Of a stretch of 64,000 nt of DNA, positions 1 through 64,000 are shown piece after piece. The notes beneath the pieces are model-generated. The model did not search any database. It saw only the letters and a list, made by a program, of their open reading frames with translations, and was not told the DNA's origin. The stretch is taken from the NCBI RefSeq assembly GCF_003073135.1, contig NZ_PGDQ01000001.1:1-64000 (forward strand). The letters are read 5' to 3'. Numbering within the stretch: the first letter of the stretch is position 1; the number at the start of each line of letters is the position of its first letter. A program made the translations under genes and the position numbers. The stretch comes from Euzebya rosea (GTDB lineage: Bacteria; Actinomycetota; Nitriliruptoria; Euzebyales; Euzebyaceae).

Positions 1-43
1 GCAGGCGGCGCGTAGGGAGGGCCGCAGGCGGTGGTGTGGGCAG

Positions 44-778
44 TCAGTCCTGCTGCTCCACCGCCGCCGCGAGGCGGGCGACGGCGTCCTCGACGGCGGT
101 GACCAGCTCGCGGATCAGGATGGGCTTGACGGCCTCCAGCGCCAGGGGCCGCAGCTTCTCGAGCGCGCCGATGGCGTCCGACGGCGATGGCGCCCCGTCG
201 GTTCCCAGCTCGACGGGGCGCACCAGGAAGCGTTCGGCGATCCCCACGAAGGCGTCGGCCACACCCGACAGGTCGACGCGGACCCGCTCGAACAGGTCGA
301 GCACCTCGGCGAGCGGCACGCCGATGCGCGTCAGCTCCACGCCGGCCTGGAGGAGCAGCGGCGAGGGAACCCGCAGCTTGTTGGACGGTCCCGGCTCGAC
401 CAGCCGCAACCGGATGGCCCGGGTCAGCAGGGTCGCGTCGTGCATCGCCTCGGGGAACCGCACCAGCAGCTCGGGGACCGAGACGATCTCCGGTTCCTCG
501 GTCTGGAAGGGGGAGTTGAGGATCTGCTTGAGCGTCAGCAGGTGGCTGAAGTCCCCACCGGCCGACCAGGCGTCGAGGGTCTTGCGGATGGCCTCCAGCG
601 AGAAGCCACGGTCCTGCAGGTAGGTGATGATGTCCAGCCGCTGCAGGTGCTCGTCGGTGTAGAAGCCGGTTCGTCCCTCCAGCTCGGGGGCGGGCAGCAG
701 GCCCTTCTCCCGGTACGCGCGGATGTTGCGCGACGTCACACCCGTCCGCGCGGCGAGCTCGTCGATCCGCATCCGCAT
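44..778 (-). CDS. MerR family transcriptional regulator
   Basis: A DNA-binding regulator of about 244 residues. The N-terminus (RIDELAARTGVTSRNIRAYR, then EKGLLP, then GRTGFYTDEHLQRL) is a classic MerR winged helix-turn-helix. The C-terminal half is helical and lacks the Cys pattern of metal-sensing MerR proteins, so its ligand is unknown. The start at 778 is chosen because a TACCCT box lies exactly 7 bases upstream on the minus strand, as expected for a leaderless mRNA; ATG at 772 is an alternative. The gene diverges from birA. An 8-bp inverted repeat in the shared gap overlaps its expected -35 region, suggesting autoregulation and possibly control of birA. LiuR-type MerR proteins regulate leucine catabolism in Proteobacteria and a liu-like cluster lies 2.6 kb away, but this protein is much longer and the link is speculative. 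Confidence 0.85.
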   Translation of the reverse strand: MRMRIDELAARTGVTSRNIRAYREKGLLPAPELEGRTGFYTDEHLQRLDIITYLQDRGFSLEAIRKTLDAWSAGGDFSHLLTLKQILNSPFQTEEPEIVSVPELLVRFPEAMHDATLLTRAIRLRLVEPGPSNKLRVPSPLLLQAGVELTRIGVPLAEVLDLFERVRVDLSGVADAFVGIAERFLVRPVELGTDGAPSPSDAIGALEKLRPLALEAVKPILIRELVTAVEDAVARLAAAVEQQD

Positions 779-785
779 GCGCCCA

Positions 786-791
786 AGGGTA
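786..791 (-). promoter_or_regulatory. -10 box of merR, leaderless
   Basis: On the minus strand TACCCT lies 7 bases before the ATG at 778, so transcription should begin at or next to the start codon. No Shine-Dalgarno sequence is present. Confidence 0.55.
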
Positions 792-797
792 CGCACG

Positions 798-821
798 ACG
801 TGCCATCTCGTGGTGGCACGT
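798..821. promoter_or_regulatory. Inverted repeat in merR/birA divergent promoter
   Basis: ACGTGCCA and TGGCACGT form perfect 8-bp arms around an 8-base spacer. The repeat covers the expected -35 position of the leaderless merR promoter and lies about 40 bp upstream of the birA -10 box. It is a plausible operator for the adjacent MerR protein. Confidence 0.5.
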
Positions 822-859
822 GGCCCGGGCCCCGGCGGCACCGTCCGGGGTGGTGTCCG

Positions 860-865
860 TAGGAT
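860..865 (+). promoter_or_regulatory. -10 box of birA, leaderless
   Basis: TAGGAT ends 6 bases before the ATG at 872, with no ribosome binding site in between. Confidence 0.5.
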
Positions 866-871
866 GCGCCC

Positions 872-1645
872 ATGAGCTTTCCTCCGCAGTGGGCCGTCGA
901 GCGGGTTGTTGGACACGGGGTCGTGCGTCGCCTCGAGTGGCGCGACCGGACCGGGTCCACCAACGCCGATCTCAGCGCTGCCGCAACGGCTGGCGAACCC
1001 GCAGGCCTGGTCATCGGGACCGACCTGCAGACCGCCGGGCGCGGTCGGCGCGGACGGTCCTGGTCGGAGTCCCCGGGCCGGGGCCTGGCGCTGTCGGTCC
1101 TGCTGCGGCCGTCACTGCCCACCAGTCGGTGGCCGCTGCTGCCGCTCGTCGCCGGCCTCGCCGTCCACGACGCGGCGGCGTCGGTGGTCGGCGCCGAGCG
1201 GATCGGGTTGAAGTGGCCCAACGACCTGCTGCTGGACGGCACGAAGACCTCGGGGGTCCTCGTCGAGGCCCTGGGGGATGCGGTCGTCGTCGGCATGGGG
1301 GTCAACGTCGACTGGCGCGGGGTGGACCGTCCTGCCGACCTGCGGGCGACCAGCCTCGCGGAGGCCGTCGACGGTGATGTCGACCGGGCCGCGGTGCTGG
1401 TGGAGCTGCTCGAGGCGCTCGGACGGTGGGTCGACCTCGCCGAGACGGACCCCGAGGCGGTCGTGCCGGCCTACGTCACCCGCTGCGCAACCCTCGGTAC
1501 CGACGTCGTCGTCCACGGCCCGTCGCCGGTGACCGGTCGCGCCGTCGGGCTGACCCACGAGGGCCACCTGCGCGTCCGCCGGGAGGACGGGACCGAGGTC
1601 GTGGTGTCCGCCGGCGACGTGGAGCACCTGCGCCCGGCCGGCTGA
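872..1645 (+). CDS. birA: Biotin--[acetyl-CoA-carboxylase] ligase
   Basis: A 257-residue biotin protein ligase, which makes biotinoyl-AMP and transfers biotin to the lysine of biotin carrier domains. Visible motifs are TGSTNADL near residue 27, the adenylate-binding loop GRGRRG (56-61), KWPNDLL (114-120) and GMGVNVD in the central domain. The C-terminus is a small SH3-like domain. There is no N-terminal helix-turn-helix, so this is the monofunctional class and not a BirA repressor. A natural substrate is the biotin domain of the carboxylase alpha subunit encoded at 6429-8444. It diverges from merR and converges on the LCP gene with only 13 bases between stop codons. Confidence 0.95.
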   Translation: MSFPPQWAVERVVGHGVVRRLEWRDRTGSTNADLSAAATAGEPAGLVIGTDLQTAGRGRRGRSWSESPGRGLALSVLLRPSLPTSRWPLLPLVAGLAVHDAAASVVGAERIGLKWPNDLLLDGTKTSGVLVEALGDAVVVGMGVNVDWRGVDRPADLRATSLAEAVDGDVDRAAVLVELLEALGRWVDLAETDPEAVVPAYVTRCATLGTDVVVHGPSPVTGRAVGLTHEGHLRVRREDGTEVVVSAGDVEHLRPAG

Positions 1646-1658
1646 CCCCGCCGCATGG

Positions 1659-2537
1659 CTACTGGGCCGGGCCGACCTGGCCGGCCATCAGGCGTGGGAA
1701 CAGGTCACCCGGCTGCGGGCGGATGACCGACCCGCCGCCGATGGTGCCGAACGGGCCCGAGATCGTGACCTGCTCGATGTGCTCGGGCGGGATCCGCAGG
1801 GCCAGCAGCGCGAGCGGCAGCACCTCCGACGGCGGGATGTTGTGCACGGCGCTGCGTTCGAACAGCTCCACCATCCCCAGGACGTTGGTCAGCTCGCCGC
1901 CGGACTGGACGCGCATCTGCTGCAGGGCCGAGATGATCATCCGGCCCTGGTTGTGGCTGCGGCCGATGTCGCCGTTGGACAGGCTCTTGCGGTCCCGTGC
2001 GAACGCCAGCACCTGACCGGGGTCGACCCGCTGGAAGCCGGGCTCGAGGTTGGTCCCGCTGAACGGGTCGTGCATGGGCTGCTGGACGTCGAGCTCCAGG
2101 CCGCCCAGCCCGGTCGCCACCTGCTCCAGCGACCAGAACGATCCCAGGGCCCAGAAGTCGATCGGCAGTCCGCTCCATGCCTCGAGCTGCGCCTCCAGCC
2201 GCTCGGGGCCCCCGAACGCCAGGTGGGCGTTGACCTTGCTGCCGCCGATCGCGGAGTCACGGGGGATGTCCACCACCGTCATCCGGGTGGTCCGGGTGTC
2301 GACGACCAGCAGGTGGATGCCGTCCGCGCGGGCGGTCAGGGGGTTGCCGGGCCGATGGGGCGGGCCCTCGTCGCTGCCGATGGCGAGGACGACCAGCAGG
2401 TCGTCGTCGCCGTAACCGGCCCCGAACGTCATCGAGCGGGTCAGCCCGTCCAGGGCGAACGCACCGACGGTGCCCGCCAGGACGGCGATCACGACCAGCG
2501 GCAGGGCGCCGGCGACGAGGCGCCGCACCCGGCTCAC
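1659..2537 (-). CDS. LytR-CpsA-Psr (LCP) family protein
   Basis: About 292 residues. One N-terminal membrane segment (RLVAGALPLVVIAVLAGTVG) is followed by an extracellular LCP domain: LLVVLAIGSDEG, the charged strand MTVVDIPRDS, and FARDRKSLSNGDIGRSHNQ, where LCP enzymes place the arginines and aspartates that grip polyprenyl pyrophosphate. Family members attach wall teichoic acid, arabinogalactan or capsule glycan to peptidoglycan. The GTG start at 2537 overlaps the stop of the upstream lipoprotein gene by four bases (GTGA), so the two are translationally coupled. There is no LytR_C domain, unlike the second LCP protein at 22225. Confidence 0.88.
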   Translation of the reverse strand: MSRVRRLVAGALPLVVIAVLAGTVGAFALDGLTRSMTFGAGYGDDDLLVVLAIGSDEGPPHRPGNPLTARADGIHLLVVDTRTTRMTVVDIPRDSAIGGSKVNAHLAFGGPERLEAQLEAWSGLPIDFWALGSFWSLEQVATGLGGLELDVQQPMHDPFSGTNLEPGFQRVDPGQVLAFARDRKSLSNGDIGRSHNQGRMIISALQQMRVQSGGELTNVLGMVELFERSAVHNIPPSEVLPLALLALRIPPEHIEQVTISGPFGTIGGGSVIRPQPGDLFPRLMAGQVGPAQ

Positions 2538-3271
2538 GACAGGACCGCCTGCAGGTCGCCGCCGAACGTCGTGTCGGCCTCCAGCGCAACCAGCTCGGGA
2601 CCGGCGCCACGCTCGACGAACGAGGCCACCCCGGTCTGGGTGACCGGACCGCTCACGCCCGTCAGCACGAGCGTCGCCGAGGTGGACCAGAAGAGCGTGA
2701 CGGTGCCCAGCCGTGTGGTGTCCATCTGCACCTGCGCCGTCGTGGCCGCGGCCACGTCGGTGATGCCCAGGACGTCGGGTCGGTCCAGCACACCGAGGCC
2801 CTGACGGGCCTCCGGCGGCAACGACGCGGGGTCCAGCAGCGTGGCGACGGCGGCGTCGGTGAGCATGGTGTCGGTGCTGACCCACATGGCGTTGACGAAG
2901 TCGCGCAGCCGGTCGCTGGCCGCGGTCACCCACTGCCCGGCGACGGCCGGATCGACGGCGGCGGGGGCGGCGCCGAAGATGCCGTCGCTGCTGGTGGACG
3001 CCAGCTGCACGCCGTCGACGCGGACCTCCAACGGGGGGCCCTGCGGCAGCGGCTGGGGTTCAGGCGGCGCGGTGGGGACCGCGACGGTGGGCGTCGGGGT
3101 CGGGGTGGCCTTCGCCAGCGCGTCGCCGTTGGCGGTCACCGGGGGCCCGGTGGTGCAGGCACCAGCCGACAGCGCCAGCGCCACGACGAACGCCAGGGCG
3201 CGCAGCGATCCGCTCGGGGAGCGTCGCAGGGTGTGGCCCGTGGCAGGGCGAGCGGTCGAGGGGCAGGGCAC
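2534..3271 (-). CDS. Putative lipoprotein of unknown function
   Basis: The start is uncertain: GTG at 3271 or GTG at 3292. The N-terminus is a lipoprotein signal with hydrophobic core and lipobox (ALAFVVALALSAGAC), then a Thr/Pro linker (TPTPTPTVAVPTAPPEP) and a roughly 170-residue domain I do not recognise. It contains VTAASDRLRDFVNAMWVST and ends in GGDLQAVLS. The protein is probably anchored on the outer face of the membrane. Coupling to the LCP gene through a 4-base overlap suggests a shared role in envelope assembly. The gene diverges from the zinc-ribbon/carboxylase operon. Confidence 0.75.
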   Translation of the reverse strand: MPCPSTARPATGHTLRRSPSGSLRALAFVVALALSAGACTTGPPVTANGDALAKATPTPTPTVAVPTAPPEPQPLPQGPPLEVRVDGVQLASTSSDGIFGAAPAAVDPAVAGQWVTAASDRLRDFVNAMWVSTDTMLTDAAVATLLDPASLPPEARQGLGVLDRPDVLGITDVAAATTAQVQMDTTRLGTVTLFWSTSATLVLTGVSGPVTQTGVASFVERGAGPELVALEADTTFGGDLQAVLS

Positions 3272-3340
3272 GGCTGCCCACCAGCGTGCCACCTCGTGGC
3301 GTCCGTGGCCCCTGACCGGGTCCGACGCGCGCGGGGCCGG

Positions 3341-3346
3341 TAGCCT
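3341..3346 (+). promoter_or_regulatory. -10 box of the zinc-ribbon/mccB operon
   Basis: TAGCCT lies 10 bases before the ATG at 3357. Transcription starting 7 bases after the box would leave a leader of only three bases. Confidence 0.4.
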
Positions 3347-3356
3347 CCGTCGCATC

Positions 3357-3515
3357 ATGGCGGCCATCGACGAACCCCTGCCCCCCTGCCCCGCCTGCGG
3401 CGCCGACACGACCCGGGTCACCGAGGACGTCAGCGACGAGGTCACGGTGCTGGGATGTGGGACGTGCACGCAGACCTGGGCCGTCCGAGCCGACGACAAG
3501 GACACGACGAAGTGA
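3357..3515 (+). CDS. Small zinc-ribbon protein coupled to mccB
   Basis: A 52-residue protein. Two pairs of cysteines, CPAC (11-14) and CGTC, are spaced as in a zinc ribbon. The start ATG at 3357 follows a TAGCCT box. Its TGA stop overlaps the GTG start of the carboxyltransferase gene (GTGA), so translation of the two is linked. Acetyl-CoA carboxylase beta subunits of the AccD type carry a four-Cys zinc ribbon, whereas the MCC/PCC beta class normally lacks one. A detached ribbon encoded just upstream could therefore act with the enzyme. That role is inference; a stand-alone small regulator is also possible. Confidence 0.72.
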
Positions 3516-5128
3516 CCGCCTACCCCGCCCTCGGCACCGGCGCCGACCCGACCAGCGACCAGTTCGCCTCCTGGACCCAGGCCAACACCGGCCTGGTCGA
3601 CGACCTGCGCGACCAGCTGCGCAACGTCCGCGGTGGTGGCGGCGAACGGGCTCGGGCGCGGCACACCGACCGCGGCAAGCTGCTGCCGCGCGACCGGGTC
3701 GACGCGTTGCTGGACCCCCTCTCCCCCTTCCTGGAGCTCTCGCCGATGGCGGCGCACGGGCTGTACGACGGTGATGCCCCCTCGGCCGGGATCATCACCG
3801 GGGTCGGCAGGGTCAGCGGCCGCGAGTGCGTCATCGTCGCCAACGACGCCACCGTCAAGGGCGGCACCTACTACCCGATGACGGTCAAGAAGCACCTGCG
3901 CGCCCAGGAGGTGGCGCTGGAGAATCACCTGCCGTGCATCTACCTCGTGGACTCCGGCGGGGCCTTCCTGCCCAAGCAGGACGAGGTCTTCCCCGACCGC
4001 GAGCACTTCGGCCGGATCTTCTACAACCAGGCCAACCTGTCCAAGCGCGGTATCCCGCAGATCGCGGCCGTCATGGGCTCGTGCACCGCGGGTGGCGCCT
4101 ACGTCCCGGCGATGTCGGACGAAACGGTGATCGTCCGCGAGCAGGGCACGATCTTCCTGGGCGGTCCGCCGCTCGTGAAGGCCGCCACCGGTGAGGTCGT
4201 GACCGCCGAGGAGCTCGGTGGTGGCGACCTGCACAGCCGTACCTCCGGGGTGACCGACCACCTCGCCGACGACGACGCGCACGCCCTGCAGATCGTCCGT
4301 CGGATCGTCGCATCGTTCGGGCCGAAGGCACAGGCCCCGTGGACCCGCGAGGCGTCCGTCGAACCCAAGGTCGATCCGTCCCAGCTGTACGGCGTCGTGC
4401 CGCCGGACACCAAGACCCCCTACGACGTGCGCGAGGTCATCGCCCGCATCGTCGATGGGTCGGGCTTCCAGGAGTTCAAGCAGCTGTACGGCACCACCCT
4501 GGTCACCGGCTTCGCACGGATCCACGGCCACCCCGTCGGCATCGTCGCCAACAACGGGATCCTCTTCCGCGAGTCGGCGCTGAAGGGTGCCCATTTCATC
4601 GAGCTGTGCGACCGCCGCAAGACCCCGCTGGTGTTCCTGCAGAACATCTCCGGCTTCATGGTCGGCAAGGACTACGAGGCCGGTGGCATCGCCAAGGACG
4701 GGGCGAAGATGGTCACGGCCGTCTCGACGGCGTCGGTGCCCAAGCTGACCGTCGTGGTGGGCGGATCGTTCGGGGCCGGCAACTACGGCATGTCCGGCCG
4801 CGCGTACTCGCCCCGATTCCTGTGGATGTGGCCCAACGCCCGCATCTCCGTCATGGGCGGCGAGCAGGCCGCCACGGTGCTGGCGACGATCCGTCGCGAC
4901 CGGGCCGAGGCCAAGGGCGAGGAGTGGAGCGCCGAGGACGAAGCGGCCTTCAAGCAGCCCCTGCTGGACCAGTACGAGACCCAGGGCCACCCGTACTACT
5001 CCACCGCCCGCCTGTGGGACGACGGGGTCATCGATCCGGCCGACACCCGCATGGTGCTGGGCCTGGCCCTGTCCGCCTGCGCCAACGCCCCGGTCGAGGA
5101 CCCGTCCTACGGCGTGTTCCGCATGTAG
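3512..5128 (+). CDS. liuB: Methylcrotonyl-CoA carboxylase beta (carboxyltransferase) subunit
   Basis: 538 residues, the usual length of MCC/geranyl-CoA carboxylase beta subunits. It transfers the carboxyl group from carboxybiotin to 3-methylcrotonyl-CoA in leucine breakdown. Typical blocks are [49 protein letters not shown] and [18 protein letters not shown], followed by the [19 protein letters not shown] region. The [14 protein letters not shown] segment also matches the class. GTG at 3512 overlaps the stop of the zinc-ribbon ORF. Propionyl-CoA or another acyl-CoA as substrate cannot be excluded from sequence alone, but the neighbouring hydratase and HMG-CoA lyase strongly favour methylcrotonyl-CoA. 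Confidence 0.9.
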
Positions 5129-5133
5129 CCGGG

Positions 5134-5152
5134 CCCGCCCGCGACGGGCGGG
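5134..5152. terminator. Hairpin between convergent genes
   Basis: CCCGCCCG and CGGGCGGG form an 8-bp stem with a CGA loop between the stop of mccB and the stop of the minus-strand gene ending at 5154. There is no T-run, but the position suits a bidirectional terminator. Confidence 0.45.
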
Positions 5153-5153
5153 G

Positions 5154-5552
5154 TCAGCGGTCGGGTCGGTCCGTCCGGTCCGTCCGTTCGGGCCGCGGTG
5201 ACGGGTCGGCGGGGCTGCCGAACAGGCGGCGGAAGGCGGCGTCCATCACGTTCACGCCGGCGTTGGTGACGCCGCGGGCGGTCTGGCCGATGCGTTCCGT
5301 CGGCGGGGCGAACACGGCGTCCTGGATGCCGTCGCGCATGGCCTGGCGGAACTTCGGGGCCAGGTCGTCGCCGGTCCGCAGCGCCTCCTCCCGCAGCCGG
5401 ACGACGGCGTCGGCGGTCACCTCCTCCGCCACCGTGCGCGCACGATCCTCCAGCACCGGCATGACCCGACGCGACCACAGCCAGTACAGCACCGCGCCGG
5501 TCAGCGCGGCGCTCAGCACCGCCGTCACGACGACGAGCAGGAGATCGGCCAT
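5154..5552 (-). CDS. Small single-pass membrane protein
   Basis: 132 residues. One hydrophobic segment spans about residues 3-26 (LLLVVVTAVLSAALTGAVLY), followed by a charged helical region (VLEDRARTVAEEVTADAVVR) that could form a coiled coil. The tail is low complexity and rich in Asp, Arg and Pro. The start at 5552 is supported by a TAGGAT box 7 bases upstream on the minus strand. It sits antisense between the MCC beta gene and the hydratase gene and diverges from the hydratase. I recognise no family; a scaffold or membrane-shaping role would be a guess. Confidence 0.72.
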   Translation of the reverse strand: MADLLLVVVTAVLSAALTGAVLYWLWSRRVMPVLEDRARTVAEEVTADAVVRLREEALRTGDDLAPKFRQAMRDGIQDAVFAPPTERIGQTARGVTNAGVNVMDAAFRRLFGSPADPSPRPERTDRTDRPDR

Positions 5553-5559
5553 CGGCGTG

Positions 5560-5565
5560 ATCCTA
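5560..5565 (-). promoter_or_regulatory. -10 box of the small membrane protein gene, leaderless
   Basis: On the minus strand TAGGAT lies 7 bases before the ATG at 5552. Confidence 0.5.
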
Positions 5566-5596
5566 CGCCCCCACCAGCAGACGGCCCGTCGCGGTC

Positions 5597-5602
5597 TACC
5601 AT
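5597..5602 (+). promoter_or_regulatory. -10 box of liuC, near-leaderless
   Basis: TACCAT ends 8 bases before the ATG at 5611. Confidence 0.45.
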
Positions 5603-5610
5603 CCGCCACC

Positions 5611-6423
5611 ATGACCATGCAGCAGAGCCACGAGACACTGCGGGTCGAGGTCGACGACCGCGGCGTCGCCACGATCACGATGGACCGACCCGAGGTCCGC
5701 AACGCGTTCAACGACACCCTCATCGGGGAGCTGTCGTCGGTCGCTGCGGCCCTTGCCGCCGATGACGACGTCCGGGTCGTGGTCCTCACCGGCGGCGGGC
5801 CGGTGTTCTCCGCCGGGGCCGACCTCAACTGGATGGGGTCCATGCGCGACTGGTCCCGCGAGGAGAACGTCGCCGACTCCCGTCGCATGAACGGGATGCT
5901 CCGCAGCCTGTGGGACCTGCCCAAGCCGCTGATCGGCCGCGTCAACGGGCACGCCATCGCCGGGGGGACCGGCCTGACCGCCGTTTGCGACATCGTCGTG
6001 GCCGTCCGCGGGGCGAAGCTGGGGCTGACCGAGGCCGTCCTCGGGCTGGCTCCCGCCGTGATCTCGCCCTACGTGGTCCGCAAGATCGGTGTCTCCCAGG
6101 CCCGCGCCCTGTTCGTCACCGGCGAGCTGTTCGACGCCGAGCACGCCCACCGCATCGGCCTGGTCCACCAGCTCGTCGACGACGTCGACGCCCTGGACGT
6201 CGCCGTGGCCGAGACCGTCCGCCGGTGCCTGAAGGCCGGTCCTCGGGCCGCTGCCGTCGCCAAGACCCTGCCCGACCTGGCGCTTGACGACCTCGACGTC
6301 GCCACGGACCGCACCCCCGGCATCATCGCCGAGCTGCGGGTCTCCGAGGAGGGGCAGGAGGGCATCGCCGCCTTCTTCGAGAAGCGTCCGGCCAGCTGGG
6401 TACCGCAGTCAGAGGAGAAGTAG
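5611..6423 (+). CDS. liuC: Enoyl-CoA hydratase/isomerase, probably methylglutaconyl-CoA hydratase
   Basis: 270 residues, crotonase superfamily. It probably adds water to 3-methylglutaconyl-CoA to give HMG-CoA, the step between MCC and HMG-CoA lyase. The oxyanion-hole segments are visible: FSAGADLNWM and NGHAIAGGTGLTAVCDIVVA. ADLNWM is typical of the methylglutaconyl-CoA hydratase branch, and the helix LTEAVLGLAPAVISPYV is in the right place. ATG at 5611 follows a TACCAT box; an in-frame ATG at 5617 is possible. The stop is 5 bases before the biotin-carrying subunit gene, so hydratase, alpha subunit and lyase form one operon. Confidence 0.88.
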   Translation: MTMQQSHETLRVEVDDRGVATITMDRPEVRNAFNDTLIGELSSVAAALAADDDVRVVVLTGGGPVFSAGADLNWMGSMRDWSREENVADSRRMNGMLRSLWDLPKPLIGRVNGHAIAGGTGLTAVCDIVVAVRGAKLGLTEAVLGLAPAVISPYVVRKIGVSQARALFVTGELFDAEHAHRIGLVHQLVDDVDALDVAVAETVRRCLKAGPRAAAVAKTLPDLALDDLDVATDRTPGIIAELRVSEEGQEGIAAFFEKRPASWVPQSEEK

Positions 6424-6428
6424 CAGCC

Positions 6429-8444
6429 GTGTTCCACACCGTCCTGGTCGCCAACCGTGGCGAGATCGCCGTTCGCGTCATCCGCAGCCTGCATGCCATG
6501 GGCATCCGTGCCGTGGCCGTCTACTCCGACGCCGACGCCGAGGCGCTGCACACCCGCATGGCCGACGTCGCCGTCCGGCTGGGCCCCGCTGCCGCCAGCG
6601 AGTCCTACCTGCGCCCCGAGCTGATCGTCGAGGCGGCCCGCCGCACCGGCGCCCAGGCCGTCCACCCCGGCTACGGATTCCTGTCGGAGAACGCCGGGTT
6701 CGCCCGTGCGCTCGACGAGGCCGGCATCACCTTCATCGGCCCACCGCTCGGTGCCATCGAGGCGATGGGCGACAAGATCAGCGCCAAGGACCTGGCGATC
6801 GAGGCGGGTGCCCCCGTCGTGCCCGGCGTGCACCGGCCCGGCATGTCCGACGAGGAGCTCATCGCCGAGTCCGAGGGCGTCGGCTACCCCCTGATGGTCA
6901 AGGCCTCCGCCGGTGGGGGCGGCAAGGGCATGCGGGTCGTCCGCGACCCCGCCGGCCTGCAGGAGGCCATCACCGCCGCCCGCCGCGAGGCCAAGGGCGG
7001 CTTCGGTGACGACACCCTGATGCTGGAGCGGTTCGTCGAACGCCCGCGGCACATCGAGATCCAGGTCCTCGCCGACACGCACGGTCGGACCCTGTGGGTG
7101 GGGGAACGCGAGTGCTCGCTGCAGCGCCGCCACCAGAAGGTCATCGAGGAGTGCCCGTCCCCGGCGCTGACCCCCGAGACCCGCCGGGCCATGGGCGAGG
7201 CCGCCGTCGCGATCGCCGAACGAGTCGGCTACGTCGGCGCTGGCACCGTGGAGTTCATCACCGACGCGGCCGCCGAGGAGTTCTTCTTCCTGGAGATGAA
7301 CACCCGCCTGCAGGTCGAGCACCCCGTCACCGAGGAGGTCTACGGCCTGGACCTCGTCGCCGAGCAGGTCCGCATCGCCGCCGGCGAGGCCTTGTCGTTC
7401 GACCAGGACGACCTGGTGCCCCACGGCCACGCCGTCGAGGCCCGCGTCTACGCCGAGGACCCCTCGTCGGGCTTCCTGCCGACCGGGGGTCGGGTCGTGC
7501 GGTTCGACACGCCCGACGACATCCGCGTCGACACCGGTGTCGGGCGTGGCGCGGTGGTCACCTCCGACTACGACCCGATGGTCGCCAAGGTCATCGCCGT
7601 CGGTGAGGACCGCGCCGAGGCGCTGGCCCGACTGGACCGGGGCCTTGCCGACACGACCCTGTTCGGCTTCCCCTCCAACATCGCCTTCCTGCGCGCCCTG
7701 CTGGCCGACGACGACGTCCGCTCCGGCGACATGCACACCGGGCTGATCGCCGACCGCGGCGACGCCCTGACCGACGCGGAGGTGCCCGACGAGGTCTATG
7801 CCGCCGTGGGCCTGGCCACGATCGCCGTTCGCGAGAGCGGCCTGCCCGGCGTCGTCGACCCGTTCGACCTGCCGGGTGGCTGGCGGCTCGGGGAGCCCGG
7901 CTGGACCCGCTGGCGCCTGCGCGCGCCCGGGACCGAGGCGGTCGAGGTCAGGGTGCGGATCAGCCGGGACGGCCCCGAGGTCGTGGTCGGCGACGGGGAC
8001 GTGTGGCCGGCGGCGGTGTCGCTGGTCGGCGACCGGCTGCGGGTGGACCTGCCCAGCGGTCGCTGGACGTGGACCGTCGACCTGGCCGAGGACCGCGCGT
8101 GGATCGGTGCCGACGGCCGCGCCTGGCTGATCAGCGAGGAGGACCTGCTGGCCGCCAACCGGGGTGCCGGTCCCGGCGGCGCAAGCGGCACGCTGGTCGC
8201 ACCGATGCCCGGTTCCGTCGCGGCGGTCAGCGCCGCCGTCGGCCAGGAGGTCACGGCCGGGCAGACCCTCGTCGTGGTCGAGGCCATGAAGATGGAGCAT
8301 CCGCTGGTCGCCCCGTTCGACGGCGTCGTGGCCGAGGTCCACGTGCAGGCAGGCAGCCAGGTCGGCATGGAGGACCCCCTCGTGCGCGTCGAGCCTGCCG
8401 AGGACGGTCCCGCGGCCCCAGCCGGCGACGAGGCGTCCCCGTGA
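6429..8444 (+). CDS. liuD: Methylcrotonyl-CoA carboxylase alpha subunit (biotin carboxylase plus biotin carrier)
   Basis: 671 residues. The N-terminal biotin carboxylase domain starts VLVANRGEIAVRVIRSL and continues with HPGYGFLSENAGFA, the ATP-grasp loop KASAGGGGKGMRVV and EMNTRLQVEHPVTEEV. A linker (about 500-590) leads to a C-terminal biotinyl domain with EAMKMEHPL; Lys621 is the expected biotinylation site. The domain order matches MCC and PCC alpha subunits. It partners with the beta subunit at 3512 and should be charged by BirA at 872. The GTG start at 6429 follows the hydratase closely. The stop overlaps the HMG-CoA lyase start (GTGA). Confidence 0.93.
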   Translation: MFHTVLVANRGEIAVRVIRSLHAMGIRAVAVYSDADAEALHTRMADVAVRLGPAAASESYLRPELIVEAARRTGAQAVHPGYGFLSENAGFARALDEAGITFIGPPLGAIEAMGDKISAKDLAIEAGAPVVPGVHRPGMSDEELIAESEGVGYPLMVKASAGGGGKGMRVVRDPAGLQEAITAARREAKGGFGDDTLMLERFVERPRHIEIQVLADTHGRTLWVGERECSLQRRHQKVIEECPSPALTPETRRAMGEAAVAIAERVGYVGAGTVEFITDAAAEEFFFLEMNTRLQVEHPVTEEVYGLDLVAEQVRIAAGEALSFDQDDLVPHGHAVEARVYAEDPSSGFLPTGGRVVRFDTPDDIRVDTGVGRGAVVTSDYDPMVAKVIAVGEDRAEALARLDRGLADTTLFGFPSNIAFLRALLADDDVRSGDMHTGLIADRGDALTDAEVPDEVYAAVGLATIAVRESGLPGVVDPFDLPGGWRLGEPGWTRWRLRAPGTEAVEVRVRISRDGPEVVVGDGDVWPAAVSLVGDRLRVDLPSGRWTWTVDLAEDRAWIGADGRAWLISEEDLLAANRGAGPGGASGTLVAPMPGSVAAVSAAVGQEVTAGQTLVVVEAMKMEHPLVAPFDGVVAEVHVQAGSQVGMEDPLVRVEPAEDGPAAPAGDEASP

Positions 8445-9373
8445 GGCGGCCACAGGTCCTGCCTGACCCGACCGGCGACCTGCCCGAGCGCGTCACGATC
8501 TGGGAGGTGGGTCCACGCGACGGCCTGCAGAACGAGGCGACGGTCGTCCCGGCGGCGGTCAAAACCGCGTTCATCGACCGCTTGGTCGCGGCCGGCCACA
8601 CGATCGTCGAAGCCACCTCGTTCGTGCACCCCAAGTGGGTGCCGCAGCTTGCCGACGCCGCCGAGGTCCTCGCCGGGATCAGCCCGGCCGACGGGGTCAC
8701 CTTCCCCGTGCTGGTCCCCAACGAGCGTGGCCTGGACCGCGCCGTCGAGTGCGGCGTGACCGACATCGCCGTCTTCGCCAGCGCCACCGAGGCGTTCGCC
8801 CGGAAGAACCTCAACCGCGGCCTCGACTCCCAGTTCGACATGTTCGAGCCCGTCGTGTCCCGAGCGCTGGGGGAGGGGATGCGCGTGCGCGGCTACCTCT
8901 CCATGGTGTTCGGTGACCAGTGGGAGGGCGACGTCGACCCGGCGCAGGTCGTCACCGTCGGTCGCCGCCTGCTGGACCTCGGCTGCCACCAGCTGTCCCT
9001 CGGCGACACCATCGGCGTGGGCACCGCCGGTCACGTGCGCGCGGTCCTGCGGGCGTTCGCCGACGCCGGGATCGGCATGGACCGCATCGCCGTGCACTTC
9101 CACGACACCTACGGGCAGGCGCTGGCCAACACGGTGGTGGCGCTGGAGGAGGGCGTCACCGTGGTCGATGCCTCGACCGGCGGGCTCGGCGGCTGTCCAT
9201 ACGCCGAGTCGGCCACGGGGAACCTGGCCACCGAGGACCTCGTGTGGATGCTCGACGGGTTGGGCGTGCACACCGGGGTGGACCTGGCGGCGCTGGTGGA
9301 CACCAGCACCTGGATGGCGGGTCACCTCGGTCGGCCGTCCCCGTCCCGTGTGGTGCGCGCGCTCGCCGGCTGA
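8441..9373 (+). CDS. liuE: Hydroxymethylglutaryl-CoA lyase
   Basis: 310 residues. It splits HMG-CoA into acetyl-CoA and acetoacetate, the last step of leucine degradation. Signatures are EVGPRDGLQNE (22-32), with the catalytic arginine of the DRE-TIM family, SLGDTIGVGTAGHV, HFHDTYGQALAN with the metal-binding histidines, and the mobile-loop GGLGGCPYA with the conserved active-site cysteine at residue 252. GTG at 8441 overlaps the alpha-subunit stop by four bases. It is the last gene of the operon and is followed by the small-RNA-like region. Confidence 0.95.
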   Translation: MRRPQVLPDPTGDLPERVTIWEVGPRDGLQNEATVVPAAVKTAFIDRLVAAGHTIVEATSFVHPKWVPQLADAAEVLAGISPADGVTFPVLVPNERGLDRAVECGVTDIAVFASATEAFARKNLNRGLDSQFDMFEPVVSRALGEGMRVRGYLSMVFGDQWEGDVDPAQVVTVGRRLLDLGCHQLSLGDTIGVGTAGHVRAVLRAFADAGIGMDRIAVHFHDTYGQALANTVVALEEGVTVVDASTGGLGGCPYAESATGNLATEDLVWMLDGLGVHTGVDLAALVDTSTWMAGHLGRPSPSRVVRALAG

Positions 9374-9438
9374 TCGTGGTGTCGTCGACACCGACAGTAG
9401 CTGTGGATGAAATGCTTTCTGTTCGTCTCACGCTGGGG

Positions 9439-9577
9439 TAGAGTCGATCACGCAGCGACAGGGAGGACTGCCCCGTCGTCGCACCTTCCAGAGGGCTCTG
9501 CCGTCGGCGTGGTTCCCCCGTGACCGACGGCCTCGCGAACCCTTCAGGCGCCTCCGTCCCCCGGCGGAGGCGCCTTT
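9439..9577 (+). ncRNA. Candidate 6C-like small RNA with own promoter and terminator
   Basis: A non-coding 258-base gap holds an AT-richer promoter patch with a TAGAGT -10 box (9439-9444), giving an expected 5-prime end near 9451. Three hairpins follow: GACAGGG/CCCCGTC (9457-9477); CCGTCGG/CCGACGG (9501-9507 with 9524-9530), whose 16-base loop contains CCCCC; and an 11-bp terminator stem AGGCGCCTCCG/CGGAGGCGCCT (9546-9575) followed by TT. Stem-loops with C-rich loops are the hallmark of the actinobacterial 6C RNA. I assign the family from this architecture only; the loops here have five Cs and not six. Confidence 0.5.
9546..9577 (+). terminator. Intrinsic terminator of the small RNA
   Basis: A perfect 11-bp GC-rich stem with a short C-rich loop is followed by a short T-run. 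It would also end read-through from the HMG-CoA lyase operon. Confidence 0.7.
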
Positions 9578-9618
9578 CTGCGGGCCGACGCCGTCGTGAT
9601 CGCGTCGGCGCCGTCAAC

Positions 9619-9624
9619 TACGCT
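9619..9624 (+). promoter_or_regulatory. -10 box, leaderless
   Basis: TACGCT ends 7 bases before the ATG at 9632. Confidence 0.45.
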
Positions 9625-9631
9625 TGGCGGC

Positions 9632-9805
9632 ATGAGCGAACCCCGAGGTGCAGGCATGGGCGGCGGCCTGCTGTTCCTGGCCGTTGTGTTGTTCCTCGGC
9701 TACCTGGTCATCACGACCATCGTCGGCATCCTCAAGTGGATCGTCGGCGCGGTCCTCGTCCTTGCCGTCGTCGGCATGGCGATGCGGATCGCCGACCGCC
9801 GGTAG
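9632..9805 (+). CDS. Small two-helix membrane protein
   Basis: 57 residues. A glycine-rich start (MSEPRGAGMGGG) leads into two hydrophobic helices, LLFLAVVLFLGYLVITTIVG and WIVGAVLVLAVVGMAM, and a short basic tail (RIADRR). The start at 9632 is supported by the TACGCT box 7 bases upstream. No family recognised. The gene stands alone between the candidate small RNA and a convergent DUF3105 gene. Confidence 0.6.
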   Translation: MSEPRGAGMGGGLLFLAVVLFLGYLVITTIVGILKWIVGAVLVLAVVGMAMRIADRR

Positions 9806-9835
9806 GCGTCACCGGGGCAGCGGGGCCCGGTCCCG

Positions 9836-10696
9836 TCAGTTGACGTCGTCGAGCGGCGGCAGCACGAGGTCCTGCCCCTCGGGGTCCAGCACGCCGTTGC
9901 CGCTGGACACATGCGGCGGCAGCCCTCGTTCGGGGGCCTCGCCGAACGTGTCGTAGTGTGCGCGCAGGAACGCATCGGCCGCGGCGGTGTCGAACCCCTC
10001 GCAGGCCTGCCGCTGGAACCACGCCGTCAGCACGACGTCGGCGTCATCCGGGAGGCGGATCGGGTACTCGGCCACCACGAGCTTGGGGTAGTCGCCCGCG
10101 AGCCCGGCCTCTGCCCAGGCACGGAGCGCGGCCAGGTCCTCGGCGGAGGTGTCGACGTCGTACCAGATCACGACGTAGCCGTGCTCGAGGTTGTGGGTGG
10201 TGATGCGGGGGTCGACGACGACGTCGAAGACCCCGGACCTGACGACCTGGCCGATGTGGGGACCCGACGACGGGGGCTGGTCGGGGTAGATCAACGACGG
10301 CGCGCTGTTGACCATCTCCTCGGGGCCGAGGTGGCCGCCGCCCAGGTCGGGCTGGGTCGTGTCGGCCGTGCAGCCGGCGGCGGACAGGTCCGCGGTGGCG
10401 GGGACGCTCGGCCCCGAGGGGTCTCGGAGCTCCAGCAGCAGCCAGCCGCCGAGGCTGATCAGGGCGATGGCGACGACCGCACCGTAGACCCACAGCCACC
10501 GCGGCACGCCGCCCGACGGCGGGGACGGTGCGGCTGGGGTCGGCCAGGGCGGGGTGCCGGGCGGCGGCCCGGTGGGAGGTCCGACGGGCGGTTGACCGGC
10601 CGGCGGGTACCCGATGGGTGGCGGACCGGTGGGTGGCGGACCGGCCGGTGGCGGCCCGGACCACCGAGGGCCGTCGGGCGGCTGGGGAAGCGACAT
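9836..10696 (-). CDS. DUF3105 domain membrane-anchored protein
   Basis: 286 residues. The N-terminal 65 residues are a Pro/Gly-rich cytoplasmic tail (PPPAGPPPTGPPPIGYPPAG). A single membrane helix (WLWVYGAVVAIALISLGGWL) is followed by an extracytoplasmic DUF3105 domain with SGPHIGQ, TTHNLEHGYVVIWYDV and ILTAWF-like blocks; the HNLEHG histidines look like a possible metal site. The function of DUF3105 is not established. TAGCCT lies 7 bases before ATG 10696 on the minus strand, so the mRNA is probably leaderless. It diverges from the acyl-CoA dehydrogenase gene. Confidence 0.8.
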   Translation of the reverse strand: MSLPQPPDGPRWSGPPPAGPPPTGPPPIGYPPAGQPPVGPPTGPPPGTPPWPTPAAPSPPSGGVPRWLWVYGAVVAIALISLGGWLLLELRDPSGPSVPATADLSAAGCTADTTQPDLGGGHLGPEEMVNSAPSLIYPDQPPSSGPHIGQVVRSGVFDVVVDPRITTHNLEHGYVVIWYDVDTSAEDLAALRAWAEAGLAGDYPKLVVAEYPIRLPDDADVVLTAWFQRQACEGFDTAAADAFLRAHYDTFGEAPERGLPPHVSSGNGVLDPEGQDLVLPPLDDVN

Positions 10697-10703
10697 CGTC
10701 CGC

Positions 10704-10709
10704 AGGCTA
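10704..10709 (-). promoter_or_regulatory. -10 box of the DUF3105 gene, leaderless
   Basis: On the minus strand TAGCCT lies 7 bases before the ATG at 10696. Confidence 0.5.
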
Positions 10710-10751
10710 ACCGGGCAGCGCCCTCGGCCCCAGCAGGGCACGGACGGGCCG

Positions 10752-10757
10752 TACACT
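10752..10757 (+). promoter_or_regulatory. -10 box of the acyl-CoA dehydrogenase gene
   Basis: TACACT in the context GTACACT lies 38 bases before the ATG at 10796, giving a short leader. The same GTACACT context precedes the two-domain glycosyltransferase gene at 52439. Confidence 0.4.
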
Positions 10758-10795
10758 GCGCCCCTGCCCCACGGACCGACTGGAGCCCCCGAGCC

Positions 10796-11950
10796 ATGGC
10801 AATCTCTTTCGAGCTCACCGACGAGCAGCAGGACCTCAAGGACCTCGTCCGCGCATTCGCGGTCAACGAGGTCGCCCCACGTGCGGAGGAGATGAACGCC
10901 AAGGGCGAGTTCCCCACCGACCTGGTCCGCCAGATGGGTGACATGGGGTTGTTCGGCCTGCCGTTCCCCGAGGAGTACGGCGGCTCGGGTGGGGACTACC
11001 TGTCGCTGTGCATCGCGATCGAGGAGCTCGGTCGTGTCGACCAGTCCGTCGGCATCACCCTGGAGGCCGGAGTGGGCCTCGGCGCCCAGCCGATCTACAA
11101 GTTCGGCAACGAGCAGCAGCGCAAGGACCTCCTGCCCCAGCTGGCCGAGGGCAAGAAGCTGGCCGGGTTCGGGCTGACCGAGCCGGGCGGTGGCTCCGAC
11201 GCCGGCGGGCTGCGCACCACCGCGCGCCGCGACGGTGACCACTGGGTCATCAACGGCTCGAAGCAGTTCATCACCAACGCCGGTACCGACATCTCGGAGT
11301 TCGTGACCATCACCGCGGTCACCAACGACGACCCGCGCGAGGTCACCAACTTCGTCGTCCCGACGGGGACGCCCGGCTACACGATCGGCAACGGCTACCG
11401 GAAGGTCGGCTGGCACGCCTCCGACACCCGGGACCTGTACTTCGAGGACGTCCGGATCCCGGCGGAGAACCAGCTCGGCGAGACCGGCCGTGGATTCGCC
11501 AACTTCCTCAACATCCTCGACGAGGGTCGCATCGCCATCTCCGCGCTGGCGGTCGGGCTGATCCAGGGATGCGTCGACGAGTGCGTCCGATACGCCCACG
11601 AACGCGAGGCGTTCGGCAAGCCCATCGGCAGCTACCAGGCGGTGGCGTTCAAGATCGCCGACCTCGAGGCCATGGCCGAGGTGGCACGGAACCAGTACTA
11701 CTACGCCGCCTGGCTGCTCCAGGAGGGCAAGCCCTTCAAGAAGCAGGCGTCGATCGCCAAGCTGATGTCCACGGAGTACGCGGTCACCGCGGCCCGCGAG
11801 GCCTGCCAGATCTTCGGCGGCTACGGCTTCACGACCGAGTATCCCGTCGGCCGCTTCTACCAGGACGCCAAGATCCTGGAGATCGGCGAGGGCACCAGCG
11901 AGGTCCAGCGCATGCTGATCGCCCGGGCCCTGGGTCTGCCCCGGGGCTGA
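10796..11950 (+). CDS. Acyl-CoA dehydrogenase
   Basis: 384 residues, the normal length. It oxidises acyl-CoA to enoyl-CoA with FAD and passes electrons to ETF. Motifs are FGLTEPGGGSDAGGL, WVINGSKQFITNAG, REAFGKPIGSYQAVAFKIAD and QIFGGYGFTTEYPVGRFYQD. The C-terminal IGEGTSEVQR has Glu365 at the canonical catalytic-base position of short- and medium-chain enzymes. Isovaleryl-CoA dehydrogenases usually have IGAGTSE here, with the base on another helix. Despite the nearby leucine genes, this is therefore more likely a short/branched- or general-chain enzyme than IVD. Confidence 0.9.
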   Translation: MAISFELTDEQQDLKDLVRAFAVNEVAPRAEEMNAKGEFPTDLVRQMGDMGLFGLPFPEEYGGSGGDYLSLCIAIEELGRVDQSVGITLEAGVGLGAQPIYKFGNEQQRKDLLPQLAEGKKLAGFGLTEPGGGSDAGGLRTTARRDGDHWVINGSKQFITNAGTDISEFVTITAVTNDDPREVTNFVVPTGTPGYTIGNGYRKVGWHASDTRDLYFEDVRIPAENQLGETGRGFANFLNILDEGRIAISALAVGLIQGCVDECVRYAHEREAFGKPIGSYQAVAFKIADLEAMAEVARNQYYYAAWLLQEGKPFKKQASIAKLMSTEYAVTAAREACQIFGGYGFTTEYPVGRFYQDAKILEIGEGTSEVQRMLIARALGLPRG

Positions 11951-12012
11951 GGACAGGAGCTGGCGAGGAACGAGCCCTCGTGAGGTCCGGAGGCGCCGCG
12001 GCGGGGGTTCGA

Positions 12013-12031
12013 AAGGGGGCGGAGCCCCCTT
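12013..12031 (+). terminator. Hairpin after the acyl-CoA dehydrogenase gene
   Basis: AAGGGGGC and GCCCCCTT form an 8-bp stem with a GGA loop, 62 bases after the stop codon. The trailing T-run is only two bases. Confidence 0.5.
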
Positions 12032-12055
12032 GGGTCAGCAGGGCCTGCCGCGGGG

Positions 12056-13654
12056 CTAGGACCCTTCGCGCGTCTGCTTGACGGCGTACATCGCGCGGTC
12101 GGCGGCGGCCACCAGGTCCTCGACCGCGAGGTCGGGCCCGGTCGTGCGGGTGCCGACGCTGGCGGTGACCCCGACGAACGGGCCGTCGTCGCCTGCCACG
12201 GGGACCCGCACGCTGGAGACCGCCAGCCGAACTCGCTCGGCCAGCGTCGCGGCGGCGGTGGCGTCGGTGTGGGTGGCGACGATCACGAACTCGTCGCCGC
12301 CGAAGCGCACGACCAGGTCCTCGCGTCGTGCCGTCTCGCTGATGGCCGTGGCCACCGCCCGCAGCACCTCGTCACCGACCTGGTGGCCGTGCTCGTCGTT
12401 GACCCGCTTGAACCCGTCGAGGTCCACGAGGAGCAGGCTGGTCGGTCCGTCCTGCGGCCCGCTCCCGACCCGGCCCAGCACCGTCTCCAGCGCCCGGCGG
12501 TTGGCCACGCCGGTCAGCGGGTCGGAGGTGGCCGCCTGCTGGGCACGGCTCATCTCGTGCTGCAGCGACTCCACCTCGCGGGCGGACAGGGCCCCGTGCA
12601 GCGTCGCGAGGCGCTGGCGCCAGAGCACCCGTGACAGGGTCAGGCCGTACGCCCGGCCGGCGGCGGCACCCTCGATGCCGGCTTCGTGGGCCATCTCGGT
12701 GAGCAGCCATCGGGCGTTGGCGGTGATCTGCCAGTCGGCGGCGTCCTCGGACAACCTCGCGGCTTCCTGGGCGACCTCGAGGGCCTCCTCACGACGGCCC
12801 GTCCGCCACAGCGCTCGTGCCAGGGCGCTCCCCACGGTCGGCCGGCCACCGGTGTGCTCGGTGTGGTCGGGGTCCTCCCAGACCGAGCGGAGCTCCTCGA
12901 CCGACGCATCCGCCAGCGCCGGCGGGCGGGTGACGAGCTCGAGGGACCTCGCCATGGCGACGAGGTGGGGGTTCTCCAGCCTGCGGGCCTCCTCGACCGC
13001 CCGACGAGCGTAGGCGTTGCTGGTGTCGCGGTTGCGCCGCACGTCCTCGCCGTCGGCTTCCTCGGGTGCCGCACGTTCGATCTCGTCGGCCCACCGCTGA
13101 TGGACCTCGGCCAGGTTGACGTAGTGGATGACCGATGCGGCCGGGGCCTCGACCGGGTTGTCGATGGGGGTGGCGTCCTCCAGGTGCGGGATGGCCAGCT
13201 CGTACAGCCGCAGCTCGAGGTAGCAGTATCCGAGCCCGTTGTGGGCCCAGCTCGCGAGCCCGGGATCGTCGGTCCGTGCCAAGTCGTACTCGGCCCGGGC
13301 GAGATCGCGGAGCGCCGCGTCCACGCGGTCGGTCCTGATCTCCGCCATCGCGCGCAGGCATCGAGCGTTGGCCATCCAGCCCGGCTGCTCCAACCGTCGG
13401 CCTGCCGCAAGGCACGCATCGGCCGCCAGGATCTGCTGCTCGTGGTTGCCCAGGGCGTGGTGGGAGACCGCGGCGGCGTACCGCAGGGGAGGCTTGTCCT
13501 CCAGACGCACCCCCGGGGCCACGAGCCCCTGCTCGACGAGGGTGACCGCGTCGGCAGCCCGCCCGAGCTGCACGAGCGACAGGGCACGGCTGGCCGCCTC
13601 GCGCGGGGGCACGAGCGGCTCGTCGGGTGGGGGCGGGGGCTGTTCGGTCGACAT
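12056..13654 (-). CDS. TPR-like sensor with C-terminal GGDEF diguanylate cyclase
   Basis: 532 residues. About 370 residues of helical repeats of TPR type (for example HHALGNHEQQILAADACLAA and NGLGYCYLELRLYELAIPHL) precede a short coiled linker (AREVESLQHEMSRAQQAATS) and a GGDEF domain starting DPLTGVANRRALE. The catalytic motif FGGDEF is intact near residue 450, so it should make cyclic di-GMP from GTP. RRED sits five residues before it and fits an inhibitory I-site. There are no membrane segments, so it is cytoplasmic and probably senses a protein partner. The ATG at 13654 follows a TACCGT box and a leader of about 16 bases without a clear ribosome site. Confidence 0.9.
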   Translation of the reverse strand: MSTEQPPPPPDEPLVPPREAASRALSLVQLGRAADAVTLVEQGLVAPGVRLEDKPPLRYAAAVSHHALGNHEQQILAADACLAAGRRLEQPGWMANARCLRAMAEIRTDRVDAALRDLARAEYDLARTDDPGLASWAHNGLGYCYLELRLYELAIPHLEDATPIDNPVEAPAASVIHYVNLAEVHQRWADEIERAAPEEADGEDVRRNRDTSNAYARRAVEEARRLENPHLVAMARSLELVTRPPALADASVEELRSVWEDPDHTEHTGGRPTVGSALARALWRTGRREEALEVAQEAARLSEDAADWQITANARWLLTEMAHEAGIEGAAAGRAYGLTLSRVLWRQRLATLHGALSAREVESLQHEMSRAQQAATSDPLTGVANRRALETVLGRVGSGPQDGPTSLLLVDLDGFKRVNDEHGHQVGDEVLRAVATAISETARREDLVVRFGGDEFVIVATHTDATAAATLAERVRLAVSSVRVPVAGDDGPFVGVTASVGTRTTGPDLAVEDLVAAADRAMYAVKQTREGS

Positions 13655-13743
13655 CGTGGGTAGCTGCGCGACCGCACACGGTAGCCCGTCGGGGACCCTC
13701 GAGTGGCCTGCATCGCCCGGGACGTGTGCCCGTCCGGGAACGA

Positions 13744-13780
13744 AAGAGGCCGACCGCTTGGGTGCCACGGTCGGCCTCTT
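13744..13780 (-). terminator. Intrinsic terminator of the mgtE-like operon
   Basis: A perfect 13-bp stem (AAGAGGCCGACCG with CGGTCGGCCTCTT) and an 11-base loop. Read on the minus strand it is followed by TTTCGTT, and it lies downstream of the minus-strand operon that ends at 13958. The 177 bases between stem and stop codon hold no ORF I can support. Confidence 0.7.
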
Positions 13781-13957
13781 GAAATCGACCGGGCAGGTAG
13801 CCCGTGGGTCGGAGGTGGCATCGACCGTCGATCGGACGGGACGCCGTGCTACCGATCATGTTCGCCGATCCGACCGCCGATCCTCCAACCGAGCGCACAC
13901 TTGGGTCACACGGACCGTCACGCAGGGTGATTCGTGGTCAGGTTGTCGTCGACTCGG

Positions 13958-15181
13958 TCACCGACGCGAACGATGTGACGCGGGCTCGAGGTCCTCGTCG
14001 AGGGGCCGCGGGTCCCCCGCCCAGCCACGGAGCTGCGCCAGACCCTCCTCGGGTCCCAGCACGACCAGCCGGTCGCCGGTCTCCAGCGCGCGGCTGGACC
14101 GAGGCTTGTTGATCCACCGCCCCTGACGTTGCAGGGCCAGGACATCGGCCCCCGTGGCGGTCCGCAGCTTCAGGTCGCGGAGGGTCCGCCCGACCATCGG
14201 TGAGCCCTCGTGCACGACGGCGTCGTTGACCCGCTCCTCGGTGTCGCTCAGGGCGGCACGGATCACGGGGTGGGTCTCGTCAGGGGACTCCGCCAGCCGG
14301 GTCATCTCCTGGGCGGCGTCGGCGATGGCCTCCGAGGACAGGCCGATCTGCAGCAGCGCACGCAGGTCGTCCAGCTCGTCGTCGTCGGTCAGCTCGCGGG
14401 CCGCGCGGAGGACCCAGTGCTGGAGCTCGTGGTACAGCGCGTCGCAGCGGTCCTCGATCCCCGACACCTCGCTGGCCAGCCCGGTGTCGTCGAACAGGAC
14501 CGCGGAGTACGCCAGGCCAACGGCCGCCTCGGCGGCGTTCTTCATCTCCACCAGGATGTCCACGGCACGGTCGAGGTCGGTCAGGCGACCGCCGGAGGCC
14601 GGCTGGTGCAGTCCGAGCGGGTTGCCGCCTGCGAGCTCGCGTACGAGGTCGACCCCCTCGGCGGGGCCCTCCATGAACAACACGTCGCCCTTGAGCAGGC
14701 GCATGTCGGCGTGCGGGCCGTGCTCGTACTCGACCTCGCGGCGGATCGCGATGACCCACATCCCCGTCCGTGCCGGCAGGGCGAGGTCGCGCAGCGACGC
14801 GCCGATCATCTCCGACCCCTTGCGGATCTTGACGCGTGCGGTCACCTCGTCGGCGTAGCGCAGGTCATCGCGCAGGGCGGCTGGCACCCCCAGGTTGCGC
14901 AGCTGGACGCGGGCGACGTCCTCGGCGGCGTCGGCGATGGCCTCCATCGAGTTGACCAGCGCCAGCACGCCGGCCAGCTGCTGGGCGTCCTCGGGGGAGC
15001 GGCTGGCGAGCATGCACATGATGCGCAGCTCGCGCACGGCCTCGCCCATGAGGTCCTCCAGGCGGAGCACCTCGCGGGCAAGCTTCTCCTCGTCGAGGAA
15101 GACCGAGGCGAACGCAAGGTCGAGCATCAGCTCGGTCGCGTCCTTGCCCGCGGTCAGCAGCTCTTTCACGGTTCGGCGCAT
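13958..15181 (-). CDS. Duplicated PhoU / TrkA-C domain regulatory subunit
   Basis: 407 residues built as two copies of a PhoU-like helical bundle followed by a TrkA-C (RCK_C) domain. Copy one is about 1-205 (bundle with NSMEAIADAAEDVARV, then IRKGSEMIGASLRDLALPAR). Copy two is about 215-395 (LSSEAIADAAQEMTRLAES, then VVHEGSPMVGRTLRDLKLRT and ETGDRLVVLG). TrkA-C domains bind small ligands such as nucleotides and gate transporters. The gene starts immediately after the stop of the MgtE-like transporter gene (TAG then ATG), so this protein is probably its cytoplasmic gate or regulator. Confidence 0.85.
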   Translation of the reverse strand: MRRTVKELLTAGKDATELMLDLAFASVFLDEEKLAREVLRLEDLMGEAVRELRIMCMLASRSPEDAQQLAGVLALVNSMEAIADAAEDVARVQLRNLGVPAALRDDLRYADEVTARVKIRKGSEMIGASLRDLALPARTGMWVIAIRREVEYEHGPHADMRLLKGDVLFMEGPAEGVDLVRELAGGNPLGLHQPASGGRLTDLDRAVDILVEMKNAAEAAVGLAYSAVLFDDTGLASEVSGIEDRCDALYHELQHWVLRAARELTDDDELDDLRALLQIGLSSEAIADAAQEMTRLAESPDETHPVIRAALSDTEERVNDAVVHEGSPMVGRTLRDLKLRTATGADVLALQRQGRWINKPRSSRALETGDRLVVLGPEEGLAQLRGWAGDPRPLDEDLEPASHRSRR

Positions 15182-16480
15182 CTACAGGATCACCACTATC
15201 CCAACAGTCAGGCACAGGATGCCAACGAAATCCATGGTGGAGGTCACCAGCGGGATCCCCACGTTGTCCGGGTCGAGCCCGAACCGGAAGGACGCGGTCG
15301 CGGCGTAGTAGCCGACCGCGAAGATCATGAACAGGGCGAGGACGCCGGCCGTCATCGTGACGCCGAGCAGCGGCAGCAACCCCGGCCCGCCGTACCCCAG
15401 CAGGCCCGCGGCGATGGCCGTCAGCAGCCCGACGGCGAAGTACCCGACGAGCCCGAACAGGACGGTGAGGCTGCCCTCCAGCCATGCCGGTCGCCGGGGC
15501 ACCGACGTCGGCTCGAGCAGGCCCAGGTGCAGCTGGCTCGACAGCCGAGCGGACAGGATCCCGCCGATCGCACCGGAGCTGGAGATGAACGGCGGGACCG
15601 CCACGAGCAGCGCCACGCTCGACAGCAGGTCGGCCTTGCGGGACTCCAGCACGGTGCCGGCGAGGATGCCCATTGCAGCGGTGTAGAGCAGGATCGGCAG
15701 GCTCTCCCGGACGATCCGGCGAACGCTGCTCGACGCGGTCCGCAGGCCGAGCACCCCGATGGTGACGGCGAGGACGACGAACGCCCAGCCGATGATGCCG
15801 CTCGCGGTCTCGTTGCCGACGGCGAAGGTGCCGACGACGAGGGCGGGAAGGGTCGAGATGTCCGCCGACGCCGCCACGATGGGCGTGCCGATCGCGTCCA
15901 TGTCCCATTCCTGGCGCTGGGCCGTTCGCGCCAGCACGATCACGACCGCGAGGACCGCGAACGACGACAGGATCGTGCCGATCATCGAGATGAGGACGAA
16001 GTCGGTGAAGGAGATGGTCTCGAAGCCACCGATCACCCCGACCAGGCGCGCGGCGGCGGCGAGGATCACGGCCGTGATGACGCTGAGGACCGTTGCGGCC
16101 TCGACGTTGCGACCGAGGAAGGACGTTCGGGCGAACGAGCCGTCCATCTGACCGGTCAGCATGCCGGTGCCCAGCCGCGCCCCCAGCGCCCCGAAGATGG
16201 CGCCGCGCATGCCGATCGCCGCCGGGGCCAGGACCAGCAGCCCGGGCAGCTCCTCCAGCAACGCGTCCATCGCGCCGAGCACGACACCGGCCACGAGCGT
16301 GATGCCGATGCCGATCGACAGGGCCAGCACCCCCTGGCGGACGGTGCGCTGCTCGTGCAGCCAGTGCTGCAGGACCTCGGTCAGGACAGGGAACCGGGCA
16401 TGACGTCGCAGCAGGCCCACCAGCGCACGGACGCCGGCCAGGAAGGCGGCGACGGCGCGGGAGAGGGGACGGGGCGACAC
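15182..16480 (-). CDS. MgtE-like divalent cation transporter, two fused membrane domains
   Basis: About 432 residues with two tandem MgtE-type (PF01769, SLC41-like) membrane domains. Repeat one is near 60-210 (VLALSIGIGITLVAGVVLGA, PGLLVLAPAAIGMRGAIFGA). Repeat two starts near 245 (RRIVRESLPILLYTAAMGIL, VAVPPFISSSGAIGGILSAR). It lacks the cytoplasmic N and CBS domains of classical MgtE; the PhoU/TrkA-C partner encoded next door may replace them. Mg2+ is the likeliest substrate. The GTG at 16480 is chosen over the longer ORF start because TAGACT lies 8 bases upstream and the extra N-terminus is low complexity. Confidence 0.85.
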   Translation of the reverse strand: MSPRPLSRAVAAFLAGVRALVGLLRRHARFPVLTEVLQHWLHEQRTVRQGVLALSIGIGITLVAGVVLGAMDALLEELPGLLVLAPAAIGMRGAIFGALGARLGTGMLTGQMDGSFARTSFLGRNVEAATVLSVITAVILAAAARLVGVIGGFETISFTDFVLISMIGTILSSFAVLAVVIVLARTAQRQEWDMDAIGTPIVAASADISTLPALVVGTFAVGNETASGIIGWAFVVLAVTIGVLGLRTASSSVRRIVRESLPILLYTAAMGILAGTVLESRKADLLSSVALLVAVPPFISSSGAIGGILSARLSSQLHLGLLEPTSVPRRPAWLEGSLTVLFGLVGYFAVGLLTAIAAGLLGYGGPGLLPLLGVTMTAGVLALFMIFAVGYYAATASFRFGLDPDNVGIPLVTSTMDFVGILCLTVGIVVIL

Positions 16481-16488
16481 GCGGCGGG

Positions 16489-16494
16489 AGTCTA
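16489..16494 (-). promoter_or_regulatory. -10 box of the mgtE-like operon, near-leaderless
   Basis: On the minus strand TAGACT lies 8 bases before the GTG at 16480. A leaderless mRNA would exclude a Mg2+ riboswitch. Confidence 0.5.
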
Positions 16495-16672
16495 CGGGCG
16501 CCTGCCGACGGGACGGTGACGCGGCCCGGGGACCACCCCGTCCGGGCGTCGCTGTGGCCGGAACCGCACGGATCGAAGAAAGCACTCAATGACTCTTCGT
16601 AGCGTTCCGATACCCAGGGTGATTGCAGATGGCGTCCAGTGACGCCGCCCCCTCCCTGAAGGCCTCCGCCGC

Positions 16673-17272
16673 ATGTTCCGTCAGCTCCGTACCGTCGCCC
16701 TCCTCGTCGCCGCCCTGCTCGTCCTGAGCGCCGGCGCTGCCTCGGCCGCCGAGGTCGTTCCCGAGGCCGAGACGATGTTCCTCGACCACATCAACGCCTC
16801 CCGCGCTGCGGAGGGTCATGGCCCGCTGACGATGAACACCGAGCTGTCGGGCATCGCCCGCGACTGGTCGCACGTCATGCAGGCCGAGGATCGGATGTAC
16901 CACAACCCCAGCTACAGCCAGCAGTACAGCGGCCACTGGGAGGCCATGGGCGAGAACGTCGGCACGATGTACTGGCCCGGCGGGCAGATCGAGCAGATGG
17001 TCCAGGGCCTGCACGATGCGTTCATGGACTCGCCCGGCCACCGGCACAACATCATGGGCGCCTACAACCAGGTCGGGATCGGTGTGGTCCGCCACGGTGA
17101 CGACCTCTGGGTGACCGTCAACTTCCTGCGCGGTGAGGTGCCGGCCGAGGACGGCGGCCAAGCCGAGCCCGAGGTCGAGCGCTTCGAGTCCGCTCCGTCC
17201 GGCGACGAGCACGCGGCCGAGCAGCCCGAGGAGCGCCCCGACGCCGACAAGCCGTACTACAGCCGCCGCTGA
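16673..17272 (+). CDS. Secreted SCP/CAP domain protein
   Basis: 199 residues. A signal peptide (LRTVALLVAALLVLSAGAAS, cleavage after ASA) precedes a CAP domain: MFLDHINASRAAEGHGPL, GIARDWSHVM, AMGENVGTMYW, DSPGHRHNIMGAYNQVGIGV. The conserved histidines and glutamate of the CAP cavity are present. The C-terminal 50 residues are acidic and disordered. CAP proteins in actinobacteria are secreted and of uncertain activity. The leader has an AT-richer patch with TAGCGT near 16597, and a strong hairpin follows the gene. Confidence 0.85.
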   Translation: MFRQLRTVALLVAALLVLSAGAASAAEVVPEAETMFLDHINASRAAEGHGPLTMNTELSGIARDWSHVMQAEDRMYHNPSYSQQYSGHWEAMGENVGTMYWPGGQIEQMVQGLHDAFMDSPGHRHNIMGAYNQVGIGVVRHGDDLWVTVNFLRGEVPAEDGGQAEPEVERFESAPSGDEHAAEQPEERPDADKPYYSRR

Positions 17273-17301
17273 CGCCTCCCGACCCACCTGCGACCTTCCG
17301 A

Positions 17302-17330
17302 GACGGCCGCCTCCATCGGAGGCGGCCGTC
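17302..17330 (+). terminator. Hairpin after the SCP gene
   Basis: A 13-bp perfect stem (GACGGCCGCCTCC/GGAGGCGGCCGTC) with an ATC loop. No T-run follows, which is common for high-GC terminators. Confidence 0.55.
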
Positions 17331-17357
17331 GCACGTCGGGGGCCGCCTCCCCAGCGG

Positions 17358-17363
17358 TATCGT
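17358..17363 (+). promoter_or_regulatory. -10 box of the thioesterase gene, leaderless
   Basis: TATCGT ends 7 bases before the ATG at 17371. Confidence 0.5.
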
Positions 17364-17370
17364 CCCGGGC

Positions 17371-17886
17371 ATGACCGACCCGGCCACGAACGACTCCGCC
17401 TCCGCCCTGCCCCCACGGCGTGTCAGCGACAGCGAGGTCACGTTCGTCCGGACGATGAACCAGCTCGACGCGAACAGGGCCGGCAACGTGCACGGCGGGG
17501 TGATCATGCGGGAGGTCGACGAGGCGGCCGGCACCACCGCCGCCCGGCACTGCGGCCGACTCGCGGTCACCGCCGCCATCGACGAGCTGTCGTTCTACTC
17601 GCCCGTGGGGGTCGGTGACCTGCTGATCGTCCGTGCCCGCGTCAACGACGTGGGACGCACCTCCATCGAGGTCGGGGTGCGGGTCGACGCCGAGCCGTGG
17701 GAGGGTGGCGAACGACGGCACACGACCAGCGCCTACCTGGTCTTCGTGGCGCTGGACGAGGACGGCCGACCCGTGGAGGTGCCACCCCTCGTCGTGGAGG
17801 GCGAGGAGGCGCTCCGCCGCCAGGCCCAGGCGCGCGTGCGTCGCCGGCTGCGCAAGGAACGCATCGCCGCGGTCCGCGACGCCTGA
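17371..17886 (+). CDS. Acyl-CoA thioesterase (hotdog fold)
   Basis: 171 residues, single hotdog domain of the YciA/BFIT acyl-CoA hydrolase type. It hydrolyses acyl-CoA to free acid and CoA. The signature MNQLDANRAGNVHGGVIMRE is followed by VDEAAGTTAARHCG, which supplies the catalytic Asn/Asp region. DELSFYSPVGVGDLLIVRAR is the second conserved block. The C-terminus is a basic helical tail. Its context with nearby acyl-CoA enzymes is suggestive only. TATCGT, 7 bases upstream, supports this start. Confidence 0.88.
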   Translation: MTDPATNDSASALPPRRVSDSEVTFVRTMNQLDANRAGNVHGGVIMREVDEAAGTTAARHCGRLAVTAAIDELSFYSPVGVGDLLIVRARVNDVGRTSIEVGVRVDAEPWEGGERRHTTSAYLVFVALDEDGRPVEVPPLVVEGEEALRRQAQARVRRRLRKERIAAVRDA

Positions 17887-17974
17887 TCGCACACATCGGG
17901 CAGGAAACCGTGGGGGTCGTGTCGAACCTTCCGGGCAGAGCCCGCGCCGGCGGGCACGCCGACCCGGAGCACCG

Positions 17975-19942
17975 ATGCGATCCCGACTGCTGGCCCTCGT
18001 AGCCGTCCTGACCCTCCTCACCACCGTCAGCGCCTCGGCGCTGCCCGGCCTCGGCTCGGTCGCCGGCCTTGCCCCGGTGAAGTGCACACCCGACGACGTC
18101 ACCGTCGACGGCAGGGTCTTCCCCGAACCGCGACTGTCGGCCACGTTCCTCACGTTCGCCGACTTCGAGTGCGGTGTGGGTGTCCTCGACGAGCTGCACC
18201 CCGGGCTGATCGAGATCACCGAGCTGGCCGAACCCAGCCGTGGTGGCGCCCCGGTCTACGACATCCGGGTCACCGACGAGTCGGTCCCGCTGGCCGACAA
18301 GCGCCACCTGCTGATCATGTCGTCGATCCACGGCAACGAACACGCCGGCCGCGAGGGCGCAGCGCGCGTCATCGAGGACATGGTCGACCAGCGCAACGAC
18401 CAGGCGTTCATCCAGCAGACGCTGGCGCAGTTCGTCGTGCACTTCGTCTTCCCGAACCCCGACGGGTGGATCAACGGTGACATGACCCACGACGACGGCG
18501 GCGTCAACTTCACGCGGGCCAACGACGGCAGCCGTGACCTGAACCGCAACTTCCCGGTCCAGGGCTACCTGCGGGCCTCCAACGGCACGCTGGACCAGCC
18601 GGAGGGCCGCGGCCTCGACGCCCTTCTCGCGGAGTTCGCCGACCTCGAGCACGACAGCGACGACCCCGACTACCGCGGCTGGTACCTGGGCACCGACAAC
18701 CACGGCCAGGGCGTCAAGCCGGTCGCGGCCTCGGGTCTGCAGATCGTCGGCCAGTTCGACTACCGCAAGTCCGAGCGGCTGGCCCGCTTCGCGGACTCGA
18801 TCTCCGACAACATCGAGGGAATCGCGCTGGACTCCATCGAGGCGCTGAACCAGGCGACCGGCGGGGCCGTGCAGCCCTACGAGTGGGGGACGCTGTACGA
18901 CATCCTCGGCTACTCCGCTGCGGGGTCGGGCATCGACTACTACAACTCGCCCGTCACCCAGGACGGCCACGGCGTCGAGGGCACCGGGTTCGCGACGGAG
19001 ATGACCGCGTCGAACCTGCCGTTCTCCAACATCCTGACCCACCCGGGTGAGGTCAACCAGATGTGGGTCGACACCGTGCGGGCCATCAACTACGCGATGT
19101 TCAAGACGGCCGTCGAGCCGTTGACCCACACCTTCCCCGTCGGTGGCCGGGCAGCCTACGTCCTCGACCCGACCCCGACCTCCTCGATCGACAGCAACGG
19201 GTTCGGTGCCGGCAACGACACCATCCCAGGCAACTTCACGGGCGATGACCCCGAGGTCGACCCCGACTTCTCCTTCACCCACTACACGGTCTCGCGCATG
19301 CGGTTCTTCACCGACCTCAACCGCTTCGCCGACAACCCGCTGGACGCCGTCCGGGTGCCCGACGTGCTCTCCGGTGCGACCGACCTGTCGAGCTACGACT
19401 CCCTCGTGCTGGCCGACGAGGTCATGCCGGAGGGCACCGACCTCGCTGGCTGGGTCGGCGCCCTGCGCACCTTCGTCGAGGGTGGCGGCAACCTGGTCGT
19501 CACCGACGGGGCCGCCACGGTCCTCGCCGACCTGCTCGACGGCATCGACGCCGGCCACGTCGGCGTGACCAACCGCAACGTCGGCTACGTCGACTTCCTC
19601 GAGACCTCCGAGGACCACCTCAACGAGGGCCTCCGCGGGGTCGCGTCCCAGACGTGGGACGTCATCCCCGTCGGCTACCCCGACAACGCCGGTGCGGCAC
19701 CGAACTGGACGGTCGACCGGACCGCGTGGGACGCCCTCCCGGGCGCCGTCACCGCCGGCACCAACGGCACGGGCCGGACCATCTACGGCCAGGCCGACCT
19801 CGGCGACGGCACGGTCACCTTCCTCGGTGCCCTCCTGCCCGAGCCGACGGAGGACTACTTCCACCCCTACGGCCTGCAGAACTACGCCGTCACCTACACC
19901 GGCTACACCCTGCTGGAGAACATGCTGGACCACCAGCGGTAG
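17975..19942 (+). CDS. Secreted M14-family zinc carboxypeptidase
   Basis: 655 residues. A signal peptide (LLALVAVLTLLTTVSASALP) leads into an M14 domain. The zinc ligands His119 and Glu122 lie in SSIHGNEHAGREG. The segment DLNRNFP is the conserved substrate-binding Asn-Arg, and a C-terminal catalytic glutamate lies in FATEMTASN. About 180 C-terminal residues after AAYVLDPTPTSS form a second domain with an intracellular-GATase-like look (VEGGGNLVVTDGAATVLADL). It probably trims peptides outside the cell. The ATG at 17975 follows GGAGCACCG. Confidence 0.85.
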   Translation: MRSRLLALVAVLTLLTTVSASALPGLGSVAGLAPVKCTPDDVTVDGRVFPEPRLSATFLTFADFECGVGVLDELHPGLIEITELAEPSRGGAPVYDIRVTDESVPLADKRHLLIMSSIHGNEHAGREGAARVIEDMVDQRNDQAFIQQTLAQFVVHFVFPNPDGWINGDMTHDDGGVNFTRANDGSRDLNRNFPVQGYLRASNGTLDQPEGRGLDALLAEFADLEHDSDDPDYRGWYLGTDNHGQGVKPVAASGLQIVGQFDYRKSERLARFADSISDNIEGIALDSIEALNQATGGAVQPYEWGTLYDILGYSAAGSGIDYYNSPVTQDGHGVEGTGFATEMTASNLPFSNILTHPGEVNQMWVDTVRAINYAMFKTAVEPLTHTFPVGGRAAYVLDPTPTSSIDSNGFGAGNDTIPGNFTGDDPEVDPDFSFTHYTVSRMRFFTDLNRFADNPLDAVRVPDVLSGATDLSSYDSLVLADEVMPEGTDLAGWVGALRTFVEGGGNLVVTDGAATVLADLLDGIDAGHVGVTNRNVGYVDFLETSEDHLNEGLRGVASQTWDVIPVGYPDNAGAAPNWTVDRTAWDALPGAVTAGTNGTGRTIYGQADLGDGTVTFLGALLPEPTEDYFHPYGLQNYAVTYTGYTLLENMLDHQR

Positions 19943-19950
19943 GTGGCCAC

Positions 19951-19978
19951 CCGTCGCCCGCCCGGGGGCGGGCGACGG
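19951..19978. terminator. Bidirectional terminator hairpin
   Basis: CCGTCGCCCGCC pairs with GGCGGGCGACGG (12 bp) between the convergent peptidase and rsgA genes. Confidence 0.6.
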
Positions 19979-19995
19979 GACGATGGCGGGTGCGG

Positions 19996-21108
19996 TCAGC
20001 GGCGCTTGATCGACTGGGCGTCGCGGTACGTGCGGCCCCACGACCGGGTCGCCTGGCGGTAGGCGGCGATGTCGGCGCGGAGGGCGGCGTTCTCCGACGC
20101 CGCCCGGATGCGCTTCCAGCCCTCGAACCGGTCGGGGTCCAGCGTGCCGTCGTCGAGCGCGGACAGGACCGCGCAGCCGGGTTCGGCGTCGTGGCGGCAG
20201 TCACCGAAGCGGCAACCGGGTGACAGCTCCTCGATCTCGGGAAACGCCGCGGCCATGCCGTCCTCGACGACGCCGAGGCCGAGCGTGCGCAGGCCGGGGG
20301 TGTCCAGGACCGCGCCGCCGCCCGGCAGGGCGACCAGCTCGCGGTGGGTCGTGGTGTGACGCCCCTTGCCGTCGACGGCTCGCACGTCCTGGGTGACCAG
20401 GACGTCCTCGCCGACCAGGGCGTTGGTCAGGGTCGACTTGCCGACCCCCGACGCGCCGAGCAGCGCCATCGTCCGGTCGGGGGCCAGCCGCTCGCGCAGC
20501 TCGTCGACCCCTTCACCGGTGAGGGGTGAGACGGGCAGGACCTCGACACCGACCGCGGCCTGCTGGGCCCTGGCGATGGCGATGTCGCGACGGCCCACCA
20601 GGTCGACCTTGGTCAGCAGGACCAGCGGCTGGGCGCCGGACTCGTAGGCCATGACCACGCCGCGCTCCAGCCGACGGACGTTGGGGTCCTCGCTGGCAAC
20701 CGCGACGACCCCGACGAGGTCGACGTTGGCGGCCAGGACCTGATCGGCATCGTTGGACGAGCGCTGGCCATGGGTGGTGGGACGGGTCATGGATGTCGAC
20801 CGGGTGGCGATGCCGGCGAGCAGCCCGTGGTCGGGGCCCGCGTGCGGGTCGGGATGGACGACGACCCAGTCGCCGGTCACCGGCGGGGCCGTCGCCGGGG
20901 TCCAGGTCACGCGGACGTGGCCCCGGGCGGTCAGGACGGTCGCGGCCCCGCGGTCGGCGCGGACCACCCGGCCGTGCGCGGCATCGGGATCGATCGAGTC
21001 GAGCAGGGCCGGCCAGGGGCCGCCGTACCCGACGGTGGACAGGGACGGGGTGCGGTCGGGCTCACCGACGGCGGGAATGACAGGTTCGGGCATGACAGGT
21101 TCGGACAA
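19996..21108 (-). CDS. rsgA: Ribosome small-subunit GTPase RsgA
   Basis: 370 residues, circularly permuted GTPase acting in late 30S maturation. The order is OB-fold (about 45-110), then G4 LTKVDL (165-170), G1 GASGVGKST (218-226), G3 LDTPGLR and a C-terminal zinc site CRFGDCRH followed by a Cys five residues later. The TTG at 21108 is preceded at proper distance by GAGGAG, so it is preferred over the ATG at 21093. A 19-codon ORF with its own strong ribosome site lies 66 bp upstream on the same strand. Confidence 0.95.
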   Translation of the reverse strand: MSEPVMPEPVIPAVGEPDRTPSLSTVGYGGPWPALLDSIDPDAAHGRVVRADRGAATVLTARGHVRVTWTPATAPPVTGDWVVVHPDPHAGPDHGLLAGIATRSTSMTRPTTHGQRSSNDADQVLAANVDLVGVVAVASEDPNVRRLERGVVMAYESGAQPLVLLTKVDLVGRRDIAIARAQQAAVGVEVLPVSPLTGEGVDELRERLAPDRTMALLGASGVGKSTLTNALVGEDVLVTQDVRAVDGKGRHTTTHRELVALPGGGAVLDTPGLRTLGLGVVEDGMAAAFPEIEELSPGCRFGDCRHDAEPGCAVLSALDDGTLDPDRFEGWKRIRAASENAALRADIAAYRQATRSWGRTYRDAQSIKRR

Positions 21109-21174
21109 CGCAGTGCTCCTCGAGCAGGTTCGGGCGTGACGAGCGCCCGTGCGGAGCCGATGTGCGTCGGCTGG

Positions 21175-21234
21175 TCAGGCGCCCGTGGTCGAGTGGGAGG
21201 GACGGACGGGCATGGCGAAGCAGATGGCTTCCAT
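21175..21234 (-). CDS. Candidate 19-residue small ORF with strong ribosome site
   Basis: On the minus strand AGGAGGTGA stands 7 bases before an ATG that opens 19 codons, MEAICFAMPVRPSHSTTGA, then TGA. This is the best Shine-Dalgarno sequence I found in the window, in a genome where many genes are leaderless. The gap lies between the TIGR03089 gene and rsgA, all on one strand. It could be a leader peptide controlling rsgA, a free small protein, or a decayed N-terminus of a larger protein. I know of no named family for it. Confidence 0.45.
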   Translation of the reverse strand: MEAICFAMPVRPSHSTTGA

Positions 21235-21299
21235 GGGGTCCTCACCTCCTGCGCTGCTCGACGGGGCACGACATCCGAACGTGTCTGCCGAGACCGACG

Positions 21300-21944
21300 T
21301 TACGCCACCTTCTCCTCCGTGGCCACCCGCTTCAGGCCGGCCTCGTCGTACCCGCGGGCGATCACCAGCGCCGTCCCCGCCGGCAGGGTCCGTGCGACGA
21401 GGAACACCATCGCCTCGTCGACCCGGTCGGCGGCGTGCAGGATGCGGCCGCCGTCGAGGCCCTCGGCGAGCAACGTGGCCTGGGTCCGCCCGCCGATCGC
21501 CCACGCGCCCTCGTCGCCGGGGTCGTCCACGAAGTCGTCGGGTTGGCCCAGCACGTCGACCACGGTCAGCGCGTCGGCCGGCACGGGACTCATCGGCCGT
21601 CCACCCATCCCGACCCCGACCACGAGGTCGCCGTCCTCGGGGTGGTCGGCCTCGTGCACGACATGCACGTCGGCAGCACCGCCCACCACCACGGTGGCGC
21701 CCGTCGCCCACGTGGCCAGGCACAGCACGGGGGCCATCCAGTGGGCCGGCATGTCGAGCATGACGTGCGCCCCGAGGCCGGCGTCGAAGTGGTCCAGCAA
21801 CAGGTTGGCGCCCTTGGACGCCCAGTTGTGCAGGGTCGCCCAGCTCAGCTCGGTCCGTTCGCCGGTGTCGGCGTCGCGGAAGACCACCGCGGGGGAGTGG
21901 CCCAGCTGACGGGCGTGACGGGTCAGGGCGTCGTGGATCGTCAT
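21300..21944 (-). CDS. TIGR03089 family protein (AMP-binding enzyme fragment)
   Basis: 214 residues. It resembles only the N-terminal part of acyl-adenylate-forming enzymes: TRHARQLGHSPAVVFRDADT, ELSWATLHNWASKGANLLLD, MLDMPAHWMAPVLCLATWAT. It lacks the P-loop TSGTTG motif and the C-terminal lid, so it should not be an active ligase. This short form recurs in actinobacteria as TIGR03089; its function is unknown. TACCCT lies 8 bases before the ATG at 21944 on the minus strand. Confidence 0.8.
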   Translation of the reverse strand: MTIHDALTRHARQLGHSPAVVFRDADTGERTELSWATLHNWASKGANLLLDHFDAGLGAHVMLDMPAHWMAPVLCLATWATGATVVVGGAADVHVVHEADHPEDGDLVVGVGMGGRPMSPVPADALTVVDVLGQPDDFVDDPGDEGAWAIGGRTQATLLAEGLDGGRILHAADRVDEAMVFLVARTLPAGTALVIARGYDEAGLKRVATEEKVA

Positions 21945-21952
21945 GGCCGCCG

Positions 21953-21958
21953 AGGGTA
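21953..21958 (-). promoter_or_regulatory. -10 box of the TIGR03089 gene
   Basis: On the minus strand TACCCT lies 8 bases before the ATG at 21944. Confidence 0.5.
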
Positions 21959-22101
21959 GTGGTGATGCGCCGTCCGTCCGCGCTCGATGGGGTCCACGAG
22001 CGGATGCATCAGTGCGCCACATGTTGCTGTGTGACGACCGTGGGTCCGGCGAGGCGTTCCCCATCGGCCGGGTGTTCCGCGTGCCGGCGGGGCGACGACG
22101 A

Positions 22102-22107
22102 TACGAT
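22102..22107 (+). promoter_or_regulatory. -10 box of the LCP gene
   Basis: TACGAT in the 280-base gap between divergent genes. Transcription would give a leader of about 110 bases. I saw no riboswitch-like structure in the leader. Confidence 0.35.
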
Positions 22108-22224
22108 CGCCGGGTGTCCGCTGGCCATGCCTCCCAGCCTCGTGCCGCGACCGACCGTTTCCTGCTTCCCGATCGACGGATCCCTGCGACCCCGTCCCGA
22201 TGACCCTGGAGGGCCAAGCCAGCC

Positions 22225-23775
22225 GTGGCCGCAACCACCCCCGAGCGTGCGGGCGACCTCGCGCCCGGTGTCTTCGGACCGACCGTCGCCGGCGGCAAGC
22301 CGCGCAACGGAGGGGTCGACTGGCTGCGCTTCGGCATGCTCGTGGTCTCCGTCGTCACGGCGTTCGCGGTGTTCACGGGTGGCTACTACGCCTTCATCCT
22401 GTGGCGCGCACAGCAGAACATCGGTGACCTCGACCTGGTCATCAACACCGAGGGTGGCACCAGCGGCTTCTCCGCCGGTGACGATGCCGACGCGCCGCTC
22501 GAGCTGCCCTCCATCGAGGACCTCGAGGACCGCACCACGATCCTCCTCGTCGGTTCCGACAGCCGCGAGGGACTGTCGCAGGAGCAGCTGCAGGCCATCG
22601 GTACCGACAACACCGGGACCGACCTGACCGACACGATCATCCTGCTGCAGATCGACCCCAACACCGACGCGGCCGCGATGCTGTCGTTCCCTCGCGACCT
22701 GCTGGTCGAGCGCTGCGACGGCTCGACGGGGCGGATCAACCAGGCCTTCTACATCGGGGAGCAGCAGGGCGAAGGGCGTGGTGCGCAGTGCCTGATCGAC
22801 ACGATCACCGCGCTGACCCGCATCCACATCGACCACTACGCCCGCGTGAACTTCGCCGGGTTCGTGCAGGCCGTCGACGCCCTCGGCGGTGTCACGTTCT
22901 ACATCGAGGAACCGCTGCAGGACCGCTACTCGGGCCTCGACATCCCCTCGGGCTGCGTGGAGTTCGACGGCGTCACCGCCATCCAGTTCGTGCGTGCCCG
23001 CCGCCTCGACAGCGACTTCGGCCGCATCGCCCGGCAGCAGCGGTTCGCCCGCGAGATGGTCAACAAGGCCACCTCGGTCGGCACGCTCCTCAACCCGGCG
23101 CGGGTGACCAGCCTCGTCAGCTCGGTCTCGGACTCCCTGGAGACCGACCGGGGCTTCGGCGCCAGCGAGATGATCGACCTGCTCAACTCCGTGCGCGGCA
23201 TCTCCTCCGGTGCCGTCGACGGCCGGACCGTCCCCGGCTACAACAGCAAGTGGGGTGAGGCAGACGTCGTTCGCCTGCTCGAGGACGAGGCCGATGCGCT
23301 GTTCCGGGCCTTCCGTGAGGGTGACCTGCTGCCCGAGGGCGTCGGCACCGACGGCGGCGCCATCGAGCTGGGCCCGTCCAACGTCGTCCCGGTGCGCGTG
23401 CTCAACGGCGAGGCTCCGGAGGGGACCGGGCAGGAGACCGCTGATGTGCTGGAGGCCCTGGGCTTCACCGTCGCCGAGGTCGGCAACGCGCCCAACTACG
23501 GCTTCACGAACTCCCAGATCCTCTACCCCGAGGGACGGGAGGACCACGCCCAGCTGCTGGCCGAGCAGCTCGGCGGCGTGATGATCAGCCCCAGCGCAGA
23601 GGACATCGACGAGCTGCAGCTGCTGCTCGGCTCTGGCTTCGACCCCGCCGACTTCGCCCCCGAACCCGACCCGACCGAGTCGGTGTCGGAGACCCCCTCC
23701 GCGTCGGAGGCACCGGCCGAGGACGCCAGCGAGGAGGTCTTCGCCGGCGCGGAGCTGTCCGACATCGAGTGCTGA
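22225..23775 (+). CDS. LCP family glycan ligase with C-terminal LytR_C domain
   Basis: 516 residues. A cytoplasmic N-terminus and one membrane helix (MLVVSVVTAFAVFTGGYYAF) precede an LCP domain: TTILLVGSDSREG, AAAMLSFPRDLLVE, GRINQAFYIGEQQGEGRG, FVRARRLDSDFGRIARQQRF. These carry the Arg/Asp residues that bind polyprenyl-pyrophosphate glycan. A LytR_C domain follows (VRVLNGEAPEGTGQETADVL), then a Ser/Glu-rich tail ending in Cys. It is expected to attach a secondary wall polymer to peptidoglycan. The GTG at 22225 is preceded by GGAGGG. Confidence 0.9.
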   Translation: MAATTPERAGDLAPGVFGPTVAGGKPRNGGVDWLRFGMLVVSVVTAFAVFTGGYYAFILWRAQQNIGDLDLVINTEGGTSGFSAGDDADAPLELPSIEDLEDRTTILLVGSDSREGLSQEQLQAIGTDNTGTDLTDTIILLQIDPNTDAAAMLSFPRDLLVERCDGSTGRINQAFYIGEQQGEGRGAQCLIDTITALTRIHIDHYARVNFAGFVQAVDALGGVTFYIEEPLQDRYSGLDIPSGCVEFDGVTAIQFVRARRLDSDFGRIARQQRFAREMVNKATSVGTLLNPARVTSLVSSVSDSLETDRGFGASEMIDLLNSVRGISSGAVDGRTVPGYNSKWGEADVVRLLEDEADALFRAFREGDLLPEGVGTDGGAIELGPSNVVPVRVLNGEAPEGTGQETADVLEALGFTVAEVGNAPNYGFTNSQILYPEGREDHAQLLAEQLGGVMISPSAEDIDELQLLLGSGFDPADFAPEPDPTESVSETPSASEAPAEDASEEVFAGAELSDIEC

Positions 23776-23832
23776 GGCGCTGAGTCCCCGAAAGACGAGC
23801 TGAGGGCTCCGCTTGGCTGGGTCAGTGGCTCC

Positions 23833-24753
23833 TCACCAGTGCACCTCCTGCGGCTCGCACTCCGCGTGCGCCGCAGGTTCGGTCTGGATGGTGGCGTGGG
23901 TGATGCCGTGGTCGTGCTCCAGCAGGTCACGGGCCAGATGCAGGACGTCATGGCTGTCCGCGCCGGGTGACATCTCCAGGTGCACCGACACGACGTCCAT
24001 GCCCGAGGTCAGGGTCCAGACGTGCAGGTCGTGCACGCGCTCGACACCGTCGAGGGCAGCCAGTGCCGATTCCAGCGCATCGACGTCCATCCCCTCGGGC
24101 GCGGCCTGGATGAGGATGCGCAGGGCCTTGCGACCCAGCCGGTAGGTGCGCGGAAGGACGAAGACGCCGATGCCCACCGCCAGGATCGGGTCGATGAGGG
24201 TGAACCCGGTCGTGTTGACGACGACGGCGGCGATGATCACGCCGACCGAGCCGAGCGTGTCGGCCAGGACCTCGAGGTAGGCACCCTCGATGTTGAGGGA
24301 CTCCTCGGCACCCCGTCGCAGGATGGCGAAGGCGATCAGGTTGACGAGCAGGCCGATGGTGGCCACCACCAGCAGCGGCGTGCCGAGCACCTCGGGTGGG
24401 TCGGTCAGGCGGCCGACGGCCTCCCACAGGATCCAGCCGGCCGCACCGAACAGGAGCGCGGCGTTGGCCAGCGCGGCCAGGATCTCCAGCCGGTAGAACC
24501 CGAAGGTCCAGCGGGGCGACCGCTCCGCCCTGCTGGCCACCTGTATGGCCGCCAGCGCCATGCCCATGCCGAGCACGTCGGTGAACATGTGCGCCGCATC
24601 CGACAGCAGCGCCAGGGAGTTGGTGAGCAACCCGCCGACCAGCTCGACGACGAAGAACCCGCCGATGAGCGCCGTCGCGAGCAGGAGCCGACCGCGATGT
24701 GCCTCGCCCGCGTGCGCGGCCGAGGTGGTGCCGTGGTCGTGACCCATCCCCAT
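23833..24753 (-). CDS. Cation diffusion facilitator metal exporter
   Basis: 306 residues, six-helix CDF/ZnT transporter, probably a Zn2+/H+ antiporter. It has an N-terminal metal-binding HDHG, helix II LSDAAHMFTDVLGMGMA with the HxxxD half-site, and helix V YLEVLADTLGSVGVI where Glu takes the place of the usual His (ExxxD), a variant seen in actinobacteria. The C-terminal cytoplasmic domain has HDLHVWTLTSGMDVVSVHLE, and the tail is His/Glu/Cys-rich. TATCGT, 7 bases before the ATG at 24753, marks a leaderless start. Confidence 0.92.
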   Translation of the reverse strand: MGMGHDHGTTSAAHAGEAHRGRLLLATALIGGFFVVELVGGLLTNSLALLSDAAHMFTDVLGMGMALAAIQVASRAERSPRWTFGFYRLEILAALANAALLFGAAGWILWEAVGRLTDPPEVLGTPLLVVATIGLLVNLIAFAILRRGAEESLNIEGAYLEVLADTLGSVGVIIAAVVVNTTGFTLIDPILAVGIGVFVLPRTYRLGRKALRILIQAAPEGMDVDALESALAALDGVERVHDLHVWTLTSGMDVVSVHLEMSPGADSHDVLHLARDLLEHDHGITHATIQTEPAAHAECEPQEVHW

Positions 24754-24760
24754 CGACACC

Positions 24761-24766
24761 ACGATA
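24761..24766 (-). promoter_or_regulatory. -10 box of the CDF gene, leaderless
   Basis: On the minus strand TATCGT lies 7 bases before the ATG at 24753. Confidence 0.5.
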
Positions 24767-24818
24767 TGGCCCGGCGCCGCCTCGACCACATCACGACGGC
24801 GCCCGATCGGTCCCGGGG

Positions 24819-25709
24819 TCAGCCGGTCTCGAAGTCGAGGAAGCGCAGCAGCTGCTCGCCGTACCCGCTCTTGGCCAGGTCGCCGGAGAACGCCTCGGCC
24901 TCGGCCAGGTGCCGCAGCTGGTCGGCGTCGATGAAGCCCTCCCGGTAGGCGGCCTCCTCCGGGGCGCCGATCAGCAAGCCCTTGCGCCGCTGCTGCCCGG
25001 CCACCCAGTTCTGGGCGTCGAGCATGGCGTCGAACGTGCCGACGTCGAACCAGTCGGTCGCGAAGGGCAGCTTGGCGACCTCCAGCTTCCCCTGCGACAG
25101 GTAGTGGTTGTTCACCGCGGTGATCTCGATCTCGCCGCGCGCGCTCGGCTCGATGGTGCGGGCGATCTCCACGACGGAGCTGTCGTAGAAGTACAGGCCC
25201 GGGACCATGTAGCTCGACGGCGGGTCGGCGGGCTTCTCGTGCACCGCGACGACCGAGCCGTCCTCGCCGAACTCCAGCACCCCGTAGCGCTCGGGGTCGG
25301 GCACCCACAGCCCGAACACGACTGCCCCGTCGGGGGAGGTGTAGCGCTGCAGCTGCTCGCCCAGGCCGTAGCCGTAGAAGATGTTGTCGCCGAGGATCAG
25401 CGCGACGTCGTCGTCACCGATGAAGTCCGCACCGACCACGAACGCGTCGGCCAGGCCCCGTGGCTCGGTCTGGACCGCGTAGGAGAAGGCGCAGCCCCAC
25501 GCAGACCCGTCGCCCAGCAACGCCCGGAACGCGTCGATCTGCTCGGGTGTGGAGATCACCAGGATCTCGTTGATGCCCGCGTGCAGCAGCGTGGTGACGG
25601 GGTAGTACACCAGCGGCTTGTCGTAGACGTGCATGAGCTGCTTGGACGTGCCACGGCTGGCCGGGCCCAGGCGGGTGGCCCGCCCGCCGGCGAGGATGAT
25701 GCCTTTCAT
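24819..25709 (-). CDS. rmlA: Glucose-1-phosphate thymidylyltransferase
   Basis: 296 residues. It makes dTDP-glucose from glucose-1-phosphate and dTTP, the first step to dTDP-rhamnose. Motifs are MKGIILAGGRATRLGPASRG, the dTDP-site LVYYPVTTLLHAGINEILVI, ALILGDNIFYG, EKPADPPSSYMVPGLYFYD and the RmlA C-terminus TDWFDVGTFDAML. The promoter has a weak TACAAC box 8 bases upstream, overlapping a small inverted repeat (GTTGT/ACAAC, 25718-25731) that could be an operator. It diverges from the EF-G-like gene; rmlB and rmlD lie 2.3 kb away. Confidence 0.95.
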   Translation of the reverse strand: MKGIILAGGRATRLGPASRGTSKQLMHVYDKPLVYYPVTTLLHAGINEILVISTPEQIDAFRALLGDGSAWGCAFSYAVQTEPRGLADAFVVGADFIGDDDVALILGDNIFYGYGLGEQLQRYTSPDGAVVFGLWVPDPERYGVLEFGEDGSVVAVHEKPADPPSSYMVPGLYFYDSSVVEIARTIEPSARGEIEITAVNNHYLSQGKLEVAKLPFATDWFDVGTFDAMLDAQNWVAGQQRRKGLLIGAPEEAAYREGFIDADQLRHLAEAEAFSGDLAKSGYGEQLLRFLDFETG

Positions 25710-25825
25710 GGCATCGGGTTGTACCAACAACGGGACGGTGTTGCCCCCTGTGCGATCGCCCCGGGCACCTTGACACCGGCGGTACGTTGCCCCTGAGCCA
25801 ACTTCACCCACAGGAGGGCGCCTGC

Positions 25826-27913
25826 ATGGGACACCGAGCCGATCGCATCCGCAACGTGGCGCTGGTGGGTCACGCCGGCAACGGCAAGACGACGCTGGCC
25901 GAGGCCATGCTGTACCGGGCGGGGGTGGTCACCCGCCTCGGCCGGGTGGAGGACGGCACGGCGACGACCGACGCCGAGCCCGAGGAACACAGCCGCACGC
26001 AGTCCGTGCGGCTTTCCGTTGTCCCGATCGACCATCGCGTCGGGTCAGACGACTACCGGATCAACTTGATCGACACCCCCGGCTACGCCGACTTCCGCGA
26101 GGAGGCCCTGACCGGCCTGCGGATCGCCGACCTGGCGGTCTTCGTCGTCGACGCCACGGCGGGTGTGCAGACCGGCGACATGCTGCTGTGGCGCGCCGCC
26201 GCAGCCATGGACCGTCCACGGATGGTGTTCGTCAACAAGATGGACCGCACCCGGGCGTCCTACGAACGGGCCGTCGCCCACGTGCGCGAGCACTTCGGCG
26301 ACGGCTTCGAGCTCGTGGAGATCCCCATCGGCGAGGAAGCAGCTTTCCACGGGGTGGCGGACCTGATCACCGAGCACGCCTTCCTGTACGACAGCGGGCG
26401 CGCCGTGGAGACCGACGAGCTGCCGCCCGAGATCGCCGAACGGGAGCACGCCGCCCACGAGGCGCTGGTCGAGGACGTCGTGGAGACCCAGGACTCGCTG
26501 CTCGAGGCGTACCTCGAGGGGGTGGAGCCCACCCCCGCCGAGCTCGAGGCAGCGCTGCACGAGGGCGTGGACGCCGGGACGGTCTTCCCGGTCATGTGCG
26601 GGTCCGCGGCCGCCTCCCGGGACGACGGCTCGATCGAGCCGATCGGTGTCGACCGGCTGCTGGAGTTCATCTGCCACGTCGGCCCGGCGCCCGCCGACCT
26701 GCCGGGCACGGAGGTCGTCATCGCCGACGACCTGTTCCAGATGCCCGTCGACCCCGACGGCCCGCTGCTCCTGCAGGTCTTCGCAACCCGCAGCGACGAC
26801 TACGTCGGCCAGATCACGATGTTCAAGGTGCTCAGCGGCACCCTGCGGGCCGACGACGTCGTGGTCAACGTGCGCACCGGCGAGAAGGAACGCATGCACG
26901 GCCTGCTCGCCACGAGGGGCAGCGAGCACATTCCCGTCCAGACCGTCGTCGCCGGTGACATCGCCGGAGTGACCAAGCTCGGTGACGTGCGTACCGGCGA
27001 CACGCTCGAGGACGGCAACCGGGGCTGGGTGGTCCCGCTGCCCGACCCCGTCCCGCCGGTCCACGGGGTCGCGCTGGTCGCCGCCAGCCCGCAGGACGAG
27101 GACAAGATGGGCGGCGCCCTCCACAAGCTGCTGGCCGAGGACCGGTCGCTGCGGCTGGAACGCAACGACGAGACGCACCAGACGATCCTGTGGGGCGCCG
27201 GTGACACCCACCTCCAGGTGGTGCTGGACCGGATGGCCCGGCGGTACGGCGTCAGGCTGGAGACCGAGCCGGTCAGGGTCGCCTACCGCGAGACCATCAC
27301 CCGCACGGTGGAGGTCGAGGGACGGCACAAGAAGCAGTCGGGCGGTCGCGGCCAGTTCGGCGTCGCCAACGTCCGCTTCGAACCCCTCCCGCCGGGCGAG
27401 GGGTACGTGTTCGAGTCCGAGGTGGTCGGCGGAGCCATCCCCAAGTCGCTGGTCCCCGCCGTCGGGGCGGGGATCGCCGAGGCCATGGCGAGGGGCGGCA
27501 CCCACGGGTTCCCGCTGGTGGACCTCAAGGCCACGGTGACCGACGGCAAGTACCACTCCGTGGACTCCGACGAGATGAGCTTCAGGATGGCCGGCGCCCT
27601 CGCGCTGAAGGAGGCGTTGCCCGACGCCGGCACCGTCGTGCTCGAACCCATCAGCCACCTGGAGGTGACCGTCCCCGGCGAGCTGCAGGGCGAGGTGATG
27701 GGGGACCTGCAGCAACGTCGCGGCCAGCTCGAGGGCACCGAGCTCGGCAACGGCGGAGAGGTGATCGTCCTCGCGTCGGTCCCGACCTCGGAGATCCTTC
27801 GGTACGCCATCGACCTGCGGTCCTTCACCCACGGCCGGGGTCGGTTCGTCGCCCGGCACGACCGCTACCAGCCGTTGCCCGCGCACCTGGTCAGCCGGCT
27901 GACCGAGGGATGA
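25826..27913 (+). CDS. EF-G-like translational GTPase (EF-G2 type)
   Basis: 695 residues, full EF-G domain order. G domain: VALVGHAGNGKTTLAEAM, LIDTPGYADF, VFVNKMDR. Domain II follows at about 320-400. The last domains show SGGRGQFGVANVRFEPLP, SVDSDEMSFRMAGALALKEA, and EPISHLEVTVPGELQGEVMG. Switch I is divergent compared with housekeeping EF-G, which fits the second EF-G paralogue of actinobacteria, whose role is poorly defined. It is separated from str-operon genes and sits in a sugar region. GGAGG nine bases before the ATG is a real ribosome site, unlike most neighbours. Confidence 0.88.
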   Translation: MGHRADRIRNVALVGHAGNGKTTLAEAMLYRAGVVTRLGRVEDGTATTDAEPEEHSRTQSVRLSVVPIDHRVGSDDYRINLIDTPGYADFREEALTGLRIADLAVFVVDATAGVQTGDMLLWRAAAAMDRPRMVFVNKMDRTRASYERAVAHVREHFGDGFELVEIPIGEEAAFHGVADLITEHAFLYDSGRAVETDELPPEIAEREHAAHEALVEDVVETQDSLLEAYLEGVEPTPAELEAALHEGVDAGTVFPVMCGSAAASRDDGSIEPIGVDRLLEFICHVGPAPADLPGTEVVIADDLFQMPVDPDGPLLLQVFATRSDDYVGQITMFKVLSGTLRADDVVVNVRTGEKERMHGLLATRGSEHIPVQTVVAGDIAGVTKLGDVRTGDTLEDGNRGWVVPLPDPVPPVHGVALVAASPQDEDKMGGALHKLLAEDRSLRLERNDETHQTILWGAGDTHLQVVLDRMARRYGVRLETEPVRVAYRETITRTVEVEGRHKKQSGGRGQFGVANVRFEPLPPGEGYVFESEVVGGAIPKSLVPAVGAGIAEAMARGGTHGFPLVDLKATVTDGKYHSVDSDEMSFRMAGALALKEALPDAGTVVLEPISHLEVTVPGELQGEVMGDLQQRRGQLEGTELGNGGEVIVLASVPTSEILRYAIDLRSFTHGRGRFVARHDRYQPLPAHLVSRLTEG

Positions 27914-27920
27914 GCCGACC

Positions 27921-27945
27921 GGACGGGGTGGGCGTGGCCCCGTCC
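27921..27945 (+). terminator. Hairpin after the EF-G-like gene
   Basis: GGACGGGG and CCCCGTCC form an 8-bp stem with a 9-base loop, 8 bases after the stop codon. Confidence 0.4.
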
Positions 27946-28054
27946 GCCCCTCCCGGCCGGACAGCATCGCCGGATCGGCCGGCCCGATACCCTGCGTTGG
28001 ATTGCCGAGTCGAACCCTGGCTCGGTCAGCAGCACCCTCAAGGAGCACGTCGAC

Positions 28055-29062
28055 GTGCGCATCTTCGTCACCGGTGGGGCCGGCTTCATCGGCTCGAACT
28101 TCATCCGCTACGCCATGGCACAGGACAGCGATGTTCGGATCACGAACTTCGACAAGCTGACCTACGCCGGCAACCCCGCCAACCTGGCCGACCTCGCTGA
28201 CGACCCGCGGTACGACTTCGTCAAGGGCGACATCTGTGACGGCGACCACCTGCGCGAGGTCCTGCCGGGGCACGACGCGGTGGTCAACTTCGCCGCGGAG
28301 TCCCATGTCGACCGGTCCATCACCGGGGGCGCGGAGTTCATGGTCGCCAACGTCGTCGGCGCGCAGACGATCTTCGACGTGGCGCGCAAGGCCGAGATCG
28401 GCAACTTCCTGCACATCTCCACCGACGAGGTCTACGGCTCGGTGGAGGAGCCCGACAGCTTCCGCGAGGGCGACGGCCTGGAGCCCAACTCGCCGTACTC
28501 GGTGTCCAAGGCGGCGGCCGACCTGCTGGCCCGCGCCTACAACGTGACCTACGGCTACCCGGTGACGGTGACCCGCACGGCCAACAACTTCGGGCCGTAC
28601 CACTACCCCGAGAAGGTCATCCCGCTGTTCGTGTCCAACCTGATCGACGGCAAGAACGTGCCGTTGTACGGCGAGGGGCAGAACATCCGCGACTGGACCT
28701 ACGTCATCGACAACGCTGCTGCCCAGTGGCTGGTCCTGACCCAGGGCACGCCGGGCGAGGTCTACAACGTCGGTGCCGGCAACGAGATCACCAACAAGCA
28801 GCTGACCTACGCCATCCTCGAGCGGTTCGGGCTGACCGGCGAGGCCGCCGACGCACGCATCGACTTCGTGGCCGACCGTCCGGGCCACGACCTGCGCTAC
28901 AGCGTCGACACCACCAAGGTCCGCGAGCTCGGCTGGACGCCGGGCCACACCTTCGAGGAGGCGCTGGACGCCACCATCGCGTGGTACCGCGCCAACGAGG
29001 CCTGGTGGCGTCCCCTCAAGGAGGCCGGCGCGTCGGACCGTCGGGGGCTGGTCCGCCAGTGA
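28055..29062 (+). CDS. rmlB: dTDP-glucose 4,6-dehydratase
   Basis: 335 residues, extended SDR fold. It converts dTDP-glucose to dTDP-4-keto-6-deoxyglucose. The NAD site is VTGGAGFIGSNFIRYAM, the catalytic TDE motif is HISTDEVYGSVEEP, and the YxxxK pair is in SPYSVSKAAADLLARAYNVT. NNFGPYHYPEKVIPLFVSNL is also typical. The GTG start has AAGGAG upstream. The stop overlaps the rmlD start (GTGA). With rmlA (24819, opposite strand) and rmlD it covers three of four dTDP-rhamnose steps; rmlC is not in the window. Confidence 0.96.
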   Translation: MRIFVTGGAGFIGSNFIRYAMAQDSDVRITNFDKLTYAGNPANLADLADDPRYDFVKGDICDGDHLREVLPGHDAVVNFAAESHVDRSITGGAEFMVANVVGAQTIFDVARKAEIGNFLHISTDEVYGSVEEPDSFREGDGLEPNSPYSVSKAAADLLARAYNVTYGYPVTVTRTANNFGPYHYPEKVIPLFVSNLIDGKNVPLYGEGQNIRDWTYVIDNAAAQWLVLTQGTPGEVYNVGAGNEITNKQLTYAILERFGLTGEAADARIDFVADRPGHDLRYSVDTTKVRELGWTPGHTFEEALDATIAWYRANEAWWRPLKEAGASDRRGLVRQ

Positions 29063-29895
29063 AGGTCCTGATCACCGGGGCCAGCGGACAGCTGGGCCAC
29101 GACCTGCAGCGCGCGTTCGCCGACGACCACGTCGTCGCGCTGGACCGTGCGTCGCTGGACGTGACCCGCGAGGCCGACGTGCAGGCCGCCGTCGCCGACC
29201 ACCGTCCGGACCTCGTCGTCCACTCCGCCGCGTTCACCAAGGTCGACGCCTGCGAGACCGAGTCCGAGACGGCCTGGCAGGTCAACGCCACCGCCAGCTG
29301 GTGGGTGGCCCGTGCCTGCGAGACCGTCGACGCCGCCATGGTCTACATCTCCTCCGACTACGTCTTCGACGGCACGCTCGGCCGGCCCTACACCGAGTTC
29401 GACACCGTCAACCCACGGTCGATGTACGGTCGCTCCAAGGAGGCCGGCGAGCAGCTCGTCCGGCGTGCCCTCGACCGCCACTACATCGTGCGGACCTCGT
29501 GGGTGCACGGCGCCAACGGCGGGAACTTCGCCAAGACGATGCTGCGGCTGGGCCGCGAACGCGGGGCGGTCAGCGTGGTCGACGACCAGTGCGGGTCGCC
29601 CACGTTCACCTTCGACCTGGCACCGCAGATCCGCCGGCTGGCCGCCAGCGGCCGGCCCGGGACCTACCACCTGACCAACCGCGGCCACTGCACCTGGTTC
29701 GAGTTCGCCGCCGCGATCTTCGCCGAGGCCGGTCTGGACGTCGACCTGACCCCGACCGACACGGCGTCCTTCGGGGCCCCCGCGCACCGTCCGGCCTACT
29801 CGGTGCTCGACAACCTGATGGCCCGCCAGGTCGGCCTGCCCGACATGCCGCACTGGCAGGACTCCCTGAAGGTGCTGCTGCAGGAGATCGCGTGA
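29059..29895 (+). CDS. rmlD: dTDP-4-dehydrorhamnose reductase
   Basis: 278 residues. It reduces dTDP-4-keto-rhamnose to dTDP-rhamnose. Motifs are VLITGASGQLGHDLQRAF, VVHSAAFTKVDACETE, YISSDYVFDGTLGRPYTEFD, YGRSKEAGE (YxxxK) and RTSWVHGANGGNFAKTML. It overlaps rmlB at its start and the next glycosyltransferase gene at its end, each by four bases, so rmlB-rmlD-GT2 is one operon. Confidence 0.95.
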   Translation: MKVLITGASGQLGHDLQRAFADDHVVALDRASLDVTREADVQAAVADHRPDLVVHSAAFTKVDACETESETAWQVNATASWWVARACETVDAAMVYISSDYVFDGTLGRPYTEFDTVNPRSMYGRSKEAGEQLVRRALDRHYIVRTSWVHGANGGNFAKTMLRLGRERGAVSVVDDQCGSPTFTFDLAPQIRRLAASGRPGTYHLTNRGHCTWFEFAAAIFAEAGLDVDLTPTDTASFGAPAHRPAYSVLDNLMARQVGLPDMPHWQDSLKVLLQEIA

Positions 29896-30773
29896 CCCAC
29901 GCCGACCGGCCCTCCTCGCGGACGGCCGTCGTGGTGGTCAACCACAACACCCGGGACGACCTGCTGACCTGCCTGGACAGCTTGGGCGACGCGGGTGCCG
30001 ACGAGATCGTCGTGGTCGACTCGGGGTCCGACGACGGGTCCCTCACGGCGGTGTCCCAGCGCCACCCCGACGTGCAACGGGTGGCCCTGCCGAACCTGGG
30101 CTTCGGTCGTGCGGCCAACGTCGGCGTGCGCGCGTGCGAGGCCGAGGTCGTCGTCGTCACCAACGCCGACACGGTCTTCACCCCGGGATCGATCGCGCGG
30201 CTCGGGGCCTACGTGCTCGACCGTCCCGACGTCGGTGCCGCGGGACCCAAGGTGGTGTTCCCCGACGGGCGCCTGCAGCTGTCCGCGCGGGCGTTCCCCG
30301 ACATCCCGACCGCGATCGGGCATGCGCTGCTCGGGCTGGTCTGGCGCGACAACCCCTGGACCCGGCGGTACCGCCTGACCGACTGGGACCACGAGAGCGA
30401 ACGCGACGTCGACTGGTTGTCGGGCTGCTGCGTGGCGCTCCGCCGGACCGCCTTCGAGGAGGTCGACGGCTTCGACCCGGCCTACTTCATGTTCGTGGAG
30501 GACGTCGACCTGTGCTGGCGCCTCGGCACGGCCGGCTGGCGCGTCGTCTTCACGCCGGTGGCCGAGGTGCAGCACGCCGTCGGCGGGTCGGTGGGGCGCA
30601 AGCGGGTCCGCATGGTCGCCGAACACGCCCGTTCGCTGGACCGTTTCTTCGCGCGCCGCTACCGCACGGGCCTGCTGACCCGCGGCCTGATCCGCCTCGG
30701 CCTGCTCGGCTGGGCCGGCTCGGTCATCGCCTGGTCCCAGCTCCGCGGTCGCACCCACGGCCAGGCCGCCTGA
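29892..30773 (+). CDS. GT2 glycosyltransferase, rhamnosyltransferase-like
   Basis: 293 residues, GT-A fold. AVVVVNHNTRDDLLTCLDSL begins the nucleotide-binding half, DEIVVVDSGSDDGS follows, and VVVTNADTVFTPGSIARL has an NAD in the DxD position. WLSGCCVALRRTAFEEVDGF and YFMFVEDVDLCWRLGTAGWR are the acceptor-side blocks found in WbbL-type rhamnosyltransferases. Coupling to rmlD (GTGA overlap) suggests dTDP-rhamnose as donor. A hydrophobic stretch near the C-terminus may touch the membrane. Confidence 0.88.
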   Translation: MTHADRPSSRTAVVVVNHNTRDDLLTCLDSLGDAGADEIVVVDSGSDDGSLTAVSQRHPDVQRVALPNLGFGRAANVGVRACEAEVVVVTNADTVFTPGSIARLGAYVLDRPDVGAAGPKVVFPDGRLQLSARAFPDIPTAIGHALLGLVWRDNPWTRRYRLTDWDHESERDVDWLSGCCVALRRTAFEEVDGFDPAYFMFVEDVDLCWRLGTAGWRVVFTPVAEVQHAVGGSVGRKRVRMVAEHARSLDRFFARRYRTGLLTRGLIRLGLLGWAGSVIAWSQLRGRTHGQAA

Positions 30774-30838
30774 CCGTCCCTCCCCTCCGCCTGGGCGTTT
30801 CGGTCCCCGGGGGTGCGGCCGGCACCGGCCTGGCTGAT

Positions 30839-30963
30839 GGATCTTGACCCACTCGGGGCCGTCGGGTGGCCGACATGGGTCACGATCCGTCGGCTGGACG
30901 CAGGGTTCGAGGCCGTAGGGGCGACCGTTGGGTACGAATCCGTCTGCGCCTGGGTCAAGATCC
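30839..30963. repeat. Repeated TGGGTCAMGATCC motif in intergenic region
   Basis: A 13-base motif occurs inverted at 30839-30851 (GGATCTTGACCCA) and direct at 30876-30888 (TGGGTCACGATCC) and 30951-30963 (TGGGTCAAGATCC). A degraded copy, TGGGTACGAATCC, lies near 30929. The direct copies continue with GTCGG. The outer copies are perfect inverted repeats of each other. They lie 170-300 bp upstream of the SpoIID/CWBR2 gene in a 362-base gap with no ORF I support, and could be regulator sites. Confidence 0.5.
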
Positions 30964-30966
30964 GTC

Positions 30967-31005
30967 GGGCGGGGGGTCGGGGGGTCGGGGGTCGGGGGTC
31001 GGGGT
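30967..31005 (+). repeat. G-run repeat, possible G-quadruplex
   Basis: Five or six G-runs of four to six bases separated by TC. It can fold into a G-quadruplex on the plus strand and lies between the motif cluster above and the start of the SpoIID-like gene. Confidence 0.6.
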
Positions 31006-31079
31006 GGCCGTCCGGGCGTATCGGTCGGATGACCGGCAGCGTCACAGCTGACGAGCGGCCATGATCCCGCTCGAGGGCC

Positions 31080-31085
31080 TTGACA
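31080..31085 (+). promoter_or_regulatory. TTGACA -35-like box
   Basis: A perfect -35 consensus lies 51 bases before the ATG at 31136, in an AT-richer stretch unlike the surroundings. No -10 box sits at standard spacing, so assignment is tentative. Confidence 0.3.
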
Positions 31086-31135
31086 ACGTGAGTCACACTA
31101 AGGCTCAGTACTTCACTGCCGTTAACAACAGTCAC

Positions 31136-33535
31136 ATGCGAATCACCGCCACCCTTCCCCGTGTGCGCCGCGCGACCCTGCTGGTCGTGATGGCGCTTGC
31201 TTGCGTGTTCGCGTCCGTGCCGACAGCCATGGCCGGGCAGGGGGCACCGCCGACGACGGACCTCACCGGCTACGTCGACCGGACCCCGCCGCCGGCCCAG
31301 TTCGCCCAGGGGGGATGCATGCCGGCAGGTGGCAGCGCGATCCCCGACCCCGAGCTGCCCGGCGGGGAGTTCGTCCTCGTGGGCGGTGGCTGGGGCCACG
31401 GCGCGGGGATGAGCCAGTACGGCGCCCAGGGCGCGGGGTTGCTCGGGTGCACGGCGACCCAGATCCTCACCACCTACTTCCCGGGCACGACCATCCAGGC
31501 CGTCCCGCAGCCCGACCTCGTGGTCATCGGCCTGGGCACCGGGATGCCGAAGGCCACCTACACCGCAGAGCGCGGCACGATCCCCTACCGCCTGTGCCAC
31601 TACCAGAGCGGGGAGTGCACCGACCTGCCGACCAGCCAGCCCGAGGGCAGCACATGGCGGGTCGACGTCACCCCCGAGGCGACCTACCGCATCACCGACA
31701 CCGGCAACGGCGCGGTCGTCTGGGAGGGCGGGGACAAGGAGTGGAACCTCCGCACCGTCCTCAGCCCCGACCCGTCGGTGAACCGCCGCGTGCACGTCGC
31801 CGAGGTCGGCCACACCTACCGCTGGGGAACCCTCCAGCTGGACTCGGTCCTGACGGGCGCCTCCGAGGCGTACCTGACGCTCGAGTTCACCGACATGGAC
31901 CTGTACCTGCGCGGCCTGGCGGAGGTGCCGATCTCGTGGCCCGACGCGACCCTGCAGGCCCAGGTCATCAGCGGTCGGTCCTACGCCCTGGCCCGCATCC
32001 AGGCCCTCGGCATCCGCACGGACTGCCGGTGCCACCTGTACTCCACACCCCGTGACCAGAACTACGAGGGGTGGGACCTGGAGTCCGCCGACAGCCAGGG
32101 CAAGTGGGTCAACGCCGTCAACGCCACGTCCGGGCAGATCTTGACCCACAACGGCAGCATCGCCGAGACCTTCTACTCCTCCAGCCACGGTGGCCACTCC
32201 GAGTCCTCCCGATTCGTCTTCGGCGGCGAGCTGCCCTACGTGCAGCCCGTGGACGACAGCCGTTGGGACCTGGCCAGCAGCAACCCGCTGCGCCGCTGGA
32301 CGGCCGCCTTCACCGCCGACGAGCTCGGGAGCCGCGCGGGAGTGGGGAGGGCCACGTCGATGCGCCTGCTCGAGCCCCGCGGTGCCGCCGGTCGCATCGG
32401 CTCGCCGAGCCGTGGCTACGGTGGCGTGGAGGTCACCGGGACCACCGGCACCGTCGTGCTCTCCGGTGACCAGCTGAAGTCCCGGCTCGGCCTTCGCTCG
32501 ACGCTCGTCGACGTGCGCAGCCAGCCCGGTGGTGGTGGGCCCGACCCCGAGCCGACCCCATCACCCACCCCGACCCCCAGCCCACAGCCGCCCCCCGGTG
32601 AGGTGCCCGACAGCATCGCCCGGGTCGCGGCCAGCGACCGGATCGGCACCGCCGTCCAGGTCTCTGCCTTCGGCTGGGACGCCGCGTCGGATGTCGTGAT
32701 CGCCGCCTCCGATAGGTTCCCCGACGCCCTTGCCGGCGTCGCGCTCGCTGCCAGCCTCGAGGCGCCGCTGCTGCTGTCGAGCACCGCCGAGCTGTCACCG
32801 GCCACCGAAGTGGAGATCCGCCGGCTGGGGGCCACGACCGCATGGCTGCTGGGCGGCAACAGCGCCCTGTCGACCGCCGTGCGTGGTGACCTGGCGGACA
32901 TGGGGCTGACCACACGACGCCTCGCCGGCGACAACCGGTTGGAAACGGCGGCCGCCATCGCCGGCGCCGCCGTCGGGACCGCCGACGAGGTCACGCTGGC
33001 CCCGGCCGGGGACTGGCCCGACGCCGTGAGCGCATCCTCCCTGGCGGCGTTGGTCGACGGCCCGCCGACCCTGCTGTCGGGCCGCGACCGGGTCGAGGAC
33101 GCCACCATCGACGCGCTGGAGGACCTGGGCGCCCGCACCGTCACGATCATCGGCGGCACGGCCGTCATCGGACCGTCGGTGGTCAGCCAGCTCGAGGGCC
33201 TCGGGTACGAGGTCCGACGCCTGGCCGGCTCCAACCGGTTCTCGACGTCCACCGCCGTCGCCGACGAGGCGCTGGCACAGCGCACCGGGGACGTCACGCT
33301 CGTGATCGCCTCGGCCTCCGGCTTCGCCGACGCGCTGCCGGCGGGCGCGCTGGCCGCCCGGCGGTCGGGCGTGCTCGTCCTGGCGCCGAGGGACTCGATG
33401 GCCGACGCCCCGGACGTCGCCAGGTTCGTGGAGTCCCGGGTCAGCCGGGTTGCCGACGGCGTCGTCGTGGGCGGCACCGGCGTGATCTCGACGACGGTGG
33501 AGACCCAGCTGGAGCAGGTGCTGGCCCGGCGGTGA
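31136..33535 (+). CDS. Secreted SpoIID/LytB domain protein with cell-wall-binding repeats
   Basis: 799 residues. A signal peptide (LLVVMALACVFASVPTAMAG) is followed by a SpoIID/LytB domain (about 70-440) in the permuted order common in actinobacteria: GWGHGAGMSQYGAQG (His88) comes before the catalytic-glutamate block LRGLAEVPISWP (Glu263). In Bacillus SpoIID it comes after. The domain resembles a lytic transglycosylase that cuts denuded glycan strands. A Pro/Thr linker leads to three CWBR2-type repeats (about 500-799), with DRFPDALAGVALAASLEAPL and LGGNSALSTAV-like strings. The ATG at 31136 places the signal peptide correctly. It overlaps the next GT gene (GTGA). Confidence 0.88.
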   Translation: MRITATLPRVRRATLLVVMALACVFASVPTAMAGQGAPPTTDLTGYVDRTPPPAQFAQGGCMPAGGSAIPDPELPGGEFVLVGGGWGHGAGMSQYGAQGAGLLGCTATQILTTYFPGTTIQAVPQPDLVVIGLGTGMPKATYTAERGTIPYRLCHYQSGECTDLPTSQPEGSTWRVDVTPEATYRITDTGNGAVVWEGGDKEWNLRTVLSPDPSVNRRVHVAEVGHTYRWGTLQLDSVLTGASEAYLTLEFTDMDLYLRGLAEVPISWPDATLQAQVISGRSYALARIQALGIRTDCRCHLYSTPRDQNYEGWDLESADSQGKWVNAVNATSGQILTHNGSIAETFYSSSHGGHSESSRFVFGGELPYVQPVDDSRWDLASSNPLRRWTAAFTADELGSRAGVGRATSMRLLEPRGAAGRIGSPSRGYGGVEVTGTTGTVVLSGDQLKSRLGLRSTLVDVRSQPGGGGPDPEPTPSPTPTPSPQPPPGEVPDSIARVAASDRIGTAVQVSAFGWDAASDVVIAASDRFPDALAGVALAASLEAPLLLSSTAELSPATEVEIRRLGATTAWLLGGNSALSTAVRGDLADMGLTTRRLAGDNRLETAAAIAGAAVGTADEVTLAPAGDWPDAVSASSLAALVDGPPTLLSGRDRVEDATIDALEDLGARTVTIIGGTAVIGPSVVSQLEGLGYEVRRLAGSNRFSTSTAVADEALAQRTGDVTLVIASASGFADALPAGALAARRSGVLVLAPRDSMADAPDVARFVESRVSRVADGVVVGGTGVISTTVETQLEQVLARR

Positions 33536-34629
33536 CCGTCGGTCCCGCCGACGTCGGCGTCATCGTCCCGGCCCGCCACGCCGCGGGCACGCTGGCCCGA
33601 GCCGTCGAGTCGGCGCTGGGCGAGGGCGTGGGGGCCGTCGTGATCGCGGTCGACCCGGCCGATGCCCCCACCGGTCGTGCCGCTGCGGGCCTGGCGGAGG
33701 CGTATCCGTCGGTCAGCGTCGTGGACAACCCGGGCGGGGCGACCCCCACCGGTCTCAACGCCGGGATCGCGGCCCTGCCACACCGGGTGGTCGCGAGGCT
33801 GGATGCCCACGCGACGTTTCGTCCCGGCTACGTGCGTGCGGCCCTGACCGCGTTGGAGGAGGGTGCGGCGGTCGTCGGGGGACTGCAGCGTTCGGTCGGC
33901 ACGTCCCCGGTCGGCCGCGCCACCGCAGCAGCCATGGGTACCTGGCTCGGGTCGGGCGGGGCACGGCACCGGACGGGCGCCACCTCGGGGCCGAGCGAGA
34001 CCGCCTACCTCGGGGTCTTCGATCGTGCGTGGCTGGACCGTGTCGGTGGCTACGACCCCTCCCTGGCCCGCAACCAGGACTACGAGATCTGCCACCGGAT
34101 CGAGCAGGCCGGTGGCCTGGTCTGGTTCACCCCGGACATGGAGGCCACCCACGAGCCCCGCGACAGGTGGATCGACCTGGCCGCGCAGTACCACGACTTC
34201 GGCCGCTGGAAGCGCCATGTCATGGCCACCGCGCCCGGGTCGATCCAGCCTCGTCAGCTGGCCGCCCCGGCGCTGGTGCTGGGGTTGATCGGTTCGGTCG
34301 TCCTGGCCGGTCGTCGGCCGTGGCTGGCATCCGTCGTCCCCTCGGCATGGCTGCTCGCCGTCGCCGCGACCGCCGCGACCGCCGACCCGGCGGCCGGCGA
34401 TCCGGCGGCTGGCGATCCGGCGGCTGGCGATCCGGCGGCTGGCGATCCGGCGGCTGGCGATCCGGCCGGCGATCCGGCCGGGGCCGACCGGTCGACGGCG
34501 GGCGATCGTGTCCGGATCGGCGTGGCGCTGGCGGTGATGCACCTCGCGTGGGGCGCCGGCTTCTGGCGGGGCGGTCGTGGAGGGGATCGTCGCTCGGCGG
34601 GTCGCCTCAGCGCTCGTTGTGGCAGCTGA
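33532..34629 (+). CDS. GT2 glycosyltransferase with repeat-bearing membrane tail
   Basis: 365 residues. The GT-A domain (1-230) has VGVIVPARHAAGTLARAVES, GLNAGIAALPHRVVARLDAH (DxD-like LDAH), RTGATSGPSETAYLGVFDRA and YDPSLARNQDYEICHRIEQA, resembling ExoA-type succinoglycan transferases. Two hydrophobic helices follow (LVLGLIGSVVLAGR, AWLLAVAATAAT). Then comes a GDPAA tandem repeat encoded by 15-bp DNA repeats, and a third helix. It is translationally coupled to the SpoIID/CWBR2 gene. Its 3-prime end overlaps the convergent sigma gene by 23 bp. Confidence 0.8.
   Translation: MTVGPADVGVIVPARHAAGTLARAVESALGEGVGAVVIAVDPADAPTGRAAAGLAEAYPSVSVVDNPGGATPTGLNAGIAALPHRVVARLDAHATFRPGYVRAALTALEEGAAVVGGLQRSVGTSPVGRATAAAMGTWLGSGGARHRTGATSGPSETAYLGVFDRAWLDRVGGYDPSLARNQDYEICHRIEQAGGLVWFTPDMEATHEPRDRWIDLAAQYHDFGRWKRHVMATAPGSIQPRQLAAPALVLGLIGSVVLAGRRPWLASVVPSAWLLAVAATAATADPAAGDPAAGDPAAGDPAAGDPAAGDPAGDPAGADRSTAGDRVRIGVALAVMHLAWGAGFWRGGRGGDRRSAGRLSARCGS
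34396..34479. repeat. 15-bp tandem repeat inside the GT2 gene
   Basis: Four perfect copies of GGCGATCCGGCGGCT are followed by two 12-bp copies GGCGATCCGGCC. All units are multiples of three, so copy-number change keeps the reading frame. They encode an AGDPA repeat. Confidence 0.85.
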
Positions 34630-35689
34630 CCGGATCCGGGGCCACGGCGACGACGTCGCATGCCTGCTCGCGCGTGGCGTCCGACACGCCCGGGGGGGAG
34701 GTCGTTTCCACCTCGAGGCCAGCGATCCCGACCGTGCTGTCGGGCTCCTGCGCCGGGGGTTCGCTGCTGAGGTACACCCTGGGGACGTCGATCACGTCGG
34801 GGCGACCATCGTCGGGAGCCCCCCTCGGGGGGTCGTCGACCCGTTGCCCGGACGGGGGTTGGATGGTGGACGCCTCCCGCTGATGGTCGACCGGGGCGGA
34901 CTGCGTGGCCGCAGGGGATGCCGACCCCGGCCTGCGGTGGGTCAGCGTGGACGTGACCGCCCCCTCGGGTGACGAAGCCCGTTCGGAGATCGCGATGTCG
35001 CTGCCGGCGATGCCCCCAGCGATCGCGGCGACCACCGCGACGGGTGCGAGCACCATGGCGACGGTCGACACGTCCGCTCGAAGGACGTCGGCCACCTGCG
35101 TGCGCCAGGTCAGCACCTGCACGGGGACGACCCCACGCAGCGATCGGGCGAACGCCGTCCGTCGGGCGCGTCCACGCGCCCGGTGGATGCGGACCTTGAT
35201 CGCGCCCACGGAGGTGCCGAACTCGCGAGCGATCTCGGCGAGCGGTCGGCCGTCCATGTAGTGCGCGCGCAGCATGGCCGCGTCGCTGCCGTTGACGTGG
35301 GACAGCAGGGCGTCCACATCGATGCGGGTCGTGACGGACTCGGCGTGGTCGGCCTGGGCGAACCGCGCGGGCACCTCGGCCATCGACGACTCGCGGTGGA
35401 CGACCGGACGGCGCAGCGCGCTGATGGCGGTGTTGCGCGCGACGGTGGCCAGCCACGGGGCCAGCCGATCCCGGTCCCACAACCGCTCGGCGTGCTGGAA
35501 CAGCGTGGCGAACGTCTCGCTGGTCAGGTCATCGGCCATCCCTCGTGGGCCGTGCGCCACGCAGACGCGGTGCACCAACGAGCGGTGGCGGTGGTAGAGC
35601 AGTGCGAAGGCGTCCTCGTCCCCGCCTGCGGCATGGCGGAGGAGGGCGCCGTCGTCGATCTCGTTCGGCGCGGGCCAGGGGGCGGTCAT
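34607..35689 (-). CDS. ECF-type sigma factor with fused membrane tail
   Basis: 360 residues. Region sigma-2 (about 25-85: FALLYHRHRSLVHRVCVAHG, DDLTSETFATLFQHAERL, LAPWLATVARNTAI) and sigma-4 (about 125-175: LAEIAREFGTSVGAIKVRIH) are clear. Unlike ordinary ECF factors of about 190 residues, a membrane helix follows (207-229, VAMVLAPVAVVAAIAGGIAG) and then an extracytoplasmic Ser/Pro-rich tail of 130 residues with Cys near the end. The fused tail may act as a built-in anti-sigma or sensor; that is inference. No separate anti-sigma gene is adjacent. Its 3-prime end overlaps the GT2 gene. Confidence 0.85.
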   Translation of the reverse strand: MTAPWPAPNEIDDGALLRHAAGGDEDAFALLYHRHRSLVHRVCVAHGPRGMADDLTSETFATLFQHAERLWDRDRLAPWLATVARNTAISALRRPVVHRESSMAEVPARFAQADHAESVTTRIDVDALLSHVNGSDAAMLRAHYMDGRPLAEIAREFGTSVGAIKVRIHRARGRARRTAFARSLRGVVPVQVLTWRTQVADVLRADVSTVAMVLAPVAVVAAIAGGIAGSDIAISERASSPEGAVTSTLTHRRPGSASPAATQSAPVDHQREASTIQPPSGQRVDDPPRGAPDDGRPDVIDVPRVYLSSEPPAQEPDSTVGIAGLEVETTSPPGVSDATREQACDVVAVAPDPVSCHNER

Positions 35690-35792
35690 CGGCGGACCCA
35701 CGAGGTGGCGGCGTACAGGGGCATCCCTGTTGAGTTCGCCGTGCAACCCATGTTTCCTCCCGACGCCCAGAACTTCTGCCCCGGATGTCGGA

Positions 35793-36923
35793 TCAGGGCT
35801 CGGGGGAGGCGGCCAGGACGTCTCGGTACACCTGCCTGATCCGTTCGTCGGGCCAGCCGAAGCGCTCGCGGACGGCGTCCGCCCCGCGCACCGCAGCCTC
35901 CCTGAGGGCCGGATCGGTTGCGGTGGCCAGGCCACGAGCCAGCTGGTCGACATGGCCCGGGGGGACCAGCACCACGCCCGGCAGCCTCCCGACGACCTCG
36001 GCGGTACCGGGCAGGTTCGAGGCCACGACGGGTACCCCGACCGCCAGGTACTCCAGCACCTTCGTCGGGAGGGACCGTCGGTACGCGGGGTGGTCGGTCA
36101 ACGGACAGGCTGCGACCTCGGCCACGGCCACCCGCCGCAGCGCGTCGGGCAACGCCATCCAGCCGTGGACCTCCAATGCCACGCCGAGCGCGTCGGCTCG
36201 GCGCCGCAGGGTGTCGGCGAGGTCCGGCGCACACCGACCGATCAGGTGCAGGGGCCGCCCGGGCAGCCCCGAGGCCACGGCGTCCAGCAGCACGACCACG
36301 CCTCGGGCCGTGGTCACGTCCCCGAGGTAGACGACCCCGCCCTCGGTGGTGCTGCGCGTCGGTGACGGCAGGACGTCGACGAGCAGGTGGTTCGGCAGCA
36401 CCGGGTGGGCACGTCGGAAGTCGCGGGCGTACCCCTCCTCGGCCAGCGTGACCACGACCCACCGCTCGACCATGTGCAGGAGCCGGCGGGTCAGCCAGGG
36501 CCCCACGCGGGCCCGAACGGCCGTGGCCGGCGATCGTCCACCGGTCGCCGGCTCGGTGACCCGACGGGACAGGCCCGCACGGACCGGCAGGTCCTCGTGC
36601 ACGTCGAACACCACCGGTATCCGGCGCAGCAGCCGGGCCACCAGCGCGACGGGCAGCAGCTCGGGGTCGTGGATGGAGACGAGGTCCACGTCACCTCGCA
36701 GCATCTCGCGCAGCGCGGCGATCGCCCTGCGCGGTCTCGAGCCCCTCAGCACCACCGGGTCGATCCCCCACGTGTCGCTCGGGCCGGGGGCACGCGTCGC
36801 CAGCCGGACCGCGACGTCCTTCGCCAGGCTGGCCGCGGTCTTGTACCGGATGCGTGGGTCGTCGGGTGGGTGCACGGTCGTGACCACTAGCACCCGAGGG
36901 CGGGAGGGGGACGTCGGGCTCAC
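35793..36923 (-). CDS. GT4 family glycosyltransferase
   Basis: 376 residues, GT-B fold. The N-terminal half has VLVVTTVHPPDDPRIRYKTA, DVDLVSIHDPELLPVALVAR and VVFDVHEDLPVRAGLSRRV. The C-terminal donor domain has VVYLGDVTTARGVVVLLDAV, LHLIGRCAPD and PTKVLEYLAVGVPVVASNLP, which holds the sugar-nucleotide-binding E of the GT4 EX7E region. The start lies at GTG 36923, which overlaps the stop of the preceding gene. It is the last gene of a four-gene minus-strand cluster (uxs, GT28-like, unknown, GT4). The 103 bases downstream hold nothing I recognise. Confidence 0.88.
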   Translation of the reverse strand: MSPTSPSRPRVLVVTTVHPPDDPRIRYKTAASLAKDVAVRLATRAPGPSDTWGIDPVVLRGSRPRRAIAALREMLRGDVDLVSIHDPELLPVALVARLLRRIPVVFDVHEDLPVRAGLSRRVTEPATGGRSPATAVRARVGPWLTRRLLHMVERWVVVTLAEEGYARDFRRAHPVLPNHLLVDVLPSPTRSTTEGGVVYLGDVTTARGVVVLLDAVASGLPGRPLHLIGRCAPDLADTLRRRADALGVALEVHGWMALPDALRRVAVAEVAACPLTDHPAYRRSLPTKVLEYLAVGVPVVASNLPGTAEVVGRLPGVVLVPPGHVDQLARGLATATDPALREAAVRGADAVRERFGWPDERIRQVYRDVLAASPEP

Positions 36924-37417
36924 CACGGGGCCGGCGTGATGAGGACGGGATCCGGCAGCGGTCCCTCGGGGCCGATGACCACGACGCGCTTCGGGCGGTA
37001 GCGTCGCTCCACGGCGTCCATTCGGGACCGCCGCAGGGCGTCTGCGTTGAGGCCGAACCGCGCGTAGTCCGTGGCGGGGGGCACCCACTCGATGACCTGA
37101 TCGGCCATGTCGCCCGGGAGGGGGGTGTCGACCAGCCAGACCGAACGGACCGGCACGTCGGACAGGCCGTCGACGGCACGACGGAGCCTGGCCGGGTCAC
37201 ATCCCACGGCGACGACCAGGACGACCGGATGGTCCAGCGGGCCGGGCACGCGGACCCGTCCGCCGGTCGGGCCGTCCAGTCCCGGCCAGCGCCCGCGAAT
37301 CCGGGCCACGACGTCGCGCAGCCGGTCGGCCAACCCGCCGGGCAACGCCGCCAGCAGCAGGCCGTAGACCGTGCGAAGTCCCGTCCGGACAGCGCTCGGC
37401 ATCGTCGGACTGCTCAT
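36920..37417 (-). CDS. Unknown protein in the glycan cluster
   Basis: 165 residues. I do not recognise a family. The N-terminus has a weakly hydrophobic helix (TVYGLLLAALPGGLADRLRD). The rest reads like half a Rossmann-type domain: HPVVLVVAVGCDPARLRRAV, VRSVWLVDTPLP, RYRPKRVVVIGPEGPL. It overlaps both neighbours by four bases, so it is translated with the GT28-like and GT4 enzymes. It could be a reduced GT2 domain or an accessory subunit. Confidence 0.65.
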   Translation of the reverse strand: MSSPTMPSAVRTGLRTVYGLLLAALPGGLADRLRDVVARIRGRWPGLDGPTGGRVRVPGPLDHPVVLVVAVGCDPARLRRAVDGLSDVPVRSVWLVDTPLPGDMADQVIEWVPPATDYARFGLNADALRRSRMDAVERRYRPKRVVVIGPEGPLPDPVLITPAPW

Positions 37418-38564
37418 GCGACGGGCTTCCTGCCGGGGTGGCGGGTCAGCTCCCTGATCAGGTCCGCTGCGCGGGTCGCCCCCTGCGGGACCGGTCGTGC
37501 GGCCATGCGTTCGACCAGCGCCGAACGGTCGTCCAGCGCCTTGTCGAGCGCCGCCTCTGGGCCCGATCCACCCTCACCGGCTCGGCCGGACGCTCCCGTC
37601 GAGTCCCACAGCACCGCCAGGCCCTGCTGCTCCAGGCCGGCTGCGCGGGCCAGCTGGTCGTCCACCGCAGCTGCTGGGTTCGGCACCAGGATCGACGGCG
37701 TCCGACAGGCCACCGCCTCGACGACGGAGTTGTATCCGGCAGCGAGGACCGCGACGTCGAAGGCCGCCAACGCCGGGGCCAGCGGGTACCGCTGGCGGAC
37801 CAGCGCCCCCCGCACGGTGGGCGGCGACACGAGGGGAGAGGCGGCGACCACCGGGACCAGTCCCCGATCGCGCATGGCGGTCACCAACGGCCCGGCGGTG
37901 TGGGCAAGTGGACCTGCCAGGCCAGTTCCCAGGGAAATCAGGCCGTAGCGCTGGTCAGCGGGCAGCCCCAGGTCGGCCACCGCCTGATCCCGGGTTCGCA
38001 GGTCCCGGTGGTCGTGCAGCAGGACGGGGCCGACCCCCCGGACGGGGACACCGTCGGAGGAGCCCGCCACGACCACGGCTGTCGGGTCGTCGTCGCCGAC
38101 AGCACGGTCCACCTCGCCGGGTTCGACCACCATCGAGAAGCCCGCGGCCGTCGCGGCAGGTCGGGCGTCGGCCCGCCATCGTCCTCGGCGGACCCAGGCG
38201 AACGGCGGCGCATCCTCCTCCGCCATGACCTGTCGCACCCCCCGGTACGGGGCGACGCCGTCGAAGACCACCGCCGAGACGTGATGGACCTCGATCAGGT
38301 GGCGCAGCTGGTCGGCGAGCAGTCGTTGCCAGTGCCACCGCTCGAGCGGGGTCGAGGCGTAGGACGGGATGTGCTCGACCAGGAACCCCATCCGCCGGAG
38401 CGGGTCGATCAGCGGCGAGAGGACGCACAGGATGGGCATGGCCCCTGCCTCGCCCAGTCGACGAGCGATGGCGGCGGCACGGGTCATGTGCCCCAGGCCC
38501 ATCCCGTTGGAGGGGACGAACAGGACACGCGGCCCGTCGGCCCTGCCGATCACGTCCCCCGAGG

Positions 38565-38568
<4 letters not shown>
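37414..38568 (-). CDS. GT28/MurG-like glycosyltransferase
   Basis: 384 residues, GT-B fold. [20 protein letters not shown] is the glycine-rich N-terminal loop of MurG and macrolide-type transferases. The C-terminal donor half has [20 protein letters not shown] and [20 protein letters not shown], matching the UDP-sugar site. The GTG at 38568 overlaps the stop of the UDP-sugar decarboxylase gene; a downstream GTG at 38553 is an alternative. The donor is unknown; UDP-xylose or UDP-glucuronate from the coupled upstream enzyme is attractive. Confidence 0.82.
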
Positions 38569-39530
<962 letters not shown>

Positions 39531-39537
39531 GCGGGCG

Positions 39538-39543
39538 ATCATA
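39538..39543 (-). promoter_or_regulatory. -10 box of the uxs operon, leaderless
   Basis: On the minus strand TATGAT lies 7 bases before the GTG at 39530. Confidence 0.55.
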
Positions 39544-39550
39544 CGGGTCG

Positions 39551-39560
39551 ATGACGTCAT
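39551..39560. promoter_or_regulatory. Palindrome ATGACGTCAT in the uxs promoter
   Basis: A perfect 10-bp palindrome fills the spacer between the TATGAT -10 box and the expected -35 position, a place where a bound regulator would block or remodel the promoter. Confidence 0.4.
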
Positions 39561-39632
39561 GCCCCGACTTCGCCTGTGGCGAGCAGGGTGGTGTTGCAGC
39601 TACAACCGTGGTGTGCAGAAGGGAACCGACCA

Positions 39633-40505
39633 GTGAGCGACCAGACACCGCCGGGCTGGGGCAACCCGCCGCAGAACCCCACGCCATGGCAGGGGGGTCC
39701 CCCCGGTGGGCAGCCCCCCCAGCAGGGGTGGGGACAGCAGCCGCCCGCCCAACCCCAGGGTCAGCCGGGGGGCTACGGGACTCCCCCCGGACAGGCCCCG
39801 CCCGCCTACGGCCAGCAGCCCGCCTACGGGCAGCAGCCGCCCGGGTACTACAACCAGCCCGGGTCCGGATTCCAGCCGCCGCCCCCCAAGAAGTCCAACG
39901 TGGGCCTGATCGTCGGCCTCGTGCTGCTCGTCCTCGTGCTCGCCGGTGGTGGCCTCGCCGCGGTCCTGCTGGCCGGCGGTGACGACGACGTGGTCGACGC
40001 CGACACCGAGGCCACGGCATCCGAGCTCGGGGAGGCCGTCGACGACCTCAACAGCGACCTGGCCGACGAGGGGACCGAACCCGAGGTCCTCGACGACCTG
40101 CCGGCCGACGAGACCCCGACCGCCGTCCCCGGTGAGGACGCGTCGGTCTTCGAGCTGGCCGTCGGCGACTGCTACAACAGCCCGTCGACCAGCGACGAGG
40201 TGCAGTCCGTGGCCGTCGTCCCGTGTGACACACCCCACGACAGCGAGGTCTTCTTCCTCGTCGACCACCCCGACGACGGCACCGGGTTCCCGGGGCTCGA
40301 GCAGCTGAACACCTTCGCCGACGAGCAGTGCCAGGGACAGGCGTTCACCGACTACGTCGGTGTGGTGTGGGCCGAGTCACGGTTCTTCACCAGCCAGCTG
40401 ACCCCCACGGAGGCGTCGTGGGAGCAGGGTGACCGCGAGATCGTCTGCCTGCTCTACGACCCGACCACCCAGCTCAACGCCTCGGTGCGCGGCTCGGGAC
40501 AGTGA
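39633..40505 (+). CDS. Membrane protein with septum-formation-like extracellular domain
   Basis: 290 residues. A Gln/Pro/Gly-rich cytoplasmic N-terminus (PPGQAPPAYGQQPAYGQQPP) leads to one membrane helix (VGLIVGLVLLVLVLAGGGLA) and an acidic linker. The extracellular domain is like the actinobacterial Septum_form family (ELAVGDCYNSPSTSDEV, VVPCDTPHDSEVFFLVDH, CQGQAFTDYVGVVWAESRFF). Four cysteines are positioned to form disulfides. The function is not established. The GTG at 39633 is preceded by AGAAGGGAACC. Confidence 0.78.
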   Translation: MSDQTPPGWGNPPQNPTPWQGGPPGGQPPQQGWGQQPPAQPQGQPGGYGTPPGQAPPAYGQQPAYGQQPPGYYNQPGSGFQPPPPKKSNVGLIVGLVLLVLVLAGGGLAAVLLAGGDDDVVDADTEATASELGEAVDDLNSDLADEGTEPEVLDDLPADETPTAVPGEDASVFELAVGDCYNSPSTSDEVQSVAVVPCDTPHDSEVFFLVDHPDDGTGFPGLEQLNTFADEQCQGQAFTDYVGVVWAESRFFTSQLTPTEASWEQGDREIVCLLYDPTTQLNASVRGSGQ

Positions 40506-40541
40506 CCGACGGCCATCGGTGGGCCGTCGTCGTGGCGGCCC

Positions 40542-41888
40542 GTGCCTGAGGCACAGCTGTTCGGCGGCGACGACGACCGCACTGCCGATGACACCCCGCC
40601 GGGCCCCCGGCGGGTGATGTCGGGTGCCGGCGCCGGGTCGGCCACGGCACCCCTCGCCGCCCGGCTGCGCCCCCGCACCCTCGACGAGGTCGTGGGCCAG
40701 CAGCACCTGATCGGACCGGAGGGGCCGATCCGCCGCACGATCGCGAGCGGCCGGTTGTCCTCCATGGTCCTGTGGGGGCCACCGGGGACCGGCAAGACCA
40801 CCCTTGCGGGGGTCATCGCGGCCGAGGCCAACGCCGAGATGATCGTCCTGTCGGCCGTCACGGCCGGCGTCAAGGACGTGCGCGCGGCCGTCGTCGAGGG
40901 CCGGGAACGGCTGCGACGGACCCAGCGCCGCACGATCCTGTTCGTCGACGAGATCCACCGCTTCAACAAGTCCCAGCAGGACGCGCTGCTGCCGTCGGTC
41001 GAGGCGGGCGACGTCGTGCTGATCGGGGCCACGACGGAGAACCCCTCCTTCGAGGTCAACGCCGCGTTGTTGTCGCGCAGCATCCTCTACCGGCTGGCGC
41101 CGCTGGAGCCCGAGGACCTCTCGGTGCTGCTCGACCGGGGCCTGGCCGACCCGGGCCTGGAGGGGGTCACCGCCACCGACGACGCGCGCGCCGCGCTGCT
41201 CCATGCCGCCGACGGCGATGCGAGGGTGCTGCTGACCGGGCTGGACGCGGCGGCCGCGCTGGCGGTGGGCACCGAGGACGGGGAGATCACCCCCGAGATG
41301 GTGCAGTCCGCGCTGGCACAGCCCCACCTGCGCTACGACAAGGCGGGCGACAACCACTACGACCAGGTCAGCGCGTTCATCAAGTCGATGCGCGGGTCGG
41401 ATCCGGATGCGGCGATGTACTGGCTGACCCGCATGCTGGCGGAGGGGGAGGACCCGCGCTTCCTCGCACGGCGGATGGTGATCCTCGCCAGCGAGGACAT
41501 CGGGCTGGCCCATCCCCAGGCGCTGGCCGTGTCCGTGGCGGCCTTCGAGGCGCTGGACCGCGTCGGGCTGCCCGAGGCCCGCTTCGCGCTGTCCCAGGCC
41601 TGCATCCACCTCGCCCTGGCGCCCAAGTCCAACGCGGTCACGCGGGCCATGGCGAAGGCGGACGCGGAGGTCGAGCGGTTGGGCAACGCCCCGGTGCCGG
41701 CGTCGTTGCGCGACGCCCACTACAAGGGCGCCAAGCGCCTCGGCCACGGCGTGGGGTACGCCTATCCCCACGACGACGAGCGTGGCTGGGTCGACCAGCA
41801 GTACGGACCCGACGGCCTGCGGCGCATCTACGAACCCGGCGACCACGGCGCCGAACCGACCCTCAACTCCTGGCGCGACAGCCGCTGA
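40542..41888 (+). CDS. rarA: Replication-associated recombination protein RarA (MgsA)
   Basis: 448 residues, AAA+ clamp-loader-like ATPase acting at stalled forks. RPRTLDEVVGQQHLIGPEGP opens the domain; Walker A is WGPPGTGKTTLA, Walker B ILFVDEIHRFNKSQQDALLP, sensor 1 LIGATTENPSFEVNAALLSR. The C-terminal oligomerisation part has DPDAAMYWLTRMLAEGEDPR and ILASEDIGLAHPQALAV. It starts at GTG 40542, 36 bases after the preceding stop. Confidence 0.95.
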   Translation: MPEAQLFGGDDDRTADDTPPGPRRVMSGAGAGSATAPLAARLRPRTLDEVVGQQHLIGPEGPIRRTIASGRLSSMVLWGPPGTGKTTLAGVIAAEANAEMIVLSAVTAGVKDVRAAVVEGRERLRRTQRRTILFVDEIHRFNKSQQDALLPSVEAGDVVLIGATTENPSFEVNAALLSRSILYRLAPLEPEDLSVLLDRGLADPGLEGVTATDDARAALLHAADGDARVLLTGLDAAAALAVGTEDGEITPEMVQSALAQPHLRYDKAGDNHYDQVSAFIKSMRGSDPDAAMYWLTRMLAEGEDPRFLARRMVILASEDIGLAHPQALAVSVAAFEALDRVGLPEARFALSQACIHLALAPKSNAVTRAMAKADAEVERLGNAPVPASLRDAHYKGAKRLGHGVGYAYPHDDERGWVDQQYGPDGLRRIYEPGDHGAEPTLNSWRDSR

Positions 41889-41897
41889 TCCCCCTCG

Positions 41898-41940
41898 GTG
41901 TGTCGTCGAACCGGCCACCCGTCGTGGTTCGCCGACACAC
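41898..41940. promoter_or_regulatory. Inverted repeat between rarA and nucleotidyltransferase gene
   Basis: GTGTGTCGTCGAACC and GGTTCGCCGACACAC pair over 15 bases with one mismatch around a 13-base loop. It begins 10 bases after the rarA stop, so it can end rarA transcription. Its right arm reaches the expected -35 zone of the next promoter, so an operator role is also possible. Confidence 0.5.
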
Positions 41941-41947
41941 ATCGGGT

Positions 41948-41953
41948 TAGCCT
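41948..41953 (+). promoter_or_regulatory. -10 box of the nucleotidyltransferase gene
   Basis: TAGCCT ends 8 bases before the ATG at 41962. Confidence 0.5.
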
Positions 41954-41961
41954 GCCCGACG

Positions 41962-42963
41962 ATGCGCGCCCTGATCCTGGCGGGTGGCCGTGGCACACGG
42001 CTGCGTCCGCTCACCCACCTCATCCCCAAGCCGCTGGTCCCCTTCATGGGTGACCCCTACGCCCACGGCCTGCTCCGGCGACTGGTCGATGCGGGCGTCA
42101 CCCGCGCCACCTTCCTGGTCGGGCGCGACGCCGCCCCGTTCCAACCGCTGGTCGACGCGGCGCCGCAGCTGGGCCTCGAGATCGACGTCGCGACCGAGGA
42201 GATGGCGCTCGACACCGCCGGAGCGGTCCGCCGTGCCCTCGCCGACGAGCCCGACGAACCCGTCCTGGTCTGCAACGGTGACGTCCTGACCGACGTCGAC
42301 CTGCGCCGCATCATCGACAGCCACGTCCGGTCGGGCGCCGTCGCCACGCTGACCCTGCACGAGGTTGCCGACACCTCCGCGTTCGGTGTGGTCGTGCGCA
42401 ACGGCGAGGGAATGGTGCGCCGGTTCGTGGAGAAGCCCCAGCCGGGCACGGTGCCCGACAACACCATCAACGCCGGCACCTACGTCCTGCAGCCCCGGCT
42501 GTTCGGCCACTTCCCCGGCGACGGACCGTTGTCGTTCGAGCGCCAGGTCTTCCCGGGCCTGCTGGACGCCGGGGAGAGGATGCTCGGCGTCAACGACGAC
42601 GCGTACTGGCAGGACCTCGGTACGCCGGCCCGCTACCTCGAGGGCCACCGGGCCGTGATCGACGGCGAGTGCGCCTGGCCGCTGGCCGAGGGCATGGTCG
42701 TGGTCGAGGGGCAGTCGGCCATCCACCCCAGCGCGGTGGTCGACGAGACCGCGGTGGTGCGGTTCGGCTCCGTGGTGGGACCGCGGTGCCGCGTGGGTGC
42801 GGGCGCGGTGCTGCAGGGGGCGGTGCTGCACGAGGAGGTGGAGGTGCACGACGCCGCCGTCATCAGCGACGCCCTCGTCGGGGCGTTGTCGGAGATCGGT
42901 ACGGGCGTCGTCGTGCCGAAGGGCAGCGTGCTGGGCATCCGCACCTACCTCGGCACCCGCTGA
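41962..42963 (+). CDS. Sugar-1-phosphate nucleotidyltransferase (mannose-1-phosphate guanylyltransferase-like)
   Basis: 333 residues. N-terminal nucleotidyltransferase domain: RALILAGGRGTRLRPLTHLI, PKPLVPFMGDPYAHGLLRRL, VLVCNGDVLTDVDLRRIIDS, VRRFVEKPQPGTVPDNTINA. The C-terminal part (about 255-325) is a left-handed beta-helix of hexapeptide repeats (SAIHPSAVVDETAVVRFGSV). This architecture is shared by GDP-mannose and some glucose-1-phosphate enzymes, so the exact sugar is not certain. It should feed the local glycosyltransferases. Confidence 0.85.
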   Translation: MRALILAGGRGTRLRPLTHLIPKPLVPFMGDPYAHGLLRRLVDAGVTRATFLVGRDAAPFQPLVDAAPQLGLEIDVATEEMALDTAGAVRRALADEPDEPVLVCNGDVLTDVDLRRIIDSHVRSGAVATLTLHEVADTSAFGVVVRNGEGMVRRFVEKPQPGTVPDNTINAGTYVLQPRLFGHFPGDGPLSFERQVFPGLLDAGERMLGVNDDAYWQDLGTPARYLEGHRAVIDGECAWPLAEGMVVVEGQSAIHPSAVVDETAVVRFGSVVGPRCRVGAGAVLQGAVLHEEVEVHDAAVISDALVGALSEIGTGVVVPKGSVLGIRTYLGTR

Positions 42964-42990
42964 CCCGTCCACGCCGCCGAGCCGGTGGCG

Positions 42991-43027
42991 TGTCGGGTTC
43001 CTGCGGCGGGCGGCCCGGAACCCGACA
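42991..43027. terminator. Bidirectional terminator hairpin
   Basis: TGTCGGGTTCC and GGAACCCGACA form an 11-bp stem with a 15-base loop between two convergent genes. Confidence 0.6.
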
Positions 43028-43031
43028 GGGG

Positions 43032-44975
43032 TCAGTCAGCGGCGACCAGGTCCGGGGCTGCCGTGGCGAAGGTGGCCGGGCAGCCGTCGCTGATCAGCGA
43101 GCGGATCTCCTCGCCGAACTCGTCGGACAGCTTGTCGGTGTCGGCCATCAGCGCCACGAGCTCGACGAACTCGATGAACGGGGTGTCGGGCTCGCCGTCG
43201 CCGTTGGTGTCCTTGCCGCGTCGGATGTCGCACACCGACTGGATCACCGTGTCGGTCAACGTGTTGTTGTCCGTCGGCAGGAAGACCGCACCGCCGAACC
43301 GGCCCGACATCATCGATGCCGCCAGCACGTAGGCGTAGTTGTCGCTGTCGCGGCCGCCGCCGAGCGCCACGCCCGAGGCGTAGACCTCCGTGTCGGGGAT
43401 GAGGGTGTCCTCGCCGCCGAACCGCTGGATCATCTCGCGGCCGAACTGGCTGACCGCCGCCCCCGTCGCGATGCGGGTGTCGCCGCCCCAACGGCAGGTC
43501 CAGCGCGGGGTCTGGGTGCCGTCGGGGTTGGAGTTGGCGCAGAACTGCCGCCACGGGTTGGAGGTGTCGTCGGTCAGCTCCGCCCCGGGGCCGCCGAATG
43601 CGTACCCGCCGGTGTTGGCGTACTCACGGATCGACCGGAGGGTGTCGCTGGAGATCACCGTCTGCCCCCCGATGAACTGGATGGCCTGCGGACGCAGTGC
43701 GTCGAGCGCCGCCAGGGTGGCCGCGGGGGCATCGCCCGTCGCGCCGGTCAGCAGGACCGGGAAGCCCCACAGCGCACCGACCTGCCCGGCCAGCACCGCG
43801 TCGGGCCAGTTGTCCTGGTTGGCCATCAGCACCATGTTGGTGTCGGGGAACCCGGGGTTGCGGGCGGCGAAGTCCTGCGTGCGTCGTCGCACCTCCAGCG
43901 CAACTGCTGCGGCGGTGTCGACGCGGGTCGGGCCGGACAGGCGCTGGGCGTCGTAGCCGAGCTCGCGCAGGTGGTCCATGACCCCCTCGTCGATCGCGGC
44001 GGTGCCCCCGAGGACGTACACGGGGAACCCGCGCGGCACGGTGCGGATCAGCTCCTGCTTCGTGGCCGCGGCAAGCCGGGTGTGGTCCTGGCCGAGGGCC
44101 GGGCCGGAGGTGGGGGAGTAGGTGAAGAGCAGCGGCCCCTGGCCGAAGCCGAGGGAGGAGCCGGCCAGGGCGTCGGCGAAGTTGTCGTCGCGCACGATCA
44201 CGGCCCACTGGCCGGTGTAGGGCTCGAACTCCAGCGTGGACAGGTCGTTGAAGACGAACTGGCTGATCGCCACGGCCTGGCTGACCGGCTCCGTGCCCCC
44301 GATGCCGCAGGCCACCCGCGCCACGACGACCTCCACACCGGTTTCCGACGGAACGTCGCAGAACGGGTTCTCGTCGCCGCGGGGCATACGGACGGAGGCG
44401 TCGGAGTCGGGCCAGCGGTCCATCGCCACCGCGGCGCCCTCGGTCTGCTCGTAGGTCATCTGCACGCTGTAGCGCACGTCGGGGCTGTCGGGGATGCAGC
44501 TCGGCTGCAGGACGAAGTCGATGCCCTGGAAGCTGGGATCGAGCTCGACCTGCGCGTCGCAGGCGGCGACCGGCCCGCCGCTGCCGTCGGTGATGCTGCG
44601 CACCAGGCTGTTGCCGTCGTGGAACAGCCGCAGCACGAGCTCGGGGGCGGCATCACCGTCGGTGGACAGCGCGACCTGCAGCGCCGTGTCGTCGTTGCTC
44701 CACGACGCGTCCTGCAGCGGGTTGTTGCCCGCCGCGAACACGGTGGTCAGGCGGATGGGCTCACCCTGCGGGAACTCCGCCGACGGGTCGGTGTCGGGGT
44801 ACTGCAGGCAGGTCCCCACGATGTCGGCGATGTCCACGCCGCCGGCGTCACCTCCCGGATCGGCGAAGCAGCCGAAGGATGCGAACTCCTCGGCGCTGGC
44901 CGGGAACGCGGTCAGGACCCCCATGGTGAGGAGGACCACGAGCAGGGATGCGGTACGGCGATGTGGTGCAGACAT
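43032..44975 (-). CDS. Secreted protein with cell-wall-binding repeat 2 domain
   Basis: 647 residues. A signal peptide (LLVVLLTMGVLTAFPASAEE, cleavage near 28) is followed by a roughly 220-residue domain I do not recognise, with paired cysteines (FGCFADPGG, GTCLQYPDT, CDAQVELDPS, PSCIPDSPD). The second half (about 240-640) carries CWBR2-type repeats: RDDNFADALAGSSLGFGQGP, VYVLGGTAAIDEGVMDHLRE, QFIGGQTVISSDTLRSIREY, but with long insertions containing Cys. It is probably held on the cell wall non-covalently. It diverges from the kinase operon across a 117-base gap. Confidence 0.8.
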   Translation of the reverse strand: MSAPHRRTASLLVVLLTMGVLTAFPASAEEFASFGCFADPGGDAGGVDIADIVGTCLQYPDTDPSAEFPQGEPIRLTTVFAAGNNPLQDASWSNDDTALQVALSTDGDAAPELVLRLFHDGNSLVRSITDGSGGPVAACDAQVELDPSFQGIDFVLQPSCIPDSPDVRYSVQMTYEQTEGAAVAMDRWPDSDASVRMPRGDENPFCDVPSETGVEVVVARVACGIGGTEPVSQAVAISQFVFNDLSTLEFEPYTGQWAVIVRDDNFADALAGSSLGFGQGPLLFTYSPTSGPALGQDHTRLAAATKQELIRTVPRGFPVYVLGGTAAIDEGVMDHLRELGYDAQRLSGPTRVDTAAAVALEVRRRTQDFAARNPGFPDTNMVLMANQDNWPDAVLAGQVGALWGFPVLLTGATGDAPAATLAALDALRPQAIQFIGGQTVISSDTLRSIREYANTGGYAFGGPGAELTDDTSNPWRQFCANSNPDGTQTPRWTCRWGGDTRIATGAAVSQFGREMIQRFGGEDTLIPDTEVYASGVALGGGRDSDNYAYVLAASMMSGRFGGAVFLPTDNNTLTDTVIQSVCDIRRGKDTNGDGEPDTPFIEFVELVALMADTDKLSDEFGEEIRSLISDGCPATFATAAPDLVAAD

Positions 44976-45051
44976 GTGTCGAACCTGTGACGTCGGAGGC
45001 CAATGAGCCACTACGGGCGTGCGAACGAACGATACGACTCGCAGATGGGAG

Positions 45052-45057
45052 TAGCCT
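45052..45057 (+). promoter_or_regulatory. -10 box of the kinase/CopCD operon
   Basis: TAGCCT lies 35 bases before the ATG at 45093. AGGGGA at 45076-45081 is the ribosome site. Confidence 0.4.
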
Positions 45058-45092
45058 GCGTGTACGACATTCTTCAGGGGACTGCCCTACCG

Positions 45093-46748
45093 ATGACCGA
45101 CATCCCGTACTCGCCGGACGAGCCGGACCCGGACTGGGTCCGTTTCGCCATGCCGGACGACTTCGTCGACGCCGTGAGGGTCGGGCGAGGTGGCTTCGGC
45201 TACGTCTTCAGGGCCCGAGAGCTCTCGCTGTCGCGGACCGTCGCCATCAAGGTCCTGAACCAGCCCAGCTCGACGGAGAAGGCCGACCAGAAGTTCACCC
45301 GCGAGCTGCAGGCCATGGGCACGCTCGCCGGCCACCCCCACATCATCACCGTCTACACATGGGGCAAGACGTCAGGCGGGTACCCCTACATCGTCATGGC
45401 GTACATGCCCGGCGGGTCCCTGAAGGACCTCGTCGACACCCAGGGCGTCATGGCCTGGCCCGACGCGTTCGCGGCGGGCATCAAGGTCGCAGGCGCGCTG
45501 GAGACCGCCCATCGGGCCGGCATCCTGCACCGCGACATCAAGCCCGAGAACATCCTGCTCAACGGGTTCGGCGAACCGTCCCTCGGTGACTTCGGCATCG
45601 CCCGTATCACCGGTGGAACCGAGACCGCCACCGGCTCGATCACCGGCTCGTTGTCGCACGTGGCGCCCGAGGTGCTGGAGGGCAACCGTCCCACCGCGTC
45701 CGCCGACGTCTACTCCATGGCGTCCACCCTGTACGCGCTGGTGCAGGGCCGTCCGGCCTTCGCCAGCGAGGGGGACGAGACGCTGACGCCGATGCTGGCC
45801 CGCATCCTCCTCAACCCGATGCCCCCCGTCACCGCCCAGGAGGTCCCGCCGGACGTCATCGCGCTGATCGAGCAGGGTCTGGCCAAGAAGCCCGAGGACC
45901 GGTACCCGTCGGTCGAGGCCTTCGGCAACGCCATGGCCGACGTCCTGTCCGCCCATGGCCTCCGCGCCCCCGGCATGCTGATCCGGGGAGACGCCGACGA
46001 CGAGGTGTCCGCCTCGGGGGCCAGGACCGGCGAGTTCACGGCCCCGGGTGTCCGGGTCGGCGACCTGCCGACCGTCGACCGGCAGCCGGTGGTCCAGGCC
46101 AGCGGCTCGACGACCGGTGAGGGGCTGCTGGTCGGGGCCGCGGCGGCCGAAGCGGGCGCGCCACCCACCCACCGGGTCAGCGAGTCGATCCTGCCACCGA
46201 CCACTCCGCCCGTCCCGCCTGCCGACCCCTCCTCCCGGCGCGGGCTGTTCATCGGCATCGCCGCCGTGCTCGCCGCGGCGGTCATCGGTGTCGTCGGCGT
46301 GGTCGCCCTCGGCGGTGACGACTCGGTCGCCAACGACGACCCGACCCCCACGGAGTCGGTCAGCGCGAGCGAGACCGAGCCCTCCGAGGACGACGGAACC
46401 CCGTCGGAGTCCGAGACCGACTCCGTGAAGGAGGGCACGAACGGCCTGGTCATCCCGACGGAGTCCGAGACGCCGACGGAGACCGCCACCCCCACCGAGA
46501 GCGCGACCGCGACGGAGGTCCCGGTCGTGGAGACCGTCGAGCCGGCTCCCCAGCCGCAGGCGCCGCCACCGGCGCCGCCGCCTCCGCCACCCCCGCCACC
46601 CCCTCCACCGCCGCCGCCGCCTCCACCACCGCCGCCTCCACCGCCGCCGCCTCCACCACCACCGCCACCACCGCCTCCACCACCACCACCCCCACCGCCT
46701 CCACCTCCACCCCCACCTCCACCGCCCCCGACGTCGTCGGCTGACTGA
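45093..46748 (+). CDS. Membrane Ser/Thr protein kinase with 52-proline tail
   Basis: 551 residues. The kinase domain (about 20-290) is complete: VRVGRGGFGYVFRA loop, Lys53 in VAIK, HRDIKPEN (His146-Asp148), DFGIAR and APEVLEG, so it should be active. A Pro/Thr juxtamembrane region precedes one membrane helix (about 387-408, GIAAVLAAAVIGVVGVVALG). The outer tail is Glu/Thr/Ser-rich and ends in PPPA plus 52 consecutive prolines (495-546) and TSSAD. There are no PASTA repeats. The stop overlaps the CopC-CopD gene by one base (TGATG). Start 45093 is preferred to the longer ORF because of the ribosome site. Confidence 0.88.
   Translation: MTDIPYSPDEPDPDWVRFAMPDDFVDAVRVGRGGFGYVFRARELSLSRTVAIKVLNQPSSTEKADQKFTRELQAMGTLAGHPHIITVYTWGKTSGGYPYIVMAYMPGGSLKDLVDTQGVMAWPDAFAAGIKVAGALETAHRAGILHRDIKPENILLNGFGEPSLGDFGIARITGGTETATGSITGSLSHVAPEVLEGNRPTASADVYSMASTLYALVQGRPAFASEGDETLTPMLARILLNPMPPVTAQEVPPDVIALIEQGLAKKPEDRYPSVEAFGNAMADVLSAHGLRAPGMLIRGDADDEVSASGARTGEFTAPGVRVGDLPTVDRQPVVQASGSTTGEGLLVGAAAAEAGAPPTHRVSESILPPTTPPVPPADPSSRRGLFIGIAAVLAAAVIGVVGVVALGGDDSVANDDPTPTESVSASETEPSEDDGTPSESETDSVKEGTNGLVIPTESETPTETATPTESATATEVPVVETVEPAPQPQAPPPAPPPPPPPPPPPPPPPPPPPPPPPPPPPPPPPPPPPPPPPPPPPPPPPPPPPPTSSAD
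46575..46730. repeat. CCN codon run encoding 52 prolines
   Basis: 156 bases of consecutive Pro codons mixing CCG, CCT, CCA and CCC. The codon mixture shows it is not a pure slipped trinucleotide array. Confidence 0.9.
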
Positions 46749-49024
46749 TGGTGCGGTCGCCGGTGTCCACGGGGCGTGTGGGCCGGCTCGTGCTGGCCCT
46801 GGTCCTGGCCACGGCCGGGCTGGCCCTGACAGCGGGGCCGGCCCGTGCCCACACCTCGCTGGTCGCGTCGTCCCCGGCGACGGGGGAACGGCTGGCCTAC
46901 TCGCCAGACGAGATCGTCCTGACGTTCGCCACCGCGGTCGACCCCCGCACGGTCACCGCCGAGCTGCGCAGCGCCGACGGTGACGTCGTCGCCGTCCAGC
47001 CGCTCTCGGGCGAGGCGGGCGAGACCACCGTGGTGGCCTTCGGCGTTCCCCGCCTGCCGCACGCCGTCTACGGACTGGCGTGGCAGTCGATCGGGGACGA
47101 CGGCCACCGGGTCCTCGGCGAGGTCCTCTTCGGCGTCGGCACGGAGGTCGGCGGGACGACGAGCGTGGCCGGCGGGGCCACCCTGACCGCGAGGACGCTG
47201 GACACGGCCGGACTGGCCCTCCGGATCGCCTGGTACGTCGCCCTCGCCCTCCTCGCGGGTGCGGCCGCGGTGGGGCACGCAGGACTGGCCGGCCGGATCA
47301 CCCGACGCCGGATCGGCGGGTTGCTCCTCGCCAGCGCCGTCGTGGCGCTCGGCCGCGGTGGGGTGGCGCTGGCGGTCCTGCTGGAGGCCGGCGCCGGCGA
47401 CCTCGCCTGGACCTCACGCGGCACGGTGGGGTTCGCCGCCGTCGGCGTGCTCCTCGGGCTGCTCGCGATCGGGAGCACACGAACGGGGGCACGGACCACC
47501 GGCCGCATCCCCACGACCCCGGCGCTGGTCGCGCTGGTCGTCGCCGTCGTGGGCGGGACCCTCGCCGGACATGCCCTCTCCCGTGAGGATCCCTTGCTCG
47601 CGGTCACCTTCGGCATCCTCCACCTGGGCGCTGCCGCGGCCTGGACCGGCCCGCTGCTCGTGATGTTGCTCGTCGCCGGCACTCCGGCATGGCGAGCGCT
47701 GGACCGTGAAGAACGCACCCTGCAGCTGCGGGCATCGCTGCGTCGGATGGTCCCCGTCGCCGGGTGGTCCCTGGCGGTCGTCGGGGCCACCGGCCTGCTG
47801 CTGGCTGCGCGGGCCTGGTCGGGGATGGAGGGCGGGGTGTTGGTCGCGCTGGTCCTCAAGGCCGTGATCGTGGTCGGTGTCGCCGTGCCGCTCGGCCTGT
47901 GGCACCACCGGACACGGGAGGGGTGGGCCGACGTGCCACGCACCGCCCGCGTCGAGGCGCTGGGGCTGGTCGTGGCGCTCGTGCTGGGCGCCGTGCTGGT
48001 CGGCTGGGACCCCGGCTGGGGCCAGGGGACCGGGGGGCTGGACCCGGCCGTCGCCGCCGTGCTGGACGGAACCGCGGACGACCCGACCGTCTGCCGGGAC
48101 CTGGAGGTCGGCCGGGGCGCCTGCTACCGCTCGACCCTGTCGACGATCCTGGCGACCCAGGGACCGCAGGCCGCCATCGACGCGGCCGTCGCCGCGCAGG
48201 CCGTGGACGGCTACGTGGCGGAGAACTGCCATCAGGTCGTGCACGACATCGGCAACGACGCAGCGGAGCAGATCGAGGACATGGCCGACGCCCTGTCCGT
48301 CGACGGGTCGGCCTGCTGGTCGGGGTACTTCCACGGCTTCATCGAGGCCCGCCTGGCGGAGATCGACGACGACGCGCTCTCCGGGCAGCTGCCCACCTTC
48401 TGCGACGGGGCGGCCGACCCCCGCTACTCCTTCACCCACTACAACTGCCTGCACGGCCTCGGCCACGGGCTGATGCTGCGGGTCGACGCCGACCTGTTCG
48501 AGGCGTTGCCGTTGTGCCGTGACCTCGAGGAGTTCTGGCTGGTCCGGTCCTGCGCCAGCGGCGCGTTCATGGAGAACGTCATGGCTGCCCAGCAGGGGCT
48601 GACCACGCCCGGCGTACCCGCCGACGACCTGCGATATCCCTGCACCGAGGTCGACGACGACCTGGCCGAGGACTGCTGGATGATGCAGACATCGATGATC
48701 ATCTGGCGGCTCGGCGGCGACATCCCCGGAGCCTTCGAGTGGTGTGACAGCGTCGAGGGGCTCAACCGGACGGCGTGTTATCGCTCGATGGGCCGCGACA
48801 TCTCCTCCATCGCCGCACTGGACCCCGACGGCGTGATCGAGCGGTGCAGCATGGGATCGGCCGACGCGGCCCACTGGTGCATCGAGGGTGCGGCGTCCAA
48901 CGCCGTGTACGAGACCTCCGCACGCGAGTCCGCCGACGCGCTGTGCGCCGCCGTGCAGCCGGACTGGACCGGTCCCTGCGAGGCAACCCGTGACCAGGCG
49001 CTGGCCACGGTGGCGCTCGGTTGA
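46748..49024 (+). CDS. CopC-CopD copper protein with C-terminal Cys/His-rich repeat domain
   Basis: 758 residues, three parts. (1) CopC domain, 35-132: signal cleavage after ARA leaves His35 as the mature N-terminus, and Asp118/His120 (DDGH) complete the Cu(II) site known from CopC. (2) CopD/YcnJ-like membrane domain, about 150-425, with some eight helices. (3) An extracytoplasmic domain, about 440-755, with 16 cysteines in nine repeats (449-744) and clustered histidines (CHQVVHDIGNDA, WSGYFHGFIEAR, CLHGLGHGLM). I cannot assign part 3 to a named family. It is probably a copper importer or sensor fused to a metal-binding or disulfide domain. Its start overlaps the kinase stop. Confidence 0.85.
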   Translation: MVRSPVSTGRVGRLVLALVLATAGLALTAGPARAHTSLVASSPATGERLAYSPDEIVLTFATAVDPRTVTAELRSADGDVVAVQPLSGEAGETTVVAFGVPRLPHAVYGLAWQSIGDDGHRVLGEVLFGVGTEVGGTTSVAGGATLTARTLDTAGLALRIAWYVALALLAGAAAVGHAGLAGRITRRRIGGLLLASAVVALGRGGVALAVLLEAGAGDLAWTSRGTVGFAAVGVLLGLLAIGSTRTGARTTGRIPTTPALVALVVAVVGGTLAGHALSREDPLLAVTFGILHLGAAAAWTGPLLVMLLVAGTPAWRALDREERTLQLRASLRRMVPVAGWSLAVVGATGLLLAARAWSGMEGGVLVALVLKAVIVVGVAVPLGLWHHRTREGWADVPRTARVEALGLVVALVLGAVLVGWDPGWGQGTGGLDPAVAAVLDGTADDPTVCRDLEVGRGACYRSTLSTILATQGPQAAIDAAVAAQAVDGYVAENCHQVVHDIGNDAAEQIEDMADALSVDGSACWSGYFHGFIEARLAEIDDDALSGQLPTFCDGAADPRYSFTHYNCLHGLGHGLMLRVDADLFEALPLCRDLEEFWLVRSCASGAFMENVMAAQQGLTTPGVPADDLRYPCTEVDDDLAEDCWMMQTSMIIWRLGGDIPGAFEWCDSVEGLNRTACYRSMGRDISSIAALDPDGVIERCSMGSADAAHWCIEGAASNAVYETSARESADALCAAVQPDWTGPCEATRDQALATVALG

Positions 49025-49069
49025 GGTCCTGGGGTTCGAAAGGGTTTCGGTCCGGGGTAGACCTTGGAC

Positions 49070-50038
49070 GTGATCACTTTCTCCTGCGACCGCTGCACCC
49101 AGCTGGTCTTCTTCGACAACACCTCCTGCACCCGCTGCGGCACCGACCTGGTCCTCGACCCCGCGACGTGGGCGATGCGCTCGGCAACGGCCGATGACGT
49201 GCGGTGCGCCAACCGCGAGCACGGCTGCCCGTGGGTCACCGAGAACGGCGAGCAGTACTGCCGATCCTGCCGGCTGACCCGCACCCGCCCCTCCCTGGAC
49301 GACCCGGAGATCGCGGCGGAATGGCGCCGCGCGGAAGCGGCCAAGCGCCGGCTGGTCTTCCAGCTGGAGCGCATGGGCCTCGACGTGCAGGGGGCCACGT
49401 TCGACCTGCTGTCCAGCCGGGACGAACAGGTCATCACCGGCCACGCCGACGGGGTCATCACCCTGGACCTGGCCGAGGCCGACGACGTCGAGCGCATCCG
49501 CATCCGCGAGCAGATGGACGAGCCCTACCGCACCCTGCTCGGGCACTTCCGCCACGAGATCGGCCACTGGCTGTGGACCCGGTACGTCGACGGGTCCGAG
49601 GTGATCGATGACTTCCGACGGGTGTTCGGCGACGAGCGGGCCGACTACGGCGAGGCCCTGGAGGCCCACTACGACGCCGAACCGCCGGAGGGCTGGGCCG
49701 ACTCCTACGTCTCGACCTACGCCACCGCCCACCCGTGGGAGGACTTCGCCGAGACCGTCGCCCACTGGCTGCACATCACCGACGTCCTGGAGACCGCGGG
49801 GGCGTTCGGCGTCAGCGTCGACGGCGCGCACGAGGTGCTGACCTCCGACCCCGACGACGCAGAACCGGACAACGACACCATGCCGGAGCTGATCCAGGCC
49901 TGGCTGCCGTTGACCTACGCCCTCAACGCCATCAACCGCTCCATGGGCCATGACGACCTGTACCCGTTCGTGCTCGCCCCGACGGTCATGTCCAAGCTCG
50001 GCTGGGTCCACCGCCGCCTGACCGACGTCTCGGCCTGA
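49070..50038 (+). CDS. Zinc-ribbon putative metallopeptidase
   Basis: 322 residues. The N-terminus (1-70) is a zinc-ribbon region with four Cys pairs: CDRC, CTRC, C46/C53, CRSC. The middle has an HExxH zinc-peptidase motif, HFRHEIGHWLWTRYV (His162-His166). Downstream DDFRRVFGDERADYGEALEA and TYATAHPWEDFAETVAHWLH supply the third ligand region. This matches the putative zinc-binding metallopeptidase family of about 330 residues (PF15887 type), whose substrate is unknown. No signal peptide, so cytoplasmic. GTG 49070 is preferred to TTG 49064; TAGACC lies 6 bases upstream. Confidence 0.82.
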   Translation: MITFSCDRCTQLVFFDNTSCTRCGTDLVLDPATWAMRSATADDVRCANREHGCPWVTENGEQYCRSCRLTRTRPSLDDPEIAAEWRRAEAAKRRLVFQLERMGLDVQGATFDLLSSRDEQVITGHADGVITLDLAEADDVERIRIREQMDEPYRTLLGHFRHEIGHWLWTRYVDGSEVIDDFRRVFGDERADYGEALEAHYDAEPPEGWADSYVSTYATAHPWEDFAETVAHWLHITDVLETAGAFGVSVDGAHEVLTSDPDDAEPDNDTMPELIQAWLPLTYALNAINRSMGHDDLYPFVLAPTVMSKLGWVHRRLTDVSA

Positions 50039-50068
50039 CCGACGTCCCGACCTGACCGACGTCCCGAC
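50018..50068. repeat. 17-bp tandem repeat across the stop codon
   Basis: Three adjoining 17-base units: CTGACCGACGTCTCGGC, then CTGACCGACGTCCCGAC twice. The first unit encodes the metallopeptidase C-terminus (LTDVSA) and the second contains its stop codon. The repeat has spread into the 41-base gap between the convergent genes. Confidence 0.8.
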
Positions 50069-50079
50069 CCGACTGGCCC

Positions 50080-51231
50080 TCAGCCGCGGGTTCGGTGGGC
50101 GGCGATGGCCTGCTGCCAGCCGTCCACCGTGCGCCGGGCCGACGCCTCGGGGGAGAGGGTCCGCCGCACGCGCTGGCCGGCCCGCACGACCGCCGGAAGG
50201 TCGGGGTCGTGGAGGGACTCGCGGATCCTGGCGGTCATGGACTCGACGTCGCCCACCCGGACCAGCAGCTGGTCGTCGAGCACGTCGCGCACGCCGCCCG
50301 AGTCGGTGGCGACGATCGGCCGGCCCATCAGCGCCGCCTCGGCCGCCACGAGGCCCAGCCCCTCGGCGTGGGAGGGCTGCACGACCACCTCCGCGGCGGC
50401 GTACTCCGCGGGTAGGTCGAGCGGGTCGACCCGGCCGGGAAGCTGCAGCTCGACGCCCCGCTCGTGCGCCCTGATCGCCAGGTCGCGGGCGGCGGGTCCG
50501 TCGCCGACCAGCCGCAGCACCACCCGGTCCTCCAGCCCGGCCACGGCGTCGATGAGGTCGGCGAAGCCCTTCTCCGGCACCAGCCGCCCCACGCCCAGCA
50601 CGATCGGTCGGTCCAGGGACATCTGCGGCTCGACGTCGGTGAACCGGGCGATGTCCAGGGGCATGGGGTTCAGCCCGTCGACCCGCCGGCCCACGGCCGA
50701 CCGGGTCCGGCGCGCCAGCGAGGTCGAGACGACCTCCAACCGGTCGGCCCCGTCCAGCGCCCACCGGGCCAGGGGCCGCAGCCCGGGACGCCCCTCGACG
50801 ATCCCGATGTCGGTCCCGTGCAGGTGCACCACGACGGGAACGTCGACCCGGGCCATCCGCGCGATGATCGCCCCGGGCATCCACCAGTGGACGTGCACCA
50901 CGTCGGGCGTCCATCGCCGGACGGCACGGCGGAGCGCGCCGGCCATCAGGGTCATCATCGAGGCGACCAGCGGTGGGCCGGTGGGTTGCAGGGCGATGCG
51001 GTGCATCTCACCGCGGTAGGCCAGGACCTCGCGGTCCTCCGGGGCGTAGCGCACGAACCGGACCGGCGTGTCCTCGATGACGTCGACCTCCGGCAGCCCC
51101 GCATCGTGGGGGGCGATGACCCGGACGTCGTGGCCGTCGGCGCGGAGGGCGGCCGCCCACGTCGACAGGAACGCCGCCGACGGATCGCCGTCCCACCGGG
51201 GGAACACGTGGGTCAGCGCGATGGCTCGCAC
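50080..51231 (-). CDS. GT4 family glycosyltransferase
   Basis: 383 residues, GT-B fold. The start is AIALTHVFPRWDGDPSAAFL with SAAFL-type glycine/serine loop; the middle has VVHVHWWMPGAIIARMARVD and HLHGTDIGIVEGRPGLRPLA. The donor domain has IVLGVGRLVPEKGFADLIDA and VVVQPSHAEGLGLVAAEAAL, holding the EX7E glutamates, then MGRPIVATDSGGVRDVLDD. GDP-mannose-type donors are common for this subgroup, but the sugar is not predictable. It starts two bases after the stop of the GT2 gene upstream, so the two form an operon. Confidence 0.9.
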   Translation of the reverse strand: MRAIALTHVFPRWDGDPSAAFLSTWAAALRADGHDVRVIAPHDAGLPEVDVIEDTPVRFVRYAPEDREVLAYRGEMHRIALQPTGPPLVASMMTLMAGALRRAVRRWTPDVVHVHWWMPGAIIARMARVDVPVVVHLHGTDIGIVEGRPGLRPLARWALDGADRLEVVSTSLARRTRSAVGRRVDGLNPMPLDIARFTDVEPQMSLDRPIVLGVGRLVPEKGFADLIDAVAGLEDRVVLRLVGDGPAARDLAIRAHERGVELQLPGRVDPLDLPAEYAAAEVVVQPSHAEGLGLVAAEAALMGRPIVATDSGGVRDVLDDQLLVRVGDVESMTARIRESLHDPDLPAVVRAGQRVRRTLSPEASARRTVDGWQQAIAAHRTRG

Positions 51232-51233
51232 GC

Positions 51234-52223
51234 TCAGGCGTCGCCGTCGAGGGGGTCGATGGGATCCACACCGGGGGCGAGTGTCCGCCGGATCCGGTAG
51301 GGGACCTGCTCCCGGGACGCCGAGTGCCGCAGCACGTCACCGATGAAGCCGGTGCCGACGAGCTGCACCCCGACCAGCAGGGAGAGGATGCCGAACTGCA
51401 GCAGCGGGCGCTGGCCGATGCCCGCACCGGTGGCCAGCTTCAGCACCGACAGGTAGGCGAGGATCAGGAAACCAACCGCGGACAGCAGCGCACCCACGCC
51501 ACCGAACAGGTACAGCGGCCGGTCGGCGAACCGGGTCAGGAACAGGACCGTCAGCAGGTCCAGCATGGTCTTGGGGAACCGCGTCAGGGACAGGTACTTC
51601 GACGTGCCCGCCTGACGGGGACGGTGGGTCACGGCGACCTCGCCGACCCTGAAGCCCAGGTCATGGGCCAGCACCGGGACGAAGCGATGGAACTCGCCGT
51701 ACAGCGGCATCTCCTCCACCACCTCGCGCTTGAGCAGCTTGAAGCCAGTGTTGAAGTCGTGCAGGTCCAAGCCGGTGAAGGTGCGGGTCGCGGCGTTGTA
51801 CCCCCGGCTGGTCCAGCGCTTGGCCCGACGGTCGATGCGGGCGGCCCGCCAGCCGCCGACAAGGTCCAGGTCCTCCCGCTCCATCGTGGCCAGCAACGTG
51901 CCGATCTCGGCCGGGACGTCCTGCCCGTCGGCGTCCAGCGTCACCAGCAGCTCGCCGCGGGCGACGTCGAACCCGGCGGCCAACGCCGCGGACTTGCCGA
52001 AGTTGCGCCGCAGCACCACGACCCGGACGGTGTCGGGGTCGCCCAGGTGCAGCTTCTCCAGCTCCTCGGTGGAGCCGTCGCTCGACCCGTCGTCGACGTA
52101 GACGATCTCGCTGCTGACATCCATGGCGTGCAGGGCCTCGACCAGCTCGGCATGGAACGCCGGCAGCGACTCGATCTCGTTGTAGACGGGCACGACCGCG
52201 GAGAGGGTGACAGGCGTGCGCAT
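51234..52223 (-). CDS. GT2 glycosyltransferase, DPM1/ArnC-type polyprenyl-phosphate enzyme
   Basis: 329 residues. LSAVVPVYNEIESLPAFHAE, EIVYVDDGSSDGSTEELEKL, GELLVTLDADGQDVPAEIGT (DADGQ metal site) and HRPRQAGTSKYLSLTRF are typical of enzymes that load a sugar onto polyprenyl phosphate. Two C-terminal membrane helices follow (YLFGGVGALLSAVGFLILAY and LLQFGILSLLVGVQLVGTGF). It likely makes a lipid-linked sugar donor for GT-C enzymes such as the one at 54970. TACCCT lies 8 bases before the ATG on the minus strand. Confidence 0.9.
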   Translation of the reverse strand: MRTPVTLSAVVPVYNEIESLPAFHAELVEALHAMDVSSEIVYVDDGSSDGSTEELEKLHLGDPDTVRVVVLRRNFGKSAALAAGFDVARGELLVTLDADGQDVPAEIGTLLATMEREDLDLVGGWRAARIDRRAKRWTSRGYNAATRTFTGLDLHDFNTGFKLLKREVVEEMPLYGEFHRFVPVLAHDLGFRVGEVAVTHRPRQAGTSKYLSLTRFPKTMLDLLTVLFLTRFADRPLYLFGGVGALLSAVGFLILAYLSVLKLATGAGIGQRPLLQFGILSLLVGVQLVGTGFIGDVLRHSASREQVPYRIRRTLAPGVDPIDPLDGDA

Positions 52224-52231
52224 CGCGGTTC

Positions 52232-52237
52232 AGGGTA
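52232..52237 (-). promoter_or_regulatory. -10 box of the GT2/GT4 operon
   Basis: On the minus strand TACCCT lies 8 bases before the ATG at 52223. Confidence 0.5.
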
Positions 52238-52356
52238 CGCGGCGCCGAGCTCGCGGGGCCTGACCCCCCGACCGGTCATGGGGCACGAAGGGGTCGATCC
52301 GGGCAGGGCTCGCCTGATGGCCACCCGGTCCACCCGGCTCCATCGGGCCGCGCCCG

Positions 52357-52362
52357 TACACT
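52357..52362 (+). promoter_or_regulatory. -10 box of the two-domain glycosyltransferase gene
   Basis: TACACT in the context GTACACT, leaving a leader of about 70 bases with CAGGAG before the ATG at 52439. Confidence 0.35.
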
Positions 52363-52438
52363 TCCCACGTCCCATGCGAGCCGGCGTCAGCACGCCCGCG
52401 CTCGCCCTCCCTCTTCCTCCCAGGAGCCAGAGCGCCCG

Positions 52439-54973
52439 ATGTCGACCCCCACCGATGCCACCCTGTCCACCGGCCTTCGCCAGGAGCAGCCGACGGTCAG
52501 CGTGGTCGTGGTCAACCTCAACGGTCGCGACCTCCTCGCCCCGTGCCTGACCAGCCTCGTCCGGCAGACCCACGAGTCCGACCGGCTGGAGATCATCCTG
52601 ATCGACAACGCCTCGACCGACGGGTCGGTGGAGATGGTCCGCAAGGACTTCCCCGAGGTCCGGATCCTGGTCAACGACAGCAACGTGGGCTTCGCCCCGG
52701 CCGTCAACCAGGGTGCCGAGGTCGCCAACGGCGAGTACCTGGCGCTGCTGAACAACGACGCCGAGGCCGACCCCAACTGGATCGCCGCGGCGGTGGCCTA
52801 CCTGACCTCCCACGAGGAGGTCGGCTGCCTCGGCTCGCTGATCCTGCGCGACGACCGCGAGACCATCGACTACGCCGGCGGCCGCATGGCGTTCAACGGC
52901 ATGGGCTACGCCAACAAGGTCGAGCAGTCCGCGTGGGAGAACCCCAACTTCGCCGAACGCACCCTGTTCGCCTCCGGCGGCGCCATGGTCGTGCCGACCC
53001 AGCTGTTCCTCGACGTCGGCGGGTTCGACGAGTCCTTCTTCGCCTTCTTCGAGGACGTCGACTTCGGCTGGCGCCTGTGGGTCCTGGGCCACGAGGTGCA
53101 CTTCGTGCCCTCCTCCAAGGTCTTCCACCGCCATCACGGCACGATCAAGCGCTTCGGCTACGCCCGCGAGCGCTACCTGCTTGAGCGCAACGCCCTTGCC
53201 ACCATCTTCAAGAACTACGGCGACGACCTGCTGGCCCGGACCCTGCCCAGCGCGGTCCTGCTCACGCTGATGCGTGGGCTGACCGACCTGACCGAACGCG
53301 ACGGGTTGCCCGACTTCTCCATCGTCGAGGGGGCCAAGAACCTCGACGACGAGGACTTCCCCGTTCCCGCGATCACCGCCGCCCACCTTGCGGCGATGCG
53401 GGACTTCGGCCGCAGCATCTCCAACCTGACGGCCAAGCGCAACGCCATCCAGGACAAGCGCGAACGGCCCGACTCCGAGATCCTGCCGCTGTTCAAGGAG
53501 ACGCTGCGTCCCAACGTCAACGGCCGTGAGTACCTCGAGGTGTGGAACGCCGTGGAGAAGGCGTTCGACCTGTACGAGCACCTGGTCCACAAGACCCACG
53601 TGTTGATCATCACGGGCGACACCCTCAGCGAGCGCATGGCCGGCCCGGCGATCCGCTGCTTCGAGATGGCCACGGTCCTGCACGACGCCGGGTTCGACGT
53701 GACCCTTGCGTCGATGTCACCGCCCAGCGTCCACAGCCGGGGCTTCACCGTCACCTGGACCGGGGCGCCCGGCGGCATCAACGCGCTGCTCGACGTCGCC
53801 GACATCGTCATCTTCCAGGGCTTCGTGATGCACGCGATCCCCGAGATCGAGGCCTTCGACGGCCCGGTCATCGTCGACATCTACGACCCCTTCCACCTGG
53901 AGGGGATGAGCCACCGCAAGCACGAGCTGGAGTGGCAGCGCTACGCCACCCACAACTCCGACACCGACGTGCTGAACAAGCAGCTGCAGCGGGGCGACTT
54001 CTTCGTCTGCGCCTCGGAGAAGCAGCGGGACTTCTGGCTGGGCCAGATGTCGGCGCTCAAGCGCATCAACCCCGCCACCTTCGACGAGGACGAGTCGCTG
54101 CGGTCGCTGATCGACATCGCACCCTTCGGGTTGCCGGCGGGCCAGCCGATCAAGACCGAGGAGCGGGTGCTCCGCGGGGTCGTCGACGGCATCGAGGAGG
54201 ACGACTTCCTGCTGCTGTGGGGCGGCGGGATCTACAACTGGTTCGACCCGCTGACGCTGATCAAGGCCGTCGGGCGTGTCGCCGAGGACCACCCCGACGT
54301 GAAGCTGTGGTTCATGGGGTCGGCCCACCCCAACCCCGACGTGCCGAAGATGCAGATGGCGTCGTCGTCCTACAACCTTGCCGTCGAGCTCGGCCTGCTG
54401 GGCACCCACGTGTTCTTCAACGACGGCTGGATCGACTACACCCAGCGGCAGAACTACCTGATGGAGGCCGACGTCGGCGTCTCCACCCACTACGAGCACC
54501 TCGAGACGCGGTACTCCTTTCGCACCCGCATCCTCGACTACATCTGGTGCGAGCTGCCGATGGTGGCCACCGAGGGCGACACGCTGTCGTTGCTGGCCAA
54601 GGAGCGGGGGCTGGGCATCACCGTCCCGCCGGAGGACGTCGAGGCGTGCGCCGACGCGATCCGTCGCCTGCGCAACGACAAGGACCTGTACCAGGAGTGC
54701 GTGGACAACCTCGCGGCCATCAAGCCCGAGATGACGTGGGAACGGGCCGTGGCGCCGATCGTTGAGTTCTGTCGCAGCCCCCGTCGGGCCGCCGACACCT
54801 CCCACAAGCGACACGACTACATCGCGTCCAACTTCACCCTGGCCGACGTCGTCCCGGAGCGCTCGCCGTACTACTACGCCAAGCGCTTCATCGGCACCGC
54901 CACCGCACAGGGGCCGAGGACCGCGCTGATCCACGCCAAGAACATCATCAAGCACTACACCGCCGGCCGATGA
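52439..54973 (+). CDS. Two-domain GT2-GT4 glycosyltransferase
   Basis: 844 residues. N-terminal GT2 (about 18-300): VSVVVVNLNGRDLLAPCLTS, IILIDNASTDGSVEMVRKDF, YLALLNNDAEADPNWIAAAV (NDA metal site), FFAFFEDVDFGWRLWVLGHE. A 90-residue linker with a charged helix follows. The C-terminal GT4-like domain (about 385-780) begins VLIITGDTLSERMAGPAIRC and contains DDFLLLWGGGIYNWFDPLTL, FFNDGWIDYTQRQNYLMEAD, and FRTRILDYIWCELPMVATEG. Such fusions usually add two successive sugars to one acceptor. It is coupled to the polytopic protein gene downstream by an ATGA overlap. Confidence 0.9.
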   Translation: MSTPTDATLSTGLRQEQPTVSVVVVNLNGRDLLAPCLTSLVRQTHESDRLEIILIDNASTDGSVEMVRKDFPEVRILVNDSNVGFAPAVNQGAEVANGEYLALLNNDAEADPNWIAAAVAYLTSHEEVGCLGSLILRDDRETIDYAGGRMAFNGMGYANKVEQSAWENPNFAERTLFASGGAMVVPTQLFLDVGGFDESFFAFFEDVDFGWRLWVLGHEVHFVPSSKVFHRHHGTIKRFGYARERYLLERNALATIFKNYGDDLLARTLPSAVLLTLMRGLTDLTERDGLPDFSIVEGAKNLDDEDFPVPAITAAHLAAMRDFGRSISNLTAKRNAIQDKRERPDSEILPLFKETLRPNVNGREYLEVWNAVEKAFDLYEHLVHKTHVLIITGDTLSERMAGPAIRCFEMATVLHDAGFDVTLASMSPPSVHSRGFTVTWTGAPGGINALLDVADIVIFQGFVMHAIPEIEAFDGPVIVDIYDPFHLEGMSHRKHELEWQRYATHNSDTDVLNKQLQRGDFFVCASEKQRDFWLGQMSALKRINPATFDEDESLRSLIDIAPFGLPAGQPIKTEERVLRGVVDGIEEDDFLLLWGGGIYNWFDPLTLIKAVGRVAEDHPDVKLWFMGSAHPNPDVPKMQMASSSYNLAVELGLLGTHVFFNDGWIDYTQRQNYLMEADVGVSTHYEHLETRYSFRTRILDYIWCELPMVATEGDTLSLLAKERGLGITVPPEDVEACADAIRRLRNDKDLYQECVDNLAAIKPEMTWERAVAPIVEFCRSPRRAADTSHKRHDYIASNFTLADVVPERSPYYYAKRFIGTATAQGPRTALIHAKNIIKHYTAGR

Positions 54974-56493
54974 CCAGCGGCGGGCGGTCGACGCAGGGGC
55001 TGCCCCGGCTGCTGTCGTGGCTGCCGGCGCCCCTGCACGATCCCGCCCAGCGGCCACGCCTGCTCGGCTGGTTCGGGGTGGGCATGGTCGTGCGCCTGCT
55101 GATCGCCCCGTTCACCGTCAGCGCCGACATGCTGGCGGTCTACTGGCGCAGCCACCTCATCGCCTACGACGGGGCGGTCTACAGCGACTACCTGGTCAAC
55201 ATGGGCGCGCACTACACCCACGCGTTGTCCCTGCGGATCCTGGACCCGTTGCTTCCCCCTGCCGACGTGCTGTGGACCGACCCGTGGTGGTGGGCCGACG
55301 GTCCGGCGCTGACCGCGCAGTTCCAACGACAGTTCGTCGACACCGAGGGCATCTTCGGCACCCTGCTGACGCTCAAGCTGCCCTACCTGGCCTTCGACAT
55401 CGCCGCGGGCCTGCTGATCCTGGCGCTCGTCGCCCACGCCGCCCCCAGGCACGTCACCCGGGCCTGGGCGTTCTGGATGCTCTCGCCGATCGGCCTGTAC
55501 GCCACGTATGCGTTCGGCCGCTACGAGATGTTCGCGGTGGCGTTGGTCGTCGCGGCCCTCTGGGCCTGCGAGCGGGAGCACCCGTGGTGGGGGGCGGTCC
55601 TGCTCGGGCTGGCCATCACCATGCGCGGCTACCCGATCGTGCTGGTCCCGATCTTCGGCCTGATCGTCATGCGTCGACCGCTTGCCCGGCTGGGCTGGGC
55701 CGCCCTGTCGTTGCTGCCGTTCGCGGTGGTCATGTGGACCAACACGCTGCTGGCCGACACGGTCGGGGAGTTCTCCCGGCTGCGCGACTACTCCACCGGG
55801 TCCACCTTCCTGGCCTACACCATCCCCGTCGACGGGGTCGGGCCGATCTACCTCTTCGGGCTCTTCGCCATCGGGCTGTTCGGTGTCCTGATCGGCCGCG
55901 CGTACGGCTGGTGGGGTAGCGGGCCGGTGCCGGTGGCCGAGCTGTGGGTCTGGCTGGCCCTGTTCCACTTCGGCATGTTCGCGCTGACGACGTTCAGCGC
56001 CCACTACTTCGCCTGGGTCACCCCCTTCGTCGCGCTGGCCCTGGCCCGACGTCCCGAGTGGCGTGGGATGTTGTGGTTGCACCTGCTGCAGGTCGGCGCG
56101 GTGCTGGCCCTGGCCGACCTGTACGGCGGCCCGGGCACGACCTGGGGCCTGCTGCAGCCGCTGCAACCCGACGTCGTGGACGCCGTCCCCAACCTGCGCG
56201 AGGCGTTGCTGACGTCACCGGAGTTGGTCGAGCAACTCGCGGGGGCCCTCCGCACGGCGTTCGTCGCGCTGATGGCGCTGACGTGCTGGCCGCTGGTCAG
56301 CTGGCTGCGGGACCGCAGCCGGGACGCAGTGGCAGCGGGGATGCACTTCGATGGTCCGGGCGCGGACGTCGTCGGTGGTGTCTCAGCTGCGTCGGGGTCG
56401 CAGCCCACGCACGGCGAGGGCGACGCCGCCGACCATGGCGAGGACCCAGAGGGTCGCGAAGACCGGTTCGGCCAGCAGCCGGCTTCCCGCTGA
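54970..56493 (+). CDS. Polytopic membrane protein, GT-C-like
   Basis: 507 residues with about ten membrane helices. Features of GT-C polyprenyl-sugar transferases are visible: an early outer loop with acidic pairs (IAYDGAVYSDYLVNMGAHYT), LGLAITMRGYPIVLVPIFGL, FAVVMWTNTLLADTVGEFSR and HFGMFALTTFSAHYFAWVTP. The catalytic loop is not certain. It is expected to use a lipid-linked sugar on the outer face. The last about 37 codons are hydrophilic and overlap the convergent lipoprotein gene by 111 bp, so the real C-terminus is open to question. Confidence 0.75.
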   Translation: MTSGGRSTQGLPRLLSWLPAPLHDPAQRPRLLGWFGVGMVVRLLIAPFTVSADMLAVYWRSHLIAYDGAVYSDYLVNMGAHYTHALSLRILDPLLPPADVLWTDPWWWADGPALTAQFQRQFVDTEGIFGTLLTLKLPYLAFDIAAGLLILALVAHAAPRHVTRAWAFWMLSPIGLYATYAFGRYEMFAVALVVAALWACEREHPWWGAVLLGLAITMRGYPIVLVPIFGLIVMRRPLARLGWAALSLLPFAVVMWTNTLLADTVGEFSRLRDYSTGSTFLAYTIPVDGVGPIYLFGLFAIGLFGVLIGRAYGWWGSGPVPVAELWVWLALFHFGMFALTTFSAHYFAWVTPFVALALARRPEWRGMLWLHLLQVGAVLALADLYGGPGTTWGLLQPLQPDVVDAVPNLREALLTSPELVEQLAGALRTAFVALMALTCWPLVSWLRDRSRDAVAAGMHFDGPGADVVGGVSAASGSQPTHGEGDAADHGEDPEGREDRFGQQPASR

Positions 56494-57069
56494 GGCAACG
56501 ACCTCCCCGAGCTGCACGAGGGCAGCGCCCGGGCCGGCCGCGCCGCGCACGCGGAACGCGAGGTCGCCCGCTCGGGGCAGGCCGTCGACGACCAGCTCGC
56601 CGTCCTCGTAGGGGTCGTTGGGCACGCCCGCGGAGCGGACCTGCGGGCTGGCCGGCGTGTTCGCCCACACCGCAAGGCGTGTCGCCCCCTCCCACGACAG
56701 CTCGGCGAGGACGACGTCGGGCACGTCGACGGGGGTGTCGAACCGCAGGGACACCCACGTGGCGTCGGCCAGCTCGGTCCCCGCGACGGAGGTCCGTGCG
56801 ATGCGCTGACCGGTGTCGGGGTCACGCAGCGCCAGCGTCAGTGTGCCGTCGGGGTCGGCAGGTGCGGTGTAGGTCGCCACCTGCACGTCAAGGCCGGTGA
56901 TGGCGTCCCCGGCCGGGTTGATCGTCTGGCCGACGGTCGTCCCCTCGTCCAGCGGCAGCGGACCGTTGTGGGTCGGCTGGAACGGCTCGCCCCCGGTGCG
57001 TGCACAGCCGGTCAGCACCAGCAGGGCAACGACCGCCAGGCAGGCGAGGCAGGAACGAGGGGGAGGCAT
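56383..57069 (-). CDS. Putative lipoprotein with C-terminal membrane helix
   Basis: 228 residues. A lipobox signal (CLACLAVVALLVLTGCARTG) gives an anchored Cys. The domain that follows is beta-rich and unrecognised (EGTTVGQTINPAGDAITGLD, YTAPADPDGTLTLALRDPDT, ATWVSLRFDTPVDVPDVVLA), reminiscent of a sugar-binding jelly-roll. A second hydrophobic helix ends the protein (VFATLWVLAMVGGVALAVRG). The 3-prime 111 bp overlap the GT-C-like gene on the other strand. It diverges from the SCP/CWBR2 gene at 57201. Confidence 0.72.
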   Translation of the reverse strand: MPPPRSCLACLAVVALLVLTGCARTGGEPFQPTHNGPLPLDEGTTVGQTINPAGDAITGLDVQVATYTAPADPDGTLTLALRDPDTGQRIARTSVAGTELADATWVSLRFDTPVDVPDVVLAELSWEGATRLAVWANTPASPQVRSAGVPNDPYEDGELVVDGLPRAGDLAFRVRGAAGPGAALVQLGEVVASAGSRLLAEPVFATLWVLAMVGGVALAVRGLRPRRS

Positions 57070-57200
57070 CCCGAACAGTGTTGCGTGGATCGTCCTCCCT
57101 CGGCGGACGTTCGGACAGGGTGGCCGTGTGGACCATGCGTCAGGCTCTCGTGACACCCCGACAATCCCACGCAGCAATCGACGACGGGGAACACAACGTC

Positions 57201-58661
57201 ATGGCAAACCATTCCGCTCGGCCGGCGCCGTCACCGCCTGCCGGCACCATCAGCTCGCCCGGGCTCGTCCGGCACGGTCGCCTCGACCGACGCCTGCTCC
57301 TGGGCGGCCTGCTCGGTGGCGCTGCCACGCTGGCGCTGCCCGCCACCGCAGCCCGCGCCGCGACGGCCACCCGCGCGAGCAACGACCCGATGGCCGTCAT
57401 GGTCCAGCGGATCAACGACTACCGGGTGTCCAACGGTCGCGCGCCGCTGCCGCTCGACCATCAGCTGTCCGCCGTCGCCCAGTCGTGGAGCGAGCACCAG
57501 CGCAACCGTGGGTCCATGGGCCACAACGGCAACCGCATGGCCCAGTACGGCTGGGCCGTCGAGACCGACGGTGAGATCGTCGCCACGGCCTCCGCGTCGG
57601 GTGAGACGGCCGCCCAGCTGGCGAACCGGTGCGTCGACGGCTGGATCGGGTCCTCCGGCCACCGGGCGATCATGCTGGGCGACTGGACCGACATGGGGCT
57701 GGGCTGGGCGGTCACGTCCAGCGGCCGGCTGTACGCGACGGGCAACTTCATCCGCACGCCGGTGCCCTCTGCCGGACAGGAGGCGCTGGCGCAGTCCCGC
57801 GAGCTGATCGGCGACGGGAGCGCCGGCCGGGCCGTGGTGGTCCGCGGCGACCTCGCCGCCGACGCGCTGGCCGCGGCCGGACTGGTCGACGGCAACACCC
57901 CGCTGCTGATGACCCGCCCCGACCAACCCCTCCACGGGTGGCTCCTCGACGAGCTGCGCCGGGCACTCGGCGGCGGCGGCACCGTCCACCTCGTCGGTGG
58001 TGCGCTGCACGGCGACATCGACGGGCAGATCCGCAGCATCGGCGCGAACCCCGTGCGGCTGCGCGGCAGCTCCCGCTACGAGACGGCGGCGATGGTCGCC
58101 CACGAGGTCGGCTCCCTGCGAGGGACGCCGTGGCGGGTCTTCCTCGCCAACGGTGACGGCTGGGCGGACGCCGTCGCGGCCGGCGCCTTCGCGGCCCGCT
58201 TCGGGACCCCGGTCGTGCTGACCGGCCGCGGATCGCTGCACGATGCGGCCAGGAGCGTCCTCGACCGCTGGCCCGAGGCCGACCGCGTCGTCGTCGGCGG
58301 CGACGTGATGGTCGACGAATCGGTCGTGCACGCCGCTGGGGCGTGGCGCCTGACCGGGACCGACCGGGCCGACACCGGTGGCCGGGTCATGCTCGACGCC
58401 TGGTCGACGCGTGCCGAACCCGGGTCCGCGCTGGTCGTGAGCCCGGGCTGGACCAACGACGGCTGGGCGACCGCGCTGGCGACCACGACGTTCTCGGCCC
58501 GTCACTCGGCCCCGCTGCTGTTCGCCGGCGACGGCATGCCCCGTCCCGTGGCCGACGCGGTCCGCCAGGCCGGCTTCGGCCCCGGCGCCCCGGCGGCGCT
58601 GCGGTTCGTTCGCAACGTCAGCCACGCGGCCCGCGAGGAGTTCGTCGCCGCCACCACCTGA
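57201..58661 (+). CDS. Secreted SCP/CAP protein with cell-wall-binding repeats
   Basis: 486 residues. The N-terminal signal has twin arginines (Arg30-Arg31 in LDRRLLLGGLLGGAATLALP), so Tat export is possible. A CAP domain follows (about 64-185: MVQRINDYRVSNGRAPLPLD, QSWSEHQRNRGSMGHNGNRM, WIGSSGHRAIMLGDWTDMGL). The C-terminal 290 residues are CWBR2-like repeats (GDGWADAVAAGAFAARFGTP, RVVVGGDVMVDESVV), somewhat degenerate. It combines two surface modules found separately elsewhere in this window. GGGGAA lies about 11 bases before the ATG. Confidence 0.82.
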   Translation: MANHSARPAPSPPAGTISSPGLVRHGRLDRRLLLGGLLGGAATLALPATAARAATATRASNDPMAVMVQRINDYRVSNGRAPLPLDHQLSAVAQSWSEHQRNRGSMGHNGNRMAQYGWAVETDGEIVATASASGETAAQLANRCVDGWIGSSGHRAIMLGDWTDMGLGWAVTSSGRLYATGNFIRTPVPSAGQEALAQSRELIGDGSAGRAVVVRGDLAADALAAAGLVDGNTPLLMTRPDQPLHGWLLDELRRALGGGGTVHLVGGALHGDIDGQIRSIGANPVRLRGSSRYETAAMVAHEVGSLRGTPWRVFLANGDGWADAVAAGAFAARFGTPVVLTGRGSLHDAARSVLDRWPEADRVVVGGDVMVDESVVHAAGAWRLTGTDRADTGGRVMLDAWSTRAEPGSALVVSPGWTNDGWATALATTTFSARHSAPLLFAGDGMPRPVADAVRQAGFGPGAPAALRFVRNVSHAAREEFVAATT

Positions 58662-58679
58662 TCCGACGTCCCGACGCGG

Positions 58680-58803
58680 TGACCGGCGCGATCGGGGCCT
58701 GCGTCGTCGATGGACGATGATCGGCGCGATCCGCTGCTGGTCCCGGCGCGATGACCGGCGCGATCGGGGCCTGCGTCGTCGATGGACGATGATCGGCGCG
58801 ATC
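58680..58803. repeat. 52-bp direct repeat upstream of the CWBR2/FnIII gene
   Basis: Two identical 52-base copies (58680-58731 and 58752-58803) with a 72-base period. Each holds an inverted repeat TCGTC/GACGA, and the nonamer CGGCGCGAT occurs five times across the block. The region starts 19 bases after one CWBR2 gene and ends 82 bases before the promoter of the next. No ORF here is convincing. Confidence 0.85.
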
Positions 58804-58884
58804 GGATTCGTCCGCACCCGCATCCCTCCGGACCGACCGGGCGTCCAAGCACGGACGGGTGTCCACGCACGGAGGGGCGCCGCG

Positions 58885-58890
58885 TAACCT
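58885..58890 (+). promoter_or_regulatory. -10 box of the CWBR2/FnIII gene
   Basis: TAACCT gives an expected start near 58897 and a 75-base leader; AAGGAG precedes the GTG at 58973. Confidence 0.4.
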
Positions 58891-58972
58891 GACCGTCGTG
58901 CGGCACGTAGAACACCTCGATGGAGGGGCGGGACCCCGCCGCAGGTCAACACCGATCCCGCAAGGAGCAGTC

Positions 58973-61816
58973 GTGAACACATCGTCATGGCCACGAGCCG
59001 CTGGCCACACCCGGGTGGGGACGCTCGTCGCGTTCGTCGTCGTGGCGCTCGCCGCAGCGACGCTGGTCGCCGTACCGACGCCGGCACGCGCCGCGTCGAA
59101 CTACGACAACGTCACCCAGGTCCTGGTCGACAACTTCGTGGACGCCGCTGTCCAGATCTCCGCGGCACGCACGCCGCTCGGCACTGACGCCGTCGTCCTG
59201 GCCACCGAGTCGAACTTCCCCGACGGCCTGACGGCCTCCGCCGTTGCCGCTGAGGTCGACGGGCCGGTGATGTTCACCGAGTCCGACTCGTTGCCACAGG
59301 CGACCGCCGCCGAGATCGACCGGCTGCTCGACGCCGGCGACACCGTGTACGTGATGGGTGGCACCTCGGCCATCGGCACCGCGGTCACCGACGACCTCGG
59401 CGACTACACGGTCCAGCGCATCGAGGGCCCGACCCGCCTGGAGACCGCCATCGCCGCCGCTGACCTGGTCGGCGTGCCGAGCGACGGCACCGTCCTCCTG
59501 GCCCGCGCCTTCGGGCCCGACGGGGCCGGCACGACGTCGGATCGCACCACGGGATGGGTCGACGCGATCAGCTGTGGGGCCTACGCCGCCGCCAACGGCA
59601 TCCCGATCTACCTGAGCGAGACCGACCAGCTGAGCGACGCCACCCGGGCGGCGCTGGAGTCCTCCAGCGCCACCGACGTCATCATCTGCGGCGGCACGGC
59701 AGCCATCAGCACCGCGGTGGCCGACGCCCTGCGGACCCTCGGCCTGCAGGTCGACCGCGTGGAGGGGCCGACGCGCGTCGAGACCGCCATCGACGCCGCC
59801 CAGGACCTGTTCGGCCACATCAGCGCCGGTGGCCACGACTTCACCGTGATCAACGGCTACGGCGAGAACTTCGGCTACGGACTGGCGGCAGCACCGCTCG
59901 GCAACCCGATCCTGATGGTCGGCACCTCCGAGCCGACGGCCTGCGACGACGCCACCCAGCCGTCCCGCGAGACCCTCTGCTACCTCGGCACCGGCACCAG
60001 CAACGTCCCGGCCGAGCTGCTGGTCATCGGTGACGAGACCGTCATCCGCGACACCGTCTCCAACGCGCTCGGCGACGCCGCCGGCGGCGAGGAGACCGAC
60101 GACCCGAGCCAGTTCCCGGCGCTGCCCGCGCCGACCGACGTGGACGCAGTCGACGACATCGACGACGACGGCACCCGCGCGACGGTCACGTGGGACGAGG
60201 TCGCCGACCCCAACAACATCCTCCTCGGCTACAACGTCTACGTCGACGGCGAGAAGCAGGGCTCGTCGACCCCGACGGTCGCCCGGGACATCGAGACCTA
60301 CGTGCTCGGCGGCCTGACCCCCGACGAGGAGGTCACCGTCACGGTGACCACCCTCGACGCCGCCGAGCGGGAGTCCGACCCGTCCGCCGGTGCCACCGTC
60401 ACCCCCGAGGACGAGGTGCCCGCAGCCCTGGACACCTTCGACGCCAACGCCGGCAACGGGGAGGTGACCCTCACCTGGGAGCGCGGTCCGGCCGACACCG
60501 CCGAGTACGTGCTGTCCCGCAGCACCAGCGCAACCTGCCCCGGCGGCACCTACGCCGAGGTGGAGACCATCACCGACGGACGTCGGACGACCTACACCGA
60601 CGGCGACGTCACCAACGGCACGACCTACTGCTACCGGCTGGTCGTGGTCGACGAGGCCGATCAGGCGAGCGACCCCGCCAACGCCGGCCCGGTCACCCCC
60701 AACGTGGGCACCCCGCAGGTGTCCATCCAATCCCCCTCCACCGATGACACCGTGTACTACGGGCCGGACCTGGTCGTGGAGTACACCGTCACCGACACCG
60801 ACACCGACCCCGAGGACCTGAAGGCCACCTGGCAGGTGTCCTACGACGGTGGGGCGGGCCCCTACGTCGACATGGTCAACGGCACCAACGTCGCCGTGGA
60901 CTTCGTGGACGACGACGACGACGGCAAGGCCACCTTCGTCGCGCGGATGTGCCCGGCCAACGACAGCACCTCCACCAACTGCATCCGCGACGCCGCGGAC
61001 ACCAACCTGCGCCTGCGGGTCACCGTGACCGACGGCACCACTTCGGAGCGGGCGTTCACCCCCGACCTCGACCTGGTCCGCAACCCCCCGCCCGTCGAGG
61101 GGCTGGCCGTCACCGACGCCGCCGGTCAGGTCAACCTCGAATGGGCCCGTGTCCCGGTCCCGTCCACCCTCGTGTCCGGCTACCGGATCGAGCGGGCCGA
61201 GGTGCGCGTCCAGTCCGGCAACGAGGACGCGGGCGTCGAGGTCTGCGACGCGGCGCTGCAGTACGACGACGTGCAGGGCAGCCCCGTCCCCCAGCCCGCC
61301 AGCGGTGCGACCGTGACGTTCCCCGACACCACCGTGGACGAGGGCGACCAGCTGTCGGACTTCGTCTACTGCTACCGCGTGTACACCGTGCGGGCCACCC
61401 CGTCCCTGGAGAGCCCGAGCCGCCTCGGCGCAGGCAACCCGCTGGAGACCGCAGGGGTCGGGGTCACCATCACCGACCCGGCCAACAACGGCAGCCTGGA
61501 CACCGGTACCCGCGAGACGATCACCTACAAGCTGGACATCCCCGCCGGGCAGTCGGTCACCAACGTGTCGCTGTTCTACTGCGTGGACTACCGCCGGTCG
61601 AACCCGCTCGCCGACCCCGCCTGCCAGGACAGCGGTGGCTTCACCCAGATCACCGCGGCCAACGGCCTTGTGGGGACCCCGTCCACGGCCGCCGGCACCA
61701 GCAGCGTGCAGTGGGACGTCCCCGCGAGCATCAACCAGGGCGACTCCCAGAAGGGGGCCATCGAGGTCCGCACCAACGGGGGCAACGGCCGCGTGATCGG
61801 CATCCTGTTCGTGTGA
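58973..61816 (+). CDS. Large secreted protein with CWBR2 and fibronectin-III-like domains
   Basis: 947 residues. A signal peptide ends after ARA at about 40. Cell-wall-binding repeats fill about 45-365 (TESNFPDGLTASAVAAEVDG, VYVMGGTSAIGTAVTDDLGD, DVIICGGTAAISTAVADALR). Then come fibronectin-III-like modules (TRATVTWDEVADPNNILLGY, GEVTLTWERGPADTAEYVLS, GQVNLEWARVPVPSTLVSGY) separated by an Ig-like stretch, and an acidic, Thr-rich C-terminus. It has few Lys residues and many Asp, which may suit a salt-tolerant surface-layer-like protein. GTG 58973 follows AAGGAG. Confidence 0.85.
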   Translation: MNTSSWPRAAGHTRVGTLVAFVVVALAAATLVAVPTPARAASNYDNVTQVLVDNFVDAAVQISAARTPLGTDAVVLATESNFPDGLTASAVAAEVDGPVMFTESDSLPQATAAEIDRLLDAGDTVYVMGGTSAIGTAVTDDLGDYTVQRIEGPTRLETAIAAADLVGVPSDGTVLLARAFGPDGAGTTSDRTTGWVDAISCGAYAAANGIPIYLSETDQLSDATRAALESSSATDVIICGGTAAISTAVADALRTLGLQVDRVEGPTRVETAIDAAQDLFGHISAGGHDFTVINGYGENFGYGLAAAPLGNPILMVGTSEPTACDDATQPSRETLCYLGTGTSNVPAELLVIGDETVIRDTVSNALGDAAGGEETDDPSQFPALPAPTDVDAVDDIDDDGTRATVTWDEVADPNNILLGYNVYVDGEKQGSSTPTVARDIETYVLGGLTPDEEVTVTVTTLDAAERESDPSAGATVTPEDEVPAALDTFDANAGNGEVTLTWERGPADTAEYVLSRSTSATCPGGTYAEVETITDGRRTTYTDGDVTNGTTYCYRLVVVDEADQASDPANAGPVTPNVGTPQVSIQSPSTDDTVYYGPDLVVEYTVTDTDTDPEDLKATWQVSYDGGAGPYVDMVNGTNVAVDFVDDDDDGKATFVARMCPANDSTSTNCIRDAADTNLRLRVTVTDGTTSERAFTPDLDLVRNPPPVEGLAVTDAAGQVNLEWARVPVPSTLVSGYRIERAEVRVQSGNEDAGVEVCDAALQYDDVQGSPVPQPASGATVTFPDTTVDEGDQLSDFVYCYRVYTVRATPSLESPSRLGAGNPLETAGVGVTITDPANNGSLDTGTRETITYKLDIPAGQSVTNVSLFYCVDYRRSNPLADPACQDSGGFTQITAANGLVGTPSTAAGTSSVQWDVPASINQGDSQKGAIEVRTNGGNGRVIGILFV

Positions 61817-61861
61817 CGCGACCGTCGTGACCCATCCGTCCCGGACCCGACCGTCCTGACC

Positions 61862-61896
61862 GAGAACGCCCGCCGGATCATCCGGCGGGCGTTCTT
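61862..61896 (+). terminator. Intrinsic terminator
   Basis: A 15-bp stem around AGAACGCCCGCCGGA / TCCGGCGGGCGTTCT with a three-base loop and T-rich tail, 45 bases after the large surface protein gene. Confidence 0.75.
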
Positions 61897-61974
61897 CGTG
61901 GAGGGCCGGGTGCCGGCACCGTCCGTCGGGTCAGCCGCCACGGGCCCCACCGCTGGCACACTGGGTGACCACAC

Positions 61975-62835
61975 ATGAGCACTCCCACCGCTGTGGCCAG
62001 CGAGGTGTGGCAATCCCGTGACCTGCTGCGGAACCTGATCTCCAAGGAGCTCAAGGTTCGTTACAAGGGGTCGGTCCTGGGATTCGCCTGGTCCCTGGTC
62101 ACCCCGCTCCTCATGGCCGCCGTCTTCACGGTGGTCTTCGCCACGTTCCTGCGTGTCCCGTTCGGCAACGGCAACTTCACGGTGTTCTTCCTCGCCGGCT
62201 ACCTGGTGTGGCAGTTCTTCCAGAACTCCGTCACCGCGTCGGCCGGCTCGATCATCGGCAACGGCCCGCTGATCTCCAAGGTCTACTTCCCGCGCGAGCT
62301 GATCCCGTTCTCGCTGGTCATCTCCCAGGGCGTGCACCTGCTGCTCGCCCTGCTCGCCGTGACCCCGCTGATCCTGTACTACCGCGGCTTCCACCCGCAG
62401 CTGCTGCCCGCGATCGTGGTGGCGCTGCTGCTGATCAGCCTGTTCACCGCGGGCGTCTCGATGTTGTTCGGTGCCCTGACGGTGAAGTTCCGCGACCTGC
62501 TGGAGCTGCTGCAGGTCCTGATGATGACCTGGTTCTACCTGACGCCGGTCATCTACTCCATCGAGACCGTCCGGGGCCTGTCCAACGGCGAGCGGTGGGT
62601 CGACGTGCTGCGGCTGAACCCGATGACCTGGTTCGCCGAGCTGTTCCACACCCTGCTGTACGGGATCGCGTTGCCCATCGACCCCGGCGACCCGACCGGT
62701 GGCGTCCCGCACCCGCCGCCCACCATCCCCGACGCCGCAACGTGGCTGTGGTGCCTCGGCTGGGCCGTGTTCGCGTTCACGTTCGGCTACGTCGTGTTCC
62801 GCCGTTCCGCGTCCAGCTTCGTGAAGGAGATCTAG
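61975..62835 (+). CDS. wzm: Polysaccharide ABC exporter permease (Wzm type)
   Basis: 286 residues, ABC-2 permease with six membrane helices. The N-terminal RDLLRNLISKELKVRYKGSV and LGFAWSLVTPLLMAAVFTVV are the hallmark of Wzm/TagG permeases. ISKVYFPRELIPFSLVISQG and VLMMTWFYLTPVIYSIETV follow. It forms the channel for export of a lipid-linked glycan. The stop is four bases before the ATPase gene. Confidence 0.93.
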   Translation: MSTPTAVASEVWQSRDLLRNLISKELKVRYKGSVLGFAWSLVTPLLMAAVFTVVFATFLRVPFGNGNFTVFFLAGYLVWQFFQNSVTASAGSIIGNGPLISKVYFPRELIPFSLVISQGVHLLLALLAVTPLILYYRGFHPQLLPAIVVALLLISLFTAGVSMLFGALTVKFRDLLELLQVLMMTWFYLTPVIYSIETVRGLSNGERWVDVLRLNPMTWFAELFHTLLYGIALPIDPGDPTGGVPHPPPTIPDAATWLWCLGWAVFAFTFGYVVFRRSASSFVKEI

Positions 62836-62839
62836 CCCG

Positions 62840-64000
62840 ATGGCACGCACCCCCGCCATCCGGGTGGACGGCCTGCACGAGATCTTCAGGATCTACGACG
62901 AGGCACCCCCGGGCATCAAGGAGCGGCTGACCAGCTTCCGCCGCGCCCACTACAAGGAGTTCCACGCCCTCGACGGCGTCACGCTCGACATCATGCCGGG
63001 CGAGCGGGTCGGGCTGATCGGCCACAACGGCTCGGGCAAGTCCACCCTCCTCAAGTGCATGGCACGGATCCTGCCTGCCGACCGCGGGACCGTGGAGGTC
63101 AACGGCCGCATCGCCACCCTCCTCGAGCTGGGCGCCGGGTTCAGCCCCGAGCTGACCGGCCGCGAGAACATGTACCTCAACGGCTCCATCCTCGGGCTGT
63201 CCCGAGCCCAGGTGAACGAGAGCTTCGACCGCATCGTCGACTTCGCGGGGGTCCGCGACTTCATCGACACGCCGGTCAAGAACTACTCCTCGGGCATGTA
63301 CGTGCGCCTCGGCTTCGCGATCGCCGTGCACGTCGACCCCGACATCCTGCTGGTCGACGAGGTCCTCGCGGTGGGTGACCAGACCTTCCAGGAGCGGTCG
63401 CTGTCGCGCATGCAGGCGTTCGCCGACGCGGGCAAGACCGTCGTGCTGGTCAGCCATGACCTGGGCTCCATCGAGTCGTTGTGCGACCGGGTCATCCTGC
63501 TGGAGGCCGGGAAGGTCGTCTTCGACGGCCCGTCGGCGCAGGCCCTCGCGGAGTACCAGCGCCGGCTGGCCGCCGGCCACGGCGCCACCCTGGAGGTGCC
63601 CGACCTCCCCGAGCTGTCCCCGCACGCAAAGGACGGTGAGGAGCAGGACGACGAGGAGGCCATCGACCCGCTGACCCACGCCGTGACCATCGACGACGTG
63701 TCGCTGGAGGTCCTCGACGACACCACGATCACCGGTGACGGCGTCGACACCACCGCCCCGGTCGCCCGTCCCGGCAGCCGTGCCCGCCTCGTGGTCACGG
63801 CCACGCCGACCGAGCAGCTCGTCGGCGACGGGGGCCTGTACGTCCGCGTGGCTGTCCGTCGCCCCGACCTGAACACCACGCTGTACGAGTCCCGGACGTC
63901 CTATCGCGTGCAGTACGTCGCCCCGCCGCCGCCGGGGGCGTCGTTCACCGCCACCGTCCAGCTGTCGCTGAACGTGCTGTCGGGGACCTACCTGTTCGAT
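62840..64000 (+). CDS. wzt: Polysaccharide ABC exporter ATPase (Wzt type), 3-prime truncated by window
   Basis: 387 codons are visible, open at the window edge. The ATPase domain (about 1-240) has Walker A GLIGHNGSGKSTLL, signature NYSSGMYVRLGFA, Walker B ILLVDEVLAVGDQ and the H-loop SHDLGS. YEAPPGIKERLTSF-like residues in EAPPGIKERLTSFRRAHYKE are typical of Wzt/TagH. From about 285 (AVTIDDVSLEVLDD) an additional C-terminal beta-domain begins, as in Wzt proteins that recognise the glycan end. It is coupled to wzm. Confidence 0.92.
   Translation, partial: MARTPAIRVDGLHEIFRIYDEAPPGIKERLTSFRRAHYKEFHALDGVTLDIMPGERVGLIGHNGSGKSTLLKCMARILPADRGTVEVNGRIATLLELGAGFSPELTGRENMYLNGSILGLSRAQVNESFDRIVDFAGVRDFIDTPVKNYSSGMYVRLGFAIAVHVDPDILLVDEVLAVGDQTFQERSLSRMQAFADAGKTVVLVSHDLGSIESLCDRVILLEAGKVVFDGPSAQALAEYQRRLAAGHGATLEVPDLPELSPHAKDGEEQDDEEAIDPLTHAVTIDDVSLEVLDDTTITGDGVDTTAPVARPGSRARLVVTATPTEQLVGDGGLYVRVAVRRPDLNTTLYESRTSYRVQYVAPPPPGASFTATVQLSLNVLSGTYLFD

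Follow-up and report, generated by a model that had tools for sequence, protein, structure and literature searches.

A candidate copper-handling Cys/His helical-repeat domain at the C terminus of a CopC-CopD protein of Euzebya rosea

The CopC-CopD system is known, but one CopC-CopD protein of Euzebya rosea ends in a Cys- and His-rich domain whose family is undescribed in the resources searched (Pfam, NCBIfam, PHROGs, and the PDB) and which has no solved fold relative. What is this domain, and what might it do beside a copper importer? The gene lies in a 64,000-nucleotide stretch of the E. rosea genome, the whole of which we refer to as the window (Table 1). A preliminary description of the sequence had placed nine Cys-containing repeats at 48092-48979, had read them as a disulfide-stapled helical solenoid with a metal-binding core, and had linked them to copper through the fusion. 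Because 48092 is the first base of the C449 codon and 48979 is the last base of the C744 codon, these coordinates enclose the Cys-bearing core of a domain of approximately 323 residues.

Table 1. Coordinates of the CopC-CopD gene, its domains and repeat units, and the gene upstream
Feature	Coordinates	Strand	Basis or details
Ser/Thr kinase gene	45003..46748	+	PF00069, E 2e-47
Whole gene, 758 aa: signal peptide, CopC, CopD-like 8-TM part, Cys/His nine-hairpin domain	46748..49024	+	
Signal peptide	46748..46849	+	Hydrophobic stretch 14-32
CopC domain, residues 35-130	46850..47137	+	PF04234
CopD-like membrane part, eight hydrophobic segments	47216..48007	+	Hydropathy, loop charges
New Cys/His domain, nine helical hairpins, 323 residues (436-758)	48053..49021	+	AlphaFold2; no family, sequence, or fold match
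Unit 1	48083..48160	+	C449-C459, CX9C
Unit 2	48164..48271	+	C494; H495, H499 of the five-His set
Unit 3	48281..48358	+	C523; H529, E533 (HxxxE)
Unit 4	48368..48481	+	C552-C567; H569, H573 (HGxGHG)
Unit 5	48494..48592	+	C590-C602; M608, E609
Unit 6	48635..48709	+	C632-C643
Unit 7	48722..48811	+	C666-C677; R683, D684
Unit 8	48824..48916	+	C700-C711
Unit 9	48926..49015	+	C733-C744

Architecture and setting of the gene

The N-terminal part of the protein is a recognizable CopC domain. Residues 35-130 match PF04234 with 52.5 bits, compared to a curated cut-off of 23.3 (E 1e-13), and nine solved CopC-type sequences match this part of the protein. Cleavage of the signal peptide is predicted between ARA and H35, which would leave His as the mature N terminus, as in CopC histidine braces. 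H35 follows an AxA-type signal end, is invariant, and is the residue at which the phmmer alignment to solved CopC chains begins. In an alignment of CopC-CopD fusions, H35, D118, and H120 are invariant across the fused clade, and we regard them as the putative Cu(II) brace residues of this CopC.

In the membrane part, hydropathy analysis places Lys/Arg-rich loops between segments 1 and 2, 3 and 4, 5 and 6, and 7 and 8. With these loops inside, the N-terminal CopC and the C-terminal domain both face outside, and an extracytoplasmic placement of the Cys/His domain is thus strongly supported by the loop charges. H275 and H292 are invariant in the CopD-like part, to which relatives align over its whole length. 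The CopD profile PF05425 matched 10 of 38 N-terminal parts scanned, and the window protein on its own gave no match. The N-terminal 435 residues are assigned to the CopC family (PF04234) and, for the membrane part, probably to the CopD family (PF05425); the C-terminal domain lies outside both.

The same architecture is found in the other three genomes of the genus and in 13 further sequences from Acidimicrobiia and Euzebyaceae. Six CopC proteins are encoded in the E. rosea genome (G000; contigs C3, C4, and C5), and only the one in the window has the Cys/His domain, which suggests that this protein has a specialised role. The upstream kinase gene overlaps the start of the CopC-CopD gene by one base (TGATG) and adjoins it in three of the four genus members. 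The two genes are possibly co-translated; the kinase is not part of the domain. The kinase ends in a very long C-terminal poly-proline tail. Directly downstream, at 49064-50038 (+), is a gene for a zinc ribbon and putative zinc metallopeptidase (PF15887, PF10005), which adjoins the CopC-CopD gene in just one other genus member.

The closest architectural parallel is YcnJ of Bacillus subtilis, a CopC-CopD-YtkA protein (PMC13344008; architecture also PMC8424229). The copper residues of its CopC and CopD parts support haem-copper oxidases when copper is limiting, and its YtkA domain contributes to the assembly of CuA (PMC13344008). Like YcnJ, the E. rosea protein has CopC, a CopD membrane part, and then a C-terminal extracytoplasmic accessory domain, and the CopC brace His is kept. 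Unlike YtkA, which is another family, the new domain is all-helical, with 16 Cys, five invariant His, and no counterpart in Pfam; no YtkA was found in residues 436-758, for which Pfam gave no match at E 1.

Predicted fold, repeat units, and cysteine pairing

AlphaFold2, run with a 68-sequence alignment, predicted an all-helical domain with a mean pLDDT of 93.6 and a pTM of 0.90. Its helices form nine A-B hairpins on the units first described, with a loop as the A part of unit 6, and a separate prediction for the core (units 2-5) gave a pLDDT of 93.3. The repeat register is also recovered without its most conspicuous residues: when Cys columns were masked, only 7 of 2000 random re-registrations matched or beat it in profile similarity. 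The nine repeat units of the preliminary description are therefore real.

All 16 Cys of the protein are in this domain (449, 459, 494, 523, 552, 567, 590, 602, 632, 643, 666, 677, 700, 711, 733, and 744), and the CopC-CopD part has none. Their spacings had been listed correctly, as CX9C, CX14C, CX11C, and four times CX10C, with one Cys each in units 2 and 3. Cys makes up 5.0% of the domain compared to 0.8% in neighbouring genes, an approximately six-fold enrichment (binomial P about 1.5e-8). A chance Cys-rich sequence or a degenerate, functionless tail would have nothing in its favour except the absence of a library match. This enrichment, the open frames, the high-confidence fold, and conservation in over 100 sequences from bacteria and archaea already refute that reading, to which we attach practically no probability.

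Variation among relatives indicates how the Cys residues are paired. In unit 7, all five members that lack either C231 or C242 (domain numbering; C666 and C677 in the full-length protein) lack both, and no single losses occur for C265/C276 or C298/C309. C59 and C88 (C494 and C523) are lost jointly in 13 members in which both columns are readable, compared to one single loss, the remaining cases involving alignment gaps. Eleven of these 13 have a new Cys pair of regular spacing in unit 3; for example, LCPVDYNYGCQHG replaces the CWSGYYHG type. Joint loss supports the disulfides. The Cys of units 2 and 3, for which no partner had been proposed, are most likely each other's partners, judging from their covariation; we rejected the possibility of free Cys in these two units. 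Apparently, then, eight disulfides hold the domain together. Each helix-loop-helix hairpin would be stapled from the end of its first part to the start of helix B, with units 2 and 3 sharing the C494-C523 disulfide instead of having their own staples.

We searched for known families and folds at several levels. The C-terminal domain had no match in Pfam or NCBIfam scans, residues 436-758 giving none in Pfam at E 1, and no credible match was obtained with 68 members in Pfam or 15 diverse members in NCBIfam. A PHROG scan returned only matches at E 0.1, which we judged to be chance, and sequence searches of the PDB with the domain returned none. The domain was absent from the phage and viral collections searched, and Foldseek against viral structures gave no significant match. 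A literature search for the motif HGLGHG retrieved just unrelated papers on kininogen and serum peptides. For structures, we counted a fold as known at a Foldseek E of 0.001 or less or a TM-score of 0.5 or more. Against the PDB, the best match of the full domain was at E 0.039, to ARM/TPR-type solenoids with TM-scores of about 0.2-0.28, and the best match of the core (units 2-5) was at E 0.95. The predicted fold is therefore an alpha-alpha repeat to which no solved structure in the PDB is closely related. No confident match to a characterised domain emerged from Pfam, NCBIfam, the PDB, or Foldseek, and the fold neither lacks repeats nor lacks Cys pairing, given the AlphaFold2 hairpins and the joint loss of Cys pairs; on both counts the preliminary description stands.

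Two kinds of helical protein invite comparison. Like alpha-solenoids (ARM, HEAT, TPR), which gave the best Foldseek matches, the domain consists of repeated helix pairs. Unlike them, it has a Cys ladder and a His set, and membership in these families was not supported by any Pfam repeat match or by the TM-scores. The description of a stapled helical repeat therefore holds, with "solenoid" as the nearest term for a weak Foldseek similarity. Proteins of the CHCH (twin CX9C) type likewise reside in an oxidising compartment and have helical hairpins whose stapling Cys are about ten residues apart, and some, such as Cox17, handle copper. However, a CHCH domain is one hairpin with two disulfides, compared to nine hairpins with about one disulfide each here. 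Pfam and Foldseek gave no support for CHCH identity, and the domain has one CX9C plus other spacings.

Distribution of the family and its conserved residues

Scanning genome contigs, with one genome per species, yielded 78 loci. Whole-genome searches covered 396 genomes from the phylum to which the window belongs and found the domain in 17; a broader model gave 27 of 396, about ten of which are weak partial matches judged to be chance. In a sample of CPR bacteria, 11 of 240 genomes had the domain, one of them in as many as nine copies, and in a sample of the Woesearchaeota phylum it was found in 1 of 148, that one being the source of the query. Weak partial matches, spanning about 70 residues, were treated as chance; they came from family f23 genomes (E 5e-4 to 2e-6) and from G049, where the frame is apparently unrelated. 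Lineages with the domain include Acidimicrobiia, Thermoleophilia, Rubrobacter, Patescibacteria, Woesearchaeota, Binatia, and Nitrospirota, among others, and distant relatives occur on a Kitasatospora plasmid and a Gemmatirosa plasmid. The domain and its Cys and His are kept in the other three genomes of the genus and in about 110 further sequences.

We aligned 114 related domains, which have a median identity of 30%. Five His residues in the pattern HxxxH...H...HxxxH (H60, H64, H94, H134, and H138 of the domain; H495, H499, H529, H569, and H573 of the full-length protein) are present in 111 of the 111 members with complete columns. The window protein has these five His and all 16 Cys and thus fits the family. 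Almost as conserved are E98 (Glu533; 85%), M173 (Met608; 94%), and E174 (Glu609; 86%), and Gln is the commonest substitute at the conserved Glu positions. The His cluster originally noticed in units 2-4 is confirmed, in that six of the seven His residues of the domain lie there and five are invariant in the family. On the B-helices of units 2-4, five of the conserved residues follow the unit Cys by a similar number of residues, and M173 and E174 are in unit 5. Given this similar register on neighbouring B-helices, the conserved residues can line one helix face. The metal-binding core proposed at the outset can accordingly be narrowed to a candidate metal centre of five invariant His on consecutive B-helices, as seen in the AlphaFold2 model and the alignment, and it is not confined to the fused protein in which it was first noted.

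Just a short N-terminal part precedes the domain in 76 of 123 open reading frames (by a crude sorting in which a few do carry cytochrome c). Most members lack CopC-CopD, and we therefore rejected the view of the domain as a CopC-CopD-specific appendage. Two CPR genomes (L146, 3495-14846; L147, 4288-18016) have six to seven divergent paralogues of the domain arranged in tandem, some with an N-terminal cupredoxin.

Fusion partners and possible functions

Repeated recruitment of copper and redox partners is the main functional evidence for the domain. Among 38 N-terminal parts, Pfam found cytochrome c in 14, CopC in 11, CopD in 10, and cupredoxin in 1. Cupredoxin_1 scored above cut-off at loci L060, L096, L097, L100, and L147:11694-13256 and just below it at L147:14302-15774; L125 has a C-terminal cupredoxin assigned by eye. 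Cupredoxin_1 is also found in the gene adjoining L031 (4959-5366). None of the seven fused cupredoxin stretches contains Cys, which excludes type-1 blue copper sites; they are probably His-only copper binders, to judge from their residues. A recurrent motif of this Cys-free subfamily is WPASD.HPTH ... HDH/HNH (the L031 neighbour; L060, L096, L097, L100, L125, and L147). In a maximum-likelihood tree, the CopC-CopD fusions form one clade (99/95), as do the cytochrome c fusions (100/99), and cupredoxin fusions are found in Rubrobacter-type and CPR branches and, for L125, in another part of the tree. Resolution at the deep forks is poor, and the tree includes flagged long branches; the cupredoxin fusions, at either end of the domain, would represent about three events. 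With cupredoxin fusions in separate branches and one clade each for the other two, partnering arose several times. The copper context proposed from the fusion to a copper importer is supported by CopC, CopD, and cupredoxin partners. The domain itself is not specific to CopC-CopD. Tallies of neighbouring genes over the members returned mostly unrelated genes, with no conserved copper operon or fixed haem-biogenesis neighbourhood, so the genomic context rests on the fusions. The exception is the distant relative on the Kitasatospora plasmid, which adjoins a gene for cytochrome c oxidase assembly and has CcsB, CopC, and another assembly gene no more than about 17 kb away; this setting also speaks for copper.

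The scaffold, the repeats, the paired Cys, the five-His conservation, and the copper and redox partners are well supported, and our preferred interpretation of them is an accessory copper-handling domain, in which a helical repeat laddered by disulfides would carry a five-His metal site and serve copper transfer or redox chemistry outside the membrane. We judge the chances of this interpretation to be about even. The B-helices of units 2-5 would present the five His together with the near-invariant Glu533, Met608, and Glu609, a set that is most simply read as binding one or two metal ions. CopC would bind Cu(II) outside and CopD would move copper, and the new domain, in the place that YtkA occupies in Bacillus YcnJ, would accept or donate copper, or change its redox state, at the five-His site. 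Metal binding by the His set, copper as its metal, and the direction of transfer between the domain and CopC/CopD are inferences. Members with a short N-terminal part count against the copper reading, since some come from CPR bacteria, whose metabolism is reduced, and so do the mostly unrelated neighbouring genes. A redox enzyme would account for the cytochrome c and reductase-like partners at least as well as copper handling does.

The main rival to the copper-domain reading is a redox metalloenzyme that uses electrons from cytochromes or reductases. Here the five His and two Glu would bind Cu or Fe in a mononuclear or dinuclear centre, whose reaction partner would be O2, peroxide, superoxide, or copper itself; the cytochrome c or reductase-like part would feed or drain electrons, and CopC-CopD would supply copper. 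The cytochrome c fusions noted above fit this arrangement, as do L031, in which a ferric-reductase-like membrane part, recognized by eye and without a Pfam match, is fused to the domain beside the cupredoxin gene, and L026, in which a cytochrome b5 gene adjoins the domain gene. Retention of His in every member with complete columns is typical of a catalytic site. The pattern HxxxH / HxxxE / HxxxH plus Glu also resembles hemerythrin-type di-metal centres, whose ligands are five His and two carboxylates, and the two may share a ligand set that is built of HxxxH and HxxxE and spread over adjacent helices. However, Pfam gave no hemerythrin match, and Foldseek linked the domain neither to hemerythrin nor to any four-helix di-metal fold. 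The Cys-free cupredoxins are not ordinary type-1 electron carriers, and CopC and CopD are metal handlers rather than known electron donors. We consider an oxidoreductase possible but tentative. A bolder form of it is a new fold with an unprecedented five-His, two-Glu di-metal redox centre, of copper or iron, on a disulfide-laddered repeat; this would be a new extracytoplasmic oxidoreductase class, which copper importers, cytochromes, and cupredoxins would each have acquired independently in bacteria and archaea, and we regard it as doubtful.

Alternatively, the domain could be an extracytoplasmic scaffold that binds haem, another ligand, or only proteins, with the His as haem ligands or structural residues and a link to haem or oxidase assembly instead of copper transfer. 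Alpha-solenoid-like folds often bind proteins, and the Foldseek matches are of this kind. Cytochrome and reductase-like partners would suit such a role, as would the proximity of the Kitasatospora relative to CcsB, a gene of cytochrome c biogenesis. Nevertheless, five invariant His plus Glu exceed the needs of one haem, the CopC-CopD and Cys-free cupredoxin partners point to copper, and the member loci share no set of haem-biogenesis neighbours. Haem binding is less likely than the redox metalloenzyme, and we hold the scaffold reading as a whole to be improbable.

If the domain binds copper, its five-His site would be a novel kind of extracytoplasmic copper site, and CopC-CopD proteins would have a further accessory domain in addition to YtkA. 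As an enzyme, the domain would provide a new metalloenzyme scaffold. The family is conserved and exported in lineages whose extramembrane copper and redox biology is poorly known, namely Patescibacteria, Woesearchaeota, Acidimicrobiia, and Thermoleophilia. Its repeated fusions make its role testable, and the complete conservation of the five His (111/111) names the residues to mutate.

Several loci have further features. The distant relative on Kitasatospora plasmid pKP058 (L164, 150000-185000) lies in a copper and oxidase-assembly island that also holds an M56/BlaI pair and two carbonic anhydrases. On a Saccharibacteria contig, a probable heliorhodopsin gene (L029, 3933-4712) is directly upstream of the domain gene; the locus was assigned by eye, and heliorhodopsin was one Pfam match among the neighbouring genes. 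The relative on the Gemmatirosa plasmid (L157, 5629-6888) has a His/Met-rich stretch (HNTPHDMPHAAAGGHASHEMH) ahead of the domain, which by its composition appears to be of the kind seen in metal-binding linkers.
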